Positions 1 to 64,000 of a stretch of DNA of 64,000 bases are shown here, piece after piece; the first letter of the stretch is position 1; every line of letters begins with the position of its first letter. Under the pieces are notes generated by a model, which worked only from the letters and a program-made list of their open reading frames with translations, ran no database searches and was not told the DNA's origin. The position numbers were made by a program, and so were the translations under genes. Source of the DNA: Palleronia rufa (GTDB lineage Bacteria; Pseudomonadota; Alphaproteobacteria; Rhodobacterales; Rhodobacteraceae); assembly GCF_000743715.1 (NCBI RefSeq), contig NZ_JQEY01000002.1:77620-141619 (forward strand), read 5' to 3'.

Positions 1-2
1 GA

Positions 3-169
3 TACCACCGCCGAAGCCGCGTCGAAACCAAGATGCACTGCGTTAAATTGCTGGGGCAGCGCCTCATGGCGCGGGACTTCGACCGACAAGTCGCGGAAGT
101 CCAGGTCCGCATCGCCGTCATGAACGGCTACACCGCCCTTGGCATCCCTGTCACAGAGGCCGTGGGATG
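3..169 (+). CDS. IS5-family transposase, C-terminal end (cut by window edge)
   Basis: The last 55 codons of a transposase are visible; the rest lies before the window. The opening residues YHRRSRVETKM are the conserved IS5/IS903-type block that carries the catalytic glutamate of the DDE triad, and the remainder resembles the C-terminal helix region of the full IS5 transposase at 45911-46843, although the two proteins are clearly different copies. An IS5-type terminal repeat follows at 203-224, so the element ends just downstream. Whether the complete gene is intact cannot be judged here. Confidence 0.85.
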
Positions 170-202
170 AATCCGTCCGGGGAAAGGGGAATCTCGGGTA
201 TT

Positions 203-224
203 AAAAGCTTTGTGCAACAGAGCC
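203..224. repeat. Terminal inverted repeat of the left-edge IS5 element
   Basis: Read on the minus strand the end begins GGCTCTGTTGCACAAAGC, a typical outer end of IS5/IS903-type elements. It marks the boundary between the insertion sequence and flanking DNA at about position 224. The partner repeat lies outside the window, so the target duplication cannot be checked. Confidence 0.7.
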
Positions 225-364
225 TTGCCTATGGTGAAATCCTCGGCCGGGAGGCAGGGCAGGGGTCAATTGAACCCAAGAAGCTGGTGGTCCCCATGCT
301 CGAGCGCTTCATCGCGACGGATCGTGGCTTCGCCAAGGCGCGACGATTGCTTCCGAAAGGTTAG
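225..364 (+). pseudogene. Gene fragment truncated by the IS5 element, unknown
   Basis: Directly after the IS end, one frame stays open for about 46 codons to a TAG and has protein-like composition (reading from SLAYGEILGREAG to LLPKG). It has no start of its own and runs in frame out of the IS terminus, so it looks like the 3' end of a host gene whose 5' part was removed or separated by the IS. The family was not recognised. Confidence 0.3.
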
Positions 365-753
365 GTGGCGAAAGAAAGACCATGATGCACGGCTCCGGCT
401 CCCATAAGAACAGATCTGTTGCAGCCGGGAGAGTGACTATGGGTATGGTGATGGATGACAACGATTTTGACTTAATTTAAATAAATTAGAAGATCTCGTG
501 TGCAGTGTATGTTTGAGATGCAATTGCGTGAATTCGCACTTTGACGCGTCAATTCGGTGCGCCGACAGATACAGCTTCCATAGTGGCTCGTGATCTTTAT
601 CGGGAAGAACAGCGATTTTTTGACTCGTTCTTAGACGCGTTTTGTAAGTGTGAATGTGTCTGTTCACAGTCGGCTTTGGTCAAGTCCGTCTCGCAGACAG
701 AGCCAGCCTTATGTTGGGCCGCATGAAGGTCTGTTTTGCAATCCGGCAGTACT
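365..753. other. AT-rich non-coding stretch
   Basis: No convincing gene was found. Base composition drops sharply relative to the flanks, with an A/T-only run near 474-490. The small frames that stay open have neither a ribosome-binding site nor recognisable content. It is probably the scar between IS-borne DNA and the convergent end of the MocR-type gene. Confidence 0.5.
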
Positions 754-2202
754 TCAGCTGCGGTCTTTCATGAACTCCCCTAGAACCCGGTTCAACACTT
801 GGGCAGCCGCACTGAGGGTCGGTTCATCGAAGGCCGCGTAGCCGAGGACAAGACCCTGTCGAGGATCAGCCAAGATGCTGTAAGAGGACAAGGCCTTAAC
901 CTGCAAGCCTCTGCTCTGAGCAACCGTCGCGATTGTCTGATCCGTGGCTCGACGCCGCAGGCACTGAAGAAGAGCCGCGCAAAGGTGCATACCGGACGGG
1001 TCAGCAGAAACATCAATGAGACCTGCCGACGGGCTCAACGCTTCGATGAGATGCGCCTGCCGCCTCGCATAGATGCGTCGCATCCGCCTCAGGTGAACCG
1101 CGAACTCCCCGCTGTCCATGAACGTCGCCAAGGCCGGTTGCGGCACGAGCGACGCCCGCGCCGCATATATGTCGAGATAGCCCCGAGCGGAGGCGATCAG
1201 CGTGTCAGGCAGAACCAGATACCCGATCCGCAACGCGGGGCTCAGCAGTTTCGAAAAGCTGCCGAGATAGATTGTCTGCTTCAGCCCGTCCAAGCCCGCC
1301 AGCGATGGCAGTGGGTGGCCCTGGTATCGGAATTCGCTATCGTAATCGTCCTCGATGACCAGACCGCTTCGATGCGCCGCCCAGGCGAGCAGGGCGGTAC
1401 GGCGACCCATCGGCATGGAAATCCCGGTCGGGTAATGCCGCGACGGGGTGACGATGGCGACCGATGCCGCGTCGTCTATCCTGTTGGCGTCGAGCCCGCG
1501 CGCATCGATCGGGATGGGCTGAACCTCGGCGCCGAGTGCGCCGAGGACTTGACGCATCGTTTGCCAGCCGGGGTCTTCGACAGCGGCGCGCACGCCCTGA
1601 GTGGCCAGGCTGCGAAAGATGATCTCGAGCGCTTCCGACGTGCCGGAGGTGATCAGCACCTGCTCGGGCCGACAGTCCAGCGACCGCCAGGCCGACAGGT
1701 GGCTGCTGATGGCCCGTCGTAAGGGGTACCAGCCGAAGGGATCGGGTTTGCCGAGCAGCGCCGCGTCCGGCTTTGCCCAGGCCCTTTCAAGGTGGCGGGA
1801 CCAAAGCCGGTGCGGAAAGAGCGATTGGTCCGGAATCGCGGACTCGAAAGGCACCCACGCCTTCGGCGGTGTCGGGTGGTCCTTGGCGGCCGGGGGTGGC
1901 GGCGAAAGATGGGGAAGTTGATCGGCGACGAATGTCCCGCCGCCGGTCTTCGTATGCAGATACCCCTCGCTGACCAACTGATCGTAAGCCCCCACGACGG
2001 TGGTCCGCGACACGGACAGCTCCTGCGACAGCTGGCGACTTGATGGCAGGCGCAGACCCATTGGCGCGCGGCTTTCGCTCAAAATGGCGCGTAGGGCGGC
2101 GATGAGCTGTGCCTGAAGGCTGACGCGGGACGTTCGGTCGAGAGAAAGGCGTAGAAGGGTCGCGTCGAAATTGGACTGTTCATTATGTTTCAGATTGGAC
2201 AT
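754..2202 (-). CDS. MocR/PdxR-type transcriptional regulator (GntR HTH + aminotransferase fold)
   Basis: The 482-residue protein has an N-terminal GntR-type winged helix (about residues 20-90, with LPSSRQLSQELSVSRTTV) joined to a class I aminotransferase fold. PLP-site features are visible: EDDYDSEF at 284-291 and the Schiff-base lysine K318 in SFSKLLSPALRIGY. Length and layout are those of MocR regulators, which use PLP or an amine as effector and commonly control divergent vitamin B6 or amine genes. It is divergent from the flavin-binding gene at 2264 with a 61-bp gap, so that gene is its likely target. Cytoplasmic DNA-binding protein; the start is the ATG at 2202. The effector is not known. 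Confidence 0.93.
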   Translation of the reverse strand: MSNLKHNEQSNFDATLLRLSLDRTSRVSLQAQLIAALRAILSESRAPMGLRLPSSRQLSQELSVSRTTVVGAYDQLVSEGYLHTKTGGGTFVADQLPHLSPPPPAAKDHPTPPKAWVPFESAIPDQSLFPHRLWSRHLERAWAKPDAALLGKPDPFGWYPLRRAISSHLSAWRSLDCRPEQVLITSGTSEALEIIFRSLATQGVRAAVEDPGWQTMRQVLGALGAEVQPIPIDARGLDANRIDDAASVAIVTPSRHYPTGISMPMGRRTALLAWAAHRSGLVIEDDYDSEFRYQGHPLPSLAGLDGLKQTIYLGSFSKLLSPALRIGYLVLPDTLIASARGYLDIYAARASLVPQPALATFMDSGEFAVHLRRMRRIYARRQAHLIEALSPSAGLIDVSADPSGMHLCAALLQCLRRRATDQTIATVAQSRGLQVKALSSYSILADPRQGLVLGYAAFDEPTLSAAAQVLNRVLGEFMKDRS

Positions 2203-2263
2203 TTCTATATATCCAATATGGAACTAGGTGTCGTCAAGAAGAGCATCCTGAAAGGCCCCATCT
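2203..2263. promoter_or_regulatory. Divergent promoter/operator between mocR-type gene and PPOX-like gene
   Basis: The 61-bp space serves both divergent genes. It is AT-rich on the regulator side and contains an interrupted palindrome TCCA-ATA-TGGA (2211-2221). This is a plausible binding site for the MocR-type protein, but no second copy was found and MocR proteins usually bind direct repeats, so the assignment is tentative. Confidence 0.35.
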
Positions 2264-2917
2264 GTGGAAGACACGCTGACCATCTCGGAAAAATCCCGTC
2301 TGCGCCGGTATCACGAACGCGGCCACTTCGACCGAAAGACGGTCAACGCGATCCTCGATGCGCAGCCCATGTGCAGCGTGGGCTATGTCATCGACGGGCA
2401 GCCCTACGTGACGCCGACATTTCAATGGCGGGAGGGCAACCGGGTCTACTGGCATGGCTCGTCGGCCAGCCGCGCGCTGCGTCAGTCGAACGAGGCCCAA
2501 GTCTGTCTGACGGTTTCGATCCTCGACGGTTTAGTTCTGGCGCGCTCCGGGATGCATCACTCCGCCAATACGCGCTCCGTCATGCTGTTTGGGACGGCCC
2601 GCAAGGTTGAGGACCCGGAGGAAAAGCTCGCTCGTCTGCGCAATTTCGTGAACGGGTTGTTCCCCGGTCGCTACGACACGCTCCGACCCGATCACGCGCA
2701 GGATCTGAAGGCGACGATGGTCTTGGGGATGGAGATTTCCGAAGGCAGTGCAAAGATCAGGACGGGCGATCCGGGCGATGACGAGGCAGACTACGCCCTG
2801 CCGATATGGGCTGGGGTGATTCCGGTCCAGACCACGTTCGGCGCGCCGGCCCCCGATCCGCGCAATTTGCCGGGCGTCGAGGTGCCCGAGCATGTGCGGA
2901 CCTTCCGGCTTGAATGA
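2264..2917 (+). CDS. Pyridoxamine 5'-phosphate oxidase-like flavin-binding protein
   Basis: The 217-residue protein reads like the FMN-binding split-barrel family Pyridox_ox_2: an N-terminal segment with a HERGHFD motif, then the core with PMCSVGYVIDGQPYVTPT and YWHGSSASR. Members bind flavin; many are oxidoreductases of unknown substrate. The gene is divergent from a MocR-type regulator, a pairing often seen for this family. The only suitable start is a GTG at 2264, with a GAAAGG-like site upstream. Not a canonical PdxH, so no symbol is given. Confidence 0.85.
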   Translation: MEDTLTISEKSRLRRYHERGHFDRKTVNAILDAQPMCSVGYVIDGQPYVTPTFQWREGNRVYWHGSSASRALRQSNEAQVCLTVSILDGLVLARSGMHHSANTRSVMLFGTARKVEDPEEKLARLRNFVNGLFPGRYDTLRPDHAQDLKATMVLGMEISEGSAKIRTGDPGDDEADYALPIWAGVIPVQTTFGAPAPDPRNLPGVEVPEHVRTFRLE

Positions 2918-3042
2918 GAGGCGGACGAAAACAGCTCACTTTTTCCTAGGTGTTCAGTCCCGGACGATCACATAGACTCTCGCCGGTCTGCGCTCTTCAT
3001 GGCAAGGTCGTTTCTGCGTGAGGTTCGGGATGGGGGACGATC

Positions 3043-4464
3043 ATGCTGATCTCTCTTCACAAGCAGGCGACGACGACACCCAGGATCAGAGCTGCGATGC
3101 AGGCGAGCGATGAGCCGGCGTGGATGGTTGCGGAGCGCTACAGCATCTCCGAACAGACGGTCTGGAAGTGGCGCAAGCGGGATGGCGTTCACGACCACAG
3201 CCACACCGCGCACAGGCTGCAGACGACGCTGACCCCTGCCCAGGAGGCGGTTGCCGTAGCGTTGCGGAAGGCTCTGCTGTTGCCGCTCGACGACCTGCTG
3301 TCCGTCGTTCGCGAGTTCCTGAACCCGAACGTCTCGCGCTCCGGGCTGGATCGCTGTTTGCGGCGACATGGGGTGAGCAAGCTCCGCGACCTCACACCAA
3401 AGGCGCCGAAGCCTGCGCACAAGCCTTTCAGGGCCTATGAGCCCGGCTATCTGCATGTCGACGTGAAATACCTGCCGCAGATGCCGGACGAGCAGCGGCG
3501 ACGCTACCTCTTCGTGGCGATTGACCGTGCGACCCGATGGGTCTTCGTCCGCATCTACCCAGCGAAGACGGCCGCCAACGCGCGCCGCTTCCTGCGTGAC
3601 CTGGAGCGCGCCGCGCCGATGAAGATCACACGTGTTCTCACCGACAACGGCAAGGAGTTCACCGACCGGCTGTTCGGCCTGCGCAAGCGCGCGGCCACGG
3701 GCAACCACGAGTTCGACCGCCTCTGTGCCGACCTCGGGATCGAGCATCGCCTCGCACCACCGATGCGGCCGCAAACCAACGGCATGGTGGAGCGCTTCAA
3801 CGGGCGGATCGAGGACGTCCTGCAGAGTCATCGCTTCCGATCAGGCGAGGACCTTGAGCAGACGATCCTGCGCTATGTCCGCCTCTACAACGGCCAGCTC
3901 CCGCAATCCGTCCTGAAGGGCAGAACGCCTATCGACGCCCTCAAGGACTGGCATCGCCAAAAGCCAAGGCTCTTCAAAAAGCGGCCATACAATCAAGCGG
4001 GATCTGACAGCTATGTCTGGACCCGCGAAGGCTGGTTGTATCTGGCCGTAATCCTCGATCTGCATTCACGGCGTGTGATCGGCTGGGCCGTGAGCAACCG
4101 GATGAAACGCGACTTGGCGATCCGGGCGTTGAACATGGCCATAGCTTTTCGGGCGCCGCCCAAAGGCTGCATCCATCATACGGATCGCGGGTCGCAATAT
4201 TGTTCACACGACTATCAGAAGCTTTTGCGCCAGCATGGCTTCAAGGTGTCGATGAGCGGCAAGGGCAATTGCTATGACAACGCCGCTGTCGAAACCTTCT
4301 TCAAGACGATCAAGGCCGAGCTCATCTGGCGCAGGTCATGGGAAACGCGGCGGCAAGCTGAAGTGGCGATCTTTGAATACATCAATGGCTTCTACAATCC
4401 GCGTCGCCGCCACTCAGCACTGGGCTGGAAAAGCCCCGTCGCATTCGAAAGAAAAGTGGCTTAA
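3043..4464 (+). CDS. Chimeric transposase: IS481 transposase fused to IS3 OrfB C-terminus
   Basis: The 473-residue frame joins two unrelated DDE recombinases. Residues 1 to about 320 are a near-complete IS481 transposase with HTH (SISEQTVWKWRKRDG), an rve domain and the triad D140, D201, E250. From about residue 323 (SYVWTREGWLYLAV) it is the C-terminal half of an IS3-family OrfB with D381 (HTDRGSQ) and E417. The first IS3 aspartate, normally in GDISYVW, is displaced by one residue at the join, so the IS3 half should be inactive. The join lies near 4000-4014. Whether the IS481 half works with its normal C-terminus replaced is unknown; its right terminal repeat is gone. Confidence 0.8.
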   Translation: MLISLHKQATTTPRIRAAMQASDEPAWMVAERYSISEQTVWKWRKRDGVHDHSHTAHRLQTTLTPAQEAVAVALRKALLLPLDDLLSVVREFLNPNVSRSGLDRCLRRHGVSKLRDLTPKAPKPAHKPFRAYEPGYLHVDVKYLPQMPDEQRRRYLFVAIDRATRWVFVRIYPAKTAANARRFLRDLERAAPMKITRVLTDNGKEFTDRLFGLRKRAATGNHEFDRLCADLGIEHRLAPPMRPQTNGMVERFNGRIEDVLQSHRFRSGEDLEQTILRYVRLYNGQLPQSVLKGRTPIDALKDWHRQKPRLFKKRPYNQAGSDSYVWTREGWLYLAVILDLHSRRVIGWAVSNRMKRDLAIRALNMAIAFRAPPKGCIHHTDRGSQYCSHDYQKLLRQHGFKVSMSGKGNCYDNAAVETFFKTIKAELIWRRSWETRRQAEVAIFEYINGFYNPRRRHSALGWKSPVAFERKVA

Positions 4465-4849
4465 ACGAGCACTTGGGGCGGCACGAAATCGCGACAGGTC
4501 CAGTTCTGCTCCTCGGCGAGTTGGGTCTTTTTTTGAACGAGTAGCCCGTGCGGCGCACGAAGGCCCAGACGGTGCGGTAGTCGACCTTGAGCCCGCGCTC
4601 GGCCAGTTCCACCACCAGTCCGCGCAGTGTGAACGGCTCCGTTATCCGCTCCAGAAGCCACGCCTCATGCCCGCCTGCAATCTTGCGTGGCGGGTGGCCG
4701 CCTGTCCCTGCCGGAGCGCAACTCCCGGTCGCACGCAAACGCTGCGACCACTTCACAACACTGGACGGAGCCACATCCAGGGCCGCTGCGACCTGACGCA
4801 CGCTCTCGCCCCCCAACAGCCGCGCCATTGCCCTCTCTCGAAGGTCCAT
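4461..4849 (-). pseudogene. IS630-family transposase OrfA remnant
   Basis: From the ATG at 4849 (MDLRERAMARLLGG) the product is a typical IS630 helix-turn-helix half: SVRQVAAALDVAPSSVVKW, then the TLRGLVVELAERGLKV block and VWAFVRRTGYSFKK. At SFKK there is an A7 run; slipping by -1 continues as KKKTQLAEEQ, the conserved start of OrfB, but that frame ends almost at once because the IS3 fragment has replaced the rest of the element. The catalytic domain is absent, so it is non-functional. Confidence 0.75.
4528..4534 (-). other. A7 slippery run, programmed frameshift site of IS630
   Basis: Seven consecutive A residues on the coding strand at the orfA/orfB junction. In IS630 elements such runs promote -1 slippage to make the fused transposase, and here the -1 frame restores the family sequence (KKKTQLAEEQ). 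The site is vestigial because orfB is missing. Confidence 0.5.
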
Positions 4850-5127
4850 TGAAAGTGCTCTACCCACTACTCGCCCTCCATCTTGTGGTCGGCAACAGTG
4901 AATCACCAAAATGCAGGCCTGTGAATCCTCTATCGATTCAGGCTGATTTCATCCCGCTCTAGCGCGAAGCCTGCGCCGGCGCGGCGGCAAGACCGCGACC
5001 GATCCGCCGGCCCGCGGCGGGGCCGGCGCCCGGCACGGCGCCCGTGTCGGCATCGCCATCATCCGGCGCCGGAAACAGAGCGGACCGGCTGCGCCCGGCG
5101 ACCGCGGCCCGACCGCAAACCGACCGC

Positions 5128-5403
5128 TCATTCTTCCTGCCGGCCCGGCGTTGCCGCCGGATCGGCCTTGGCGTCGCAGGCGTTCCCGCCGCCCTTCATG
5201 CACAGGCCCAGGGCGCACATCAACGCGCAGGGTGCCAGCGCCAGGAGCAGCGGTGCCGCGCCGACCGCGGTCAACCACCCCCAGTTCAGGGCCGCGCCGG
5301 CACCCGCGATGGCGATCCCTGCAATGATCAGCCCGCGTCGGTCAAGCGGCAGCCAGCGCCGCCCGATCCGGCGAGCCGGGGCCGGGTCGTTCGCCTCAGA
5401 CAT
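5128..5403 (-). CDS. Small Cys-rich membrane protein of the copper-type cluster
   Basis: Last gene of the minus-strand cluster. From the ATG at 5403 (AAAGGG at suitable spacing) it encodes about 91 residues: a basic N-terminus, two adjacent hydrophobic segments (LIIAGIAIAGAGAALNWGW and APLLLALAPCALMCALGLCM) and a polar tail with a further Cys. The arrangement resembles DUF2933-like small membrane proteins that accompany copper-resistance genes in alphaproteobacteria. Cysteines in the second helix could bind metal, but that is inference. A longer reading to 5469 is possible but its extension is Arg-rich and unlikely. Confidence 0.6.
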   Translation of the reverse strand: MSEANDPAPARRIGRRWLPLDRRGLIIAGIAIAGAGAALNWGWLTAVGAAPLLLALAPCALMCALGLCMKGGGNACDAKADPAATPGRQEE

Positions 5404-5472
5404 CGCCATGGCCCTTTTGCGCCGCCGGTCGCGGCGCGAAGCGCCATTGCGCCAAAGGCTTCCCGCCACCGG

Positions 5473-5958
5473 TCATGATCCGCCCTCGTCCTGCGCCGTC
5501 ACCTCTGCCTGGGCCGCACGCTGCCGCTCGGGCCAGGTGCTCTTGATATAGGCCAGCACGGCCGTGATCTCCGCGTCGGTCAGCACCGCGCCGAAGGCCG
5601 GCATGTCGCTCTCGTAGCCGGCGACGACCGCTTCGACCCCGTTCTTGGTGATTTCGAACAGGTTGCGGTCGGAGTGGTGCCAGGTATGGCCGGTCTCGTC
5701 ATGCGGCGGGGCCGGCATCCGGCCGTTGGGCAGGCGCCGCTTCCAGTCGGGCTGACCTTCCAGACCGGCACCGTGGCAGGCGGCACAGCTCTGCGCGTAG
5801 AGGTCCTTGCCCGCCGCGATGTCGGCGGCGGTGACGGGCTCGCCCAGAAAGGTGATGTCCGACCCCGACTCCGACCCCGACCCCGACTGGGCCAGCACGG
5901 CGATCCCGGTGGCCGCGACGGCGAGCACCCCGGCGGACACATAGGCCACGCGTCTCAT
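5473..5958 (-). CDS. Membrane-anchored class I cytochrome c
   Basis: From the ATG at 5958 (161 residues) the protein has a short basic start, a hydrophobic signal/anchor (about 5-23), a Ser/Gly linker and one c-type haem site C58-A-A-C-H62. The segment AAGKDLYAQSC before it and MPAFGAVLTDAEITAVLAYIKSTWP near the C-terminus are standard for small electron-transfer cytochromes, with the Met likely the distal ligand. Periplasmic location is expected. The start overlaps the stop of the upstream small gene (ATGA). Cytochromes of this type often accompany copper oxidase systems; the redox partner is not encoded here. Confidence 0.88.
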   Translation of the reverse strand: MRRVAYVSAGVLAVAATGIAVLAQSGSGSESGSDITFLGEPVTAADIAAGKDLYAQSCAACHGAGLEGQPDWKRRLPNGRMPAPPHDETGHTWHHSDRNLFEITKNGVEAVVAGYESDMPAFGAVLTDAEITAVLAYIKSTWPERQRAAQAEVTAQDEGGS

Positions 5959-6077
5959 CGCGGCCCCCGCAGGTATTTCACCAGACCGAGAACGCCAAGG
6001 ACCAGGACCGCGACGACCAGCAGCAGGACCAGCCCGCCGCCGATCATCATGCCCCACATCATGGAACCGTTCATCAT
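5955..6077 (-). CDS. 40-residue Met-rich membrane peptide
   Basis: A very short gene between DUF411 and the cytochrome. It starts at 6077 after a GAGGG site and ends in an ATGA overlap with the cytochrome start, which argues that it is translated. The product begins MMNGSMMWGMMIGGG, followed by a single transmembrane helix and a LVKYLRGPR tail. The Met-rich N-terminus facing the periplasm would suit Cu(I) binding, as seen for small proteins in copper operons; this is inference from composition and context. An upstream ATG at 6095 is also in frame. Confidence 0.6.
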   Translation of the reverse strand: MMNGSMMWGMMIGGGLVLLLVVAVLVLGVLGLVKYLRGPR

Positions 6078-6087
6078 GCACGCGCCC

Positions 6088-6603
6088 TCATTCATCGGAA
6101 TAAAGCGAGATGCCGTCCGGACCGAAGGCATAGGTTCTGAGCGTGCCGTATTTCTCGGGTGCCATGCCCGGTGCGTTTCGCGGCATTCCGGGCAGCGTGA
6201 TGCCGGTGATGTCGGGGGTTTCGGCGACGACGCGTTCGAGAATCTCCACCGGCACCAGGCCGCTGACGAAATAGCCGCCGAGCTTCGTCAGATGACAGCC
6301 GAGCCCCTGTTCGGGAACCCCGACAGAGATGGAGGTCTTGTCGAAGTCGCGATCGTCGATGCGCGTCACCTCGTAGCCGTTGCGTTCGAGATAGTCGGCA
6401 TAGGTGTCGCAGCATCCGCAGCCGGGATCGCGCCAGATGGTGACCTGCCTTGCGCCGCTGTCCTGGCCGGACGCGGCGTCCTGCGCGTTTGCCGCGGGCG
6501 CCGTGTCCTGGGCAGTCTGCGCCAGGGTCGCGCCTGCCATGGCCACGGTCGCGACCGCGGCGGCGCTTGCTGCGAGAAGTCCGAGAAGGGTCGTTCGTAG
6601 CAT
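6088..6603 (-). CDS. DUF411 periplasmic metal-binding protein
   Basis: The 171-residue product has an N-terminal signal peptide ending near VAMAGATLAQ, an Ala/Gln-rich linker, then the DUF411 domain beginning VTIWRDPGCGCCDTYADYLERNGY with its CGCC motif, and the conserved HLTKLGGYFVSGLVPVEI region. DUF411 proteins are exported and commonly linked to copper or silver resistance. GGAGAGA precedes the ATG. Downstream genes follow within a few bases, so it is probably co-transcribed with the cytochrome gene. Confidence 0.88.
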   Translation of the reverse strand: MLRTTLLGLLAASAAAVATVAMAGATLAQTAQDTAPAANAQDAASGQDSGARQVTIWRDPGCGCCDTYADYLERNGYEVTRIDDRDFDKTSISVGVPEQGLGCHLTKLGGYFVSGLVPVEILERVVAETPDITGITLPGMPRNAPGMAPEKYGTLRTYAFGPDGISLYSDE

Positions 6604-6613
6604 CGTTCTCTCC

Positions 6614-7543
6614 TTATTTGGCCGCCGCGGCGGTCCAGGTCATGCCGCTATCGCGGCTGAGTTTCAGGGCATCGCCAACGATCGCGGCGACGTAGGTCTC
6701 GTCCTCGGGGTGGACCGCGACGGCGGAGGCGGACTCCTCGACGATCTGCGTCCAGACCACCCCCCCGTCCCTTGACGCCCAGAGGCCCGACGGCAGCGCG
6801 GCATAGAGCCGCTCCGGCGAGGACGGGCTGCTTGCAAGCGACAGGACGGGTTCGCCTGCGGGCAGCGGGTTCTCGGGCGGCGGCGCATCGCCCGCCACCA
6901 GCGCATCCATCGCGTTTCCGGGCTGCACGTCCTGCCAGCGGCAGAAGCAATCGGGCACACGGGTCAGCCCCGTCTCTGTCCCGGCATAGATCCATATCCC
7001 GCCCATTCCGGTGTCCAGATCGACAGATACCAGGGCAAGCGGATCGCGCTCCGCCTCGTCCAGCCACGGGCGATCCATGGCGAGCGTCCAGCTTTCGCCC
7101 GCGTCCTCGCTCTTGTAGAGACCGTCGCCGGGGATCGCCGCGTAGATCAGGTCCGGGTCCCTCGATCCGATCGCGACCGCGTTGACCGCGCCGTCGGGGA
7201 GTCCGGCGGTGCCGACGCGCCAGGTCGCGCCGCCGTCCTCGGAAAACCCGACCCCGCCTTCGGCCAGGCCCGCGACGACCCGGCCGGGCCGGTCGCGATG
7301 CGTCGCCAGGGCCAGCACCCGTCCCGGCAACGCGCGTTCGGACCAGGTCGCGCCGCCGTCGGTGCTTGTCGAAAGCGTTCCGCCGGCGGACAACAGCGCA
7401 TCGCCATCAAAGGCAAGCGACCCGTTCGCGCCGCCCGTGCCCGCCCGTGCGACCCCGGGCAGCGCGGCGAGAACCCCGATGCCAAGCGCCGCCGTCAGCA
7501 CGGCGCGTCGCGTGGGCCGGAAATTCGGTTCGATCATCTTCAA
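6614..7543 (-). CDS. BNR/WD40-like beta-propeller exported protein
   Basis: The protein starts with a twin-arginine-like signal (RPTRRAVLTAALG...ARA) and then contains repeated Asp-box/BNR motifs (STSTDGGATW, FSEDGGATW, YKSEDAGESW, WASRDGGVVW, LSRDSGMTW), the pattern of a beta-propeller related to sialidases and the YCF48 family. Proteins of this shape, annotated as F510_1955-type glycosylhydrolases, are regular members of bacterial copper clusters; no enzymatic activity is proven. The TTG at 7543 has the better Shine-Dalgarno spacing (GGAGA, 7 nt) than the ATG at 7537. It ends 10 bp before DUF411. Confidence 0.78.
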   Translation of the reverse strand: MKMIEPNFRPTRRAVLTAALGIGVLAALPGVARAGTGGANGSLAFDGDALLSAGGTLSTSTDGGATWSERALPGRVLALATHRDRPGRVVAGLAEGGVGFSEDGGATWRVGTAGLPDGAVNAVAIGSRDPDLIYAAIPGDGLYKSEDAGESWTLAMDRPWLDEAERDPLALVSVDLDTGMGGIWIYAGTETGLTRVPDCFCRWQDVQPGNAMDALVAGDAPPPENPLPAGEPVLSLASSPSSPERLYAALPSGLWASRDGGVVWTQIVEESASAVAVHPEDETYVAAIVGDALKLSRDSGMTWTAAAAK

Positions 7544-7816
7544 CTGTGTCTCTCCTTGTCTTCAGGCGGTTTGGACCTCGCCCGTCATCCCGACCGCCTG
7601 GCGTCTGAGGATGGGAAAGCGGACTATCGGGGGCGGGCACGGCCGGGCCGGACGTGCGCGCGGGATCGATGTCGATGGACGCGGAAGGGCTCGCTCCGAT
7701 CCGGTTGGACCCTGCCGAACCGGTCGTGAACGACGGCCCGGACGGCCGCGCGACAGGGATGGCACCCCGTCGGCACGGGAAATCACACCGGCTGTCGAAC
7801 GTCGCCGGGTGTCAGA

Positions 7817-8161
7817 TCAGAGGAAGGATCGGGGTGGTTGCGTGAACCCTGGCCCTGCGATGCCGCGCATGGTCCCGACGGACGAACCGTCATGGGAGGC
7901 GACAGCGGCCCCCGCATCGACAAAGGCCGAGGGCGCCTGGAGCGCGACCAGGCTTCCGGCGCCGCATACGAACTGGCACGCCAGATTGTCGAAACTTGCC
8001 TGCATGTCGTCGCAAGCGTCGCAACCGGCCGCACCCGTCATGCCGGCGTCCTGCGCAACCGTGTCCGAAGCCACGGCCGCCGCGCCCGCCGCATTCGCGA
8101 CCGCACCCGCGGCAAAGGCCACCAGAGCAAGGACGCAGAAGACGCGGGCGATCAGGGTCAT
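7817..8161 (-). CDS. DUF2946-like small exported protein
   Basis: A 114-residue product with a clear signal sequence (MTLIARVFCVLALVAFAAGAV) and a Cys-rich middle (GCDACDDMQASFDNLACQFVC). The hydrophobic N-terminus, Cys spacing and length resemble DUF2946/CopL-like proteins that head copper-inducible operons. It is the first gene of the minus-strand cluster, separated by 273 bp from the beta-propeller gene; that gap shows no gene. Metal binding through the CxxC pair is a reasonable inference only. Confidence 0.6.
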   Translation of the reverse strand: MTLIARVFCVLALVAFAAGAVANAAGAAAVASDTVAQDAGMTGAAGCDACDDMQASFDNLACQFVCGAGSLVALQAPSAFVDAGAAVASHDGSSVGTMRGIAGPGFTQPPRSFL

Positions 8162-8635
8162 GACGGTGTCCTACAAGCTCTGAAGCTACCTTTCCAGCGC
8201 AACATGATCGCATCTGCGTGACCAGCGCTGCGGCCTGCACGGAGCCGTCCGGGCTGAAGAGCCGTGCGGGGGCCGCCACGACGACCACGGTCTGCGGCGT
8301 CGGGGTCAGGTGCCTGCCCGCCGCGAGGTCGAGTGATCCCTCGGGGCAGCGAGCGCTCGATGGCGCTCCGGAATCTCGCGCGGCGGGCGGAACCGGTCCG
8401 CGCGAGCGACCGGTCGCGGGACCGGGCATCGAACCTGTCGCGGCTGCCTTCCTTCCATCGGGATCCGTGGCGATCGCGCCGGGTGTCGAGCGGCGCGGGC
8501 AAGCCCGGGGACTTTGCCCTGCAATTCTGCCGCCCGTCGCCCGACAGCACCGCGGCTGGCGTGCGGCCGAAGCCCGCGCCACGAGATATGCGAACGCGTT
8601 CTCGCAACCCCGACTGCCCCCCGGATATTCTGACC
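8162..8635. other. Upstream region of the copper-type cluster, no supported gene
   Basis: Several frames stay open on both strands because of the high GC, but all give Arg/Pro/Gly-rich products without start sites or family features. Just upstream of the cluster (8180-8200) a weak interrupted dyad, CTGGAA with TTCAG on the minus strand, is positioned where a MerR-family (CueR/HmrR) operator would lie. The match to known sites is poor and no regulator gene is adjacent. Confidence 0.4.
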
Positions 8636-10663
8636 TCAGGCCGCGTCGTCCAGTCCGCGCCCCTTCAGCAGCGCCGCGACGCCCGGCATCCGGCCGCGGA
8701 AGGCCACATAGGCGTCCGCCGCCTCCTGGCTGCCGCCGGCCGACAGGATGTGCTTCTCCAGCTTCTGCGCCATGTCGGTATCGAACGGCCCGCCGGCCTC
8801 CTTGAAAGCGGCGAAGGCGTCGGCATCCATGACCTCCGACCACATGTAGCTGTAGTATCCCGCCGAATAGCCGTCGCCCGCGAAGATATGCGCGAAATGC
8901 GGCGTCGCGTGGCGCATGCCGATGGCCTTCGGCATCTCCAGCCCCTCCAGAACGTCACGCTGCATTTCCATGGGGTCGTCCGGCGCCTCGCCCGAATGGA
9001 ACTCCAGGTCCACCAGCGCGGAGCCCAGGTATTCGACGGTCTGGAACCCCATGTCATAGGTCGAGGCCGCTAGCAGCCGGTCGCGCATCTCGGCCGGCAT
9101 CGCCGCGCCGGTCTCGGCATGGGTGGCGTAGGTGGTCAGAACCTCCGGCACCTCCAGCCAGTGCTCGTAGAGCTGGCTGGGCAGTTCCACGAAGTCGCGC
9201 GCCACGCTGGTACCCGACATGCATTCGTAGGTCACGTCCGACAGCATCTGGTGCAGCGCATGGCCGAACTCGTGGAACAGCGTCCGCGCGTCGTCATAGG
9301 ACAGGAGCGCCGGCTTGCCCTTGGGCGGCTTGGCGAAGTTGCACACGTTGACCACGATCGGCCGCACCTCTCCGCCAAGGGTCTTCTGGCTGCGCATGGC
9401 CGAGCACCAGGCGCCCGACCGCTTGGAGCCGCGCGCGAAGTAGTCACCCAGGAACACCGCCATGTGCCGGCCGTCGCGCGTCACCTCCCAGGCGCGGACG
9501 TCGCCGTGGTAGAGCGGCACGTCGCAGGGCGCGAACGCCAGCCCGAAGAGCCTGTGCGCCACGTCGAAGGCCGCCTCGATCATCCGGTCGAGCTGCAGGT
9601 ACGGCTTCAGCGCGGTTTCATCCAGGTCGTGTTCCTCGATCCGCCGCTTCTCGGAGTAATAGCGCCAATCCCAGGGCTCCAGGTCGCCGTTCACCCCGTC
9701 GGAATGCATCATCGCGGTCAGACGCAGGCCGTCCTCCTCGGCCTTGGTGCGCGCCGGCTCCCAGACCTTCATCAGCAGCTCGCGCACCGCCTCGGGCGTC
9801 TTGGCCATCTCGGTTTCCAGCTTGAACTCCGCGAAACTGTCGTAGCCCAGCAGGCCCGCGCGTTCTTCGCGCAGCTCCAGGATCTCGCGCGCGATGTCGC
9901 GGTTGTCCGTGTCCCCACCGTTCGCGCCGCGGGCAGTCCAGGCGGCGTGGGCCCTCTCCCGCAGGTCGCGCCGGGGGGAAAACTGCAGGAACGGCACGAT
10001 CAGCGACCGCGACAGGGTCACGACGGGGCCGCCCGCGCCCCGCTCCTCCCCGGCGGCGCGCGCGGCGTCCACGACGAAATCCGGCAGCCCGTCCAGATCG
10101 GGCTCGGACAGCTCCATATGCCAGTCGCGCTCATCGGCCAGCAGGTGCTGGGTGAACTGCACACCCAGCGACGCCAGCCGTTCGGTCACCGACCTGAGCC
10201 GGTCCTTGGCGATGCCCTCAAGCTCGGCCCCCGCCCGCACGAACCCGCGGCGCGTCAGATACAGAAGCCGTGCCTGCTCTTCGGTCAGATCGAGGCTTTC
10301 GCGCGCCGCCCAGACCGCCTCGATCCGCGCGAAAAGCGCCTCGTTCATCGCCACGTCGGATGCATAGGCCGATAGCATCGGAGAGAACTCCCGCGCCAGC
10401 GCCTCCCGCACCGGGCTCGAATCGGCGCCGCTGAGGTTGTAAAACACCCCCAGTACCCGCCCCAGATCCGCGTCCGCCAGTTCCAGCGCCTCGATCGTGT
10501 TGGCGAATGTCGCCGGCTCGGCGCTGTCCGCGATCTCCGCGACCCGCGCGCGCGCCGATTCGAGGGCGGCATCGACCGCCGGGCGGAAGTCGTCGTCCGC
10601 GATCCGGTCGAAGGGCGGCATGGCAAAGGGCGTGTCCCAGCTTTCGAGCAGCGGATTGGTCAA
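8636..10663 (-). CDS. M3-family oligopeptidase / peptidyl-dipeptidase
   Basis: At 675 residues it has the length and layout of Dcp/oligopeptidase A enzymes: a helical N-terminal half and a catalytic half with the zinc motif HEFGH at 464-468, followed by the downstream glutamate region and the MSGTSVARDFVELPSQLYEHW block typical of M3 peptidases. It hydrolyses short peptides in the cytoplasm, recycling products of proteolysis. It starts at a TTG with AGGAGG five bases upstream. It stands alone, with no operon partner and no mobile features of its own. Dcp versus PrlC cannot be fixed by eye. Confidence 0.95.
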   Translation of the reverse strand: MTNPLLESWDTPFAMPPFDRIADDDFRPAVDAALESARARVAEIADSAEPATFANTIEALELADADLGRVLGVFYNLSGADSSPVREALAREFSPMLSAYASDVAMNEALFARIEAVWAARESLDLTEEQARLLYLTRRGFVRAGAELEGIAKDRLRSVTERLASLGVQFTQHLLADERDWHMELSEPDLDGLPDFVVDAARAAGEERGAGGPVVTLSRSLIVPFLQFSPRRDLRERAHAAWTARGANGGDTDNRDIAREILELREERAGLLGYDSFAEFKLETEMAKTPEAVRELLMKVWEPARTKAEEDGLRLTAMMHSDGVNGDLEPWDWRYYSEKRRIEEHDLDETALKPYLQLDRMIEAAFDVAHRLFGLAFAPCDVPLYHGDVRAWEVTRDGRHMAVFLGDYFARGSKRSGAWCSAMRSQKTLGGEVRPIVVNVCNFAKPPKGKPALLSYDDARTLFHEFGHALHQMLSDVTYECMSGTSVARDFVELPSQLYEHWLEVPEVLTTYATHAETGAAMPAEMRDRLLAASTYDMGFQTVEYLGSALVDLEFHSGEAPDDPMEMQRDVLEGLEMPKAIGMRHATPHFAHIFAGDGYSAGYYSYMWSEVMDADAFAAFKEAGGPFDTDMAQKLEKHILSAGGSQEAADAYVAFRGRMPGVAALLKGRGLDDAA

Positions 10664-10761
10664 GGTCGCCTCCTGTTTCTACGGTTTCCACGGTCCGGGC
10701 CACCCTACGCGCCGCGTCCGCTGCGTGCCAGCCGACTCTCCGAATGCCGTAGCCACCCAAG

Positions 10762-11280
10762 TGTTCGGTCCCGGCATCTGGTGGATCGGGTCGGGGGTGG
10801 ATCGATCCGGCTTTGATGTTTGTCGGACGTGAGACCGTTTGGGATGGTGCGTCGGCGGGCGGGGTCGTCGGCCGCCGGGACGTCCGCGAGGTGCGGGCGC
10901 AGCCGATCATGGCTGTCGGAGTGGACGCGCTCGACCGTGGCCTCCGCGATCGTGCGGCTCCGCGAACGGACTGCCGTTATCGGTGAGGCACCCGACAGGG
11001 CACAGCCTCGGGCATGCGGTCTTTCTGTCCGCCGTTGCAACGCGTTGGGCGACCGCGAACTTGGTCAAGCTTGCCCTCCGCTGTCTGCACCTCGGCGATG
11101 TCGATGTGAAAGACCCCGATGGGATACCGCTCGAAGGTCTGTCGCCCTCGTCCGGCAGGCGCGAGCTGCCATGGCTCCAAAGGCACAGATGCAGTGCCGA
11201 CCGCGTGAGATGCGGGATCGATGACGGCAGGGCGACCGCGGTCGTCCAGTGGCAGGCGCGTGCGGCGCCGGGACGCGACC
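10762..11280 (-). pseudogene. Degenerate IS481-family transposase
   Basis: Family blocks survive in three different minus-strand frames: IPHLTRSALHLCLWSHGSSRLP, then YPIGVFHIDIAEVQTAEGKL, then LTDNGSPF, and finally EATVERVHSDSHDRLRPHLAD. Together these are a frameshifted IS481 transposase missing several stretches, including part of the catalytic core. The outer end at 10762 reads TGTTCGGTCCCGG, matching the IS481-type end at 2951 at 12 of 13 positions. It is dead, and distinct in sequence from the IS481 half at 3043. Confidence 0.7.
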
Positions 11281-11308
11281 CGTCGCGTCGCCGGTCCAGG
11301 TCAGCACG

Positions 11309-11440
11309 GTGGCCCGTGTTGTCCAGCTGCTCGTGGCGCGCGTGACGGTGGGCGAGGAAGGGCTCAACATCGATCTCCGCCATGACGGACTCGGCGCGCT
11401 GGCGAGCCTCATGACGCCAGCGCGAGAGGGCGCCGCCTGA
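11309..11440 (+). pseudogene. C-terminal remnant of a large serine recombinase
   Basis: The last 43 codons (ARVVQLLVARVTVGEEG and onward to AREGAA) align with the end of the intact prophage recombinase at 17714 (GRIVQLLVRRITVTAAG to EIEAAE). Upstream sequence is IS481 debris, so everything including the catalytic domain is lost. It overlaps the start of the next fragment exactly as in the intact operon, showing it is a relic of a second, related integration module. Confidence 0.7.
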
Positions 11441-11643
11441 TGCGCGCAAACGACACGATCCGCGTCCACATCCCGCTCTCGGTCCGCAAACGCGGCGGCC
11501 GGCCTCGGATCCTGCCGCCGAAGGACGTCGAGACGTCGGACCCGCCGCCGGGTGAGGATCCGCGCGTGCTGCGCGCCATCGGCCGCGCATGGGGCTGGCG
11601 GCAGACCGAGTCAACGAGGACGGTGGCACATCGACTAAGCTGA
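11440..11643 (+). pseudogene. Truncated recombinase-associated HTH gene
   Basis: The first 50 or so residues (NDTIRVHIPLSVRKRGGRP, then ILPPKD, then VLRAIGRAWGWR) are clearly homologous to the start of the intact gene at 17337-17717. Homology stops near 11600, before the helix-turn-helix, after which the frame runs into unrelated sequence. It overlaps the preceding recombinase relic by TGATG, mirroring the ATGA overlap of the intact pair. Confidence 0.7.
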
Positions 11644-11761
11644 TAGAGCGAACTCTTCCCGTAACCATAAGTGCCGCCACCGCCCGCCACGTCACGACGG
11701 GCAGTCCGGACGAAAGTTCGCTGGCTGACCTCAAGAATTTCTTCGAAAAAGTTCGCCTCTC

Positions 11762-11801
11762 AAACCGCTGAAATCCAACCGGGTTTCAGCGGTTTCTCTT
11801 T
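11762..11801 (+). terminator. Rho-independent terminator
   Basis: A perfect 12-bp stem, AAACCGCTGAAA with TTTCAGCGGTTT around a 10-nt loop, is followed by CTCTTT. It can function in the forward direction, ending transcription from the integration-module relic before the sigma-like gene. Confidence 0.7.
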
Positions 11802-11896
11802 GTGCTGAGCCCGCCAAGGCCGCCGCACCAACGAATTTTCGCCGGTCCCGGTCACTCGGGCCGCGTGCCCGTCCACCTGGACGAAGGCGAAACTTC

Positions 11897-12775
11897 ATGG
11901 AGCGTTTCCACCCCATTTGCGACGCGCGCTCGCGCGTCTCCCGCAACATCATCATCCGGGCCGAACGACTTGCTCGATCAGGTTCGGTCCCCGGCATGGA
12001 CGCCGAGGACACCAAGCAGGACCTGCGTCTGCACCTCTATCGCCGGGATGACAGGTTCGACCCCTCCCGCGGTCAGTACGACACGTTCGCAGACCGCGTT
12101 CTCGCGAACCGCATCGCCACGCTGGCCGCGCCGACCGAACGCCTTCGGGCCGAGCGGGCGTGGGTCGACTTCGAGACTCCGTCCGAGGGTCGCGGCGATG
12201 GCGAGACGCTGCCGCTCGCGGAAACCCTGCCTGACAGTGTGGCGCTGCACGCCGCCGTCGCGCGCGCACCGGACGAGGCGTTCGGGCTGGTCCGCGATGT
12301 CCGGCGCCTTCTCGCGGGGCTGACACCGACCTGCAGGGATGTCGCGCTGGCGCTGATCGACATGTCGCCGACGGAGGCAGCCGAGGCCCTCGGGATCCAT
12401 CGCAGCACAGTCTACGCCCGGCTCGGCACGATCCGGAAGGCGGCCGAGGCGCTTGATCTAGCCGCATATCTCGGCGCCGCTCCGACAGTCTCGGATGCCC
12501 GCCGGCAGGTGACAACAGGACCGGCGATGACCCGGTTCCACCAAGTTTCATGCCGGGCCCTCGGAGGAATGCGACACCCCCACGCGGGGAAACACTCCGA
12601 CCGCAAGCTCCAGGGCGGCGTCAGGCCCGGCAGCAGTCTTCCCGACGATCCCTGGACACCAACCGACGAAAACACGGAGCATCACCATGTTCACGACTTC
12701 CCCCCTGAAACGCCTGCGCCAGTCGAGCTGGATGGAGGCGATCCCCGACACGGTCAACGTTCCGGCCCTGTCTGA
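11897..12775 (+). CDS. Sigma-70-like RNA polymerase sigma factor, accessory type
   Basis: The frame encodes 292 residues, of which about the first 195 look like a small sigma factor: a region-2-like segment (DDRFDPSRGQYDTFADRVLANRIATL) and a region-4 helix-turn-helix (SPTEAAEALGIHRSTVYARLGTIRKAAEAL). Regions 1 and 3 are absent, as in ECF-like or phage/island-borne sigma factors. The remaining 100 residues are His/Pro/Gly-rich, overlap the next gene and may be a read-through extension after loss of the native stop. GAAGG precedes the ATG. The small gene at 12687 is the usual neighbour of such genes in mobile islands; its regulon is unknown. Confidence 0.6.
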   Translation: MERFHPICDARSRVSRNIIIRAERLARSGSVPGMDAEDTKQDLRLHLYRRDDRFDPSRGQYDTFADRVLANRIATLAAPTERLRAERAWVDFETPSEGRGDGETLPLAETLPDSVALHAAVARAPDEAFGLVRDVRRLLAGLTPTCRDVALALIDMSPTEAAEALGIHRSTVYARLGTIRKAAEALDLAAYLGAAPTVSDARRQVTTGPAMTRFHQVSCRALGGMRHPHAGKHSDRKLQGGVRPGSSLPDDPWTPTDENTEHHHVHDFPPETPAPVELDGGDPRHGQRSGPV

Positions 12776-12881
12776 GAGGCCGAACCGCGCGGTGCCGATC
12801 GAGCGCGCCACTGTGGACGACATCGAGTTCTCGCTTGTCGCCCTGGCGCGGCAGCAGTCCGAGCTTTGGGCCGGCAAGTGA
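12687..12881 (+). CDS. 64-residue companion of the sigma-like gene, unknown
   Basis: A short gene with GGAG upstream of its ATG and a natural protein composition (MFTTSPLKRLRQSSWMEAIP, then an acidic middle and SLVALARQQSELWAGK). It overlaps the doubtful tail of the sigma-like frame, which supports an earlier true end for that protein. No domain was recognised. Given its size and place it could be an anti-sigma-like or structural partner, but there is no direct evidence. Confidence 0.5.
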   Translation: MFTTSPLKRLRQSSWMEAIPDTVNVPALSERPNRAVPIERATVDDIEFSLVALARQQSELWAGK

Positions 12882-13640
12882 GGCGCGGGATGATCGAACG
12901 CTCTCCCCCCACGCTGTCGGTCGGGGCGCAATGCCGCCTGCTGTCGATCTCGCGGTCGTCGTTCTACGACGCGCCGCTGGGCGAGACCGCGATGAACCAG
13001 AGACTGATGCAGCTCATCGACCGGCAGTTCCCGGAAACCCCGTTCTTCGCGGTCCGACCGATGACCTGGCACCTGAGGAACGGGGGCCATGCCGTGAACG
13101 TGAAGCGCATCCGGCGGCTGATGGGGCTCATGGTGAAGGGGACCGTGGCCCCAGTGGGGCCGCGAAAGCCCCGGAACGATGCCGATCTATCAAAAGCCCA
13201 ACACCGGCAAGCCCGCGAAGGGGCACAGGACCTACCCCTGCCTGCTGGGTGGGCTGCGGGTCGATCGGGCCAACCAAGTCTGGTGCGCCGACATCACCCA
13301 TCTGCCGATGCGGCGTGGGTTCCTCTACCTGGTCGCGGTCATGGACCGGTCCACCCGCAAGGCGCTGGCTTGGCGCATCTCGGACACGCTCGAGGCCGAC
13401 TTCTGCGTCGTAGGATGAAGCAGTCCGTCGCTTCGGCCCGCCGGAGATCATAAACACAGACCCGGGTTTGCAGTTCACGTCTTTCGCTTGAACCGACGGG
13501 CTGAAACGGATCGGCACCTGGATCTCGATGGACGGCAAAGGCCGGTGTCTCGACAACATCTCCATCGAACGACGAGACCTTGTCCGGTTGCCCCTCGGGG
13601 CGCCATCGGTTCAGTCCCGATAGGCGACGGTCCGAGGACA
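12881..13640 (+). pseudogene. Degenerate IS3-family orfB
   Basis: IS3 OrfB blocks occur in order but in shifting frames and with stops: MIERSPPTLSVGAQCRLLSI and SISRSSFYDAP, then IYQKPNTGKPAKGH with VWCADITHLPMRRGFLYLVA (containing the first Asp), then PEIINTDPGLQFTS and ISMDGKGRCLDN. A frameshift near 13170, another near 13415 and in-frame stops thereafter make it non-functional. No matching orfA sits upstream; the sigma companion gene ends exactly where this fragment begins. Confidence 0.75.
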
Positions 13641-13911
13641 ACGGTCGCGTGGCGCAGCTCAAATACGAACCTGGCTCACGCACGCGCCGTGATCGTCGCC
13701 CGGGCAGCAGACCACGACACGGAGCGCCCGCAACCGGCGTTGCATTGCCGGACCCCGGCCGATTGCGCGCAGACCCCGACCACCGCAATCGCCCGCCCCG
13801 CCGCGCGCGATGAAAGCTCCGCGCGTCGGGCGATTGCTCAAACTGCGCCGATCGGCGTAAACACCAACCGGGCTCAAATGGCGGCTGGATGAATGTTCAG
13901 TGGCAGGTCAT
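13641..13911 (+). pseudogene. 3' end of a second IS3-family (IS407-like) orfB
   Basis: The frame reads NLAHARAVIVARAADHDTERP and then TPADCAQTPTTAIARPAARD through AQMAAG, the C-terminal tail of an IS407-group OrfB, and runs to a terminal-repeat-like GGCAGGTCA at 13903-13911. It belongs to a different copy from the fragment just upstream, so two IS3 elements have collided here. The element ends only 14 bp before tRNA-Ser and probably replaced the native upstream flank of that gene. Confidence 0.6.
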
Positions 13912-13925
13912 AGTCAAACAACGCC

Positions 13926-14015
13926 GGAGGAGTGGCAGAGTGGTCGATTGCACCGGTCTTGAAAACCGGCGTGCGCGAAAGCGCACCGTGGGTTCGAATC
14001 CCACCTCCTCCGCCA
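13926..14015 (+). tRNA. tRNA-Ser(UGA)
   Basis: The 90-nt sequence folds into a class II tRNA: acceptor GGAGGAG with CTCCTCC, an anticodon arm CCGGT-CTTGAAA-ACCGG with anticodon TGA, a long variable arm (GTGCGCGAAAGCGCAC), a GGTTCGAATCC T-arm and an encoded 3' CCA. It decodes UCA. tRNA-Ser genes are frequent integration sites and this one marks the left border of the accessory island, but no second copy of its 3' end was seen in the window. Confidence 0.97.
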
Positions 14016-14040
14016 CCCACCATTCGCAAACCCGAGATGA

Positions 14041-14062
14041 GGTCCCTGACGGGGCCTTTTTT
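14041..14062 (+). terminator. Terminator of tRNA-Ser
   Basis: GGTCCC-TGAC-GGGGCC (one G-U pair) followed by six T residues, 25 bp after the tRNA. Typical rho-independent terminator. Confidence 0.7.
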
Positions 14063-14320
14063 CTTTTTGGTTCAAAGGGGTTTAGCGAGGCCATCCGACT
14101 TACGGAGACTGGGGTTTCGGCCGAAATCGGTCTCCGAACGCCCCGCGTCTCTTTCCACCCGCCCTTCACCCTAATCGAGACGCATTCAAAAATGTGCGTC
14201 TTTTCAGTTGCTTGCCGAAAATAGGTTGCGCCGCAGTTGAAGCGGGCTCGACCGCTATCAATGCGAACAGAGACACCCGAAGGCGGCGTGGTTGTGCGCG
14301 TTGGTGCGAACGATCACGAG

Positions 14321-14344
14321 AAGTCTCTGATGACAAAGAGACTT
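14321..14344. promoter_or_regulatory. Inverted repeat upstream of the DUF3883 gene
   Basis: AAGTCTCT and AGAGACTT form a perfect 8-bp inverted repeat with an 8-nt spacer, ending 20 bp before the DUF3883 start. It may be an operator or a 5' hairpin in the mRNA. The rest of the space back to the tRNA terminator shows no gene. Confidence 0.4.
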
Positions 14345-14364
14345 TCCGCTCATAGCCTGGCGGC

Positions 14365-14949
14365 ATGTCGACCGTGCCCTGGACAGATAAAGAAAACGAC
14401 CTGATCGTCGCAGATTACTTTGCGATGCTGGCCGATGACATCGCTGGGCACCGCTACAACAAGGCCGAGCATCGACGGGCGCTTATGCCATTGTTGAAAG
14501 ATCGGTCCGAGGGATCGGTCGAGTTCAAACATCAGAACATCAGCGCCGTGCTGAAGGGGCTCGGTGAGGACTGGATCCCGGGCTACAAGCCAGCGTTCAA
14601 TTTCCAGATGACACTGGTTGATGCCGTGGCGCGCTGGCTGGCGTTGAACCCGGCGTGGCTCGGCCGCCGTTCGGGTGCAGGAGCGCCGACCGGCCTGGCC
14701 GAAGCCGCGCCAATCTGGATCGGGCCGCCGCCCACGTTGTCGAACCAGCCGCCGCCGCAGGAGCTGGAGCAGATGCTGCACATCGCCCGAATATTCGATG
14801 TCGCGGCGAGAGACGAGCGGAACCGCACGCTCGGCCGTGCCGGTGAGGAGCGCGTCCTGGCGCACGAACGTGCAGCCCTCAAATCAGCGGGCCGCGAGGA
14901 CCTTGCGCGTAGGGTTCGGTGGGTGTCAGAAGAGGATGGCGATGGTGCT
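14365..14949 (+). pseudogene. DUF3883-domain protein, 5' part (interrupted by IS407-type element)
   Basis: 195 codons of a gene whose remainder continues at 16199 beyond an insertion sequence. The N-terminal half (TDKENDLIVADYFAMLADDI, then YNKAEHRRALMPLL and FKHQNISAVLKGLG) is a conserved leader seen in DUF3883 proteins of accessory islands; the C-terminal nuclease-like DUF3883 core is in the second piece. Joined, the protein would be about 278 residues. DUF3883 is often found in genomic islands beside restriction or other defence genes, so a defence role before disruption is plausible but unproven. As it stands the first part would end three residues into the IS. Confidence 0.75.
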
Positions 14950-15014
14950 TGACCTGCCCCCCGGAAGTCACCTCACCATGATGTAGAGTCTGCCAACCTG
15001 AAGGAGCAGACGAG

Positions 15015-15278
15015 ATGAGGAAAAGCCGTTTCACCGAGGCGCAGATTATCGGGATGATCAAAGAGCAGGAGGCTGGCTTGCCGACCGCTGAGCTTTGCCG
15101 GAAGCATGGGCTGAGCCCGGCGACGTTCTACAAGCTGAAGGCCAAGTATGGCGGGATGGACCTGTCCGATGCCAAACGCCTGAAGCAGCTTGAGGAGGAG
15201 AACGCGAAGCTGAAGCGCCTGGTGGCAGATGTCATGCTGGACAATGTCGTTCTGAAGGATTTGTTGGGAAAGCCCTGA
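15015..15278 (+). CDS. IS3-family OrfA (IS407 group)
   Basis: 87 residues with the helix-turn-helix of OrfA ([40 protein letters not shown]) and a C-terminal leucine-zipper-like stretch ([20 protein letters not shown]) used for oligomerisation. AAGGAG lies before the ATG. It binds the IS ends and is also the N-terminal part of the OrfAB transposase made by frameshifting into the downstream gene. Confidence 0.95.
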
Positions 15279-15286
15279 CGACGCCG

Positions 15287-16168
15287 ATGCAACGGCGGGA
15301 CGCAGTGCTGCGGGCGATGAAGGGGCATCCGATCTCTCAGCGCCGGGCCTGCGTCCTGATCGGTGTCGATCCGAAGACCGTGCGGCGGGAACGCCCGCCG
15401 GACAACCCGGAGATCCGTCTGGAAATGAATAAGATCGCCGAGAAGCGGCGGCGGTTCGGCTACCGGCGCATTGGTGTCATGCTGGAGCGCAAGGGCATGG
15501 TGATGAACGAGAAGAAGCTCTACCGGATCTACCGGGAAGAGGGACTGTCGGTTCGGCGTAGACGCGGGCGCAAGCGGGCGCGGGGCAGTCGCACACCGAT
15601 GCCTGTGCCGCTGCGCCCGAACCAGCGCTGGTCGTTGGACTTCCTGTCCGACACGTTCGGGGCCTGCCGGAAGTTCCGCATCCTGGCCGTCAACGATGAC
15701 TGTTGTCGCGAAAACCTCGGCCTGATCGCAGACACCAGCATCTCCGGTGCGCGGGTCGCGCGGGAATTGGACGCGCTGGTCAGGATTTACGGAAAACCGG
15801 CGTGTATTGTCTCTGACAATGGCACCGAGTTCACCAGCAAGGCGATCCTGAAATGGGCGAACGACAACAAGGTCGAGTGGCACTACATCGACCCCGGCAA
15901 ACCGCAGCAGAACGGCTACATCGAGTCATTCAACGGCAGCCTGCGTGACGAGTGCCTGAACGAGGAGATCTTCGACAGCCTGGATGATGCCAGACGGAAG
16001 CTGGGCCTGTGGCGCTACGATTACAACAATGTCAGGCCGCATTCTTCGCTGGGGAACCAGACCCCGGCCGAAGCGCGCCGGGCGCTTGAGCAATCTGAGG
16101 GCTCCGCGCCCGGCGCGCTTGCCCAGCCCGAAACCGACGTCTATCAACCCAAAGGACTCTCGTTATGA
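15287..16168 (+). CDS. IS3-family OrfB transposase (IS407 group)
   Basis: 293-residue integrase-fold protein: an HTH_21-like segment ([20 protein letters not shown]) followed by the rve core. The DDE triad is visible as [17 protein letters not shown] and NGYIESFNG, with the usual [17 protein letters not shown] tail. It starts 8 bp after orfA in another phase and probably depends on programmed frameshifting for full expression. No damage is seen, so the element may be active. Confidence 0.95.
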
Positions 16169-16198
16169 ACGAGGGACGACCGGGGGGCAGGTCATGCT

Positions 16199-16450
16199 GG
16201 CTACGATATCGCCAGCTTCGCGCCGGACGGACGCTCGCGCCTGATCGAGGTGAAGACGACGAATGGCTGGGAACGCACACCTTTCCACATCAGCCGGAAC
16301 GAACTGGCTGTGGCAGAGGAGCGGTGCGCGGAATGGTCCCTGTTCCGGCTCTGGAATTTCGCACGCGAGCCGAAGGCGTTTGAGCTACATCCACCGCTGG
16401 ACGCGCATGTCTCGCTGACCGCGACGTCCTTTCAGGCGAGTTTTCATTGA
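16199..16450 (+). pseudogene. DUF3883-domain protein, 3' part (after the IS)
   Basis: Directly after the IS and its TGCT duplication the frame resumes with GYDIASFAPDGRSRLIEVKT, the hallmark of DUF3883, in which the glutamate and lysine of the IEVKT strand resemble a PD-(D/E)XK-like core. It continues through HISRNELAVAEE to the TGA. There is no start codon or ribosome-binding site of its own, so this part is silent unless the IS excises. Confidence 0.8.
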
Positions 16451-16504
16451 TAGCGAAGCGGGAGACGGACCTGTTAATTGCGGCCTGTCGCGCGTTGGCG
16501 CTTT

Positions 16505-17167
16505 TTACTCTTCAGGACTCCTGATCCAACCGCCCCTGATCTGTTCGTCGAACACTTCAGGAATTCGTTCTTTAATCTCCGCTATCAGAGGCCGCATGGC
16601 TTTCCAAGCTTCAGTAGCTAGCCTATTCACTTCATTAATCTCATCTTGGTGGTGCGGGGTTACATTCATTTCATCGAACTGGTTGGCTGGAATGACGGAT
16701 TGCAGCATCACAGATCCAAACTGCTCCGGTGACGAGTGCATTCCAAAATAGTCGACAAAGGCCTTCAGGCGCTCGAAGAAGTCCAAGTATTTTTTCTGGA
16801 CCCGACCGTCCTGGAAATGTGCAATTCCGAGCTCAGTTTCGCTGACCAATAGTGACGCTTCAGTCAGAAACCTGGGGTGGATGCCACGATGGTAGTCGTG
16901 ATCTTTCAAAAGCTCTCGGAAATTCCAAGTTCCATACGCAAAAATCTCTCGGCCAAACCGGATATCATTTGGCGTAGATGCTCGATAGATAACCTCTTCG
17001 CTCAGTTTAAACTCGGTAAATGCCCAGACGACCACCGCAACACCAAAAGCGAAAAACGGCTCAGGCTCAAACTGCCACGTCCCGCCGGGCCACAAGAACC
17101 AAACGAGCATTGCAATGGCTGCTAGGCCCGCGCCGATTCGTGCGAATGTCTGATAGTATCTGCCCAT
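16505..17167 (-). CDS. AT-rich accessory membrane protein, unknown
   Basis: 220 residues with two N-terminal transmembrane helices (IGAGLAAIAMLVWFLW and PFFAFGVAVVVWAFTEF) and a long soluble, helical C-terminal domain of about 165 residues rich in charged and aromatic residues. Base composition is far lower in GC than the neighbours, a sign of recent transfer. It lies between the IS-split DUF3883 gene and the prophage integration operon, on the same strand as the latter but separated by 169 bp with no gene. Two-TM proteins with cytosolic domains occur in phage-defence islands, but there is no motif to assign a role. Confidence 0.6.
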   Translation of the reverse strand: MGRYYQTFARIGAGLAAIAMLVWFLWPGGTWQFEPEPFFAFGVAVVVWAFTEFKLSEEVIYRASTPNDIRFGREIFAYGTWNFRELLKDHDYHRGIHPRFLTEASLLVSETELGIAHFQDGRVQKKYLDFFERLKAFVDYFGMHSSPEQFGSVMLQSVIPANQFDEMNVTPHHQDEINEVNRLATEAWKAMRPLIAEIKERIPEVFDEQIRGGWIRSPEE

Positions 17168-17336
17168 GAGACATGAAATGATCTGGCCTGATGCACTTCG
17201 TCAAGTAGCGTGCATCCGACACTACTGAGTACGGCCGGTCGACCAGCTCTTTGGCAGTTCCACGAACTATCGTGGGTCACAGCATTAGCCTACTTCACAG
17301 ACGGAGTAAGTTCACAGAACGCTTGGTTTTCTTTTT

Positions 17337-17717
17337 CTAGAAAACCCGCTCTGCCTGCTCCCCCCACGGTTCTGCCGCTAGAAAACACAGATCGTAAAGA
17401 CTGACCGCCGACGCCTCCCGCCCGCAGGTCAACAGCTTCAGCACCTCGGGGGCGAGATACGCGAGCCGCAGCTGCCGGCTGACATGGCGCTCGGCCAGAC
17501 CGACAGCCTCAGCCAGTTCTTGGATCGTGGCGAACTCCCCTGCCTCCATGCGCCGCCGCCAAGCCCATGCCCGGCCGATGGCGCGAAGGATGTGGGGATC
17601 CTGTGCCTGATCCGCACTCGGGCCATGGTCAGCGGGCGGCAGGATCTTCGGTCGCCCGTTTTTCTTCCGCACTTTGAGAGGGATCAGAATGCGGATGGTG
17701 TCATTGGAATTGGTCAT
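17337..17717 (-). CDS. Recombinase-associated HTH protein
   Basis: 126 residues with a basic N-terminal strand (NDTIRILIPLKVRKKNGRPK) and a central helix-turn-helix-like segment (ATIQELAEAVGLAERHVSRQLRLAYLAPE) reminiscent of ParB/KorB DNA-binding motifs. Its ATG overlaps the stop of the serine recombinase (ATGA), so the two are translated together. A truncated homologue with the same overlap is found at 11440. It may act as a directionality or accessory factor for the recombinase, which is inference from conserved linkage. Confidence 0.8.
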   Translation of the reverse strand: MTNSNDTIRILIPLKVRKKNGRPKILPPADHGPSADQAQDPHILRAIGRAWAWRRRMEAGEFATIQELAEAVGLAERHVSRQLRLAYLAPEVLKLLTCGREASAVSLYDLCFLAAEPWGEQAERVF

Positions 17718-19039
17718 TCGGCGGCCTCTATCTCGCGCGGGGCGAACATCTCGCGGATGACCCCGGCGATGCCTTCGCGCCGGATATCGACCTCGAGCCC
17801 CGCGGCAGTCACCGTGATGCGTCGAACGAGGAGCTGAACAATCCGGCCTTGCTCGACTGGAAAGAGTTGGGCCCAGAGTGTGTCGAACTCGTGCAGCGCG
17901 CCCAACGCGTCGGCTTCTGAAATATTGGCGGTTTTGGTTTTGAGCGCCGACAACACCTGCGTGACGACCTCTGGCGTTTGCAGGATCCGTCGGATTTCAG
18001 TCACCACCACCTTTTCGACCATCCCGGCAGCCAGCCGCGTGGGCGCGGTCTCGTCGCCGGTATCTCGGTTCCGGATCACGTCCATGGACACGTAGTAGCG
18101 GTAGAGTTTCGAGCCTTTCTTCGTGGTGGTGGGCGTCATTGCCGCGCCGGTTTCCGAGAAGATCAGCCCTTTGAGCAGCGCCGGTGTCTGCGCGCGGGTG
18201 TTGTTGGCGCGTTTGCGGGGGCTCTCCTGCAGGATGGCGTGGGCGCGATCCCAGAGGTCGGCGTCAATGATGGCATCATGCTCGCCGGGGTATGCAGTAC
18301 CCTTGTGGACAGCTTCACCGCGATAAACGCGGTTCTTGAGCAATCGGTAGAGATAACCTTTGTCGATCAGCGTCCCCTGCTTGTTGCGGGCCTCTTCGCG
18401 GCGGAGCTCTCGCGCCAGAATCGTGGCGGATCCAAGTTCGACGAAGCGCTCAAATATCCGCCTTACCTGCGCCGCCTCGTTCTCGTTCACGAGAAGCTTG
18501 CGGTCGACGACATCGTACCCGAGGGGGACGTAGCCGCCCATCCACATTCCCTTTTTCCGCGAGGCGGCGACCTTGTCCCGGATCCGCTCTGCCGTTACCT
18601 CCCGCTCGAACTGCGCGAAGCTGAGCAGGATGTTCAGAGTGAGCCGTCCCATCGATGTTGTCGTATTGAAGGACTGGGTCACCGACACGAAAGTGACGCC
18701 ATGCCGGTCGAAAAGCTCGACCAACTTCGAAAAATCCATCAGGGCGCGGCTGAGGCGGTCGATCTTGTAGACCACGATCACATCAACGAGGCCGTCTTCT
18801 ACATCGGCAATCAGCTGTTTCAACGCAGGGCGTTCCAGTGTGCCGCCGGAGAACCCGCCGTCGTCGTAGCGCTCGCGCAGGCAGGCCCAGCCCTCAGATC
18901 GCTGACTGGCGATGTAGGCCTCGCAGGCCTCGCGCTGTGCATCGAGGCTGTTGAACTCCATATCGAGCCCCTCTTCGGACGACTTGCGGGTATAGATCGC
19001 ACAGCGCAAACGGCGATTTGGGCGCGTGTTGCTGTCCAT
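17714..19039 (-). CDS. Large serine recombinase (prophage integrase)
   Basis: From the ATG at 19039 (GGGAGA seven bases upstream) the protein has 441 residues. The catalytic resolvase domain opens with AIYTRKSSEEG, nucleophile Ser20, followed by DGGFSGGTLERPALKQLIAD and VYKIDRLSRALMDF. A recombinase domain (GYDVVDRKLLVNENEAAQVRRIF) and a zinc-ribbon-like region follow. It performs site-specific integration, and with a directionality factor excision, of the prophage. It lies two bases after the DUF2924 gene in a four-gene operon. A frame to 19093 exists but lacks a ribosome-binding site. Confidence 0.95.
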   Translation of the reverse strand: MDSNTRPNRRLRCAIYTRKSSEEGLDMEFNSLDAQREACEAYIASQRSEGWACLRERYDDGGFSGGTLERPALKQLIADVEDGLVDVIVVYKIDRLSRALMDFSKLVELFDRHGVTFVSVTQSFNTTTSMGRLTLNILLSFAQFEREVTAERIRDKVAASRKKGMWMGGYVPLGYDVVDRKLLVNENEAAQVRRIFERFVELGSATILARELRREEARNKQGTLIDKGYLYRLLKNRVYRGEAVHKGTAYPGEHDAIIDADLWDRAHAILQESPRKRANNTRAQTPALLKGLIFSETGAAMTPTTTKKGSKLYRYYVSMDVIRNRDTGDETAPTRLAAGMVEKVVVTEIRRILQTPEVVTQVLSALKTKTANISEADALGALHEFDTLWAQLFPVEQGRIVQLLVRRITVTAAGLEVDIRREGIAGVIREMFAPREIEAAE

Positions 19040-19041
19040 GG

Positions 19042-19539
19042 TCAAATCTCCCGGGAACGGGTCTGTAGCCCGAAGAAGCGATAGCCGTTCCACCGCGTGC
19101 CAGTAATTTCGCGAGCGATGCCGGAGAGCGATTTATACTTGCGGCCCTGCCAATCGAACCCGTCTTTCAAAACGGTCACCGTATGCTCGACGCCGTTCCA
19201 TTCGCGGATGAGCTGCGTGCCCGGGACGGGATTGCGAGGATCCGTGATCTGATGCTTGCGGCGCGCGATCCCTTCGACCTCGTCAGCGAGCAGATCGAGC
19301 ATCCGCCGGGTTTCCCGATCCGGCCCGCCGTAGGTCACTTCCTGAATGCGATAGGCGAGCCTGCCCTCCAGAAATGCGCGGCTGTTATTGGGCGCTGAGC
19401 TCCCCATCAGGGTTTCCCACTCAGCTTTCAATTCCTTGACGGACAGGGTTTTCAACGCGGCCAGACGCGACAGGACCGTTTGGTCCAGGCTGGCATCCTG
19501 GCCCGGTGTGGGTGGTATTATCTTATTGTGATGCTTCAT
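19042..19539 (-). CDS. DUF2924-domain protein
   Basis: From the ATG at 19539, with GGAGG close upstream, the product has 165 residues. It contains the DUF2924 features: VLSRLAALKTLSVKELKAEW, FLEGRLAYRIQE and a C-terminal part with LIREWNGVEHTVTVLKDGF and KYKSLSGIAREITGTRWNG. The family is almost always encoded beside large serine recombinases in alphaproteobacterial prophages, suggesting a role in integration or excision, though no mechanism is known. The longer open frame to 19668 is not used. Confidence 0.85.
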   Translation of the reverse strand: MKHHNKIIPPTPGQDASLDQTVLSRLAALKTLSVKELKAEWETLMGSSAPNNSRAFLEGRLAYRIQEVTYGGPDRETRRMLDLLADEVEGIARRKHQITDPRNPVPGTQLIREWNGVEHTVTVLKDGFDWQGRKYKSLSGIAREITGTRWNGYRFFGLQTRSREI

Positions 19540-19771
19540 CAATTCCTCCGATACGGATACGTTTCCTGCGACGACCACCGCTCTTTCGGGGCGGTAAGTC
19601 CACGAAACGGTCTCCGGGTTCGGCAGATAAAGAACTGGACTCCTCGGCCAGAACACGCACCAGGCCACCAGCGAGGATGCGGCCGATTGCTTCGATGCGC
19701 GCCTCAGCCGACATGCGCTCAGGGCATAGGGGATTGGGCCCGGAAATCGGGCCTTCTGAATCAGATGTCAT
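19523..19771 (-). CDS. Small unknown protein, first gene of the recombinase operon
   Basis: 82 residues, overlapping the DUF2924 start by 17 bp. The segment RMSAEARIEAIGRILAGGLVR is conserved among small ORFs at this position in recombinase operons of Rhodobacterales prophages; the rest is polar and basic (PPRKSGGRRRKRIRI). The inverted repeat TTTTCGCGAT ... ATCGCGAAA lies immediately upstream of its start and probably controls the operon. Confidence 0.65.
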   Translation of the reverse strand: MTSDSEGPISGPNPLCPERMSAEARIEAIGRILAGGLVRVLAEESSSLSAEPGDRFVDLPPRKSGGRRRKRIRIGGIDEASQ

Positions 19772-19777
19772 GGCGAC

Positions 19778-19816
19778 TTTTCGCGATTGAGATGATGCCG
19801 TAATCGTATCGCGAAA
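19778..19816. promoter_or_regulatory. Inverted repeat at the recombinase-operon promoter
   Basis: TTTCGCGAT and ATCGCGAAA form a perfect 9-bp inverted repeat with a 20-nt spacer, ending seven bases before the first gene of the operon on the minus strand. Upstream is an AT-rich stretch suited to a promoter. The half-site TTTTCGCGAT recurs at 21289-21298 in the early control region, so one phage regulator may see both. Confidence 0.5.
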
Positions 19817-19936
19817 TCATAAAAATACAAGTAAATCAATAATTTACGGCAGGATTCGACCTGTGCGAAGAACCGCGTAAAATTGCGTATGCGCTTTGTC
19901 AGTTCATTGGCCGTCCTAACCGGGCCTCACGGCGAA

Positions 19937-20869
19937 TCACCGCCCGGAACCGCCCATGAATTTGTCGAACGTATCGACGGTAGCTTCTTCCTCGAGCTCG
20001 GCCATCTCCCAACGCGAGGGCGCCTGGTCGGGATAGAGGAGCAATGAGATCGACATTTCATTGCCCGGCGAGAACACCGTCATCTCGCGGACCGGTTCGT
20101 TGCCTAGCCAGACCCCGGCCGGATGCTCAACGCCGTGGCGACCTGTGTCCCAATCGACTTCTCGCGCCGCCAATGATGCTGCTGGCAATTCCGTCACGAT
20201 TTGGCGTGCCCGGTAGAAGATCCCGGACTTCAACAACGGTTCGCTGGACCACGCCCAGTCGATGAAGCCTTCCTTGCCAACCACGATCATCGCGCGCTTA
20301 TCGGTGATCGTCATCCATTTCAGGATCGCGGCTGTGAGCGACACGGCATATCGATCTGCGAGTTCGGTCATCACGTTGATGTCGACGATCCGTCCTTTGA
20401 TCTGTTCGCGGAAATCGTCGAACGGCATCAGCAGGTAGGAGGCGAAGGTGTTTGCCTCCCCCTCGATCTTGTTCCGGGCCTCATCCCAATCGGCCATGTT
20501 ACGGCTGGTGCATTCCAGCCCACGCGGGTTGGCGTTTCGGTGGAGGAGGTAGTGCCCCAGCTCATGGGCCAGCGTGAAGTTGCGCCGCCCCGACGACCGG
20601 ATGGTCTCGTTGTAAATAATGCCCCACTCGCCGGAGCCGCTAGGATGCGGCATCAGCATGCCTTCGACGCCCTTGGACAGCGCAAGCCCCTTCACGATGG
20701 TGATCGGCGCGTCTGGAAACACCTGACGCGAGAAATCCTGCGCGAGCGCGGCCACGTCGATGGGGAACCGCGGCAGCCCGTGCACCGCCTGATGCACGGA
20801 CAGGATTTTCGTCAGGCGGTTGGCCCAGCTCTGAGGCGTCGTCGGCAGGCTCAATCCTTCTTCCCCCAC
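19937..20869 (-). CDS. ImmA/IrrE-family metallopeptidase
   Basis: 310 residues with the zinc-peptidase motif HELGH at 102-106 (NFTLAHELGHYLLH) and the downstream KIEGEANTFASYLLMP segment supplying the third ligand, both standard for ImmA/IrrE proteins. The GTG start at 20869 overlaps the repressor gene by 19 bp, so the two are coupled. By analogy with ICEBs1 and related phages, it would cleave the XRE repressor after DNA damage or another cue and so induce the prophage. The C-terminal 100 residues are unassigned and may be sensory. Confidence 0.9.
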   Translation of the reverse strand: MGEEGLSLPTTPQSWANRLTKILSVHQAVHGLPRFPIDVAALAQDFSRQVFPDAPITIVKGLALSKGVEGMLMPHPSGSGEWGIIYNETIRSSGRRNFTLAHELGHYLLHRNANPRGLECTSRNMADWDEARNKIEGEANTFASYLLMPFDDFREQIKGRIVDINVMTELADRYAVSLTAAILKWMTITDKRAMIVVGKEGFIDWAWSSEPLLKSGIFYRARQIVTELPAASLAAREVDWDTGRHGVEHPAGVWLGNEPVREMTVFSPGNEMSISLLLYPDQAPSRWEMAELEEEATVDTFDKFMGGSGR

Positions 20870-21171
20870 ATATCGATCATCTGGTTGATTTTCTGTTGGT
20901 CTTCGGGATCGAGCTTGCTGAACTTGCGGAAGAATGCCTCTTTCAGAACCTCGTCGCCGGGCTCCTCGCTGTCATCGAGCAGGTAATCGGTCGTGACCTC
21001 CAGTGCCTGGGCAATGCGGGTCAACTTTTCGCCGGACGGTTTTCGGGTATCACGGTTCTCGAGTTCCCAAAGATAGCTTTTGCTGGAGTCGGTCAGCGCC
21101 GCGAGTTTGTCGAGGGAGTATCCCTTCTCCTTGCGGTGGCGCTTGATCTTGGCGCCGAGGGACGTGGTCAT
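20851..21171 (-). CDS. XRE-family repressor of the prophage switch
   Basis: Start at the ATG 21171 with AAGGA seven bases upstream; 106 residues. A Cro/C1-type helix-turn-helix occupies about residues 5-60 (LGAKIKRHRKEKGYSLDKLA, SSKSYLWELE). The C-terminus is short and acidic, without a LexA-type autoprotease, which fits control by the adjacent ImmA protease. Two palindromes of the TGTTCG...CGAACA design lie between this gene and the divergent early gene and are its expected operators. The longer frame to 21336 runs through those operators and is rejected. Confidence 0.9.
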   Translation of the reverse strand: MTTSLGAKIKRHRKEKGYSLDKLAALTDSSKSYLWELENRDTRKPSGEKLTRIAQALEVTTDYLLDDSEEPGDEVLKEAFFRKFSKLDPEDQQKINQMIDMWGKKD

Positions 21172-21205
21172 CGTATCATCCTTGATTTCCTTGGTTGGAG
21201 GACGC

Positions 21206-21225
21206 TTGTTCGATATGCCGAACAA
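21206..21225. promoter_or_regulatory. Operator O1 (TTGTTCG-N6-CGAACAA)
   Basis: Perfect 7-bp arms around ATATGC, just upstream of the repressor gene. A further half-site TGTTC follows at 21229. Same core as O2, so probably bound by the adjacent XRE repressor for autoregulation. Confidence 0.7.
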
Positions 21226-21255
21226 AAATGTTCCGCGCAAGTAGACCTGACGATT

Positions 21256-21275
21256 TGTTCGGTATATATCGAACA
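21256..21275. promoter_or_regulatory. Operator O2 (TGTTCG-N8-CGAACA)
   Basis: Perfect 6-bp arms around GTATATAT, nearer the divergent early gene. The spacer is two bases longer than in O1, so the two sites may differ in affinity, as in other lysogeny switches. Its TATATAT core could overlap the early promoter. Confidence 0.7.
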
Positions 21276-21280
21276 TGATC

Positions 21281-21300
21281 GTATCGCATTTTCGCGATTC
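21281..21300. promoter_or_regulatory. ATCGC-N6-GCGAT dyad carrying a TTTTCGCGAT half-site
   Basis: A short dyad 40 bp upstream of the early gene. It includes TTTTCGCGAT, identical to the motif at 19778 and, inverted, at 19808. The shared motif links the early promoter to the recombinase-operon promoter. Confidence 0.4.
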
Positions 21301-21339
21301 TGTCGTCCTCCTCCCTCCCAGGCTTAGAAAGGCCACGTC

Positions 21340-22566
21340 ATGACAGCGATTGCTTCCTTCCTCCGCAAAACCCCGATTCCCCGGCTGCAGGACTATTTTA
21401 CCGCAGGCGGCTTCACCTCCCTTCCTCCGGTCGACTGGACCAAACCCGAGCCGGAGGTTGTCGAGCCTTTGATCAAGGCAGTCGACGACATGGACGAGGC
21501 TGAAAAGCAGCGCGTCATCCTTGACGCTGGGCGCGTTGCGGCCCTCGCAGATGAGCCCGGGCAGAATGCCTTGCAGAATGTCGTGCTGGATCGCGCGACG
21601 TTCGACACGCTCGAGGGCCCCAACAATCGATCACTCTGGGTGTTCTTGAACGAGGCAGACCGGTTCCGGCTGGCCGAAGAGGTCCGCTACAACGACGAGC
21701 GTCGGCGCGGTCGGTCCTGGAGCGGCTTCGGTGTCGATGAAGGTCTGGATGTGAAGAATGATCCGATCTCGATTGCTGCCTTCACTGCCGCGATCCGTGA
21801 ACGGTTCGAAACACCCAATGTGCATGTCGACATCTTCGATCGCCACCGGGTGATCCTCGACGGTGAAGAATGCGAACTCGTTCAGGTGGCCGTCTACCGC
21901 GAAGGCCGCCCCGAGGACATGTTGGGTTTCGATGCCAACAGCACGTTGGCGCGGCGGATCGTCAAACCGGTGTTCGAGGCTGCATTGACCTATGAGGCGG
22001 CGACCGGCGTGATCGAGGTCGTGGCCAAGACGCGCGAGGATCGCATGGATCTGACGCGTTTCATGGCGCGTGATCTGCTCGGCATTGCCATTGACGAAAA
22101 GCAACAGCTGCCGCTGCGGGAATATGATCTCAGCATGCTCGCGCAGCCGTTCGATTTTCCGACCGATCCGGCAGACGGGATCGCCGGCGTGACCGTCAAG
22201 GAACTGCGGTTGATGGATCTCGGGGATGCGAAGGAACGCATCACGCTGGAGTCCATGTCAGGCGCTGACCGGACAATCTGGCAGATGGCCGAGCATCGCA
22301 TTGGTCTGGACATCGGCGGAGGTACTTTCGCCCACGGGGTTACCGGTGAGGTGCCGGAATGGGTGATCACGCGGGCGCGTTTCACGATCAAGTTCCACCC
22401 CGGTCCCTCGGGCGGGCGCGGCAAATCTCTGTCGCTGACCGTGACCATGCCGCATGGCTGCAACCTGAAAGACATGACGCCGCAAGAGCGCCTGATCGGC
22501 GAGAAGTACCTGCGGCTCTGGGGCATCCTGAAAGACGACACCGACGAAGGCGACGTCCTTGAGTAA
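21340..22566 (+). CDS. Early prophage protein of unknown function (408 aa)
   Basis: First gene transcribed away from the repressor, therefore probably repressed in the lysogen. The 408-residue product is acidic, without signal, membrane segment or known motif; the last third is the most family-like part (ARFTIKFHPGPSGGRGKSL, SLTVTMPHGCNLKDMTPQER, KYLRLWGIL). Codon use matches the prophage. It overlaps the next gene by 8 bp and the two form a translational unit. Because it follows the switch directly, it could be an antirepressor, a host take-over protein or a toxin-like effector; nothing in the sequence decides. Confidence 0.75.
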   Translation: MTAIASFLRKTPIPRLQDYFTAGGFTSLPPVDWTKPEPEVVEPLIKAVDDMDEAEKQRVILDAGRVAALADEPGQNALQNVVLDRATFDTLEGPNNRSLWVFLNEADRFRLAEEVRYNDERRRGRSWSGFGVDEGLDVKNDPISIAAFTAAIRERFETPNVHVDIFDRHRVILDGEECELVQVAVYREGRPEDMLGFDANSTLARRIVKPVFEAALTYEAATGVIEVVAKTREDRMDLTRFMARDLLGIAIDEKQQLPLREYDLSMLAQPFDFPTDPADGIAGVTVKELRLMDLGDAKERITLESMSGADRTIWQMAEHRIGLDIGGGTFAHGVTGEVPEWVITRARFTIKFHPGPSGGRGKSLSLTVTMPHGCNLKDMTPQERLIGEKYLRLWGILKDDTDEGDVLE

Positions 22567-23488
22567 GCGTGCGATCGATCTTCTGCTGCGGGCCATGGAA
22601 GCCCGCAGCGCGTCTCTTCAGGTATCGGCGCTGCACCAGGTCTCGCGCGCTGCGACAGACGCATTGTTGAAGGCCAACCTGCTGGTTCCGAACGGGCATG
22701 TCCCGGTCGTTGCGGGTATGGATGACTACGAAGATGAGCCGTTTGAGGCGATCTGGTCGGCCGAGCTGAAATCATTCGGCTATCACGACAGCATTGGCCG
22801 ATGGATCACTGTGACCGATCAGGACATCGCGGCATGCAGGGTCGACTGTGGTCTGGCCCTCGCCAAGATGCTGGTGGCGTTCGAGCGTGCCGGGCCCTCC
22901 CGTCCGACACCTTTGATTGCCGATCTCATCTGGGATGTGGGCACCATCAAGCTTGCCGGCGCCAAGGCCCCGGTGCCCGTCTGGTTCGCCCGGCGACTCA
23001 TTGATCCGCGTGTCTGGGCGCAGCTTGAGGCGCTGATTGCACGCAAGCCGCCGCACGAAATCCGCATCATCCTGACATCGACGGCCGGTGGGCGTATCCC
23101 GGAGACCTCCCAGAAGCGAAATCACTTCATCAGTGTTGCGGATGTCGCAAGTGATCCGACCAAGCTAGCGATCTCACCGCAGGTCCTGGGGGCAAGGGTC
23201 TTCCCCGGGCAGGCGCAGCGACGGTTTCCTATCGATCACTCTGACGATTACGGCATCGTCTGGCTACGCGGCGAAACCCTCACCTTTGGCAGCGATAAAC
23301 AGCGGCAACTCTTGGGGCTGTTGTTTGACGCCTATTGGTCAGGTTCGCCTGTGTGCCGGACGGCGGTCGTCCTTTTCGAGGCGGGCTACGGGGACAGCAC
23401 GAACGCGTTCTCCAAGGTATTCAGCGGTCGCGACGACTGGCGTTCCTTCATCAAATACGCCGACGGAAATTGTTGGATCGAGCCCTGA
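22559..23488 (+). CDS. Early prophage protein of unknown function (309 aa)
   Basis: Starts at a TTG inside the end of the previous gene (8-bp overlap), so it is translated by coupling. The N-terminal two thirds are unassigned; the C-terminal about 90 residues (GIVWLRGETLTFGSDKQRQL, LLFDAYWSGSPVCRTAVVLF) look like a winged-helix unit of the kind found at the end of bacterial regulators. No catalytic motif was seen. A DNA-binding or adaptor role together with the 408-residue partner is possible. Followed by 160 bp without a gene. Confidence 0.75.
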   Translation: MSKRAIDLLLRAMEARSASLQVSALHQVSRAATDALLKANLLVPNGHVPVVAGMDDYEDEPFEAIWSAELKSFGYHDSIGRWITVTDQDIAACRVDCGLALAKMLVAFERAGPSRPTPLIADLIWDVGTIKLAGAKAPVPVWFARRLIDPRVWAQLEALIARKPPHEIRIILTSTAGGRIPETSQKRNHFISVADVASDPTKLAISPQVLGARVFPGQAQRRFPIDHSDDYGIVWLRGETLTFGSDKQRQLLGLLFDAYWSGSPVCRTAVVLFEAGYGDSTNAFSKVFSGRDDWRSFIKYADGNCWIEP

Positions 23489-23648
23489 CGTGACCAGACA
23501 TCGCCGTTTCAAAGGCCGTCCAGCAGGGCGGCCTTTTGCTTTTTGTCACCTTCCTACCGGCTTCCCTACCATTGCCCTCCCTCAGCCCTACCGCCCCCTC
23601 CGCGATGTTGGTCCCGCAACTGTTCGCACAATCCCCAAGGAGGTTCAC

Positions 23649-23858
23649 ATGGCGACAAGGCACCTTTCCCAGATCGAGCTGGCGGCTCGCTGGAACATTT
23701 CGCACCGGACGCTGGAGCGCTGGCGGTGGACGGGCGAAGGCCCGAAATTCATCAAGCTCGGCGGCCGCGTGATCTACCGCCTCGAAGATGTCGAGGCGTT
23801 CGAGGCCGAGCAGATCCGCGGCGCAGACGGCGAACCCCATCGCCCGATGTCGGCGTAA
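23649..23858 (+). CDS. AlpA/MerR-type HTH protein (excisionase-like)
   Basis: 69 residues forming one winged helix-turn-helix: LSQIELAARWNISHRTLERW, then FIKLGGRVIYRLEDVEAFE, the HTH_17 pattern of AlpA, excisionases and small phage regulators. AAGGAGG lies six bases before the ATG, one of the strongest ribosome sites in the prophage. It heads the replication module and may be a regulator of it, or the directionality factor for the serine recombinase. Confidence 0.85.
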   Translation: MATRHLSQIELAARWNISHRTLERWRWTGEGPKFIKLGGRVIYRLEDVEAFEAEQIRGADGEPHRPMSA

Positions 23859-23868
23859 GGGGGCTGCA

Positions 23869-24354
23869 ATGACGATCCCTAACCACATCACACTCGCGGA
23901 TGTTCCCGCCATGCCCGTCGGCGAGATCGCTGCGCTTTCCGCTGATCAACTGGCGCTGCTGCAAGAGGCGGCACAGCAAGACCTTCAGCGGGCCAAGATG
24001 GTGTCCGACTGGCTCGAAGGCGCGATCGCCTTGAAGTACGCCGACCGCGCCCATGACAACCGCCAGGAGGCGGGCAAGGACACCGGCACGATCCGGTTAG
24101 AGGATGACGGCGTCACAGTGATCGCTGACCTGCCAAAACGCATCGATTGGGATCAGCGCGCGCTGGCAGAACTGGCCGAAACCATCGCCGCATCGGGCGA
24201 AAACCCGGCCGAGTTCATCGAAACCACGCTGAAGGTTTCGGAACGCAAATACGCCGCGCTGCCGGAGAGCTGGCGCAAGGGCTTCGAGCCCGCGCGCACG
24301 GTCCGCACCGGCAAGCCCAAGTTTCGCCTGATGCTGAACGAGGAGGTGCGCTGA
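23869..24354 (+). CDS. Hypothetical protein of the phage replication module
   Basis: 161 residues, start at the ATG 23869 (GGGGG-type site), stop overlapping the next gene (TGATG). It is helical and charged, with a long amphipathic N-terminal stretch (SADQLALLQEAAQQDLQRAK). No known domain was recognised. Its fixed place before the RecA-like ATPase suggests a replication or recombination accessory role. Confidence 0.7.
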   Translation: MTIPNHITLADVPAMPVGEIAALSADQLALLQEAAQQDLQRAKMVSDWLEGAIALKYADRAHDNRQEAGKDTGTIRLEDDGVTVIADLPKRIDWDQRALAELAETIAASGENPAEFIETTLKVSERKYAALPESWRKGFEPARTVRTGKPKFRLMLNEEVR

Positions 24355-25100
24355 TGGCCATTTCTCTCGCTTCCCTGCGCACAGCATCGGTGCTTCAGCC
24401 GCCGCGCATCCTGATCCACGGCGTGGCCGGGGTCGGCAAATCCACCTTCGCGGCCGATGCTGACCGGCCTGTCTTCCTCATGACCGAGGATGGTCTTGGC
24501 AAATTGCAGGTCCCGCATTTTCCGTTGGCGACGGGCTATGCCGACGTGTCGGAAGCGCTCGACGCCTTGCTGGATGAAGACCACGACTATGGCACAGTCG
24601 TCATCGACAGCGTCGACTGGTTGGAGCCGCTGATCTGGGCCGAGGCCTGCAAACGCAACGGCTGGGCCTCCATCGAGACGCCGGGCTTCGGCAAGGGCTA
24701 TGCCGAGGCACTGACCATCTGGCGTGAGTATCTCGACAAGCTCAACGTGCTGCGGGACCGCAAGGGCATGGTGGTCATCCAGATCGCCCATACCGACATC
24801 AAGCGTTTCGACAGCCCCGAGCACGAACCCTACGACCGCTATGTGATCAAGCTGCAGACCCGCGCCTCGGCGCTGCTGCAGGAGCATTCGGACGTGGTGC
24901 TCTTCGCCAACTATCAGATCTCGGTTGCGAAATCCGATGTCGGCTTCAACAAGAAGGTAACCCGGGCGCTCGGGTCCGGTGCGCGCGTCATGCACACCGA
25001 AGAGCGCCCCGCCTTTCTCGCCAAGAACCGTTACGGCCTGCCGGACACCCTGCCGCTTGCGTGGTCGGAGTTCCTCGCAGCCATGCCGCAGCCTGAATAA
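24354..25100 (+). CDS. RecA-like phage ATPase (Sak4/AAA_24 type)
   Basis: 248 residues with a Walker A motif GVAGVGKST at 23-31, a Walker B-like strand (GTVVIDSVDWLE) and the compact single-domain layout of AAA_24/Sak4 recombinases, which promote single-strand annealing during phage recombination, usually with a single-strand-binding partner. The DUF669 gene immediately downstream is the usual partner. It starts inside the stop of the previous gene. Confidence 0.88.
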   Translation: MAISLASLRTASVLQPPRILIHGVAGVGKSTFAADADRPVFLMTEDGLGKLQVPHFPLATGYADVSEALDALLDEDHDYGTVVIDSVDWLEPLIWAEACKRNGWASIETPGFGKGYAEALTIWREYLDKLNVLRDRKGMVVIQIAHTDIKRFDSPEHEPYDRYVIKLQTRASALLQEHSDVVLFANYQISVAKSDVGFNKKVTRALGSGARVMHTEERPAFLAKNRYGLPDTLPLAWSEFLAAMPQPE

Positions 25101-25118
25101 TCCAGAAAGGACAATACC

Positions 25119-25616
25119 ATGGCACGTTTCGATACGTCCTTCGACGCGACCGGCGTCGAGCCCACCACCGCCTACGAGGTCCTTCCCGCAGGCAAGTACC
25201 GCGCCCAGATCGTCGAAAGCGAGATGCGCGTGACCCGCAATGGGATGGGCCAATTCCTGTGGTTGATGCTCGATATCCTGGAGGGCGAACACAAGGGTCG
25301 GAAGATCTTTGACCAGCTTAACCTGGTGAACCCGAACCCGACTACAGTGGAAATCGCGCAGCGGACGTTGTCGGCGATCTGTCACGCCACCGGCAAGATG
25401 CAGGTCAGTGACAGCGAGGAGCTGCATCTCATCCCGATGACCATTCAGGTGACGGTCAAACCGCCCAAGAACGGCTACGGCGAGAGCAACGGCATTCGCT
25501 ACCTGCTGCCCGAGCCCGGACCGGCGGCCCAGCAAGCTGCAACACCGCCCAATGGCGGGAGCGCTTCTACGCCGCCGCCGAAAATGGCCTCCGCGCCCTG
25601 GAACAAGAAGGGCTGA
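25119..25616 (+). CDS. DUF669 protein, probable single-strand-binding partner
   Basis: 165 residues. The core (FDATGVEPTTAYEVLPAGKY, GRKIFDQLNLVNPNP, TLSAICHATG) matches DUF669, a family encoded beside AAA_24/Sak4 ATPases and thought to bind single-stranded DNA. The C-terminus is a Pro/Ala/Gly-rich flexible tail ending in a short APWNKKG segment, similar in layout, though not in charge, to SSB tails. AAAGGA precedes the ATG. Confidence 0.85.
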   Translation: MARFDTSFDATGVEPTTAYEVLPAGKYRAQIVESEMRVTRNGMGQFLWLMLDILEGEHKGRKIFDQLNLVNPNPTTVEIAQRTLSAICHATGKMQVSDSEELHLIPMTIQVTVKPPKNGYGESNGIRYLLPEPGPAAQQAATPPNGGSASTPPPKMASAPWNKKG

Positions 25617-25680
25617 GCCTTCGCGCTGCCCTGCGCCCTGACTGTCGGGGCAGCGCGCAACCCAATCTGAGGAAATTCCC

Positions 25681-26043
25681 ATGACTGACATGACCAACGC
25701 AGCCCCTGCGGCTGTGAACAGCCCCGGCGTGCCTGAACATCAACGGCGTCTTATCGAACTCGACGACGATATCGCCAAGATTCGCACCCAGATCGCGACC
25801 GCTGATCTGGCGCGCCAGCGCGGGGCGAGGCCAATCGACCCGGACTGGTTCCACCGGGCCCGCACGGCCCTGCGCCACTTATACCGCGAGCGGGCCGAAC
25901 TGATGGCGCAAGGCACTGGCCGCCGTCGCCGCGAAAAACTCAAGGACGCGCTGATCGGCATCCTGCGGGAACGCCATGATCCCGACACCTGGGATGGCAT
26001 TCTGGCCGAGGCTCAGGCACGCAGCGAACGGGAGGGTCTGTGA
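25681..26043 (+). CDS. Hypothetical helical protein of the replication module
   Basis: 120 residues, mostly predicted helix, with a coiled-coil-like segment (HQRRLIELDDDIAKIRTQIA) and a very basic stretch (GTGRRRREKLKDALIG). Its stop overlaps the start of the nuclease gene (TGATG). Composition suggests nucleic-acid contact or a scaffold role; no family was recognised. Confidence 0.7.
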   Translation: MTDMTNAAPAAVNSPGVPEHQRRLIELDDDIAKIRTQIATADLARQRGARPIDPDWFHRARTALRHLYRERAELMAQGTGRRRREKLKDALIGILRERHDPDTWDGILAEAQARSEREGL

Positions 26044-27047
26044 TGGCAGAGCTTCCCGAAGCCCCCACGCCGACGCTGACGGCGATCTATGCCGATTATG
26101 AGACCCGCCAGGGCGATGGTTTCCGCGATCACCTCGGGGCGTCGATCATCGGCAAATCCTGTGCCCGGGCGCTCTGGTATGACTTCCGCTGGATCACGCC
26201 CGCGCGCCATTCCGGCCGTCTGCTGCGCCTCTTCGAAACGGGTCAGCTGGAAGAGGACCGTGTTGTGCGCAACCTGCGTGCCACCGGGGCAACCGTGCTT
26301 GAGGTCGATCCCGAGACCGGCCGCCAGTTCCGGGTCGAGGCCCATGGCGGGCATTTCGGTGGCTCACTCGATGGCGTGGCCCTCGGACTCTTGGAAGCGC
26401 CCAAGACCTGGCATGTGCTGGAGTTCAAGACCCATTCGGTCAAGAGCTTCAACGAGTTGGTCGCCAAGGGTGTCGTTCTGGCCAAGCCCCAGCACGCGGC
26501 GCAGATGCAAATCTACATGCACCTGACAGGCATCACGCGCGCCCTCTACGTCGCGGTCTGCAAGGACACGGACGCGCTGCATATCGAGCGTATCGAGGCG
26601 GACCACGCTATGGCCGAACGCCTTCTTGAGAAGGCGGGGCGCATCATCTTCGCCCAGCATCCGCCTGCGCGGATCAGCGAGGACCCGGCCTGGTTCGAAT
26701 GCCGGTTCTGCGATCACCATGCGACCTGCCATGACGGCGGTGGGGTCGCGGTAACCTGCCGGTCCTGCCTGCATGCGACGCCCGTCGGAGCGCTTCCAGA
26801 AGAAGTGGATACCGGTTCTTCATCCGGAAGCGCGGCCAGCAAAGACGTCGGTGGTTGGCACTGTGCGCGCCACGACCGGATGCTCGGACCGGCGGAGCAA
26901 CGCGCGGCCTGCGGCCGCCATCTCTTCATCCCCGACCTCATCCCGGGCGAGGTCATCGATGCGGGCGACGATGTCGTCACCTACCGCATGGCCGATGGCT
27001 CGACCTGGACCAATGACGCCCGTTCCCCGGAGGCCGCGCCATGCTGA
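26043..27047 (+). CDS. Cas4/RecB-like PD-(D/E)XK nuclease
   Basis: 334 residues from the ATG at 26043. Nuclease motifs appear in order: LLRLFETGQLEEDRVVRNLR, GGSLDGVALG with its Asp, LEFKTHS (the E-x-K pair) and KPQHAAQMQIYMHL (the QxxxY motif of RecB-like nucleases). A Cys cluster follows (CRFCDHHATC and CRSC), reminiscent of the iron-sulphur site of Cas4/AddB nucleases, then a poorly conserved tail. It would process DNA ends in phage recombination with the helicase encoded next, whose start overlaps its stop. No CRISPR array is nearby, so it is a phage Cas4-like nuclease and not part of an adaptation module. Confidence 0.88.
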   Translation: MAELPEAPTPTLTAIYADYETRQGDGFRDHLGASIIGKSCARALWYDFRWITPARHSGRLLRLFETGQLEEDRVVRNLRATGATVLEVDPETGRQFRVEAHGGHFGGSLDGVALGLLEAPKTWHVLEFKTHSVKSFNELVAKGVVLAKPQHAAQMQIYMHLTGITRALYVAVCKDTDALHIERIEADHAMAERLLEKAGRIIFAQHPPARISEDPAWFECRFCDHHATCHDGGGVAVTCRSCLHATPVGALPEEVDTGSSSGSAASKDVGGWHCARHDRMLGPAEQRAACGRHLFIPDLIPGEVIDAGDDVVTYRMADGSTWTNDARSPEAAPC

Positions 27048-28780
27048 CCCTGCGCCCTTATCAAGAAGCCGCGATCACGGCGATCTACGGCTATTTCCAA
27101 ACCCACACCGGCAATCCGCTGGTCGTCATCCCGACCGCGGGCGGCAAATCGCTCGTCATGGCGTCCTTCATCGAAGGCGTCCTGAAGGCCTGGCCCGACC
27201 AGCGCATCATTATCGTGACCCATGTGCGCGAGTTGATCGCCCAGAACCATGCCGAGATGATCGGCCTCTGGCCGGACGCGCCCGCGGGCATCTATTCGGC
27301 GGGCCTCGGCAAGCGCGAGGCGCAGGCGCGGATCCTTTTCGCCGGCATCCAGTCGATCCACCGCCGGGCGGCCGAGATTGGCCACACCGATCTGGTGCTG
27401 ATCGATGAGGCGCATCTGATCCCCGGAAAATCGAGCACCATGTATCGGCGCTTCCTCGACGCGCTGAAGGCGATCAACCCAGCGCTCAAGGTGATCGGGC
27501 TAACCGCCACGCCGTTCCGGCTCGACTGCGGGATGCTGCACGAGGGGCAGAATGCGCTCTTCACCGACATCGCCTATGAGGCCCCGGTCCGCGAACTGAT
27601 CGATGCGGGGTATCTGAGCCCTCTGGTCTCGAAGCAGCCCGCCACCCGGCTGGATGTATCGAAGGTGGGCACCCGCGCTGGCGATTTCATTGCGCGCGAT
27701 CTGGCGGCGGCGGTCGATCAGGACGCCATCACCCGCGCGGCCGTCACCGAGATCATCAAGCATGGCCGCGATCGGAAATCCTGGCTGGCCTTCTGCTCGG
27801 GCGTCGAGCATGCGCGCCACGTGGCAGAGGAGTTCGGCCGCCAGGGCATCAGTTGCCGCACGATCTTTGGCGACACGCCAAAGGACGAGCGCGATGCGAT
27901 CCTTGCCGCCTTCAAGCGCGGCGAAATCCGGGCGCTCGCATCGATGGGCGTGCTGACCACCGGCTTCAACGCGCCCGGTGTCGACCTGATCGCGCTGCTG
28001 CGCCCGACGCAATCGGCCGGGCTCTATGTGCAGATGGTCGGGCGCGGCACCCGTCTCGCGCCCGGCAAGGAGAATTGCCTGGTGCTGGACTTCGCGGGCA
28101 ATGTCCGTCGCCACGGACCGATCGACCTGGTGCGACCCAAACGCCCCGGTGATGGCGGCGGGGGCGAGGCGCCGACCAAGGTCTGCCCGGACTGCGATAG
28201 CATCGTCGCCCTCTCGGCGGCGGAATGCCCGGATTGCGGTTATGTGTTCCCGCCGCGTGAGGTGAAGATCGCGCCGACCGCAGCCACTTTGCCCGTCCTG
28301 TCGCCCAAGGCACCGCAATGGGTCGCCGTGAGCAACGTGTCCTACAGCCGCCATGACAAGCGGGGCGGTCGGCCCTCCCTGAAAGTGACCTATAGCTGCG
28401 GGCTCACGACCTATCAGGAGTGGATCTGCTTCGAGCATCAGGGCTACGCGCGGCGAAAGGCAGAAGACTGGTGGCGCAAGCGTGCGCCCGGTCAGCCTGT
28501 GCCGCGCAGTGTGAACGAGGCCCTGACGCTATCCCGCAGCTTGGCACGTCCCAGCCACATCTCGGTTCGTCCGTCGGGCCGGTTTTTCGAGATCACCGGC
28601 TACAGGTTTGACCCATGCACGCATTCCACAACGGCCTCTGCGCCGTCTGCCACCGGCAACCTCGCGGGTTTGGCTGGTTCGACCCTGTCTTCCCCGTCTC
28701 GGACCCGTGGCGCGACCAAAGCCGCAAGTCCCTCTGTAGCCGGACGTGTCAAAACATCTGCCATGGGAGGAAGGGCATGA
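27041..28780 (+). CDS. DEAD/DEAH-box superfamily 2 helicase
   Basis: Motifs of SF2 helicases are complete: Q-like LRPYQEAAI, Walker A PTAGGKS (31-37), DEAH (122-125), GLTATPF, and in the second RecA fold GFNAPGVD and QMVGRGTRLAPGK. A zinc ribbon follows (CPDCDSIVALSAAECPDCGY). The likely role is branch remodelling or origin opening in phage replication, together with the overlapping nuclease gene. The last 53 or so residues after GYRFDP are Ser/Thr/Ala-rich, overlap the next gene by 166 bp and look like an out-of-frame reading of it, so a one-base shift may have removed the original stop near 28607. Confidence 0.9.
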   Translation: MLTLRPYQEAAITAIYGYFQTHTGNPLVVIPTAGGKSLVMASFIEGVLKAWPDQRIIIVTHVRELIAQNHAEMIGLWPDAPAGIYSAGLGKREAQARILFAGIQSIHRRAAEIGHTDLVLIDEAHLIPGKSSTMYRRFLDALKAINPALKVIGLTATPFRLDCGMLHEGQNALFTDIAYEAPVRELIDAGYLSPLVSKQPATRLDVSKVGTRAGDFIARDLAAAVDQDAITRAAVTEIIKHGRDRKSWLAFCSGVEHARHVAEEFGRQGISCRTIFGDTPKDERDAILAAFKRGEIRALASMGVLTTGFNAPGVDLIALLRPTQSAGLYVQMVGRGTRLAPGKENCLVLDFAGNVRRHGPIDLVRPKRPGDGGGGEAPTKVCPDCDSIVALSAAECPDCGYVFPPREVKIAPTAATLPVLSPKAPQWVAVSNVSYSRHDKRGGRPSLKVTYSCGLTTYQEWICFEHQGYARRKAEDWWRKRAPGQPVPRSVNEALTLSRSLARPSHISVRPSGRFFEITGYRFDPCTHSTTASAPSATGNLAGLAGSTLSSPSRTRGATKAASPSVAGRVKTSAMGGRA

Positions 28781-29001
28781 TCGATCCTACACCCAACGAG
28801 ACTGAGGCGATGACCGTTGGCGGTCAGGAAGGTGGTGCCTTTCTGGAGAGCATCGGCAAATCCGATCTCACGACCTTGAGCGCGACCGAATGGGATCAGT
28901 TCATTGATGTCGTGGTCACCGGCTATTGCGATCACCTGCGCGAGCTTGCCGCGCGGGATCGCACCCGGCTCGACGGCATGGTGCCGGAGGTGCCTTTCTG
29001 A
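28615..29001 (+). CDS. DUF6511 zinc-finger-like protein
   Basis: 128 residues beginning MHAFHNGLCAVCHRQPRGFG, with a second pair CSRTCQNIC, giving a four-Cys zinc-finger-like N-terminus, and a helical C-terminal half (EWDQFIDVVVTGYCDHLREL). This is the DUF6511 pattern seen in alphaproteobacterial prophages between helicase and primase genes. The gene overlaps the helicase frame by 166 bp and the primase start by one base. Role probably in replication; unproven. Confidence 0.8.
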   Translation: MHAFHNGLCAVCHRQPRGFGWFDPVFPVSDPWRDQSRKSLCSRTCQNICHGRKGMIDPTPNETEAMTVGGQEGGAFLESIGKSDLTTLSATEWDQFIDVVVTGYCDHLRELAARDRTRLDGMVPEVPF

Positions 29002-31271
29002 TGCAGAGCTCCTCCCACATGGCGCGCTACGGCGCGCGGCTTGTCACCAATGGCTACGCCATCCTGCCCATTGCGCCCGGCACCAAGAAACCCGGCCGTT
29101 TCCAGCGTGGCGCTTGGGTGGATTACCCGGAGTGGAACCGCCATGCCGCGCGCCCGACGACCGAGGTCGAAGTCGCAACTTGGTCTGCCTGGCCCAATTG
29201 CGGCGTCGGGCTCGTCGGTGGCGCGGTTGCCGCCATCGACATCGACATCGCCGAGGATGCTGAGCTCGCGTTGAAGATCGAGAAGCTGGCGCGCGATCGC
29301 CTTGGCGACACACCGGCGCTGCGCATCGGACGCGCCCCCAAGCGTTTGCTGGTCTACCGTGCGGCAGAGCCGTTTCGTGGCATCAAGCGCCATCCGCTAG
29401 AGGTGCTCTGTCTCGGACAACAGTTTCTGGCCTACGCCACCCATCCCGATACGGGCGCGCCCTATGCTTGGCCCGAGGAAGGCCTGGCTGACCTCGATAT
29501 CGCCGACCTCCCGACTATCACGGCCGATAAGGCGTTGGCCTTCCTCGAGGAGGCTCAGGCAATGCTTCCAGACGCAGTTCGCCACCGCGGGTTCGCGGTG
29601 ACGCCCACAGTGCACTCCCATCTCACCGGGCACAGCCAGACAGGCACGCTGCCGGCGATTCAAGCGGCTCTCGAATGCCTGCCGAATGCCGAGCTTGATT
29701 ACGACAGTTGGATGCGGATCGGCATGGCGCTTAAAGGCGCGCTTGGCGATGACGGCGAGGATGTCTTCGCGCAATGGTCGGCACAGGCCGCAAAGGATGT
29801 ACCGGCGACCACGCTCAAGACCTGGACAAGCTTCAGACCGGACCGGATCGGCGCGGGGTCGATCTATCATCTCGCCCTGGAGCGCGGCTGGAAGCCCGAC
29901 GCGTCGCTGCGCCTTGACGGATCCACGGACTGCGTGGAAACGCACCCCGCTGCAGGGCTGTTGTCACAGTTGGGCAGCCCATCTGAGCCCCACGCGGAAA
30001 GGGACGATCACGCCGCCTACACGCTACATATGCCGGACGGGCTGGTCGGGGATCTGACCGCCTACATGCTGTCGACCGCAAGGCGACCGCAGCCGCTTCT
30101 GTCACTCGGCGCAAGTCTCTGCGCCATCGGCGCGCTCATGGGCCGGAACTACCGGACCGAGAGCAATCTGCGCTCCAACCTCTATATTGTCGGCATCGCC
30201 GATAGCGGCTCGGGCAAGAACCACGCGCGGGAAATCATCAACGAGGTGTTCTTTGAAGGCGGGCTCGCCCATCACCTTGGCGGAAACAAGATCGCTTCGG
30301 GTGCAGGCCTCCTGACGGCGCTGCACCGCCAGCCCGCGATCTTGTTTCAGATCGACGAGTTCGGCATGTTCCTGTCGGCCGCGGCGGATCGCAAGCGCAG
30401 CCCGCGCCACATCACCGAGATCCTCGACAACATGACCGAACTCTACACAGCGGCCGGCGGGGTGTTCCTGGGGGCCGAATACGCCAACCGGGACGGATCG
30501 AATGACCGGCGCGACATCAACCAACCCTGTCTCTGTGTTTATGGCACGACGACACCCCTTCACTTCTGGGGCGCGCTGCAGGGCGCGAATGTTGTGGATG
30601 GATCGCTCGCCCGGTTTCTCATCCTGCCCAGCGATGAGGATTACCCTGATGAAAACCTCGCTGCCGGCATTCGGCAGACACCCCCGGCGCTGATCCACGG
30701 GCTCAAGACCCTTGCGGCCGGAGGTGGTCTGCAAAGCGGCAATCTCACCGGAATGACCCCAGGCCAGACAACAGCGGTGAACCCGATCACGGTGCCAATG
30801 TCGGATGAGGCCAAAGCCCGTTTCAAGGAGTTGAGCGCCGGACTGACAGAGGAATTGCGAGCGGCGCGGGGCACGGCGTTCACCGCGATCCTTGCCCGGA
30901 TCGGAGAAAATGCCCTCAAGCTGTCGCTCATCGTCGCCGTCGGTCGCGATCCGGCACATCCCATAATCGATCTCGGCGCGGCGGAATGGGCCATAGGTTT
31001 CGTGCGGAACTTCGCGGCCAGAACGATGGAAGCCATCGAGCGGCACGTGGCCGATACTGAAACGGAGGCCCATCTGAAGCGACTAAAAGAGATCATCCGC
31101 GCGGCTGGTACCAAGGGGATCACCAAGTCAGAGATCACCCGGGCCTCCCAATGGCTGAAAGCGCGCGACCGGGACGAGATCCTGCTGACTTTGATCGAAA
31201 GCGGCGACATCACCACAGGCATGCGGGATACCAGGGGGCGCCGGGCCATGGTGTATCGGCTGTCGGGCTGA
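29001..31271 (+). CDS. Bifunctional primase-polymerase with DUF3987-like ATPase domain
   Basis: 756 residues. The N-terminus (GYAILPIAPGTKKPGRF, VGGAVAAIDIDI with the catalytic acidic pair, LRIGRAPKRLLVYR) is an archaeo-eukaryotic prim-pol domain. Residues about 225-300 (ALECLPNAELDYDSWMRIGM) form a PriCT-2-like helical domain. The C-terminal half is DUF3987-like with a P-loop variant GSGKN (about 401-405) and DEFG-type Walker B. Such proteins prime and often unwind phage DNA. A field of TTGAAAGAAG repeats starts 9 bp after its stop and may be the origin it serves. Confidence 0.9.
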   Translation: MQSSSHMARYGARLVTNGYAILPIAPGTKKPGRFQRGAWVDYPEWNRHAARPTTEVEVATWSAWPNCGVGLVGGAVAAIDIDIAEDAELALKIEKLARDRLGDTPALRIGRAPKRLLVYRAAEPFRGIKRHPLEVLCLGQQFLAYATHPDTGAPYAWPEEGLADLDIADLPTITADKALAFLEEAQAMLPDAVRHRGFAVTPTVHSHLTGHSQTGTLPAIQAALECLPNAELDYDSWMRIGMALKGALGDDGEDVFAQWSAQAAKDVPATTLKTWTSFRPDRIGAGSIYHLALERGWKPDASLRLDGSTDCVETHPAAGLLSQLGSPSEPHAERDDHAAYTLHMPDGLVGDLTAYMLSTARRPQPLLSLGASLCAIGALMGRNYRTESNLRSNLYIVGIADSGSGKNHAREIINEVFFEGGLAHHLGGNKIASGAGLLTALHRQPAILFQIDEFGMFLSAAADRKRSPRHITEILDNMTELYTAAGGVFLGAEYANRDGSNDRRDINQPCLCVYGTTTPLHFWGALQGANVVDGSLARFLILPSDEDYPDENLAAGIRQTPPALIHGLKTLAAGGGLQSGNLTGMTPGQTTAVNPITVPMSDEAKARFKELSAGLTEELRAARGTAFTAILARIGENALKLSLIVAVGRDPAHPIIDLGAAEWAIGFVRNFAARTMEAIERHVADTETEAHLKRLKEIIRAAGTKGITKSEITRASQWLKARDRDEILLTLIESGDITTGMRDTRGRRAMVYRLSG

Positions 31272-31279
31272 AAAGCGGG

Positions 31280-31541
31280 CTTCTTTCAAACGCGGGCATT
31301 CTTCAATTGAAAGAAGTTGAGGGTCAAGTGGCTGAAAACATGACGCGTTTTGCCTTCCTTCACTTCTTTCAATCTTTCAAGAGGTGCCTTGTAGGTGTGT
31401 GTCCTCGCGCGCGCGGTTGGAAATAGGATGATGTACCCCATGAAAAAATTGAAATATTGAAAGAAGGTATATTACCTATACAGGTCAGTGGCTTAGGGCT
31501 TGACTTCCTTCAAGTCGCCCGCCTGAAGAAACTGAAAGAAG
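31280..31541. repeat. Iteron-like repeat field, candidate phage replication origin
   Basis: The 10-mer TTGAAAGAAG occurs at 31307-31316 and 31457-31466, and its complement CTTCTTTCAA at 31280-31289 and 31363-31372, all exact. One-mismatch copies lie at 31504-31513 (complement) and 31532-31541. The orientation strictly alternates, giving three inverted pairs. The region is unusually A/T-rich in patches, carries a GCGCGCGCG run, has no gene and sits between primase and resolvase genes, the usual place for a phage origin. Regulatory RNA hairpins are the alternative. Confidence 0.55.
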
Positions 31542-31663
31542 TGCCGGGCGGATCATTCGCCCAGCACCTGACATGACCAGACCACCCTTCGGGGCCTGGC
31601 GAGATCGCAGCCTTCACCGGCCAGTCTTCTCGCCGCGTCCAGCACATCGAGGAGGAGGTCGTC

Positions 31664-32149
31664 ATGACCCAATCAAAAAAACTGCGTCCCATCCTGGCGC
31701 TCGATCTTGGCACTACCACGGGCTGGGCGCTTCGTGGCTTTGACGGGCTGGTCACCACAGGTACCGCGTCGTTCAAACCCGGACGCTACGATGGTGGCGG
31801 AATGCGCTATCTGCGCTTCACCAATTGGCTCACAGAACTGGATCGGCTGAGCGGCCCGGTCGGCACGATCTGGTTTGAAGAGGTGCGTCGTCAGGCCGGC
31901 ACCGACGCAGCCCATGTCTACGGCGGGCTTATGGCGTCGCTGACCAGCTGGGCAGAGCTGAGGGGTATTCCCTACGAGGGTGTGCCCGTCGGAACCATCA
32001 AGCGCCACGCCATTGGCAAAGGCAACGCACCGAAACAGGCGATGATTGACGCGGCACGCGCCCGCGGCTTCAACCCCGCCGACGACAACGAGGCCGATGC
32101 CATCGCGATCCTGCATTGGGCGATCGAGACGCAGGGAGGTGTGGCATGA
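31664..32149 (+). CDS. RuvC-like Holliday-junction resolvase
   Basis: 161 residues with the RNase H-like fold of RuvC resolvases: first acid D14 in LALDLGTTTG, second in IWFEEVR (E72/E73), and the terminal acids in NPADDNEADAIAILHW. Residues between (GTIKRHAIGKGNAPKQAMI) match phage RuvC proteins. It resolves recombination and replication intermediates before packaging. GAGGAGG lies before the ATG. The stop overlaps the next gene. Confidence 0.9.
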   Translation: MTQSKKLRPILALDLGTTTGWALRGFDGLVTTGTASFKPGRYDGGGMRYLRFTNWLTELDRLSGPVGTIWFEEVRRQAGTDAAHVYGGLMASLTSWAELRGIPYEGVPVGTIKRHAIGKGNAPKQAMIDAARARGFNPADDNEADAIAILHWAIETQGGVA

Positions 32150-32343
32150 GCTATTTCCCCAAAGGCTACGGCGGCCAGCGCCGCTCACCCGAAGAGGTCA
32201 AGCGTGACGGCTGGCGCGAGCAAGGCGTGCTGGCGGTTTCGGTTGATGACCATCGCTTGACCTGGCCGGAACGCGAACTCGTCGAGCAGCTGGGCACCAA
32301 GCTCTATGGGCCACGCCCCATGGGGGAGGTCCGCCATGGGTGA
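32146..32343 (+). CDS. Small hypothetical phage protein
   Basis: 65 residues starting in an ATGA overlap with the resolvase stop (MSYFPKGYGGQRRSPEEVKR). The sequence is basic at first and ends GPRPMGEVRHG. No domain was recognised; conserved position between resolvase and DUF6362 genes supports that it is real. Confidence 0.65.
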   Translation: MSYFPKGYGGQRRSPEEVKRDGWREQGVLAVSVDDHRLTWPERELVEQLGTKLYGPRPMGEVRHG

Positions 32344-32716
32344 GAAGAAGACATGGACCGCCGACGATGTCGCCGACCACTTCGAGGAAGCATTTCGCAC
32401 GCTGCGCAAGCTGCCACCGGTTAAGGCGCGTGGGTATTTCAACGCCTGGCCAGACATCGTGAGGTCTGCCCGAGAGATCGCGGCGATGGATCCACAGCCG
32501 ATGCGGGTCTGGCCGTCGGCCTCCGCCATCACCCGGCTCGAGCAGACCTTCGACTGGGTGCTCTGGATCGAGGTGGAGGAGCGCAAGCTGATCTGGTCTC
32601 GCGCCGCCCGCGTGCCGTGGAAGCAGATCAGCGGCGAGCTTGGTGTCGACCGCACAACGGCATGGCGCAAGCACAAGCTGGCCTTGACCAAGATCGCGTC
32701 GCGGCTGAATGTCTGA
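32336..32716 (+). CDS. DUF6362 HTH protein
   Basis: From the ATG at 32336, with GGGAGG at good spacing, 126 residues. The N-terminal part (WTADDVADHFEEAFRTLRKL, ARGYFNAWPDIV) and the C-terminal helix-turn-helix (VPWKQISGELGVDRTTAWRK) match the DUF6362 family of phage proteins. It overlaps the preceding gene by 8 bp and is the last gene before a terminator. It could regulate late genes; that is inferred only from the HTH and position. Confidence 0.8.
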   Translation: MGEKKTWTADDVADHFEEAFRTLRKLPPVKARGYFNAWPDIVRSAREIAAMDPQPMRVWPSASAITRLEQTFDWVLWIEVEERKLIWSRAARVPWKQISGELGVDRTTAWRKHKLALTKIASRLNV

Positions 32717-32727
32717 TCGACTCCAAT

Positions 32728-32763
32728 ATGTTGCAACACTTTTGTGTTCGACACATGCAACAT
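32728..32763. promoter_or_regulatory. Nested palindromes after the replication operon
   Basis: TGTTGCAACA (32729-32738) is a perfect palindrome; together with TGCAACAT at 32756-32763 it forms a larger inverted repeat, and TGTGTTCGACACA lies between. The cluster precedes the terminator and the next operon, so it may be a binding site for a middle or late regulator. Confidence 0.4.
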
Positions 32764-32788
32764 TTCCGTGCTACCCGTAGGGCATGAT

Positions 32789-32825
32789 GGGGAGAGTGCG
32801 TTGGAAGACGGCTCTCCCCGTTTTT
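32789..32825 (+). terminator. Rho-independent terminator of the replication operon
   Basis: GGGGAGAG and CTCTCCCC make a perfect 8-bp stem followed by G and five T residues. Confidence 0.8.
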
Positions 32826-33033
32826 CGTGGTGGATACCCTCACGGCGTCCAGAGTCCAGTTCGGGTCCAAACCGCTAACCCACTGACTTCACGGGTCCTT
32901 CCTGGCCCCAAACGTATACGGGCGGGCGAAGCGCGCAATATCGCTAGCGACAGGGCCGGTTTTTTGGGAAGCCACCCCGCGCAGGCATCCACCCGCGACC
33001 CTCTGAAAACCACAACAAAACAAACCTTTGGCA

Positions 33034-33094
33034 CCGGACACACCCGGTGGCCGCTGGACCCCTCGTGGAGTCCAGGCTGGCCGCCGGTGTCCGG
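33034..33094. other. Long stem-loop before the methyltransferase operon
   Basis: CCGGACAC pairs with GTGTCCGG at the base and CTGGAC pairs with GTCCAG next to a 10-nt loop, with GGCC/GGCC complementarity between. It ends 30 bp before the methyltransferase gene, in a 300-bp gene-free stretch. Possible roles are an mRNA leader structure or a protein-binding site; no other feature was found between the upstream terminator and the gene. Confidence 0.4.
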
Positions 33095-33124
33095 AGTCCA
33101 CCCGATTGAGGCGAACCGAACCGC

Positions 33125-34378
33125 ATGACCCTGAGCTTTGCCCCGGACGCGATCGAGATGTGGCCGCTGGCCAGGCTCCAGCCCTACGCAAACAACGCGA
33201 AGGCGCATGGCGCGGATCAGGTTTCGAAGATCGCTGCCAGCATGGCGGAGTTCGGCTGGACCGTGCCGTGCCTCGTCGCTGATGACGGAGAACTGATCGC
33301 GGGCCATGGCCGGGTGCTGGCCGCCACGCAGCTAGGGCTGACCGAGGCCCCGGTGATCGTACTGGGGCATTTAACCTACGCGCAACGCCGGGCTTACCGG
33401 ATCGCGGACAACAAGCTGACGGAACTCGGGACCTGGGATGAGGCGCTGCTGTCGGCCGAGTTGAACGATCTGATGGCCGAGGACTACGACCTGTCGCTCA
33501 TCGGTTTCGACGATGCCGAACTCGAAGCGCTGTTGGCTGGTGAGGTCGATCCTGAAACCGCCTCCCGCGAGGGCGAGGACGATGTTCCAGAGGTCCCCGA
33601 AACCCCGATCAGCCGTCCCGGCGATCTCTGGTTGCTCGGCAAGCATCGATTGCTCTGCGGAGACGCGACCGTGGCCACGGACGTCGAGCGACTGCTCGGC
33701 GATGTGACACCGCTGCTGATGGTGACCGACCCGCCTTACGGCGTCGAATACGATCCGGGCTGGCGCAACAAGGCAGGGGCCGCCGCGACCAGGCGCACCG
33801 GCAGGGTGCTGAATGACGACCGTGCTGACTGGCGGGAAGCCTGGGCGCTGTTTCCGGGTGATGTGGCTTATGTCTGGCACGGCGCGCTGCATGCGACCAC
33901 TGTCGCCGACAGCCTTGAGGCATCCGGCTTCAACATCCGATCCCAGATCATCTGGGCCAAGGATCGCCTCGTGCTGAGCCGCGGCGATTATCACTGGCAG
34001 CACGAGCCGTGCCTCTATGCCGTGAAGAAGACCGGCAAGGGCCACTGGGCGGGTGACCGCAAGCAGACAACACTCTGGCAGATCGCGAACAAGGATCAGG
34101 ACGCGGAAACCGTGCACGGGACTCAGAAGCCAGTAGAATGCATGCGCCGGCCGATCCTCAACAATTCAAGCCCGGGGCAAGCGGTCTACGAGCCCTTCAT
34201 GGGATCTGGCACCACCCTGATCGCGGCGGAAACCACCGGCCGCGTGTGCCTCGGGATCGAACTGAACCCGGCCTATGTCGATGTCGCCGTGCAGCGGTGG
34301 CAGCAGTTCACCGGCCAAGAGGCCGTGCTGGACGGGACCGGCGAGAGCTTCGCCGATCTCATGGCCAATCCACGCTGA
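33125..34378 (+). CDS. ParB-domain DNA methyltransferase (N4/N6, beta class)
   Basis: 417 residues. The first about 110 are a ParB/Srx-like domain (LQPYANNAKAHGADQVSKIA, GELIAGHGRVLAA), typical of phage orphan methyltransferases. The catalytic part has DPPY at 202-205 before the SAM motif FMGSGTT at about 358, the order of beta-class amino-methyltransferases. It modifies adenine N6 or cytosine N4 of phage or host DNA. There is no companion nuclease, so it is probably an anti-restriction enzyme. It is followed four bases later by the cytosine methyltransferase. Confidence 0.92.
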   Translation: MTLSFAPDAIEMWPLARLQPYANNAKAHGADQVSKIAASMAEFGWTVPCLVADDGELIAGHGRVLAATQLGLTEAPVIVLGHLTYAQRRAYRIADNKLTELGTWDEALLSAELNDLMAEDYDLSLIGFDDAELEALLAGEVDPETASREGEDDVPEVPETPISRPGDLWLLGKHRLLCGDATVATDVERLLGDVTPLLMVTDPPYGVEYDPGWRNKAGAAATRRTGRVLNDDRADWREAWALFPGDVAYVWHGALHATTVADSLEASGFNIRSQIIWAKDRLVLSRGDYHWQHEPCLYAVKKTGKGHWAGDRKQTTLWQIANKDQDAETVHGTQKPVECMRRPILNNSSPGQAVYEPFMGSGTTLIAAETTGRVCLGIELNPAYVDVAVQRWQQFTGQEAVLDGTGESFADLMANPR

Positions 34379-34382
34379 GGCG

Positions 34383-35558
34383 ATGCATGACCTGGCTTTA
34401 CCTTCCTCCGGACACGGTTCCGGAGTCGGAGACCTGTTCGGCCTCTCGCTCTGCTCCGGCGCAGGCGGGCTCGACCTCGGGCTCACCATCGCCATGCCCG
34501 GTTATCGAACTGTGGGCCATGTCGAACGGGAAACCTACGCCGCGGCCATTCTCGTGGCACGGATGGAAGAGGCGGCCCTGGATCCGGCACCTGTCTGGGA
34601 CGACGTTGGAACCTTCGACGGCCGCCCGTGGCGCGGCGCGGTGGACATCGTCACTGCGGGCTATCCGTGCCAGCCGTTCTCCGTCGCGGGCAAGCGCCGG
34701 GGCGCGGACGACCCGCGCCACCTCTGGCCACATGTCGCGCGCATCATTGGCGAGGTCGAGCCGCCCTTCGTCTTCCTCGAAAATGTCGCCCATCATCTCC
34801 GCCTCGGCTTCCCCGAAGTCGCCGGAGGACTGGTCGGCATGGGCTACCGCCTTGCGACGGGCCTCTTCACGGCGGCGGAAGTCGGTGCGCCCCACAAGCG
34901 CGAGCGGCTCTTCATCCTCGCGCACCGAGCGGACTGCGAACTGGCCGACCCCGCGCGCCTGCTCCGGGACCCGGTCGAGTGGCGGGAACCGGACGGAGCT
35001 GCTGCGGCTCTGGCCGACGCCACGGGCGAGCGCCAACGAGAACCGGCAGACGAAACCAACGCCCTCACAAGAAGCGGGCAAACACGGGATGAACCTGGCG
35101 ACCTCTGCCGCCATGTGGCCAACACCCCAGACCGACAGCTTCCGCAGTCGGGGCGGTGCCCGGAAAAACGAGAAGGGCCTGGACGGGATGGCCCGGGACT
35201 GGCCGACGCCAATGGCGACCGACGGCAACAAGCCGAGCGCGGGCAATCGCAAATCGGCCGACCTGACCAGCGCCAGTCAGATGTGGATGACGCCGACGGC
35301 GCGCGATCACAAGGACGGCGCGACGACATTGGCGAACACACCGGTGAACGGCCTGCTTGGCCGCCAGGTCCTGGTGACGCCGACGGCTGGGAGCGATACC
35401 TCCGAACCGCGCCGGACGCTGAACCCAGCATTCGTCGAGGCGCTGATGGGCTGGCCCACCGGGTGGACCGCCTTCGGCTCTGCGGCAACGGCGTGGTCCC
35501 ACTGGTTGCCGCGCATGCGCTCCGAACTCTTGCAGCTCAATTGCTGGCCGATGGATGA
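34383..35558 (+). CDS. DNA (cytosine-5-)-methyltransferase
   Basis: 391 residues with C5-methyltransferase motifs: I GAGGLDLG (26-33), IV GYPCQPFS with the catalytic Cys96, VI FLENV (E133), VIII RERLFI and a final X-like LCGNGVVPLVAAHALRTL. The variable region between VIII and X is a run of ADA(N/D)G-like repeats in place of a normal target-recognition domain. It methylates C5 of cytosine in phage DNA, probably to evade restriction. The ATG at 34383 lies only two bases from GAGG; a second ATG at 34387 in another frame has better spacing and opens a nearly coextensive frame. Confidence 0.85.
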   Translation: MHDLALPSSGHGSGVGDLFGLSLCSGAGGLDLGLTIAMPGYRTVGHVERETYAAAILVARMEEAALDPAPVWDDVGTFDGRPWRGAVDIVTAGYPCQPFSVAGKRRGADDPRHLWPHVARIIGEVEPPFVFLENVAHHLRLGFPEVAGGLVGMGYRLATGLFTAAEVGAPHKRERLFILAHRADCELADPARLLRDPVEWREPDGAAAALADATGERQREPADETNALTRSGQTRDEPGDLCRHVANTPDRQLPQSGRCPEKREGPGRDGPGLADANGDRRQQAERGQSQIGRPDQRQSDVDDADGARSQGRRDDIGEHTGERPAWPPGPGDADGWERYLRTAPDAEPSIRRGADGLAHRVDRLRLCGNGVVPLVAAHALRTLAAQLLADG

Positions 35559-35571
35559 GGCGCCAGCATGA
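34387..35571 (+). CDS. Overlapping +1-frame ORF across the methyltransferase gene (MTWLYLPP...)
   Basis: 394 codons in the +1 frame, almost coextensive with the cytosine methyltransferase. The start has GAGG six bases upstream and the stop overlaps the next gene as ATGA, both better than in the methyltransferase frame. The second half contains recurrent WPTP/TPTARD blocks (WPTPRAS, WPTPQTD, WPTPMATDG, MTPTARDHKDG) and LNPAFVEALMGWPTGWTAFG, sequence recalled from the C-termini of other phage methyltransferases. The first half is Ser/Arg/Pro-rich, as expected of a GC-rich shadow. It is either a genuinely overprinted gene, a frameshifted C-terminus, or a shadow; evidence favours the second half having coded at some time. 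Confidence 0.35.
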   Translation: MTWLYLPPDTVPESETCSASRSAPAQAGSTSGSPSPCPVIELWAMSNGKPTPRPFSWHGWKRRPWIRHLSGTTLEPSTAARGAARWTSSLRAIRASRSPSRASAGARTTRATSGHMSRASLARSSRPSSSSKMSPIISASASPKSPEDWSAWATALRRASSRRRKSVRPTSASGSSSSRTERTANWPTPRACSGTRSSGGNRTELLRLWPTPRASANENRQTKPTPSQEAGKHGMNLATSAAMWPTPQTDSFRSRGGARKNEKGLDGMARDWPTPMATDGNKPSAGNRKSADLTSASQMWMTPTARDHKDGATTLANTPVNGLLGRQVLVTPTAGSDTSEPRRTLNPAFVEALMGWPTGWTAFGSAATAWSHWLPRMRSELLQLNCWPMDEAPA

Positions 35572-35792
35572 AACAGTCCCGCCTCATGTCGCTGGTCGAA
35601 GCCGTCGCCAATGTGCTTGTCGGCTACGGCGTCGCGGTCATCACGCAGATCCTGATCTTCCCGATCTTCGGCCTGCATACGACGCTGGCGCAGAACCTCA
35701 AGATGGGCGCGATTTTCACCGTGGTGAGCATCGCGCGTTCCTTCGCCCTCCGGCGGGTGTTCGAGGCGATCCGGATGCACAAAGCAGATTGA
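35568..35792 (+). CDS. Small two-TM phage membrane protein (DUF7220-like)
   Basis: 74 residues: MKQSRLMSLVEAVANVLVGY opens a first transmembrane helix (ANVLVGYGVAVITQILIFPIF) and a second follows (MGAIFTVVSIARSFALRRVF). This is the pattern of DUF7220, often found after methyltransferase genes in alphaproteobacterial prophages. It starts in an ATGA overlap with the stop of the +1-frame ORF. Role unknown; a holin is possible by size but unlikely by position. Confidence 0.75.
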   Translation: MKQSRLMSLVEAVANVLVGYGVAVITQILIFPIFGLHTTLAQNLKMGAIFTVVSIARSFALRRVFEAIRMHKAD

Positions 35793-35880
35793 ACCCCCGA
35801 ACCGTCTTACTTTGGTCGAAGTTCTGTTGTTTGAACGCGGATAGAGTGTAAGCTGCCAGAAAACAGCGTGGTCCGGATTC

Positions 35881-36345
35881 ATGGCGATAATTCAGAAGTC
35901 TAACAAATTGTCTTCCCAACAAGAAGAGTACAGGATCTGCTCTGATCCTTACGTTTTCTACAGGCTGATTTCTGACGCCAACGGTTTCAGGATTATGACG
36001 GCAACGGCCTCGGAGGACACGGGAGAATACCGTGCCTACGGTGATCAAGAGGCATTGATCAGCGCAACCGTGCAGGTTTTGGCGGATCGTGAAATGGCGT
36101 TTGCAACGAAAAAGGACCACGCAGAACGCCCTTACATCGAGTCTTCTGTCTATCCTGACAAAGAAGACCTGCTTCACCTCACTGCGACCATTCTTGATAG
36201 ACTGGGTTTTGAAGACATTTCTGTATTGGCGCTTCGGGAAATGAAAGCGATCTATGACGAGTTCGCCATCGATGACAGTGGTGATGATACCTATTTCAGT
36301 GACGGAATGTGGATGACGTCTGACGGTAGGATGATTGAGAAATAG
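35881..36345 (+). CDS. AT-rich cargo gene, unknown (154 aa)
   Basis: 154 residues, acidic, no membrane segment or signal. Composition is much lower in GC than the flanking phage genes, marking it as a later addition (moron). The sequence has several Asp/Glu clusters (ATASEDTGEYRAYGDQEA, FAIDDSGDDTYFSDG). No family was recognised. It is followed 48 bp later by another AT-rich gene on the same strand; the two are probably a unit. Small acidic cargo proteins are often anti-defence or immunity factors, but nothing here proves that. Confidence 0.6.
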   Translation: MAIIQKSNKLSSQQEEYRICSDPYVFYRLISDANGFRIMTATASEDTGEYRAYGDQEALISATVQVLADREMAFATKKDHAERPYIESSVYPDKEDLLHLTATILDRLGFEDISVLALREMKAIYDEFAIDDSGDDTYFSDGMWMTSDGRMIEK

Positions 36346-36393
36346 TCTTAGGCGCAAGAAGTCTTATTGGGTTGAAAAACTGACGGAAACGAT

Positions 36394-36792
36394 ATGGGCG
36401 ATTTCGAGGATGTGTTTGGTGCGGGTGCAGACGCTGTTGACATCATTGACGGCTACAATCGTCAGTACCTACGTGCAAGCAATCGAGAAAAGGCCAATTG
36501 GTGGGGAACGGCCACTGAAGACGAACTCGAAGCCGCCGAGCAACAAGACGAGGTCGATGCTTGGCGGGCTTCGATGGCGTCACGCGGATACTCAAAAGGT
36601 CCGCAGTTCTCGTCCTACGATGAACTTTCGGAGTGGGACCGTGGGAACAATAGGCCTCATGTTCGCCGCCGCACTTCATACGGATTTGAAGTATTCTTCA
36701 CTGATGGAAATAGTTCCGCACCTAAGGAAGAACTCAGCAAACTCCGTGAGAAAGCGAGCAATAACACGTCGGATGACGAGATCCCGTTTTAG
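36394..36792 (+). CDS. AT-rich cargo gene, unknown (132 aa)
   Basis: 132 residues, acidic first half (MGDFEDVFGAGADAVDIIDG) and a more basic, lysine-rich end (SAPKEELSKLREKASNNTSD). It shares the low GC of the previous gene. The end DDEIPF is the kind of acidic C-terminal tip seen on single-strand-binding proteins, which use it to recruit partners, but no OB-fold was recognised. It converges with the minus-strand DUF3489 gene. Confidence 0.55.
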   Translation: MGDFEDVFGAGADAVDIIDGYNRQYLRASNREKANWWGTATEDELEAAEQQDEVDAWRASMASRGYSKGPQFSSYDELSEWDRGNNRPHVRRRTSYGFEVFFTDGNSSAPKEELSKLREKASNNTSDDEIPF

Positions 36793-36839
36793 TCAATCGG
36801 GATACATCCTCCAACTAATTGGACTATTGGCTCAGCCAA

Positions 36840-37361
36840 TCACTCTTTGCAGTTTCGATAAACCCGACCACGTCCTTCTATCTTCTCCGAAGTGATGTTC
36901 AGCCCGAGCTTTTTCTTGAGCGCGCCGGACATTGCACCGCGCACCGTATGTGACTGCCATCCGGTTGCGGCCATGATTTCTGCGATGGTTGCCCCGTCTG
37001 GCGCGCGCAACATGGCGATTAGGGTGGCCTGCTTGGTGCCCACGCGCGGCGCGCGTGCCTTGGGTGCTGCATCCTCGGTCGGTTTGACCTCCGTGCTGTC
37101 GGTCTCGATGCCAATGGCGGCGAGGCCTGTGTCGGTGGCGATCAGCGTGACGCCGTGACCGTCCCCGGTTTCGCGCCAGACGGGCTCGCCGTTGCGAATG
37201 TCCGCTTCGGCCTCCTCGAGGAAGCCTTTGGCGAGCATTGCGCCGACCACCTTTGCGGCGGCACCGCCCCGCAGGCTGTCGGGCAGCGGCAAGGCGATAT
37301 GGCCGTCGCGTTGAGATGCTGCGCTGAGAATGATGGCTTGGGTGTCGGTGAGTTTGGTCAT
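36840..37361 (-). CDS. DUF3489-domain protein
   Basis: 173 residues. The N-terminal half (KLTDTQAIILSAASQRDGHI, VVGAMLAKGFLEE) and the C-terminal half (KQATLIAMLRAPDGATIAEI, WQSHTVRGAMSGALKKKLGL) each look like a small winged helix, together the DUF3489 pattern. A DNA-binding function is likely. It is the last of three minus-strand genes that lie between the cargo genes and the divergent terminase promoter, so it may repress late transcription. Confidence 0.82.
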   Translation of the reverse strand: MTKLTDTQAIILSAASQRDGHIALPLPDSLRGGAAAKVVGAMLAKGFLEEAEADIRNGEPVWRETGDGHGVTLIATDTGLAAIGIETDSTEVKPTEDAAPKARAPRVGTKQATLIAMLRAPDGATIAEIMAATGWQSHTVRGAMSGALKKKLGLNITSEKIEGRGRVYRNCKE

Positions 37362-37452
37362 CTGTGCCTCTTCGGTTTGAGCCGCGCGGAATGCGTGGCT
37401 TCTACCGAGGCGAGCCCGCCGTTCGGGCGGGCCGGGACCGACGCGCGAAGGC

Positions 37453-37641
37453 TCAGTTGTCGCGCGCGATCAGGGCAAGGAGGACGGCCGCCATGCCGCC
37501 GAGATATTCGCTGCGGCGAAAGACGATCTCGTCGATCTCGCTCGCGGTGTTGATGCTGGGATCGACCTGCAGGTCGCTGCCCATGTGTGGCATGAGGCGG
37601 TTGACCTCGAGGTTGTAGCGCTCTGCAAGGGTGCTGCTCAT
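37453..37641 (-). CDS. Small hypothetical phage protein (62 aa)
   Basis: Begins at the ATG 37641 (GGAG seven bases upstream) just after the stop of the 89-residue gene. The product MSSTLAERYNLEVNRLMPHM continues into a segment ending EYLGGMAAVLLALIARDN. It is conserved in style with small ORFs at this place in related prophages; no domain. A GCCCGCC-GTTCG-GGCGGGC hairpin lies in the 91-bp gap before DUF3489 (37414-37432). Confidence 0.6.
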   Translation of the reverse strand: MSSTLAERYNLEVNRLMPHMGSDLQVDPSINTASEIDEIVFRRSEYLGGMAAVLLALIARDN

Positions 37642-37646
37642 CGGGG

Positions 37647-37916
37647 TCACTCCGCGTATTCGCCTTCGCCAAAGGCGCTGTCGGTGATGCGCTTCAGGAG
37701 GCTGGCGTAGTGCTCGAGGCTGCCAACCGTGGCCCAGCCGATCTCGTCGGGATGGCAGTTGAAGTGTTCGTCGCTGAGGCCCTGTAGCCGGGCGAGCATC
37801 TCGTCGATCTCGGCCTTCTTGCCGATGAAGGCGTTTACAGCCGCCTCTTTGTTGCGACGCGCTTTCTCGGCGCGAAGCTCATGGCGGGGCGTTGTCTGTG
37901 GGTTAAGGCGAGTCAT
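37647..37916 (-). CDS. Hypothetical phage protein (89 aa)
   Basis: First gene of the minus-strand trio, with GGAG upstream of the ATG. It is helical and charged, with a heptad-like stretch (IGKKAEIDEMLARLQGLSDE). It lies five bases before the next gene. No family recognised; the DNA-facing neighbour DUF3489 suggests a regulatory unit. Confidence 0.65.
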   Translation of the reverse strand: MTRLNPQTTPRHELRAEKARRNKEAAVNAFIGKKAEIDEMLARLQGLSDEHFNCHPDEIGWATVGSLEHYASLLKRITDSAFGEGEYAE

Positions 37917-38027
37917 CGTGGCGGCTCCGTGGTGAGTTGCATCGTTTTCGTAGGACCACGTTCGCTCTGGTGCGGAGGCTTATCAACTACATAAGCACAT
38001 GATTTTGAATGATAATCGGAGCGTTCC
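37917..38027. promoter_or_regulatory. Divergent promoter between DUF3489 unit and terminase genes
   Basis: 111 bp serving both directions. The terminase side is AT-rich with a TGATAAT -10-like sequence about 38008-38014 and TCGGAG before the ATG. This is the expected late promoter for packaging and head genes. Confidence 0.5.
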
Positions 38028-38588
38028 ATGGAGGGTCTGAGCGAGCGCCAATACGCCGCCCGCGTCGGTCTCTCACGCGGAGCCATCCAGAAGGCCAAGG
38101 CAACGGGACGAGTGGTTCTGCATTCCGATGGCAGTATCGACGCGGAGGCGAGCGATGCGCTGCGTGCGCAGGCAACCGACCCGTCGAAAACCCGCAAAGC
38201 GCCGAAGCCGAAGCTCAAGCCTGTATCCGAGGCTGCCGTCTCGGCCGTGGGTGAAACGCTTCGCGAACAGGGAATGTCTGCCCCGCCGGTGGGTGGTGGC
38301 ACCACGTTCCTGCAGGCCAAGACGGCGAACGAAGTGCTGAAGGCGCAGGAACGCCGCCTCCGGCTGCAGAAGCTAAAAGGCGAGTTGATCGACCGGGCCC
38401 GCGCGCTGTCGCTGGTGTTTCGGCTCGCGCGCCAGGAGCGGGACGTCTGGGTCAACTGGCCCGCGCGGGCAGCGGCGCTGATGGCTGCTGACCTCGGCGT
38501 TGAGCCCGCAGCAATGCAAAAGGTTCTGGAGAAACACGTCCGTGCCCAGCTCGACGACCTTGCCGAGGTCAAACCCGATCTCCGATGA
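38028..38588 (+). CDS. Terminase small subunit
   Basis: 186 residues. The N-terminal helix-turn-helix (GLSERQYAARVGLSRGAIQK, SDGSIDAEASDAL) is the DNA-recognition domain of Nu1-like small terminases, followed by a Lys/Pro-rich linker and a helical oligomerisation domain (NEVLKAQERRLRLQKLKGEL). It recognises the packaging site and hands DNA to the large subunit, whose frame starts inside its 3' end. First gene of the late operon. Confidence 0.88.
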   Translation: MEGLSERQYAARVGLSRGAIQKAKATGRVVLHSDGSIDAEASDALRAQATDPSKTRKAPKPKLKPVSEAAVSAVGETLREQGMSAPPVGGGTTFLQAKTANEVLKAQERRLRLQKLKGELIDRARALSLVFRLARQERDVWVNWPARAAALMAADLGVEPAAMQKVLEKHVRAQLDDLAEVKPDLR

Positions 38589-40524
38589 GGATTTCGAGGG
38601 TGCGGCTGAAATCCTGCGCGCCTGGGGCGAAGGCCTCACCCCGGATCCGGACCTGACGGTTTCGCAATGGGCGGATCGGCACCGCATGCTTTCAGGCCGC
38701 GCGTCGGCTGAGCCCGGGCGGTATCGCACGGCGCGCACGCCTTACATGGGCGAAATCATGGACCGGCTGAGCCCAGGCGATCCCACCCAACGGATCGTCT
38801 TCATGAAGGCCGCGCAGGTCGGTGCCACGGAGGCCGGCAACAACTGGATCGGCTTTGCGATCCACCAGGCGCCGGGGCCGATGTTGGCGGTCCAGCCGAC
38901 GGTGGAACTGGCCAAACGGAACTCGCGACAGCGGATCGATCCGTTGATCGACGAAAGCCCGGAACTGCGGGAGCGGGTCAAACCGGCGCGCTCGCGGGAC
39001 GCGGGCAATACAATGCTGTCGAAGGAATTCGCGGGCGGCATCCTGATCATGACGGGGGCGAACTCGGCGGTCGGGCTGCGCTCGACCCCGGCGCGGTACA
39101 TCTTCCTCGACGAGGTCGATGCCTATCCGGCCTCGGCCGACGAGGAAGGCGATCCGGTGACGCTGGCGGAAGCGCGCTCGCTGACTTTCGCGCACCGGCG
39201 CAAGGTGTTCCTGGTCTCGACCCCGACCATTCGGGGGATGAGCCGGATCGAACGGGACTACGAGGCCAGTGACCAACGCCGGTTCTTTGTGCCCTGTCCG
39301 CATTGCGGCGCGATGCAGTGGCTGAAATTCGAACGCCTGCGCTGGGAAAAGGGGCAGCCAGAGTTAGCGGAATATCACTGCGAGGGCTGCGACAAGCCCA
39401 TCGCCGAACATCACAAGACGGCCATGCTTGAGGCTGGCGAATGGCGGGCGACCGCTACGGCGGCAGATCCCAACACTGTTGGCTACCACCTCTCGGCGCT
39501 CTATTCGCCCGTCGGTTGGCTGAGCTGGGAGCGGATCGTACGGGCCTGGGATGCGGCTCAAGGGTCGGATGAGGCCATCAAGGCGTTTCGGAACACGATC
39601 CTCGGCGAGACCTGGGTCGAGACCGGGGAAGCACCGGACTGGCAGCGGCTCTACGACCAGCGCGAACGCTGGAAACCGGGCGTTGTCCCGGCGGGCGGGT
39701 TGTTCCTGACCGCCGGTGCCGACGTCCAGAAAGACCGGATCGAGGTCGATGTCTGGGCCTGGGGGCGCGGACTGGAAAGCTGGCTGGTCGATCACATTGT
39801 CATCGAAGGCGGGCCGGACCGGCATCAGGCTTGGAGCGACCTGACGGCGCTGCTGAATCGCACATGGCCGCATGAACGCCGCGCGCATTTGAAGATCGCG
39901 CGGCTTGCCATCGACACCGGCTATGAGGCCCCGGCGGTCTACGGCTGGTCGCGGGCGCAAGGGTTCGCGCAGGTCGCGCCCGTGAAAGGCGTCGAAGGCT
40001 TCAACCGCGCGAGCCCGGTGTCCGGACCGACTTATGTGGACGCGACCGAGGGCGGCAAACGTCTGCGGCGTGGGGCACGCCTCTGGACCGTGGCGGTATC
40101 GACCTTCAAGGCCGAAACCTATCGGTTTCTGCGACTGGAACGGCCGACCGAGGAGGAACGCGCCAACGGCGCGGCGTTCTCACCCGGCACGGTGCATCTG
40201 CCGCATTGGGTCGAGAACGAGTGGCTGAAGCAGTTCGTGGCCGAACAGCTGGTCACCGTGCGCACCAAGCGCGGCTTCGCCCGACTTGAATGGCAGAAAC
40301 TGCGCGAACGCAACGAGGCGCTGGACTGCCGCGTCTATGCCCGCGCAGCCGCCTGGATCGCCGGAGCGGATCGCTGGACGGACGAGAAATGGCGCGACCT
40401 TGAGGATCAGCTCGGGGTGGCCGATGTCTCCGCAGACCCCGCGGGGCAGATCAACAGGCAAGCGCAGACGTCGCAGGGCAAGCGCAAATCCGACTGGCTT
40501 GGACGGCGCGGAGGATGGTTTTGA
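38542..40524 (+). CDS. Terminase large subunit (GpA type)
   Basis: From the GTG at 38542 (GGAG ten bases upstream), 660 residues, overlapping the small subunit by 47 bp. ATPase motifs: Walker A-like KAAQVGATEAGNN at about 89-101 and Walker B FLDEVDAY (D190, E191). A zinc-binding pair follows (CPHCG, CEGC). The C-terminal nuclease part (GADVQKDRIEVDVWAWGR, IDTGYEAP) has the acidic residues of GpA-type nucleases. It drives DNA into proheads and cuts at the packaging site. Intact. Confidence 0.95.
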   Translation: MPSSTTLPRSNPISDEDFEGAAEILRAWGEGLTPDPDLTVSQWADRHRMLSGRASAEPGRYRTARTPYMGEIMDRLSPGDPTQRIVFMKAAQVGATEAGNNWIGFAIHQAPGPMLAVQPTVELAKRNSRQRIDPLIDESPELRERVKPARSRDAGNTMLSKEFAGGILIMTGANSAVGLRSTPARYIFLDEVDAYPASADEEGDPVTLAEARSLTFAHRRKVFLVSTPTIRGMSRIERDYEASDQRRFFVPCPHCGAMQWLKFERLRWEKGQPELAEYHCEGCDKPIAEHHKTAMLEAGEWRATATAADPNTVGYHLSALYSPVGWLSWERIVRAWDAAQGSDEAIKAFRNTILGETWVETGEAPDWQRLYDQRERWKPGVVPAGGLFLTAGADVQKDRIEVDVWAWGRGLESWLVDHIVIEGGPDRHQAWSDLTALLNRTWPHERRAHLKIARLAIDTGYEAPAVYGWSRAQGFAQVAPVKGVEGFNRASPVSGPTYVDATEGGKRLRRGARLWTVAVSTFKAETYRFLRLERPTEEERANGAAFSPGTVHLPHWVENEWLKQFVAEQLVTVRTKRGFARLEWQKLRERNEALDCRVYARAAAWIAGADRWTDEKWRDLEDQLGVADVSADPAGQINRQAQTSQGKRKSDWLGRRGGWF

Positions 40525-40526
40525 GC

Positions 40527-40736
40527 ATGACGAACTGGACGGAAACCGAGCTGTCGGCGCTGCGCCGAGCCTATGCCAGCGGCACGACACGGGTCAGCTA
40601 TGACGGCAAATCCGTCGACTACGGCTCGGCAGAGGATCTGCTGGCGCGCATCCGCACCATCGAACGCGCTATCGCGGGGACGACACAGCCGCTGCCGATC
40701 GCCGGCCTCGCGGGCTTCTCGCGTGGAGATCGCTGA
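40527..40736 (+). CDS. gpW-like head-tail joining protein
   Basis: 69 residues: MTNWTETELSALRRAYASGT, then VSYDGKSVDYGSAEDLLARI and a Gly/Pro-rich end. Size, charge pattern and position between terminase and portal are those of gpW-like head-completion proteins. Its stop overlaps the portal start (TGATG). Confidence 0.82.
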   Translation: MTNWTETELSALRRAYASGTTRVSYDGKSVDYGSAEDLLARIRTIERAIAGTTQPLPIAGLAGFSRGDR

Positions 40737-42292
40737 TGTCAGCCAACTGGTTTGATCATGCGATTGCCACGGTGGCCCCGCGTACTGCGGCCCGCCGTGT
40801 CCTTGCCAGGCAGGCGTTTGAAACCCTGACGCGGGGCTACGATGGTGCCGCGAAGGGGCGGCGCACCGAAGGTTGGCGCGCGCCCGGCACCTCGGCCGAC
40901 ACTGAGGTCGGCGTGGCCGGGGCGCTCTTGCGGGACCGGATGCGCGATCTGGTGCGCAACAACCCGCATGCGGCGAAGGCCGTGGCGGTGCTGGTCAACA
41001 ACATCGTCGGCGCGGGCATCATGCCGCGCGCGGCGAGCGGCAACGACAAGCTGGACCGCAAGGTCGATGCGCTCTTCGCGCAATGGTCGGACAGGGCCGA
41101 TGCCGACGGCCAGCTCGACTTCTATGGTCTGCAAACGTTGATCTGTCGCGAGATGGTCGAGGCGGGCGAGGTCCTGGTGCGCCGCCGCCTGCGGCGCGCC
41201 AGCGACGGGCTGCCGGTGCCGCTGCAAGTGCAGGTGCTGGAGGCTGACTTCCTCGACGCCACGAAATCCGGCGTACTCGGCGGGGGACGGCTGGTTCAAG
41301 GGATCGAGTTCGACCCGGTCGGCAAGCGCCGGGCCTATTGGTTGCATACCGAGCATCCGGGCGATGCCTACGGCGCGCTGCAGAACGGCCTGCAGAGCCG
41401 TTCGGTCCCGGCGACCGAGATCGCCCACGTCTATGAAAAACAGCGCACGCAGGCGCGCGGCGTTCCATGGGGGGCACCGGTGATCCGCAGCTTGCGCGAC
41501 CTTGACGACTACGAGGTGGCCGAACTGGTCCGCAAGAAGACCGAGGCCTGCGTCACGGCCATTGTTTTTGGCGACGATGAAGCCCAGCAGGGCATCGCGC
41601 CCTCCGTGGTGGATGCTGATGGCAACCGGGTCGAGCAATTCGAGCCGGGGCTGATCGCCTATGCCCGCGGCGGCAAAGACATCCGCTTCAACCAGCCCTC
41701 GGCCACAGGAGGCTATGCCGAGTACAAGCGGGCGAGCCTGCACACGATCTCGGCCGGGTTCCGGGTGCCCTATGAGCTGCTGACCGGGGACCTGTCCCAG
41801 GTCAACTATTCGTCGATCCGGGCGGGCCTCGTCGAGTTCCGCCGCCAGATCGACGCCGTGCAGTGGCAGCTCTTCATCCCGATGTTCTGCACCCCAGTCT
41901 GGCGCTGGTTCACGGAAGCCGCGTGGGCTGCGGGCCAGATACCGTCACCTGATGTACCGGTCGAATGGTCGCCCCCGAAGTTCGAGGCGGTCGATCCACA
42001 GAAGGACGCGATGGCGAACCTCTTGTCGATCCGCTCTGGCACCATGACGCTCGCGGAGGTGATCGCACGGCAGGGCCGCAACCCGGACGCCGTGCTGGCC
42101 GAAATCGCGGCCACGAACGCCAAACTCGATGACCTTGGGTTGGTGCTCGACAGCGACCCGCGCCGCGTCACCAAGACCGGCAGCGCCCAATCCAATAACG
42201 GGGTCGGCGATCCGGCCGCCGATGATCTGGATGCCGACAAGCCCGCCGCTGACACGGACACCGACTCGGCGCAGGCCGACCAACAGGATTGA
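40736..42292 (+). CDS. Portal protein (lambda family)
   Basis: 518 residues with lambda-family portal features: LVRNNPHAAKAVAVLVNNIV, ETEACV-like helices in the stem region, and GDLSQVNYSSIRAGLVEFRR, the most conserved block of the family. It forms the dodecameric ring at the unique vertex through which DNA enters and to which the neck binds. The C-terminal 60 residues are acidic and disordered. Start overlaps the preceding stop, and its own stop is 6 bp before the capsid gene. Confidence 0.95.
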   Translation: MSANWFDHAIATVAPRTAARRVLARQAFETLTRGYDGAAKGRRTEGWRAPGTSADTEVGVAGALLRDRMRDLVRNNPHAAKAVAVLVNNIVGAGIMPRAASGNDKLDRKVDALFAQWSDRADADGQLDFYGLQTLICREMVEAGEVLVRRRLRRASDGLPVPLQVQVLEADFLDATKSGVLGGGRLVQGIEFDPVGKRRAYWLHTEHPGDAYGALQNGLQSRSVPATEIAHVYEKQRTQARGVPWGAPVIRSLRDLDDYEVAELVRKKTEACVTAIVFGDDEAQQGIAPSVVDADGNRVEQFEPGLIAYARGGKDIRFNQPSATGGYAEYKRASLHTISAGFRVPYELLTGDLSQVNYSSIRAGLVEFRRQIDAVQWQLFIPMFCTPVWRWFTEAAWAAGQIPSPDVPVEWSPPKFEAVDPQKDAMANLLSIRSGTMTLAEVIARQGRNPDAVLAEIAATNAKLDDLGLVLDSDPRRVTKTGSAQSNNGVGDPAADDLDADKPAADTDTDSAQADQQD

Positions 42293-42297
42293 GCAAT

Positions 42298-44361
42298 ATG
42301 GACACGATGATCGAAATCCCGGCCTTGCGCCGGATGGCGGAGCTTGCGCCGAACTCAGCCAATTCCGACGCCCGCACCGTTGAGGTGATCTGGTCGGCGG
42401 GCGCGCGGGTCCGCCGCTCGACCCTGTTCGGCGAGCCCTATGACGAGGAACTGAGCCTCGATCCGGACCATGTGCGGCTCGACCGTCTGAATGCGGGCGC
42501 GCCGTTTCTGAAGGTGCACGAGGTCGACACGCTGGATGCCGTGATCGGCTCGGTCGTACCGGGCTCGGCGCGGATCGAAAATGGCCGGGGCATCGCACAG
42601 GTCCGGATATCTGAGCGCGCCGATGTCGAACCGATCTGGCGTGACATCCAGGCCGGCCACATCCGCGCGGTCTCCATCGGCTACCAGGTCCATCGCTTTG
42701 AGGTCTCGAAACCCGAAGCGGCCCGCGAGCTTTGGCGCGCGGTGGACTGGACGCCCTTCGAGGTCTCCGCCGTGCCCGTTGGCGCGGATCCTGCTGCGGG
42801 CTTTCGCACGCAATCCCCCCTTCATGACTGCGTCCTCCATCGCCGGGACGTCCCATCCACCAACACAGGAGCCATCCCGATGACGGACAAATCCAATGAT
42901 CCGGCGAACGACGCCGAAACCCAAGCGCAAAAGCCGGTCGAGCCGGTTGAAACCGAGGACACCACGATGACTGAACCGAAACCGGCTGCGGCAGAACCGA
43001 TTGCCGCTGCCGTTGAGACCCGCGCGCAGCCACAATCGAAGAAGGCTGACACTGCCGCAGCACCCGACACCGAAGCGGTCGCGACCCGTGCGCGCGAAAC
43101 CGAGCGTGATCGCGTCTCCACGATCTATGATCTGGCTGGACGTCTGAACCTCGAACGCAGCTTTGCCGAGGATCTGGTGAAACGCGGGACCGATATTGGC
43201 GAAGCCCGCCGTCTGATCCTCGATCAGGTGGCCGCCAAGTCCGAAGAAACCCGCACCTTCAGCCAGGTATCGATCCCTCTGGGCGGCCGCGATGAACAGG
43301 TCACCCGCCGCGACGCCGTCGCAAATGCGCTGCTGCACCGCTATAGCCCGACACTCTTTCAGCTGGAGGACGCCGCCCGCCAGTATCGCGGCATGACGCT
43401 CATAGAACTGGCCCGTGAAAGCCTCGGCAATGCTGGCGTGAACACACGCGGCCTGTCGCGCGACGAGGTTGCTACGCGCGCGCTGCATTCAACTTCCGAT
43501 TTCCCCGAGATCCTTTCGGCGGTCACCAACAAGACCCTGCGGCAGGCCTACGAGGCCTATCCCCGAACGTTCATGCTGTTCTGCCGTCAGGTTCTGGCGA
43601 CCGACTTCAAGGCCATGCACCGGGTCCAGCTCGGCGAAGCGCCGCAGCTGCTGGAGGTGAGCGAAAGCGGCGAGTTCAAGCGTGGCACGCTGGGTGAGAG
43701 CAAGGAGAGCTACAAGGTCAAAACCTATGGTCGGGTGGTCGCCATCACGCGCCAGACGCTGATCAACGACGATCTCGACGCCTTCACGCGCATCCCGGCG
43801 ATGTACGGCAATTCCATCGCCCAGCTGGAGTCGGACGTGGTTTGGGGCATCATCACCGCAAACCCGGCGATGGCCGACGGCAACGCGCTCTTCCACAACA
43901 GCCATAAGAACCTTGCGGGCACCGGCGCAGCACTCGACGTGAGCAGCGTCGGCGCGGCCCGCGCCGCCATGGCCAAGCAGACCGGCCTCGACAAGAAGAC
44001 CGTTCTGAATGTCCGTCCCGCCTTCCTGATCGTGCCCGCCTCACTGGAATTGAAGGCCGAGCAGCTGGTTGCGCAGAACCTTGTCCCCGCCGCGACGTCT
44101 AGCGTGGTGCCGCAGTCGATCCGCACACTTGCGCCGATCAGCGAGCCGCGCCTCGACGCCGCCAGCGAAACCGCCTGGTATCTTGCGGCCAGCCCGAACC
44201 AGATCGACACCATCGAATACGCCTATCTCGAGGGCCAGCAAGGCGCCTACATCGAGACCCGCAACGGCTTCGACGTCGACGGGGTCGAGATCAAGTGCCG
44301 CCTCGACTTCGGCGCCAAGGCGATCGACTGGCGCGGTCTCTACAAGAACCCGGGCGCATAA
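42298..44361 (+). CDS. Prohead protease / major capsid protein fusion
   Basis: 687 residues in two parts. Residues 1 to about 190 (RTVEVIWSAGARVRRSTLFG, GAPFLKVHEVD, AVSIGYQVHRFEV, FEVSAVPVGADPAAG) are a HK97/S78-like prohead protease. A long Thr/Glu/Pro/Ala-rich linker follows (about 195-285). The rest (SDFPEILSAVTNKTLRQAYE, GNSIAQLESDVVWGII, DGNALFHNSHKN) is a Mu gpT-like major capsid protein. The linker probably acts as scaffold and is cut out during maturation. Start ATG 42298 with AGGA upstream; a TTG three codons earlier is less likely. Confidence 0.92.
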   Translation: MDTMIEIPALRRMAELAPNSANSDARTVEVIWSAGARVRRSTLFGEPYDEELSLDPDHVRLDRLNAGAPFLKVHEVDTLDAVIGSVVPGSARIENGRGIAQVRISERADVEPIWRDIQAGHIRAVSIGYQVHRFEVSKPEAARELWRAVDWTPFEVSAVPVGADPAAGFRTQSPLHDCVLHRRDVPSTNTGAIPMTDKSNDPANDAETQAQKPVEPVETEDTTMTEPKPAAAEPIAAAVETRAQPQSKKADTAAAPDTEAVATRARETERDRVSTIYDLAGRLNLERSFAEDLVKRGTDIGEARRLILDQVAAKSEETRTFSQVSIPLGGRDEQVTRRDAVANALLHRYSPTLFQLEDAARQYRGMTLIELARESLGNAGVNTRGLSRDEVATRALHSTSDFPEILSAVTNKTLRQAYEAYPRTFMLFCRQVLATDFKAMHRVQLGEAPQLLEVSESGEFKRGTLGESKESYKVKTYGRVVAITRQTLINDDLDAFTRIPAMYGNSIAQLESDVVWGIITANPAMADGNALFHNSHKNLAGTGAALDVSSVGAARAAMAKQTGLDKKTVLNVRPAFLIVPASLELKAEQLVAQNLVPAATSSVVPQSIRTLAPISEPRLDAASETAWYLAASPNQIDTIEYAYLEGQQGAYIETRNGFDVDGVEIKCRLDFGAKAIDWRGLYKNPGA

Positions 44362-44440
44362 CCGGGGTCATCCCTGACATCTCACCTCTGACGGGCGGTC
44401 CAATCGGGCCGCCCGTTCCTGTTTGCAAAGGAACGTGCAC

Positions 44441-44776
44441 ATGAAAAACTACGTCCAGCCCGGCAACACCATCACCCTGACCGCGCCCTATGCCGTGACC
44501 TCCGGCGACGGCTTGCTCGTCGGCTCCATCTTCGGCGTTGCCGCCGGGGATGCCGCCCTGAACGATCCCGTTGAGGCCGCCCTGACCGGCGTATTCGACC
44601 TCACCAAGGTTGGCTCGCAGGCCTGGACCGTTGGCGCCAAGGTCTATTGGGACGACACCAACAAGCGCACCACAAGCGTGGCCACATCGAACACTTTGAT
44701 CGGCGTGGCCACCGAAGCTGTTGCTGGCGGAGCCGGTGACACCATCGGCCGGGTGCGCCTGAACGCGAGCTTCTGA
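44441..44776 (+). CDS. DUF2190 capsid decoration protein
   Basis: 111 residues rich in Gly, Ala, Thr and Val (MKNYVQPGNTITLTAPYAVT, GVAAGDAA, GDTIGRVRLNASF), the beta-rich DUF2190 pattern of capsid cement or stabilisation proteins. AAAGGAA lies before the ATG. It follows the capsid gene, the usual place, and ends in a TGATG overlap with the next gene. Confidence 0.88.
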   Translation: MKNYVQPGNTITLTAPYAVTSGDGLLVGSIFGVAAGDAALNDPVEAALTGVFDLTKVGSQAWTVGAKVYWDDTNKRTTSVATSNTLIGVATEAVAGGAGDTIGRVRLNASF

Positions 44777-45087
44777 TGACGGCGTTTGCCGCCATCGTTG
44801 ATGCACTGTTCTCAGATCCCAACATCGGGCGTGAGGCGGTCTACACCTCCGATGGTGGTGCGCCCGTTCTGGTGCGCGTCGTCTCGCGGCAGGCTGATGC
44901 AATCACCGACTTTGGCGACGCCCGGCTCTGGTCTGAAACAACCCGGATCGACCTTCGCGTCGCCGAGGTGGCGAACCCACGCCCCGGCGATCGCGTGGAG
45001 ATCGACGGCGAGGCCTTTCTCATTCAGGGCGAGCCTGTCCGTGACCGAGAGCGGCTGGTCTGGACCGTGGACCTGCGCCCGGCATGA
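44776..45087 (+). CDS. Head-tail connector protein (gpFII-like)
   Basis: 103 residues. The beta-rich product (PNIGREAVYTSDGGAPVLVR, ARLWSETTRIDLRVAEVANP, RPGDRVEIDGEAFLIQGEPV, DRERLVWTVDLRPA) is typical of head-tail joining proteins of the lambda FII kind that cap the head neck. It overlaps both neighbours by one to four bases. Confidence 0.8.
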   Translation: MTAFAAIVDALFSDPNIGREAVYTSDGGAPVLVRVVSRQADAITDFGDARLWSETTRIDLRVAEVANPRPGDRVEIDGEAFLIQGEPVRDRERLVWTVDLRPA

Positions 45088-45719
45088 AGCTGAAGCTCGA
45101 CATCACGCCCGATCTTGTCGCCGCCATGGAGGCCGAGGTGAAGGCGGGCGAGAAGGCCGTCACCGCTGCGATGCGCGAGGCAGGGACCGGGTTGAAGTCT
45201 TCGTGGCGGACGCAGATCACCGGCGCGGGGCTCGGGCGACGGCTTGCCAACTCGATCCGCAATCAAACTTTTCCGCGCGCAGGCGAAAGCCTCGATGCAG
45301 CGGCGCTGGTCTGGTCGAAAGCACCGGTCATCGTGGGCGCCCACGACACTGGTCCGATGATCCGCTCGAAAGAAGGCTTCTACCTCGCGATCCCGACGGA
45401 AGCCGCAGGACGAGGCCTGCGTGGTCGCCGGATCACCCCGGGCGAATGGGAGCGGCGGCGCGGCCTGCGCCTGCGGTTCGTCTATCGCCGCCGAGGTCCG
45501 AGCCTGCTCGTAGCTGACAGAGCTCGCATCAACAAGCGCGGTAAGGCTGTGGCCTCGCGCGCGAAGACCGGCCGAAACCAAGTCACCGCTCCGATCTTCC
45601 TGCTGGTCCCGCAGGTCAAGCTGCACAAGCGGCTTGATCTCGACCGCGATGCTGACCAAGCGTTGGACAGCGTGCCGGGGTTGATCGTCGCGAACTGGGT
45701 GGGGCAAAAGCTATATTAG
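45084..45719 (+). CDS. DUF6441 phage neck/tail-proximal protein
   Basis: 211 residues, basic, with a helical N-terminus (LVAAMEAEVKAGEKAVTAAM) and a central LAIPTEAAGRGLRGRRITPG block common to DUF6441 proteins, which lie beside HK97 gp10-like tail-completion genes. It is the last phage gene in the window: instead of tail-tube and tape-measure genes, IS debris follows. The gene itself looks complete. Confidence 0.82.
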   Translation: MKLKLDITPDLVAAMEAEVKAGEKAVTAAMREAGTGLKSSWRTQITGAGLGRRLANSIRNQTFPRAGESLDAAALVWSKAPVIVGAHDTGPMIRSKEGFYLAIPTEAAGRGLRGRRITPGEWERRRGLRLRFVYRRRGPSLLVADRARINKRGKAVASRAKTGRNQVTAPIFLLVPQVKLHKRLDLDRDADQALDSVPGLIVANWVGQKLY

Positions 45720-45726
45720 AGAAGGG

Positions 45727-45856
45727 TCATTGACGATTTTCGGCTACTACGTCAACTCTCTCGAAAGCTGGCTTAATTCCTATCTCAAGAATATCGTACA
45801 GCCCGCTTGAGTTTGTACGCTGGGCCTCTTTTTGCAGCCAATCTATCCAAGAGACC
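45727..45856 (-). pseudogene. 3' fragment of an unidentified minus-strand gene cut by IS5
   Basis: Reading away from the IS5 end, one minus-strand frame gives about 42 residues (SWIDWLQKEAQRTNSSGLYD to FERVDVVAENRQ) and a stop. It has no start because the IS occupies the 5' side, and the continuation was not found on the far side of the element, so DNA has been lost. It could be phage or host; the family was not recognised. Confidence 0.35.
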
Positions 45857-46909
45857 GGTTTTGTTGCAGAAAGGCCGCCTGAGGCGTGAGTGTCCCTTTC
45901 CCGTTCGGGTTCAGGCCACGCGGACCACCTCGGCGGTGCCGAGCGCGTTGAAGCGATTGATAAGGGCGACACGGATGTGGATTTCGGCGGTCTGGCGGTC
46001 TGGGTCTCTCGCGGCGATGCGCTCGCCGAAGGCCTTCAGGCATCGCATCTTGGCCTCCACGCGGCTTCGGGCGTGGTATCCGGTCCACCGCTTCCAAAAC
46101 GCCCGACCGTAGTGACGCGTGGCGCGCAGGGTTTCGTTGCGTGCCTTGGCAGCCGGACAGTCCTCCTTCCAAGCCCGACCGTTCCTTCGGATGGGTATGA
46201 TTGCCGTGCCACCGCGTGCGATGACGGCGCCGTGGCAGCGGCGGGTGTCGTAGGCGCCGTCCGCGGTCACGGTGCCGATGTCTTCGTCTTCGGGGATCTG
46301 GCCCAACAGGTCCGGCAGGACGGGGCTGTCGCCTTCCCGGCTGTGGGTGAACTCGACGGCCAGGATATCCGAGGTGGCGGTGTCCATCGCCAGATGCACC
46401 TTGCGCCATTGGCGGCGACCCTGAATGCCATGCTTCCGGGCCTGCCACTCGCCATCGCCGAGGAACTTGATGCCGGTGCTATCAACCAGCAGGTTCAGTG
46501 GCCCGCCAGCACGGCGATAGGGGATCTGAACCTTCAAGGTCTTCTGCCTACGGCACAGGGTCGAGTAGTCCGGAACGGGCCAGTCCAGCCCCGCGAGTCG
46601 CAGCAGACTGGCGACCATCCCGGCAGTCTGTCTGAGCGGCAACTTGAACAGAACCTTGATCGATAGGCAGAACTGTATCGCGGCATTCGAAAAGACCGGG
46701 GGGCGCCCCGGGCGTCCCTCATGCGGCGCGTGCCAGGTCATCTCCTTGTCCAGCCAGATCAGCAGCGACCCGCGCTTCCTGAGCGCATCGTTGTAGGTGG
46801 ACCAGTTCGTCGTGCGGTAGCGGGCGGGCTTGGGCTTGCTCATGCTGCTCGTCTAAGCGCATGAATTCCCGATGTGAATCCTTTACGGCTAGAGTTCTGC
46901 AACAACGCC
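45857..46909 (-). mobile_element. IS5-family element at the prophage break
   Basis: A 1053-bp element with ends GGTTTTGTTGCAGAA and GGCGTTGTTGCAGAA (inverted, 13 of 15 identical) and an intact transposase gene. No target duplication is visible (left flank CAAGAGACC, right flank CTGCCACGG), so the flanks come from different places. This suggests that deletion or recombination between IS copies joined prophage DNA to an IS3 stump. Confidence 0.88.
45911..46843 (-). CDS. IS5-family transposase
   Basis: 310 residues with the IS5/IS903-type layout: RYRTTNWSTYNDALRKRGSL at the N-terminus, VDSTGIKFLGDGEW and the middle HLAMDT block, then VTADGAYDTRRCH with the second catalytic Asp and the YHARSRVEAKMRCLKAFG block with the Glu. 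No frameshift or stop is present, so the enzyme may be functional. It is a different lineage from the transposase at the left edge. Confidence 0.95.
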   Translation of the reverse strand: MSKPKPARYRTTNWSTYNDALRKRGSLLIWLDKEMTWHAPHEGRPGRPPVFSNAAIQFCLSIKVLFKLPLRQTAGMVASLLRLAGLDWPVPDYSTLCRRQKTLKVQIPYRRAGGPLNLLVDSTGIKFLGDGEWQARKHGIQGRRQWRKVHLAMDTATSDILAVEFTHSREGDSPVLPDLLGQIPEDEDIGTVTADGAYDTRRCHGAVIARGGTAIIPIRRNGRAWKEDCPAAKARNETLRATRHYGRAFWKRWTGYHARSRVEAKMRCLKAFGERIAARDPDRQTAEIHIRVALINRFNALGTAEVVRVA

Positions 46910-47085
46910 CTGCCACGGGCAAACACGTCTGCCATGCCGTCGACAGCCTGACGCTTCCAAGCGCTTACCTGGTTCGGATGAACCTGATGCCGCGCAGCAG
47001 TCTCCTGGATCGTCTTGTCGCCTCGCAGCGCCTCGAGCGCGACCTTTGCCTTGAACTGATCCGTGAACTTCCGGCGTTTCGCTAT
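46910..47085 (-). pseudogene. IS3-family OrfA remnant
   Basis: Sequence KRRKFTDQFKAKVALEALRG, then KTIQETAARHQVHPNQVSAW and VDGMADVFARG is the helix-turn-helix part of an IS3 OrfA. It is cut by the IS5 end after about 58 residues. GGAGGG is still in place upstream, but the expected start codon reads ATA, so translation is also impaired. orfB is absent here; the orfB relic at 12881 is of a compatible type but may be from another copy. Confidence 0.72.
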
Positions 47086-47434
47086 TTCGTATCCCTCCAA
47101 AGGTTCGGGATACACCTTAGCTACCTGTCCGATTTCCTGGGACCACTTCAAGCAGAATGAGCATTTCCGCAAGCTCTGCATTTTCTCATGGATACCTGTG
47201 ATTATCTTTCCGTGCTGACCGGCGGGCTGGCGGCGTGCCTCTTGGTGCTGCATCCACGGGCTTACGGTCTGGCCGACGTTCCCGCCGCGTTCATCCGGCC
47301 CTTCCGGCCCTGGTGAGCTGACCCCGCCCTTGCAAAACGCGCGCCATGGCTTTAGGGGGACGGCTTCCGACACGTGGGCCGGCCGATGTGGCATGCCGAG
47401 TCCGCGGTGAACCGAACCCCGGAAGGAGACGGAA
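47086..47434. other. IS scar and leader/promoter region of rpmI-rplT
   Basis: The first 50 bp are the 5' end of the IS3 remnant. The rest has no convincing gene; a 43-codon frame at 47189-47320 has no ribosome-binding site. A TTGCAA -35-like sequence (47330-47335) with TTTAGG about 16 bases on, then a GC-rich leader of about 75 bp, fits a promoter for the ribosomal protein genes. Confidence 0.4.
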
Positions 47435-47635
47435 ATGCCCAAGATGAAGACCAAGTCGAGCGCCAAGAAGCGCTTCAAGGTGACCGCGACCGGAAAGGTC
47501 ATGGGCGGTCAAGCCGGCAAGCGGCACGGGATGATCAAGCGGTCGAACAAGTTCATCCGCGACGCCCGCGGAACCCAGGTGCTGAGCGAGCCCGATCAGA
47601 AGCTCGCCAAGACCTACATGCCCTACGCCCGCTAA
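47435..47635 (+). CDS. rpmI: 50S ribosomal protein L35
   Basis: 66 residues, [20 protein letters not shown] with the [18 protein letters not shown] segment: a textbook L35. GGAAGGAGA precedes the ATG. It is a small basic late-assembly protein of the large subunit. It is followed 13 bp later by rplT, the conserved pairing. This marks the return to core chromosome after the mobile region. Confidence 0.99.
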
Positions 47636-47648
47636 GGAGGCCTGATCC

Positions 47649-48014
47649 ATGTCACGCGTCAAAGGCGGCACCGTCACCCACGCCCGCCACAAGAAGATCG
47701 TAAAGGCCGCGAAGGGCTACTATGGCCGTCGCAAGAACGCCTTCCGTACGGCCACCCAGGCCGTCGACAAGGCCAACCAGTACGCCACCCGCGACCGCAA
47801 GAACCGCAAGCGCAATTTTCGCGCCCTGTGGATCCAGCGGATCAACGCCGGTGTCCGCGCCCATGATGAGAGCCTGACCTATTCACGCTTCATCAACGGA
47901 CTGACGCTTGCGGGCATAGAGGTCGACCGCAAGGTGCTGGCCGATCTCGCCGTGCATGAGCCAGAGGCATTCAAGGCGATCGTCGAGCAGGCCAGGGGCG
48001 CGCTACCGGCCTGA
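47649..48014 (+). CDS. rplT: 50S ribosomal protein L20
   Basis: 121 residues, [20 protein letters not shown], then [20 protein letters not shown] and [20 protein letters not shown], the highly conserved L20 sequence. It binds 23S rRNA early in 50S assembly and in several bacteria represses its own operon. AAGGAGG lies before the ATG. In many genomes pheS follows; here a terminator and then an unrelated efflux operon do. Confidence 0.99.
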
Positions 48015-48040
48015 CGCCGAGCGCACCCGAAGTCCTGCCG

Positions 48041-48068
48041 GGGCCGTCCCTCGGTGGACGGCCCTTTG
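48041..48068 (+). terminator. Terminator after rplT
   Basis: GGGCCGTCC and GGACGGCCC form a perfect 9-bp stem around a 6-nt loop, followed by TTTGTA. Rho-independent terminator; the remaining 250 bp to the convergent efflux gene contain no supported gene. Confidence 0.8.
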
Positions 48069-48323
48069 TATTTGCGCCTTGCGATGCCGGACGGGGATCG
48101 CCGAAACCGGCGCATATCGGCTCGTCTATCCCGGGCGTGCGGCTGCCCGGCCCGCGCCAGTGCGTCGTCCAGCGGATGTCCCGACAGGTCGGACTGGCAT
48201 CTATGCGGTCACCGCGCTGTCGCTTTCGACGGTCAGGCCGCGGCGCGAGTTTTACGCACCGGCATATGCACGGTGCGATCCGGCACGCCTGTCGGGCTGC
48301 AGCGGATCGCGGGCAGCTTGACG

Positions 48324-51300
48324 CTAGGTCTCTGACTCTTCCGCGGGTTCGCGGCCCCAGAACACGCCCTTGGTGCCCTCGCCCGCGCGTTCGAGCAGCG
48401 CATAGAGGGCAGGGATGATAAGGATGCCCAGGAACGTCGCTGCCGCCATCCCGCCCAGGGCCGCGGCGCCGATGGCGTTGCGGGACGCCGCCCCTGCACC
48501 GGTCGCCATCACCAGCGGCATCATTCCGAACACGAAGGCCAGCGCGGTCATCAGCACGGCGCGGAACCGCTGGCGCGCGCCCAGGATCGCGGCCTCCGTG
48601 ATCGCCATCCCCTCCGCGTGCCTTTCCCTAGCAAATTCGACGATCAGGATCGCGTTCTTGGCCGCCAGCCCGACCAGCATCACCATGCCGATCTGCGCAT
48701 AGAGATTCGCGGTGAAGCCGAAGACCAGCAGCGTCGCCGCCGCACCCGCCATGGCCACGAGCACCGACAGCATCACCGCCAGCGGTTGCAGCCAGCTTTC
48801 GAACTGTCCGACAAGGAAGAGATAGGCGAAGACGAAGGCGGCGAGCAGCGCGTAGATGGCCGTGCTGCCCACTTGCTGCTCCTGGTACGACGCGCCGGAA
48901 AACTGGTATGTGTAGCCGTCGGGAAGGGTTTCGTTCGCGACCTCCTCCAGCGCGGCGAGCGCGGCGCCGGTGGACGACCCCGGTGCCGGGTTGCCGGAGA
49001 CGGACGCGGCGGTGAACAGGTTGAACCGCGGCAGGATGTAGGGCCCGAACTCCGTCCGGAGATCCACCAGATCATCCAGCCGGACCTGGCCGCCCGTCGC
49101 TGTGGTCACGTAGAGATCGGTGATGTTCTCTGGCTCCGAGCGGTATTCGGCATCGGCCTGGATGCGCACCTGATAGACGCGCCCCTGATAGACGAACTGG
49201 TTGACGAAGCCTGCCCCCAGCGTCTGGCCGAGCGTCTGGTAGATATCTGCGACGGAAAGGCCAAGCTGGGCCGCGCGGTCGCGGTTGACCTCCACGAAGA
49301 TGCGCGGAACGCTGGCGGCAAAGCTGGTCCGCGCGCCGGCGATCTCCGGCCGCGCGTTGGCGGCCTGCACGAACGAGCGCGCGACCTGGGCGACCTCGCT
49401 CGCATCCTGGCCTTCGGTCGCCAGAAGCTCGAACGAGAACCCGCCGACAGAGCCGGTGCCGGGAATGGATGGCGGCGGAAAGGCCGCGATCTGCACACCC
49501 GGAATGGTCTGGAACTGTCCGTTCAACCGGCCGAGCAGGGCGAAGACGCTGGGCCGCTCCCCCCATGGCTTGAGCGTGGCGATGGCGATCCCGACGGATG
49601 AGCGCGATCCGCCGAGAAAGCTGAAGCCGACGACCTCGATCACCTCGTCCACGCCCTCCGTGCCTTCGATGATCGCGCCGATCTCCGCCATCGCGCGTTC
49701 GGTCCGCTCCAGCGACGCGCCGTCCGGCAAGGAGATGTCCACGAAGAGAGCGCCCTGATCCTCCGGCGGCACCAGTTCGCCCGGAAGCGACGTATAGGCC
49801 CAGGCCGCGATCCCCACCGCGACGGCAAGGGCCGCCAGTGCCAGGATCCCTCTGGTCACGAAGAAGCCCACGATGCGGCCGTAGCCGGTGCGCGCCTTGT
49901 CGAGCGTCCAGTTGAACGGCCGGAAGATCCGCGATGGCGTCCCGCCCGCCTGCAGCAGCCACCCGCAGAGCGCCGGCGTCAGGGTCAGGGCCACGATGGA
50001 GGACAGGACGACGGCGCTGGACAGGGTCAGCCCGAACTGGCGGTAGAGCTGGCCCGACAGACCCGGCAGCAAGGTCGTCGGAATGAACACCGCCAGCAGC
50101 ACCAGCGTGGTCGACACGATCGGTCCCTGGATCTCTGCCATGGCCTGTTCCACGGCCTCGCGGCCGCGCAGATCCGTCTCGTCCATGATGCGGCGGGCGT
50201 TCTCCACCACAAGGATCGCGTCGTCCACGACAAGCCCGATGGACAGGATCAGCGCCAGAAGCGTGATGACGTTGATCGAGAAGCCGACCGCCAGCAGGAC
50301 CGCGAAGGTGCCGATCAGCGATACCGGGATCGCGATCAGCGGGATGACGGTCGACCGGATCCCCTGCAGGAAGACGAAGACCACCACCACGATGATCGCC
50401 GCCGCGATCAGCAGGGTGCGGATGATCTCCTCGATGGTGACACGGATGAATTCGGTGGTGTCGTAGACGACGTTGAAGTCCAGCCCGTCGGGAAAGGTGG
50501 ATTTCAGCGTCGAGAGTTCGTCGCGCACCTGCTGCATGGTTTCCAGCCCGTTCGCGCCGGGCGCCTGGTTCACCTGTACGGTAATCGCCGGCAGATCGCC
50601 GAGATACGCTGTCGACGAATAGTCCTCTGACCCCAATTCTACCCGCGCCACGTCGCTCAGGCGCACCAGCCCGCCCGTGTTCCCGGCGCGCAGGACGATA
50701 TCCTCGAAATCCGCCACGTCCGAAAGCCGGCCCGTGGATGTCACGGTATAGACCAGCGACTGGCCTTCGACGGCGGGCGGGGCGCCGACCTGTCCCAGGG
50801 CGGCGGCAAGGTTTTCTGACCGGATCGCGGTGGCGATATCCTGGGCAGAGATATTCAGCGCGCTCATCTTGTCGGGATCGGTCCAGACCCGCAGCGCGTA
50901 GTTCGACGGGCCCAGAACCGACGCGTTGCCCACGCCGTCGATCCGCTGCAGCGCGGTGGTCACGTTGGTGGAGATGTAGCTGGCCGCCTCGATCACGGTC
51001 AGGCCGCTGTCCTGGCTCACCGGAAAGGCGATCGCGGCCAGGAAACTGGGCGACTGGCTGGAGACGCTCACCCCCTGCTCGACCACCGATGTCGGCAGCT
51101 GCGAGGTCGCCAGCTGCACGCGGTTGCTGACGTTGACCTGCGCGATGTCTGGGTCGGTGCCGATCGCGAAGGTGATCGACAGTGAATAGGTGCCCTGATT
51201 CGAGGATGACGATGACATGTAGATCATGCCCTCGACCCCGTTGATCGCGCGCTCCAGCGGCGCGCCCACCGTTTCGGCCAGAACTGTCGAATCCGCTCCG

Positions 51301-51452
51301 GGATAGGCGGCCGACACCTGTATCGTCGGCGGAGAAATCTCCGGATACTGGGTGATCGGAAGCGCGAAGATCGAAATCACGCCGGCGATCGCCAGCACCA
51401 GGGAGATCACGGCGGCCAGGCGGGGACGCCGGATGAATGCACGCGAGATCAT
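48324..51452 (-). CDS. RND multidrug efflux permease (HAE1 family)
   Basis: 1042 residues, the full AcrB/MexB length. N-terminus FIRRPRLAAVISLVLAIAGV is the first membrane helix; conserved blocks include LPITQYPEISPPTIQVSA, the motif-D region with VDDAILVVENARRIM and the second-half GLAAKNAILIVEF. It forms the proton-driven trimer that exports drugs or metabolites from the periplasm and inner membrane. Its start overlaps the stop of the adaptor gene (ATGA). No outer-membrane channel is encoded here. Substrate unknown. Confidence 0.96.
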   Translation of the reverse strand: MISRAFIRRPRLAAVISLVLAIAGVISIFALPITQYPEISPPTIQVSAAYPGADSTVLAETVGAPLERAINGVEGMIYMSSSSSNQGTYSLSITFAIGTDPDIAQVNVSNRVQLATSQLPTSVVEQGVSVSSQSPSFLAAIAFPVSQDSGLTVIEAASYISTNVTTALQRIDGVGNASVLGPSNYALRVWTDPDKMSALNISAQDIATAIRSENLAAALGQVGAPPAVEGQSLVYTVTSTGRLSDVADFEDIVLRAGNTGGLVRLSDVARVELGSEDYSSTAYLGDLPAITVQVNQAPGANGLETMQQVRDELSTLKSTFPDGLDFNVVYDTTEFIRVTIEEIIRTLLIAAAIIVVVVFVFLQGIRSTVIPLIAIPVSLIGTFAVLLAVGFSINVITLLALILSIGLVVDDAILVVENARRIMDETDLRGREAVEQAMAEIQGPIVSTTLVLLAVFIPTTLLPGLSGQLYRQFGLTLSSAVVLSSIVALTLTPALCGWLLQAGGTPSRIFRPFNWTLDKARTGYGRIVGFFVTRGILALAALAVAVGIAAWAYTSLPGELVPPEDQGALFVDISLPDGASLERTERAMAEIGAIIEGTEGVDEVIEVVGFSFLGGSRSSVGIAIATLKPWGERPSVFALLGRLNGQFQTIPGVQIAAFPPPSIPGTGSVGGFSFELLATEGQDASEVAQVARSFVQAANARPEIAGARTSFAASVPRIFVEVNRDRAAQLGLSVADIYQTLGQTLGAGFVNQFVYQGRVYQVRIQADAEYRSEPENITDLYVTTATGGQVRLDDLVDLRTEFGPYILPRFNLFTAASVSGNPAPGSSTGAALAALEEVANETLPDGYTYQFSGASYQEQQVGSTAIYALLAAFVFAYLFLVGQFESWLQPLAVMLSVLVAMAGAAATLLVFGFTANLYAQIGMVMLVGLAAKNAILIVEFARERHAEGMAITEAAILGARQRFRAVLMTALAFVFGMMPLVMATGAGAASRNAIGAAALGGMAAATFLGILIIPALYALLERAGEGTKGVFWGREPAEESET

Positions 51453-52813
51453 TGCGTGGATGCGCCCGGCGCGTCGCTCGCGCGGCGTGGATCGACTTTC
51501 GCGGCATCCTGCAGATTCATCGTGCCGCGGACGATCACCCGCTCGCCGCCGGACAGTCCTTCGGTCACGGCGACCTCTCCGGGCTGGCCGCTTGGCCGGA
51601 CCGAGATGGGGACGCGCGCCACGGTATCGTCCTCCTTCACGACCCAGACCGCGCGCCCGTCGCGGCCCAGCTGGACGGCGGCCTGGGGGATGACCGGGAA
51701 TTCCGGCGGATCGGCCTCGGTGACGCGCAGGGTGACATTCTGGTTCGGCAAAAGCAGGCCGTCGGGATTTGGAAACTCCACCCGCACATCGACGGTCCCG
51801 GTCGCGGGATCGACCGAAGAGCCGATGAAGGACAACGACCCCGTGTCGTCATAGACAGATCCGTCCGGAAGCAGCAGGCTGAGCCTGTACCCGTCGCCAG
51901 AGACGCGCTGCCCTGCGGCAGGTTCGCCCCCGTTGTCGTTGGTGTCGTCGGCTGCGGCCGCGCCCGGTTCACCGCCGATCCCCAATCGCTGCCATTCGAT
52001 CAGGCGTGTCTCACCCAGTGCGAAGACGCCCCAGATCGGGTCCATCTGCGTCAGTTCCGCGATCTCGCCGGTCGTGGAGTCGACGAAATTACCGCGGGTC
52101 TGGAGCGGCGCCGACATCCGGCCCGAAATCGGCGCGGCGATCGTGGTGTAGGCAAGATCGAGCTCGGCCTGCCGGACGGCGGCCTCGGCCTGCGAAAGCG
52201 TGCCAGACGCGGATTCGAACGCGGCCGTCGCCTCATCTAGGCTGGCGACGCTGACGGTACCGCTCTCGCGCAGTTCCTGCGCCCGCTCCAGGCTGCGCTG
52301 CGCTGCGGTCAGCTGCGCGCGCGCGCTCTCTGCGCTGGCCTTCGCCGACTGAAGCTCTGCCTCGTACCGCGTGGCTTCGATCTCGAACAGGACGTCCCCC
52401 TCTGCGACGGTCTGCCCGCCGGAGAAGGCCACGCGCTCGATGAAGCCCGGCACGCGCGTCTGCACCCCGACCACTTCGATCGGCGCGATGCGTCCCAGGA
52501 AGTCGAAGGTCTCGGCCACCGCGCGGGTTTCCGCCGGGGTCCAGACGACCGCCGGGGGCGGCTGCTCACCCTGGCCGGGGCCTGCCTGGCCCTCGTCGCC
52601 GCCAAGGCCCAGCATCGCCGCGATGAAGCCGGGCACCGGAACCTCGCCGATCAGCGGAATATCCACGGTCGGCGGACCGGAGTCCTGAGGCGGCCCGGCC
52701 TGACCGTCGCCGCTGCCCTGCTGCGCAACAAGGCCCATGGGGAATACCGAGAGCGTCGCGGCGAGCGCGAGGCCAAGAAGCCGGACCCTCGGATTGTCGT
52801 ACGTCTTACGCAA
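51449..52813 (-). CDS. RND efflux periplasmic adaptor (membrane fusion protein)
   Basis: The signal sequence RLLGLALAATLSVFPMGLVA supports the TTG at 52813 as start (454 residues). The frame is open much further upstream but that part is Arg/Pro-rich and unlike a protein. Domains: barrel-sandwich half (TRAVAETFDFLGRIAPIEVV, VQTRVPGFIERVAFSGGQTV), alpha-hairpin (SAKASAESARAQLTAAQRSL), lipoyl second half and beta-barrel (GTLSFIG-like, PNPDGLLLPNQNVTLRV). A Gly/Gln/Pro-rich insert lies before the adaptor core. It links the permease to an outer-membrane channel. Confidence 0.9.
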   Translation of the reverse strand: MRKTYDNPRVRLLGLALAATLSVFPMGLVAQQGSGDGQAGPPQDSGPPTVDIPLIGEVPVPGFIAAMLGLGGDEGQAGPGQGEQPPPAVVWTPAETRAVAETFDFLGRIAPIEVVGVQTRVPGFIERVAFSGGQTVAEGDVLFEIEATRYEAELQSAKASAESARAQLTAAQRSLERAQELRESGTVSVASLDEATAAFESASGTLSQAEAAVRQAELDLAYTTIAAPISGRMSAPLQTRGNFVDSTTGEIAELTQMDPIWGVFALGETRLIEWQRLGIGGEPGAAAADDTNDNGGEPAAGQRVSGDGYRLSLLLPDGSVYDDTGSLSFIGSSVDPATGTVDVRVEFPNPDGLLLPNQNVTLRVTEADPPEFPVIPQAAVQLGRDGRAVWVVKEDDTVARVPISVRPSGQPGEVAVTEGLSGGERVIVRGTMNLQDAAKVDPRRASDAPGASTQ

Positions 52814-53612
52814 GATGTCGTTTTTCCTTCTGCTCCGCCGGGCGGCGTTGTGGCCGTGATAGGGGGTTTGGGACGTCTCGGACAGGGCGAAGCTGCGCGT
52901 GACACTCGCGGGGGGCGTAGCGGCGCCCCACCGGCGATAGCCGCCCGTCGGTCCGGATCGCGCATCCGCCCGGGCTGAAAAGGGTGCGATGCGTGTGACC
53001 TTACCAAGAGGGCGGGGGCGATGTCCGGCGTCCAGTCCGGATGCGCCGCAAGGCGCGGAGGGTGCCGGGAGACCGGACATCGAATGCGTCCGATGGATTG
53101 TCGCGAACCGGAGAACGCGGCCGCTCCTCGCAACGCACGTTCCCACCGCCGCGTCGGTCGTATCCGGATGCGGGGCGCCGCGCGCGATCCGACCTGCGCC
53201 GTTCATATCCTCGTGCCCCGACTCGGCTGGTGGAAGGGTGGCGGGACACCTATGGGGAGAAGTCATCAATCTGCGCATCGTATGGGCATTTCGTCGTCCA
53301 TCCAGGGGCGCGCATCCGTCGCAGCCCGATGATCCGCGATGCGGGCGATCTCGTCGCTGCGGCAAGAGGTCCGCGCAGCCGACCGGACCCTGTCCGCCGG
53401 CGACGCGCCGCTTATGCATCCTTGTGACCATCATTGTCTTCGCGGCGGCGTCTTCGACCCGTCGCGCTTGCAGAGGCGCGCAGGACAGCGATCCTGGCGT
53501 AGGCGATCACCCTCACGCTGCCGGGACGCAGGACGCGTCCCGGCCCCTCCGCACATACGGGTATCAGCCGGTCGGCCTTGCCATTTCCCGGTCGGTGCCG
53601 TTTCGTCGCCCC
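52814..53612. other. Gene-free 0.8-kb divergent region
   Basis: Long frames exist on both strands but all are Arg/Pro/Ser-rich, lack ribosome sites and carry no family features; two are open only because of high GC. The efflux operon reads leftward and the dipeptidase rightward from here, so both promoters should lie in it. No regulator gene (TetR, MarR or two-component) was found, and no clear palindromic operator. Confidence 0.5.
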
Positions 53613-54662
53613 ATGCATGAGCCTCTTGTCTTCGACGGGCATAACGATCTTCTGACCCGCCTCCACATGGCGGGCGGCATCGCCGCGCTCGGCACCGTGG
53701 AGCGGCCCGGTCACGGCGCCATCGACCGCGCCGGCGCCACGCTGGGCGGGTTCGGCGGCGGGTTCTTCGCGGTCTGGGTGCCCTCCCTCGTGGATCTTGC
53801 GGCGAAGATGGCGGCGATGCAGGGCGACAGCTACGACATGCCGCTGCCAGCCATGATCGGAGCGCGGGAGGCGGGCGGGACCGTCGCGGCCCAGATCGAG
53901 ATCCTGGAGGCGCTGGAGAATGCGGGCCATGTCACGATCTGCCGCGACACGGACGCGCTGCGAAGCGCGTTCGGCGGCGATACCCTGGCAGCGATCCTGC
54001 ATCTGGAAGGCGCCGAGGCGATCGGACCCGACCTGGGCGAATTGCAGGCCCTCCACGACCGCGGGCTCCGCTCGCTCGGGCCGGTCTGGAGCCGCGAGAC
54101 GATCTTCGGCCACGGGGTGCCGTTCCGCTTTCCGTCCTCCCCCGACACGGGCCCCGGGCTGACGGAGGCGGGCGCGCGGCTGGTCTCGGTCTGCGACCGG
54201 ATGGGGATCATGCTCGACCTCAGCCACCTGAACGAGGCCGGGTTCCGGGACGTGGCGCGGCTGTCCTCCCGGCCCCTGGTGGCGACTCACTCGGGCGCCC
54301 ACGCGGTGTCGCCCCACTCCCGCAACCTCACCGACCGGCAGCTCGACGCCATCGCCGAAAGCGACGGGATGGTGGGCCTGAACTTCGCCTGCGCGTTCCT
54401 TCGGCCGGACGGAAAGATGCGCGCGGATGTGGGCATGGAGGTGCTGATCCGCCATCTCGACCACCTGATCGGCCGGTTGGGAGAGGATCGCGTGGGGCTG
54501 GGTTCCGACTATGACGGGGCGCTGGTGCCGAAAGAGCTGACCACCGTGGCCGGGCTGCCGGTGCTGCGCCGCGCCATGGAGGCGCACGGATTCGGGTCGG
54601 AGCTGATCGCCAAGATCTGCCACGGCAACTGGTTCCGGGTGCTGGAGAAAAGCTGGGCCTAG
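53613..54662 (+). CDS. M19-family membrane dipeptidase
   Basis: 349 residues of the renal-dipeptidase fold: [13 protein letters not shown] with metal ligands H10 and D12, [10 protein letters not shown] with the bridging Glu, [11 protein letters not shown] and [16 protein letters not shown] with the two His ligands. It cleaves dipeptides, including some with D-residues, using two zinc ions. The bacterial versions are often soluble. The upstream frame extends 200 codons but is not coding. It converges with a cupin gene with a 4-bp overlap. Confidence 0.93.
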
Positions 54663-55045
54663 TCGTCGTCCACCACAGGCTCCTGCCAGTCCACCGATAC
54701 GCCGTCCAGTTCCTCTTGGATCGCGATATGGGTCATGGCCACGTCGCGTGCCGCGCCGTGCCAGTGGCGCTCGCCGGGGGCGAACCAGACGACGTCGCCG
54801 GGGCGGATTTCGTGGATGCCGCCGCCCGCCCGCTGCACCCGGCCGATCCCTTGGGTCACGATCAGCGTCTGGCCGAGCGGATGGGTGTGCCAGGCGGTGC
54901 GGGCGCCGGGCTCGAACGTCACCGACAGGGCGATGGCGCGGGCCGGCGCCTCCGGCCGGTGCAGCGGGTCGAGCCGCACCCAGCCGGTAAAATACGCCGC
55001 TGGGCCGGGGCGGGATGCCTGCGTGCCGGCGCGGGTGATCTTCAT
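54659..55045 (-). CDS. Cupin-domain protein
   Basis: 128 residues, a single cupin: motif 1 [20 protein letters not shown] (two His and the Glu-equivalent Gln) and motif 2 [18 protein letters not shown]. The pattern is that of small metal-binding cupins often annotated as quercetin dioxygenase-like or carboxymuconolactone-associated. The start overlaps the stop of the ArgE-type gene by four bases (ATGA), so it belongs to that operon and may act on a related metabolite; the reaction is unknown. Confidence 0.85.
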
Positions 55046-56208
55046 GGCGTGTCCCCCTGCAGAGATGCCCCGAGGTTTTCCAGCATGTCGAGGCATAGGC
55101 CAAGCTGCGTCCGGGACACGTATTCGTCGGCCTTGTGGGCCTGGTCGATGGAGCCGGGGCCGCACACCACCGCCGCGCAGCCGAGCGACTGGAACAGCCC
55201 CGCCTCCGTTCCGAAGGACACCGTGGCCGCGCCGTTGTCGCCGGTCAGCGCGGCGACGATTTCCCGCGCTTCGTTGTCGGTGACGGGCTCAAGCCCGGCC
55301 ACGTCGCCCACGGTCAGGGTCTCGATATTCGCGCTTTGGTGGACGTCTCTCATGGCCGGAAGCAGCGTCTCGTTGCAGAAATCGCGCATCGCGCGGATCG
55401 CGTGGTCCTTGTCGGCGGCGTTGATCGGGCGCAGCTCCCAATCGACGCTTGCCAGTCCTGCGATGACGTTGCGTGCGACACCGCCGGTCATGCGGCCCAC
55501 CTGGACCGTGCTGTGGGGCGGGTCGAACGGGCTGTCGGCGGGGGCGCGGGCCGTCAGCTCATGGCGCAGTTCGAGCAGCCGGACGATGAACCGGCCGGCG
55601 TATTCCGTGGCCGAGACGCCGCGTTCCGGGGCGGAGCCGTGGCCTTCCAGCCCGTGAAAGGTGGTGGTGTATTCGCAGCAGCCCTTGTGCGCGTCGATGA
55701 TCTTCATCGAGGTCGGCTCACCGATGATCGCCGCGGCGGGGCGCAGCCCCTCGCGCCGGAGGAGCGCCACCAGATCCTGCGCGCCGAGGCAGCCGACCTC
55801 CTCATCGTGGGTCAGCGCGAAATGGAGCGGCCGGGTCAGGCGCCCGGTAAAGAGCGGCGCGGAGGCGAGCGCGCAAGCCAGAAACCCTTTCATGTCGCAG
55901 GCGCCGCGGGCATAGAGCAGATCGCCCGCATCGCGCAGGACGAACGGATCGGATGTCCAGCCGGTCTCCTCTGCCGGAACAACGTCCGTGTGGCCCGACA
56001 GGACGATGCCGCCGTCTCCGTCCGGCCCGAAGGTCGCAAAGAGGTTGGCCTTGCCGCTTTCGGGCGCTTCCAGGACCCGGACGCGCCCGCCCAGCGCCTT
56101 CAGCCGGTCGGCATACCAGGCGATCAGCTCGATATTGGGACGCGACGAAACGGTAGCGAAGGCAACCATGCGCGACAGATGCTCCTGCGCCTCATCCAGG
56201 CGGCTCAT
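55042..56208 (-). CDS. argE: Acetylornithine deacetylase-type M20 amidohydrolase
   Basis: 388 residues with M20 dimetal motifs: SGHTDVVP (H73, D75), [10 protein letters not shown] (bridging D105), THDEEVG (E136/E137) and IGEPTSMK. This is the ArgE subfamily, which removes acetyl groups from N-acetylornithine or similar N-acylated amino acids. It is coupled by ATGA overlaps to a DoeA/EutD-like hydrolase upstream and a cupin downstream, so an N-acetylated diamino acid other than acetylornithine could be its substrate here. No arginine-biosynthesis gene is adjacent. Confidence 0.88.
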
Positions 56209-57380
56209 GGCTTGACCACCAGTTCGCGCGGGTAGTCGCAGAGGCATTCGGCAGCGGCGCCGTCGCGGATCAGGATGGTCTCGGTGATTTCCAGGCCCCA
56301 GTCCTCCATCCAGAGGGCGGGCATGAAATGAAAGGTCATGCCCGGCCGCAGCACCGTCTGATCCATCGCACGGATCGAAACCGTATGCTCGCCCCAGTCG
56401 GGCGGATAGGACAGGCCAACCGCATAGCCCGCACGGCCCTGCCGGTCGATGCCGTGGCGCTTGAGCACCGATGTCAGGGCGATGGCGATGTCGGCGGCGC
56501 GGTTGCCGGGGCGCGCGGCGGAGAGCCCTGCCTCGATCGCCTCGATCAACGCGGTTTCGGTCCGGCGGACGGTGTCGGAGGGCGTACCCAGATAGACCGT
56601 CCGGCAGAACGGCGCGTGGTAGCGCCGGTGGCAGCCGGCCAGTTCGAAGAACGTCGCCTCGTCGCGCTGGAATGGCCGCCCGTCCCAGGTCAGATGCGCG
56701 GCGGATGCGTCCGGACCCGAAGGGAGCAGCGGCACGATGGCGGGATAGTCGCCCCAGGCGTCGTCGGTGCCGCGGATGGCGTCGCGGTAGATCTCGGCCA
56801 CCAGGTCGTTCTTTGGCAGGCCGGGCTCCACCCGGTCCATGATGCCGCGGATCATCTTGGTGGAGATCCCAGCGGCCTTGCGCATGACCGCGATCTCTTC
56901 GTCGGATTTCACCAGCCGCTGCCAGTTCACCGTATTCGTGGCGTCGGGGAACACCGCCTGCGGAAGCTCGGCGCAGAGAACCTCGAACGCGCGGGCGGTG
57001 AAATAGTAATTCTCCTTTTCCACGCCGATCCGCGCCCGCTCCAGCCCGCGGTCCGCCATCAGGCGGGCGAGGGTCTGCATCGGATGGCGCTCGTCCGACT
57101 GGATGTAATCGTCGGCGTAGTCGACGATGTCGTCGGAACCCATCCAGACCGTGCGCCGCGCGCCGAAACCGTCCATGCGGCGGCCCCACCAGACCGGATC
57201 GGCGTCCGGCAGGATCAGGACGCCCTGATGGACATAAAAGGACCAGCCGTCGTAGCCGGTGATCCAGTTCATGTTCGACGGGTTCGTGACGAAGAGGGCG
57301 TCCAGCCCATCCGTGCCCATGGCCTGCCGGACGAGGGCGAGGCGGCGCTGGAACTCCGCGGCGGAAAAGGACTGGGACAT
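56205..57380 (-). CDS. DoeA/EutD-like M24 hydrolase (ectoine hydrolase family)
   Basis: 391 residues of the creatinase/Xaa-Pro fold. Segments MNWITGYDGWSFYVHQGVLI, DDYIQSDERHPMQTL, WGDYPAIVPLLPSGPDASAA, GLSYPPDWGEHTVS and TFHFMPALWMEDWGLEITET follow ectoine hydrolases DoeA/EutD closely. As in that group, canonical M24 metal ligands look replaced (FELAGCHRRYHAPFCRT). DoeA opens the ectoine ring to N-acetyl-2,4-diaminobutyrate. Here it is coupled to an ArgE-type deacetylase in place of EutE/DoeB, so ectoine or another cyclic amidine may be the substrate. Start at ATG 57380; the frame further upstream is not coding. Confidence 0.82.
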   Translation of the reverse strand: MSQSFSAAEFQRRLALVRQAMGTDGLDALFVTNPSNMNWITGYDGWSFYVHQGVLILPDADPVWWGRRMDGFGARRTVWMGSDDIVDYADDYIQSDERHPMQTLARLMADRGLERARIGVEKENYYFTARAFEVLCAELPQAVFPDATNTVNWQRLVKSDEEIAVMRKAAGISTKMIRGIMDRVEPGLPKNDLVAEIYRDAIRGTDDAWGDYPAIVPLLPSGPDASAAHLTWDGRPFQRDEATFFELAGCHRRYHAPFCRTVYLGTPSDTVRRTETALIEAIEAGLSAARPGNRAADIAIALTSVLKRHGIDRQGRAGYAVGLSYPPDWGEHTVSIRAMDQTVLRPGMTFHFMPALWMEDWGLEITETILIRDGAAAECLCDYPRELVVKP

Positions 57381-57506
57381 GGGGCGTTCTCTTGTGACCG
57401 ACCACCGAAGGGAAGGCCAGTCGCCCGCCGCCGTCAAGGGCGGGGGTTTCGCGGGCGGTGCGGTCGCGGTAGACGCGGCGGGACACACCCCAATCCGGAG
57501 GTTTCC
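57381..57506. promoter_or_regulatory. Divergent promoter of hydrolase operon and aminotransferase
   Basis: 126 bp between the two start codons with the CGGAGG site of the aminotransferase at its right end. The arrangement suggests shared control of the two units. No palindrome stood out and no regulator gene is adjacent. Confidence 0.45.
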
Positions 57507-58886
57507 ATGGCCCGTGTTCTGCACAACGACCAGCTTGACCAGTGGGACCGGGACAATCTGCTGCACCCGTCGACGCATCTGGCCCAGCACGCCCGCGGCG
57601 AAACGCCGGGCCGCGTGATCCGCACCGCGTCCGGCGTCAGGATCGAGGACCGCGACGGGCAGCGCTGGCTCGACGGGTTCGCCGGGCTCTACTGCGTGAA
57701 CGTGGGCTACGGGCGGTCAGAGATCGCGGATGCCATCGCCGAACAGGCGCGTGAGCTGGCCTATTACCACGCCTATGTGGGCCATGGCACGGAGGCGTCG
57801 ATCACCCTGGCCAAGATGGTCATGGACCGCGCGCCGGACCACATGTCCAAGGTCTATTTCGGGCTCTCCGGGTCGGACGCGAACGAGACCAACATCAAGC
57901 TGGTCTGGTACTACAACAACATCCTTGGCCGGCCGGAGAAGAAAAAGATCATTTCGCGCTGGCGGGGCTATCACGGGTCGGGCGTGATGACCGGATCGCT
58001 GACCGGATTGCCGCTGTTCCACGAGAAGTTCGACCTGCCCATGGCGCCGGTGCTGCACACCACCGCGCCCTACTACTACCGCCGCGACGACCTTTCCCAG
58101 TCCGAAGCCGCGTTCACCGCCCAATGCGCCGCCGACCTGGAGGAGATGATCGCGCGCGAGGGCGCCGACACCATCGCCGCCTTCTGGGCCGAGCCTGTGC
58201 TGGGCACGGGCGGTATCGTGCCCCCGCCCGCGGGTTACTGGAAGGCGATCCAGCCGATCCTGCGCAAGCACGACATCCTGCTGGTGGCCGATGAGGTCGT
58301 GACCGGGTTCGGCCGGCTGGGAAGCATGTTCGGGTCCGACCATTACGGATTGGAGCCGGATTTCATAACCATCGCCAAGGGCCTGACCTCTGCCTATGCG
58401 CCGCTCTCGGGGTCCATCGTATCGGACAAGGTCTGGAAGGTGTTGGAGAAGGGCACGGATGAGAACGGCCCCATCGGCCACGGCTGGACCTACGCGGCCC
58501 ATCCCATCGGCGCCGCGGCGGGGGTTGCGAACCTGAAGCTTCTGGACAGCCTCAAGCTGGTGGAGAACGCGGGAACCGTGGGCGCCTATCTTGTCGAACG
58601 GATGCGCGACGCGCTCGGCGACCACCCCCATGTGGGCGAGATCCGGGGCGAGGGGATGCTCTGCGCTCTGGAGTTCGTTCAGGACCGGGACCGGCGGCGC
58701 TTCTACGATCCGGCCGACAAGATCGGCGCCAGGGTCGTGTCCAAGCTGGCCGAGAGCCACGTGATCGGCCGCGCCATGCCGGGCGGCGACATTCTGGGCT
58801 ATGCCCCGCCCTTCAGCCTGACGACCCAAGAGGCAGATGAGATCGTGGCGGCCACCGTCAAGGCCGTGCGCGCGGCGGGTCTGTGA
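57507..58886 (+). CDS. Class III (omega) aminotransferase
   Basis: 459 residues. PLP features: SGSDANETNIKL, the aspartate in LLVADEVVTGFGRLG and the Schiff-base lysine at about 291 in IAKGLTSAYAPLSG, followed by GWTYAAHPIGAA. It resembles omega-amino acid:pyruvate or diamine aminotransferases. It is divergent from the DoeA/ArgE-like operon, and in ectoine catabolism a class III enzyme handles 2,4-diaminobutyrate, so a joint pathway is plausible. The 3' end overlaps the convergent MFS gene by 29 bp. Exact substrate uncertain. Confidence 0.92.
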   Translation: MARVLHNDQLDQWDRDNLLHPSTHLAQHARGETPGRVIRTASGVRIEDRDGQRWLDGFAGLYCVNVGYGRSEIADAIAEQARELAYYHAYVGHGTEASITLAKMVMDRAPDHMSKVYFGLSGSDANETNIKLVWYYNNILGRPEKKKIISRWRGYHGSGVMTGSLTGLPLFHEKFDLPMAPVLHTTAPYYYRRDDLSQSEAAFTAQCAADLEEMIAREGADTIAAFWAEPVLGTGGIVPPPAGYWKAIQPILRKHDILLVADEVVTGFGRLGSMFGSDHYGLEPDFITIAKGLTSAYAPLSGSIVSDKVWKVLEKGTDENGPIGHGWTYAAHPIGAAAGVANLKLLDSLKLVENAGTVGAYLVERMRDALGDHPHVGEIRGEGMLCALEFVQDRDRRRFYDPADKIGARVVSKLAESHVIGRAMPGGDILGYAPPFSLTTQEADEIVAATVKAVRAAGL

Positions 58887-60093
58887 CCGGGGGCGTCATC
58901 CGTTTGCGTCCCAGGAACACCACGGCGCAGACGACCATGAGCAGCATGGACACCAGGAACGGCGCGCCGGGCAGATAGACCGCGGTGGATTCGGCCGTTG
59001 CCACCCAGAAGACCTGACTCATCACCGCCGGGCTGACGATCATCGCAAGCGCCCCGGCGCTGGTCAGAAGCCCCTGCAACCCGCCCTGGGCGTTATCCGG
59101 TATGGCGCGCGACATCATCGCCTGAAGCGCCGGGATGACGACCGCGCCCAGGGCCGCCAGCGGCGTCAGGATCAGCGCCAGTGTGCCTGAGCTGACCATC
59201 GCCAGGGCCAGAAACGCGGCGGCATTGAAGAGGATCCCGTAGAGCACGGTCTTCCGGTCGCCCAGCCAGGCCAGGACGTAGCGGATCAGCCAGCCCTGCA
59301 CGATGGCAAGCGAGATGCCGAAGAGCCCCAGCGACAGGCCGATGGTCCTGGGGCCCCAGTCGAATCGCTCCTGCGCGTAATAGGCCCAGATCGCCGGATA
59401 GACGAAGAACGCGGTCTGGTAGAGGAAGAACATGAAGGTCAGCCGCCCGACGCGTTCCTTGCGGCCCAGATCCAGAAGCGCGCCCAGCGGGTTGGCCCGT
59501 TTCCATGAGAACGGGCGGCGGATGCGGTCGGTCACCGTTTCGGGAAGAACCATGACCCCAAGAAGCATGTTGGCCGTAGCCAGGGCCGCGGCGGCCCAGA
59601 AAGGCGCGCGCGTTCCCAGTTCCGCCAGCAGGCCGCCCATCAGCGGCCCCAGGACGAACCCCAGTCCGAAGGCTGCGCCGACCAGCCCGAACCGCGCCGC
59701 CTTTTCCTCGGGTGAGGAGATGTCGGCGATGAAGGCCGTGGCGACCGAGCGGGTGGAGGCCGCGATGCCGCCGATGATCCGGCCGAAGAGCAGGACCCAG
59801 ACATTCATCGCGACGGCGATCACCACGTAGTCCAGCGCCATGATGGTCAGCGTGATAAGAAGCACCGGTCTGCGTCCGAAACGGTCGGACAGGGTTCCCA
59901 GCAGCGGTCCGCAAAGAAACTGCATCACCGCGTAGGCGGTCGAGAAGATCCCGCCCCACAAAGCGGCCTGCGCGAGCGTGCCGCCTTCGATGTCGCGGAT
60001 CAGCTGCGGCATCACCGGGATCACCAGTCCGATCCCCATGGCATCGATCATCAGCGTTGTCAGGATGAACAGCAGGGGCAGGCGCGCGCGCAT
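58858..60093 (-). CDS. MFS exporter, TetA (TCR/Tet) type
   Basis: From the ATG at 60093 (GGAG five bases upstream) 411 residues and twelve predicted membrane helices. Features of the DHA1 tetracycline-exporter branch: LFILTTLMIDAMGIGLVIPV, motif A GTLSDRFGRRPVLL, GGIAASTRSVATAFIADISS and FGLVGAAFGLGFVLGPLMGG. It would export a drug or metabolite by proton antiport. Chromosomal relatives are common in Rhodobacteraceae and need not give tetracycline resistance; no TetR gene is adjacent. Confidence 0.9.
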   Translation of the reverse strand: MRARLPLLFILTTLMIDAMGIGLVIPVMPQLIRDIEGGTLAQAALWGGIFSTAYAVMQFLCGPLLGTLSDRFGRRPVLLITLTIMALDYVVIAVAMNVWVLLFGRIIGGIAASTRSVATAFIADISSPEEKAARFGLVGAAFGLGFVLGPLMGGLLAELGTRAPFWAAAALATANMLLGVMVLPETVTDRIRRPFSWKRANPLGALLDLGRKERVGRLTFMFFLYQTAFFVYPAIWAYYAQERFDWGPRTIGLSLGLFGISLAIVQGWLIRYVLAWLGDRKTVLYGILFNAAAFLALAMVSSGTLALILTPLAALGAVVIPALQAMMSRAIPDNAQGGLQGLLTSAGALAMIVSPAVMSQVFWVATAESTAVYLPGAPFLVSMLLMVVCAVVFLGRKRMTPPVTDPPRARP

Positions 60094-60181
60094 CGGGTCT
60101 CCGGTCCTGTTCGCGCCCATATGCGGCGGGGGCGCGGCCGGGTCAACTTGGACAAGGCCGAAAGGGGCGCGCCTGCGGTCC

Positions 60182-60886
60182 TTATGTCGCGGCGATGGCG
60201 GCCAGGCGGCGGGCCAGGTCCTCGGGCGCGGCGAAGAACGGAGAGTGCGACGTGGGCATTCGCTGGATGTTCCCGGCCGGGATGCCTTCGGCCATCAGCG
60301 CCTGGAAACCGACGGGGACCGCGCGATCGTCCTCGCAGAGAATGGCATGTCGCTCGACGCGCGGCGTGGCGGGATCGAGCGGCGTGCGCTGCGGCGCAAG
60401 AGGCTGCGGCGTCAGATGCGCGCGGGCATGTTCCAGCGTACCCGAAGGGCAATCGTGGTAGAAGAGGTCCAGCTGCCGGTCGGGCGCGAAGCTGAAGGCC
60501 ACGCGGTCCGCATCGGGGACGATGGCCGGAAGCAGCGGCTGTTCCGGCCAGAGATGGCGCATGTCGGCAAGGCTCTTGCCTGGCTGGGGTATGTAGGCGC
60601 AGAGATAGACCAGCCGCGCGATCTTTTCCGGCGCGCGGAGGGCCGCGGCGGTGATCGGAAAGCCGCCCATGGAGTGTCCGACAAGCGTCACCGGCGCGTC
60701 GATGGCCGCCAGGATCGCGTCGGCATATCCGTCCAGGGTCACCCGGTCGCGGGGGGTCTGGTCGGCGCCGTGGCCCGGCAGGTCGATCGCGCGGGCCGGC
60801 TGGCCCATGGCGCCCAGGGCGGCCAGGGTTTCGTCCCAGCACCAGGCGCCGTGGCAGGATCCGTGGATCAGGAGAAGCTCAGACAT
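60182..60886 (-). CDS. Alpha/beta hydrolase (EstC/MES-like esterase)
   Basis: 234 residues from the ATG at 60886. Starts at once with the fold (SELLLIHGSCHGAWCWDETL), nucleophile S72 in LVGHSMGGFP and the final His in MPTSHSPFF. The short-lid type resembles plant methyl esterases and bacterial EstC-like pyrethroid or salicylate esterases. Last gene of a five-gene catabolic operon; it overlaps pcaD by 8 bp. Substrate unknown. Confidence 0.88.
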   Translation of the reverse strand: MSELLLIHGSCHGAWCWDETLAALGAMGQPARAIDLPGHGADQTPRDRVTLDGYADAILAAIDAPVTLVGHSMGGFPITAAALRAPEKIARLVYLCAYIPQPGKSLADMRHLWPEQPLLPAIVPDADRVAFSFAPDRQLDLFYHDCPSGTLEHARAHLTPQPLAPQRTPLDPATPRVERHAILCEDDRAVPVGFQALMAEGIPAGNIQRMPTSHSPFFAAPEDLARRLAAIAAT

Positions 60887-61667
60887 GATTGATCCTGTCA
60901 AGGAACCGGTTGAGTGCGTCTGCATAGGCCGCGGGCTGTTCCAGGAACGGCAGGTGGCCCGCACGCCGGATCAGGGCGAAATCGGCCCCCGGGATCAGGG
61001 CGGCGGTCTCGCGGACCATATCGGGCGGGGTGGAGTCGTCCTCATCCCCCGCGATGGCCAGGGCAGGCAGGCGCAGGGTTGCCGTGGCGGCCATCAGATC
61101 GGTGCCGGAGATGGCCGCGGAGCATCCCGTGTAGCCATCCACGGGCGTGCGGGTGAACATATGGCGATAGGCGATGTGGTCCGGGCCGTCGCGGTAGTGG
61201 CGCGCGAACCAGCGGGCCACGGTGGCGTCCGCCTGGGCCGCCAGACCGCCGGTGCGGACGCTTTCGATCCGATCGTCCCAGAGCGCGGGCGTGCCGATCT
61301 TGGCGCCCGTGTTCGACAGGACCAGACCGCGCACCAGATCCAGCCGTTTCACCGCCAGGGCCTGCGCCGTCATGCCGCCCAGGGAGATCCCGACCAGGAC
61401 CGTGTCCCGCAGGTCCAGATGGTCGCAGAGCCGCTCCAGGTCGGTCACCAGCGCGCCCATGGCGTAGGGCGGCGGCGGCGCGTCCGAAAGGCCGTGGCCG
61501 CGGGTGTCGTAGCGGACGATGCGCAGGCCGGCGCGGAGATGGGGCAGCAGGCTGTCCCACAGATGCAGGTCTGTCCCGAGCGAATTGGAAAAGACCACCG
61601 CGGGGCCGTCGCGCGGACCTTCGTCGCGATAGTGCAGGTGGATGCCGTTCAGATGGGCGACAGGCAT
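60879..61667 (-). CDS. pcaD: 3-oxoadipate enol-lactonase
   Basis: 262 residues. The N-terminus MPVAHLNGIHLHYRDEG and FSNSLGTDLHLWDSLLPHL, the nucleophile S95 in VGISLGGMTAQ and the AGHLPFLEQP histidine match PcaD-type enol-lactonases of the beta-ketoadipate pathway. It hydrolyses 3-oxoadipate enol-lactone to 3-oxoadipate. The other pca genes are not nearby; instead it lies in an operon with two more hydrolases, a dehydratase and a dehalogenase, so a paralogue with another substrate is possible. Confidence 0.82.
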   Translation of the reverse strand: MPVAHLNGIHLHYRDEGPRDGPAVVFSNSLGTDLHLWDSLLPHLRAGLRIVRYDTRGHGLSDAPPPPYAMGALVTDLERLCDHLDLRDTVLVGISLGGMTAQALAVKRLDLVRGLVLSNTGAKIGTPALWDDRIESVRTGGLAAQADATVARWFARHYRDGPDHIAYRHMFTRTPVDGYTGCSAAISGTDLMAATATLRLPALAIAGDEDDSTPPDMVRETAALIPGADFALIRRAGHLPFLEQPAAYADALNRFLDRINHV

Positions 61668-61691
61668 GGGTTCAGATCCTACATGTGCGAG

Positions 61692-62654
61692 TCATGCGAG
61701 CCTCTCCAGCGCGCGGGAAAAGGTCCGGGGGTCGACGTTGCCGCCCGAGGCGATCACGGTCACGGCGTCGCCCTCGATCAGGTCGCGGCGAAACAGGGCC
61801 GCGGCCAGGGCGACCGCGCCGCCGGGCTCGCACACCAGCTTGAGCCGCAGGAACGCCAGCGCGACCGCATGCATCGCCTCGTCGTCGCTGACCGACAGGC
61901 CGGGTCCTGCGCGGTCTTTCAGGATCGGAAAGGTCAGATCTCCGGGCGCCGGGGTCAGGATGGCATCGCAAACAGAGCCGCCCACGGCCGCGTTACGCTC
62001 GATCCGGCCGGAGGAGAGCGAGCGGGCCATGTCGTCGAATCCCTCCGGCTCGACCGTGCGGACGCGGAGCGCCGGGCGCTCGGCCTCCAGCGCCAGGGCG
62101 ATCCCGGCGCTGAGCCCACCGCCGCCGCAGCAGACCAGCACATCGCCGGAAACGTCGCCGGGAAGCTGGCGGGCCAGTTCCAGCCCCACGGTGCCCTGGC
62201 CCGCGATGACCTCCGGGTCGTCATAGGGGCGGACCAGCGCCAGGCCGCGTTCCCGCGCCAGGGCGGCGCCGATCTCCTCGCGGTTCTCGCCGCGCGCGCG
62301 GTCGTAGAGCACGACCTCGGCCCCCAGGGCGCGCGTGTTGGCGATCTTGAGCGCGGGCGCGTCCAGCGGCATGACGATCACCGCCGGCATGTCCAGCCGC
62401 TCCGCGGCCATGGCGACGCCCTGGGCGTGGTTGCCAGAGGAATAGGCCAGCACGCCGCGCGTGCCCTTGGGCAGGGCGGTCAGCGCCGACCACGCGCCGC
62501 GGAACTTGAAGCTGCCGGCCCTTTGCAGCGGTTCCGCCTTTACGTGGACGCGCCGGCCGGCGAGATCGTCCAGGAACGGCGAGGTCAGGATAGGCGTGAT
62601 CCGCGCATGTCCGTTCAGCCGTTCGGCCGCCGCATGGATTTGCTCGACGGTCAC
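61692..62654 (-). CDS. PLP-dependent threonine/serine dehydratase-like enzyme
   Basis: 320 residues of the fold-type II family: VKAEPLQRAGSFKFRGAWSA with the PLP lysine at about K50, AYSSGNHAQGVAMAA and the phosphate loop CCGGGGLSAG. There is no ACT domain, so it resembles catabolic threonine dehydratase, serine racemase or hydroxyaspartate dehydratase rather than biosynthetic IlvA. The GTG start overlaps the stop of the hydrolase gene (GTGA). In this operon it would turn a hydroxy amino acid into a keto acid and ammonia. Confidence 0.88.
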   Translation of the reverse strand: MTVEQIHAAAERLNGHARITPILTSPFLDDLAGRRVHVKAEPLQRAGSFKFRGAWSALTALPKGTRGVLAYSSGNHAQGVAMAAERLDMPAVIVMPLDAPALKIANTRALGAEVVLYDRARGENREEIGAALARERGLALVRPYDDPEVIAGQGTVGLELARQLPGDVSGDVLVCCGGGGLSAGIALALEAERPALRVRTVEPEGFDDMARSLSSGRIERNAAVGGSVCDAILTPAPGDLTFPILKDRAGPGLSVSDDEAMHAVALAFLRLKLVCEPGGAVALAAALFRRDLIEGDAVTVIASGGNVDPRTFSRALERLA

Positions 62655-63469
62655 ATCAGCGCCCGCCAGCGCGCGATGGCGTCTAGCGCCCGGGGCTCGT
62701 CCAGGAACGGAACATGGCCGCGGTCGGGCACTTCGGCCGCGACCATGTCGGGACGGCGGGCCTGCATCTCGGCGAAGGTGGCGGGCGACAGCAGGTCGGA
62801 GTTCGCGCCCCGGATGCAGGCCAGCGGCAGGCCGCCCAGCGCATCGAAGGCCGGCCAGAGATCGGCGGCAGGCTCCGCGCCGCCGGCGCGCACCGTCTCG
62901 GCCAGGGCCGGATCGTAGTTGATCACCAGCCCCTCGTCGGTCTCCTCGTAGTGTTTTTCGACCTCCTGCCGCCAGCGGCTTTCGGGGACGTTGGCGAATC
63001 CGGCCATCAGGTTGGCGCGGACGGCAACGGCCTCGGCATGGGTTTTCTGCGCCGGGTTGCGCCCGATATAGCCCATGATCACGTCCAGCCCCTCCGGCGC
63101 GATTTCCGGGCCGATGTCGTTGAGGCAGGCTCCCGCCAGCCGGTCCTTGGCCATCGCGGCCAGGATCATGGCGATCAGCCCGCCCCGGGAGGTGCCGATT
63201 ACCGCAGCACGCCCCAACCCCAGATGATCCAGAAGTTCCACCGCGTCCCGCGCCTCCACCGGAACGGTGTAGCTGGCCGGATCGCCCCAGTCCGACCGTC
63301 CCCGGCCCCGGTAGTCGAGCGCGATCATCCGCGCGTCGTCCAGATGCGGCGCGAGGTAGTCGAAATCGGTCGAGTTGCGGGTGAGACCCGACAGGCACAG
63401 GATCGGCTGGCCCTCGCCCCGGTCCTGATAGTGCAGGCGCAGGCCGTCGGAGGTGGTGAAATCAGGCAC
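62651..63469 (-). CDS. Alpha/beta hydrolase
   Basis: 272 residues. Core motifs: HYQDRGEGQPILCLSGLTRN, ALDYRGRGRSDW, nucleophile S94 in IGTSRGGLIAM and the C-terminal His in VPDRGHVPFLDEP. It is of the lactonase/hydrolase type with a helical lid. Its start overlaps the dehalogenase gene by 8 bp and its stop overlaps the dehydratase start, so it is in the middle of the operon. Substrate unknown. Confidence 0.88.
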   Translation of the reverse strand: MPDFTTSDGLRLHYQDRGEGQPILCLSGLTRNSTDFDYLAPHLDDARMIALDYRGRGRSDWGDPASYTVPVEARDAVELLDHLGLGRAAVIGTSRGGLIAMILAAMAKDRLAGACLNDIGPEIAPEGLDVIMGYIGRNPAQKTHAEAVAVRANLMAGFANVPESRWRQEVEKHYEETDEGLVINYDPALAETVRAGGAEPAADLWPAFDALGGLPLACIRGANSDLLSPATFAEMQARRPDMVAAEVPDRGHVPFLDEPRALDAIARWRALM

Positions 63470-64000
63470 GGGCGATCTCCGGGATGGGGGTCAGGTCGGC
63501 AAGGACGTGGTGCGGGGCTGCGGGAAGGCGGTCCATGGGCTTGCCGGCGCGGTTCACCCATGCGGTGTCGAAGCCGTATCCCGCGGCGGCGCAGACGTCC
63601 CAGCCGTTGGAGGACACGAACAGCACCTCCGACGATGCGATGCCGAAACGCGCGTCCACCATGTCATAGACCTGCGCCGCGGGCTTGAAGACGCCCACCG
63701 TCTCCACCGACAGCACCGCATCCAGCGTGCCTGACAGCCCGGCGGACGCCACGGCGCCGTCGAGCATGGCGGGCGATCCGTTCGACAGGATCGCGGTCTG
63801 CAGGCCGGCGGACTTCAGGGCGGTCAGCGTGGCGGGCGCTTCGGGAAAGGCGGACAGCTGCCAATAGAGCGACAACAGGCGCTGGCGCAGATCCGCATCG
63901 CCGGCAAGATCGTGCGCCTCAAGCGCCCAGTCGAGCCCGTCCTGGGTTACGCCCCAGAAGTCCCGATGCGTGCCCATGATCGCCCGGAGCCAAGAGTATT
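63462..64000 (-). CDS. HAD-type (S)-2-haloacid dehalogenase, C-terminal part
   Basis: The first residues lie beyond the window. Visible are the segment YSWLRAIMGTHRDFW before the cap, QTAILSNGSPAMLDGAVASA (Ser-Asn motif), VGVFKPAAQVYDMV with the conserved Lys and FVSSNGWDVCAAAGYGFDTA with the acidic motif, all typical of type II haloacid dehalogenases. The nucleophile Asp is outside the window. It probably heads or nearly heads the catabolic operon. Confidence 0.88.
   Translation of the reverse strand, partial: YSWLRAIMGTHRDFWGVTQDGLDWALEAHDLAGDADLRQRLLSLYWQLSAFPEAPATLTALKSAGLQTAILSNGSPAMLDGAVASAGLSGTLDAVLSVETVGVFKPAAQVYDMVDARFGIASSEVLFVSSNGWDVCAAAGYGFDTAWVNRAGKPMDRLPAAPHHVLADLTPIPEIARA

Follow-up and report, generated by a model that had tools for sequence, protein, structure and literature searches.

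Two nearly coextensive open reading frames lie on the forward strand of the window analysed here, a 64,000-nucleotide stretch of Palleronia rufa DNA: frame A (34383..35558, 391 aa) and, in its +1 frame, frame B (34387..35571, 394 aa). Frame A encodes the putative catalytic chain of a cytosine-5 DNA methyltransferase, HhaI-like by sequence (PF00145, 1.6e-31; phrog_363, 1.8e-59). Frame B, the candidate specificity chain, under purifying selection in codons 185-335, matches phrog_27243 (1e-12) and phrog_1008 (2e-21), the latter itself labelled DNA methyltransferase; searches of B against Pfam, NCBIfam, PADLOC and PDB gave nothing relevant, neither a family nor a solved structure. Both frames begin in one shared start region (34376..34389, + strand), which holds the upstream TGA (34376-34378), a GAGG (34377-34380) and the string ATGCATG, with the ATG at 34383 opening A and that at 34387 opening B. 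As a previous reading made from the sequence alone (the sequence-only reading) had pointed out, the GAGG is better spaced for B (6 nt) than for A (2 nt), and B meets the next gene in an ATGA junction (35568-35571), its stop (35569-35571) overlapping the ATG of that gene (35568). The start region is highly conserved: ATGNATGAC occurs there in all 103 viral-contig homologues (IMG/VR), in every one of which B starts with ATG, and ATGNATG stands at the start in 77 of 77 bacterial-genome loci. Upstream, the gene of a ParB-like / N4-N6 DNA methyltransferase (33125..34378, + strand; PF01555, 9.8e-22; phrog_498, 1e-153) has its stop abutting the starts of A and B; downstream lies a gene of unknown function (35568..35792, + strand; phrog_4276, 1.5e-26). 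The context is that of a prophage, with terminase (38500), portal (40736) and head protein (42289) genes all downstream, and no restriction partner was identified for the prophage gene. The same genome holds a second dual-frame copy (G000:C11:7706-8809), whose frame B is 81-83% identical and was matched in two pieces.

Frame A is laid out as motifs I-VIII, a linker and motif X. The catalytic core (residues 16-185; 34428..34937, + strand) has its motifs at 34452 (CSGAGG), 34665 (PCQ), 34779 (ENV) and 34899 (RERLF), all on the + strand, and the PF00145 match is confined to residues 21-188. The linker (residues 190-355; 34950..35447, + strand) is predicted to be disordered, and motif X follows at residues 356-391 (35448..35555, + strand; RVDRLRLCGNGVVP...), with GNGVVP at residue 368. 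PCQ, ENV and RxR, as well as G368 and N369 of motif X, are invariant across 62 diverse sequences. The AlphaFold model of A is ordered at residues 16-195 (pLDDT mostly 65-97 in the core) and at motif X, and disordered in between (pLDDT about 30 for residues 197-324), which fits a catalytic chain whose middle acts as a spacer. The sequence-only reading had credited A with the full set of cytosine-5 methyltransferase motifs; this held for I, IV (PCQ), VI (ENV), VIII and X, all within the single chain A, but not for motif IX, which is absent from frame A and was placed in B by profile comparison. Aligned as profiles, the A family and a canonical single-chain phage cytosine-5 methyltransferase match over motifs I-VIII only (E 2e-29), and the recognition region, motif IX and motif X of such an enzyme are found together only when both frames are taken into account.

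Frame B opens with a short peptide, MTWLYLPP (34387..34410, + strand). In codons 2-8, changes synonymous in A and nonsynonymous in B number 0 against 24 expected, which marks MTWLY(L/I)P as a conserved peptide of frame B, and distant loci have similar B starts (MWLYVP or MTWLYIP). A passenger segment follows (residues 9-183; 34411..34935, + strand), in which the amino acids are nearly free and stops are avoided, and then the recognition region (residues 186-341; 34942..35409, + strand), an array of WPTP-type modules. There are five of these in the window, starting on the + strand at 34942, 35011, 35116, 35200 and 35284, plus a degenerate one (VTPT) at 35374; they coincide with the variable recognition region, which falls between motifs VIII and IX. 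Motif IX (LNPAFVEALMGWPTGWT) is located in frame B, at residues 342-361 (35410..35469, + strand). When the B family (62 sequences) was compared by hhalign with the canonical single-chain phage enzyme, a single match emerged, RRTLNPAFVEALMGWPTGWT on the canonical motif IX LRRLTPLECERLMGFPDEHT, short (22 columns), with an E-value of 4e-4 and a probability of 34%. Modelled alone by AlphaFold, B has a mean pLDDT of 40, and its recognition fold is without a confident model.

Selection in the two frames was addressed with 103 IMG/VR homologues, retrieved by A or by B and codon-aligned, in which parsimony-mapped changes were sorted by their effect in each frame and bootstrap intervals calculated; the sample is weighted to close relatives, because retrieval retains the best-scoring loci, and broken copies exist but are few. 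Over motifs I-VIII (codons 5-180), omega is 0.19 for A [0.12-0.28] and 0.74 for B [0.51-1.03]. Over the target-recognition region (codons 185-335) the values are reversed, 1.02 for A [0.73-1.40] and 0.12 for B [0.09-0.16], and at motif X (codons 361-391) they are 0.10 for A [0.05-0.20] and 0.47 for B [0.23-1.00]. Thus, constraint on A lapses along the linker and is regained only with motif X, where it is stronger than in any other segment, and the variable codon position, first A3, becomes A1 (= B3) and then A3 again, switching at the domain borders. Loci collected by frame A alone show the same codon-position pattern, and so does an independent set of bacterial genomes. The comparison of substitution patterns across homologues, proposed with the sequence-only reading as one way to decide between dual coding, a frameshifted product and a pervasive shadow, gives reciprocal purifying selection, and neither outcome that would have spoken against dual coding was seen: stops do not build up in B, and A is not alone in being constrained. 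At the level of sequence, this confirms that A and B are both real, selected coding frames.

Where one frame is free to change its amino acids, it still avoids stops. In codons 5-180, A-synonymous changes that create a stop in B were observed once against 38.9 at a uniform rate, whereas other A-synonymous, B-nonsynonymous changes are 2.2 times as frequent as that rate predicts. For A in codons 185-335, 4 stop-creating B-synonymous changes were counted against 53, the whole class running at 3.4 times. This paucity of stop-creating changes indicates that the free first half of B and the free linker of A are both kept open, the latter because chain A has to reach motif X. In two close homologues (L057:2497-3252 and L065:1178-1885), A stops early in the linker and B is still open. 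The idea that B is a pervasive shadow, open only through high GC content and the codon usage of A, draws on the window gene alone (68% GC), in which the +1 frame stays open in 13% of synonymous-codon shuffles, not a significant result, so that comparison with homologues was required. These, on the other hand, leave the idea with practically no credit. Of 78 homologues collected by frame A alone, 75 keep B open as far as the end of motif IX, and one of the three exceptions (L144) has a premature stop. Low-GC relatives (36-43% GC; L187, L190-L193) keep B frames of 310-456 codons with 0 stops against 6-10 expected, as did 0 of 2000 shuffles; in the upstream methyltransferase gene, conversely, the +1 frame has a median of 13 stops per gene in related loci (minimum 8). 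Finally, the substitution pattern rules the shadow out, since B is the constrained frame in codons 185-335, with an omega of 0.12 where that of A is 1.02.

Overall, we suggest, with a probability of about 0.86, that A and B, in overlapping frames, are the two chains of a single cytosine-5 DNA methyltransferase, A being catalytic and B determining specificity. Chain A, from 34383, would form the large catalytic domain, with motifs I-VIII, a disordered linker and motif X; chain B, from 34387 in the +1 frame, would form the small domain, with its short conserved N-terminal peptide, the WPTP-type modules and then motif IX. The two would be started at adjacent ATGs under one ribosome-binding region, beside the stop of the upstream gene, so that their amounts should be tied. 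A and B would then assemble and methylate prophage DNA, with B setting the target sequence. We infer that B is translated, that A and B form a complex and that this complex has methylation activity. Stop avoidance along both frames, together with the invariant starts (ATGNATG), makes two full-length chains the likeliest products; dual coding, among the options raised beforehand, is the one sustained by reciprocal purifying selection, by stop avoidance in both frames and by the invariant second start.

A programmed +1 frameshift would instead yield a single chain, read in A through motif VIII and passing into B near codon 185, to join motifs I-VIII to the modules and motif IX. It would account for the fact that the selected frame changes near codons 185-190, just past motif VIII; yet, the fused product would be devoid of motif X, the segment on which A is most constrained. 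Moreover, stops are avoided in the upstream half of B and the first seven B codons are frozen, both needless for a mid-gene shift, and in a different type of relative B starts internally, with a Shine-Dalgarno-like sequence of its own. The downstream frame of a frameshift product can do without a start and without being open ahead of the shift, and B has both. We consider the frameshift improbable, since a frozen B start and upstream stop avoidance are meaningful only if ribosomes read B from its start. Only a shade less credible is that A and B are two independent proteins, the function of B being unrelated to methylation by A, for example another DNA-binding or an anti-restriction activity. 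B lacks characterised homologues, both its passenger segment and its repeated modules are out of the ordinary, and Dcm-type phage methyltransferases carry a different overlapping reading frame that has no recognition modules. Nonetheless, the motif IX missing from A is in B, the modules sit exactly where the variable recognition region does, between VIII and IX, and A and B occur together in the phage records examined closely, all of which speaks for the two-chain enzyme.

Under the two-chain reading, the modules of B are the putative recognition elements. The repeated DNA unit behind them, beginning CTGGCCGACGCCA, reads LADAxG in A and WPTP in B, in line with the LADANG and WPTPMAT readings first given for one and the same unit. 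Both frames had then seemed family-like in the second half of the gene; selection upholds this for B, whereas the LADANG look of A is a by-product of the WPTP codons. Multispecific phage cytosine-5 methyltransferases of the SPR and phi3T type carry a series of recognition modules between motifs VIII and IX, in one chain and one frame. The same arrangement of modules is seen here, although they lie in another frame and another chain, and by analogy each may be one recognition unit with its own site. Evidence of exchange comes from Lacticaseibacillus phages, in which the catalytic DNA is 88-97% identical and the recognition segment only 35-72%, identity returning to about 96% in pairs with the same B end; in one member of this clade (L201), module 1 of one type is joined to module 2 of another. 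The drop in identity and this hybrid are the behaviour expected of recognition cassettes, a claim drawn from the Lacticaseibacillus clade only. Across clades, the clustering of WPTP modules in a network (one cluster of 303) was too loose to prove module sharing between distant phages.

How does this arrangement compare with known divided enzymes? M.EaeI is a naturally two-polypeptide cytosine-5 methyltransferase. For M.EcoHK31I, Lee, Kam and Shaw reportedly described in 1995 a small-chain gene within the large-chain gene, in another frame; that embedded reading frame is said to be short, whereas here B, the +1 frame of A, is coextensive with it, the starts are 4 nt apart and both frames are selected. 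M.EcoHK31I, a natural two-polypeptide enzyme, has motifs I-VIII and X in its large chain and IX in its small chain (PMC3404938), the same partition as that of A and B. Its recognition domain, however, was placed in the large subunit by prediction (PMC3404938), whereas here selection places the recognition region in B and leaves it free in A. The repeated, swapped modules and the phage-wide spread of the present locus also set it apart. We file the locus as a variant that would work like M.EcoHK31I, likened to it by motif partition; we do not call it a proven homologue, and the published placement of the recognition domain differs. M.AquI shares the natural split after motif VIII, yet in that enzyme the small subunit holds IX together with X (PMC3404938), whereas here X belongs to A, which is constrained there, and the two genes overlap along their whole length. 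Another unannotated other-frame reading frame in phage methylases is the ShiLan domain of mycobacteriophages, a hidden out-of-frame HNH gene described as a homing insertion, in the third frame and in some copies (PMC11855218); B, by comparison, would be part of the enzyme and occurs in essentially all homologues. The accessible part of that paper (PMC11855218) makes no mention of a +1 recognition chain. An insertion of the ShiLan type was rejected for B, which shows no match to HNH and is not an element present in some copies and missing from others. Among the freely accessible papers searched, none describes an overlapping recognition chain in a phage methyltransferase, and three features appear to be new here: coextensive frames with fused starts, a recognition region built of modules, and the spread across phages.

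All 11 phage records obtained with a B query have the recognition frame in +1 of a methyltransferase with motifs I-VIII and X. They come from phages of Paenibacillus and Mycobacterium (two each), of Klebsiella, Escherichia, Microbacterium, Edwardsiella, Pseudomonas and Porphyromonas, and from phage C72C1. The arrangement is also seen in most loci fetched by catalytic-frame queries, over a GC range of 36-69%, and in the phage records examined closely A and B are always together. Within the 55 loci that catalytic-frame queries returned, the stretch separating motif VIII from motif X (6920 codons) has 67 stops in the +1 frame against 481 in +2; many of those 67 are simply where B ends, and L257, L258 and L260 are canonical single-chain enzymes. 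Two layouts occur. In the first, B starts beside A, as ATGCATG in the window or as ATGTG in low-GC and Synechococcus loci (ATG for B, GTG for A); in the second, the B start lies inside A, at about codons 55-85, and typically follows a GGAG-like sequence; the N-terminus then resembles QLTLFAEDS. Annotation of the two frames varies: both are annotated by the depositors in Paenibacillus phage Arcticfreeze (gp56 and gp57), B is the annotated protein and A unannotated in a Synechococcus phage (L001), and in Klebsiella (L350:1150-2025) and Escherichia (L351:1156-1947) records the entry named DNA methyltransferase corresponds to the specificity chain, with no annotation of the catalytic frame.

A broader proposal, which we rate as slightly better than an even chance, is that many phage cytosine-5 methyltransferases, at present listed as single proteins with an odd LADANG-like linker, would be two-chain enzymes with a modular +1 specificity chain, their specificity being changed by cassette swaps and the catalytic chain tolerating any open linker. 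If true, a large group of phage methyltransferases would have half of its annotation missing, either the catalytic chain (Klebsiella, Escherichia and Synechococcus phages) or the specificity chain (most others), with a bearing on the prediction of phage methylation and anti-restriction. The locus would also offer a clear natural case of one enzyme divided by domain between two reading frames, with selection changing frame at the borders, and a testable idea on how new methylation specificities arise, through cassette exchange in one frame with the other merely a spacer.

Other arrangements were encountered among the loci. L229 has its motif X in +1 and looks AquI-like, and L220 has its motif IX in frame A; these layouts may reflect an AquI-like arrangement, decay or a sequencing error. 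Dcm-type phage cytosine-5 methyltransferases carry a different +1 reading frame (L243:413-863, with the methyltransferase at 179-760; also L247, L252, L257 and L260), which ends like SSKACEGILRRANRRGKVLPKAL and is without recognition modules. Their sequences suggest that this overlap may be a second class of dual-coding methyltransferase gene: in seven distinct sequences, synonymous diversity of the methyltransferase goes from 0.21-0.38 in codons 1-60 to 0.00-0.05 from codon 61.
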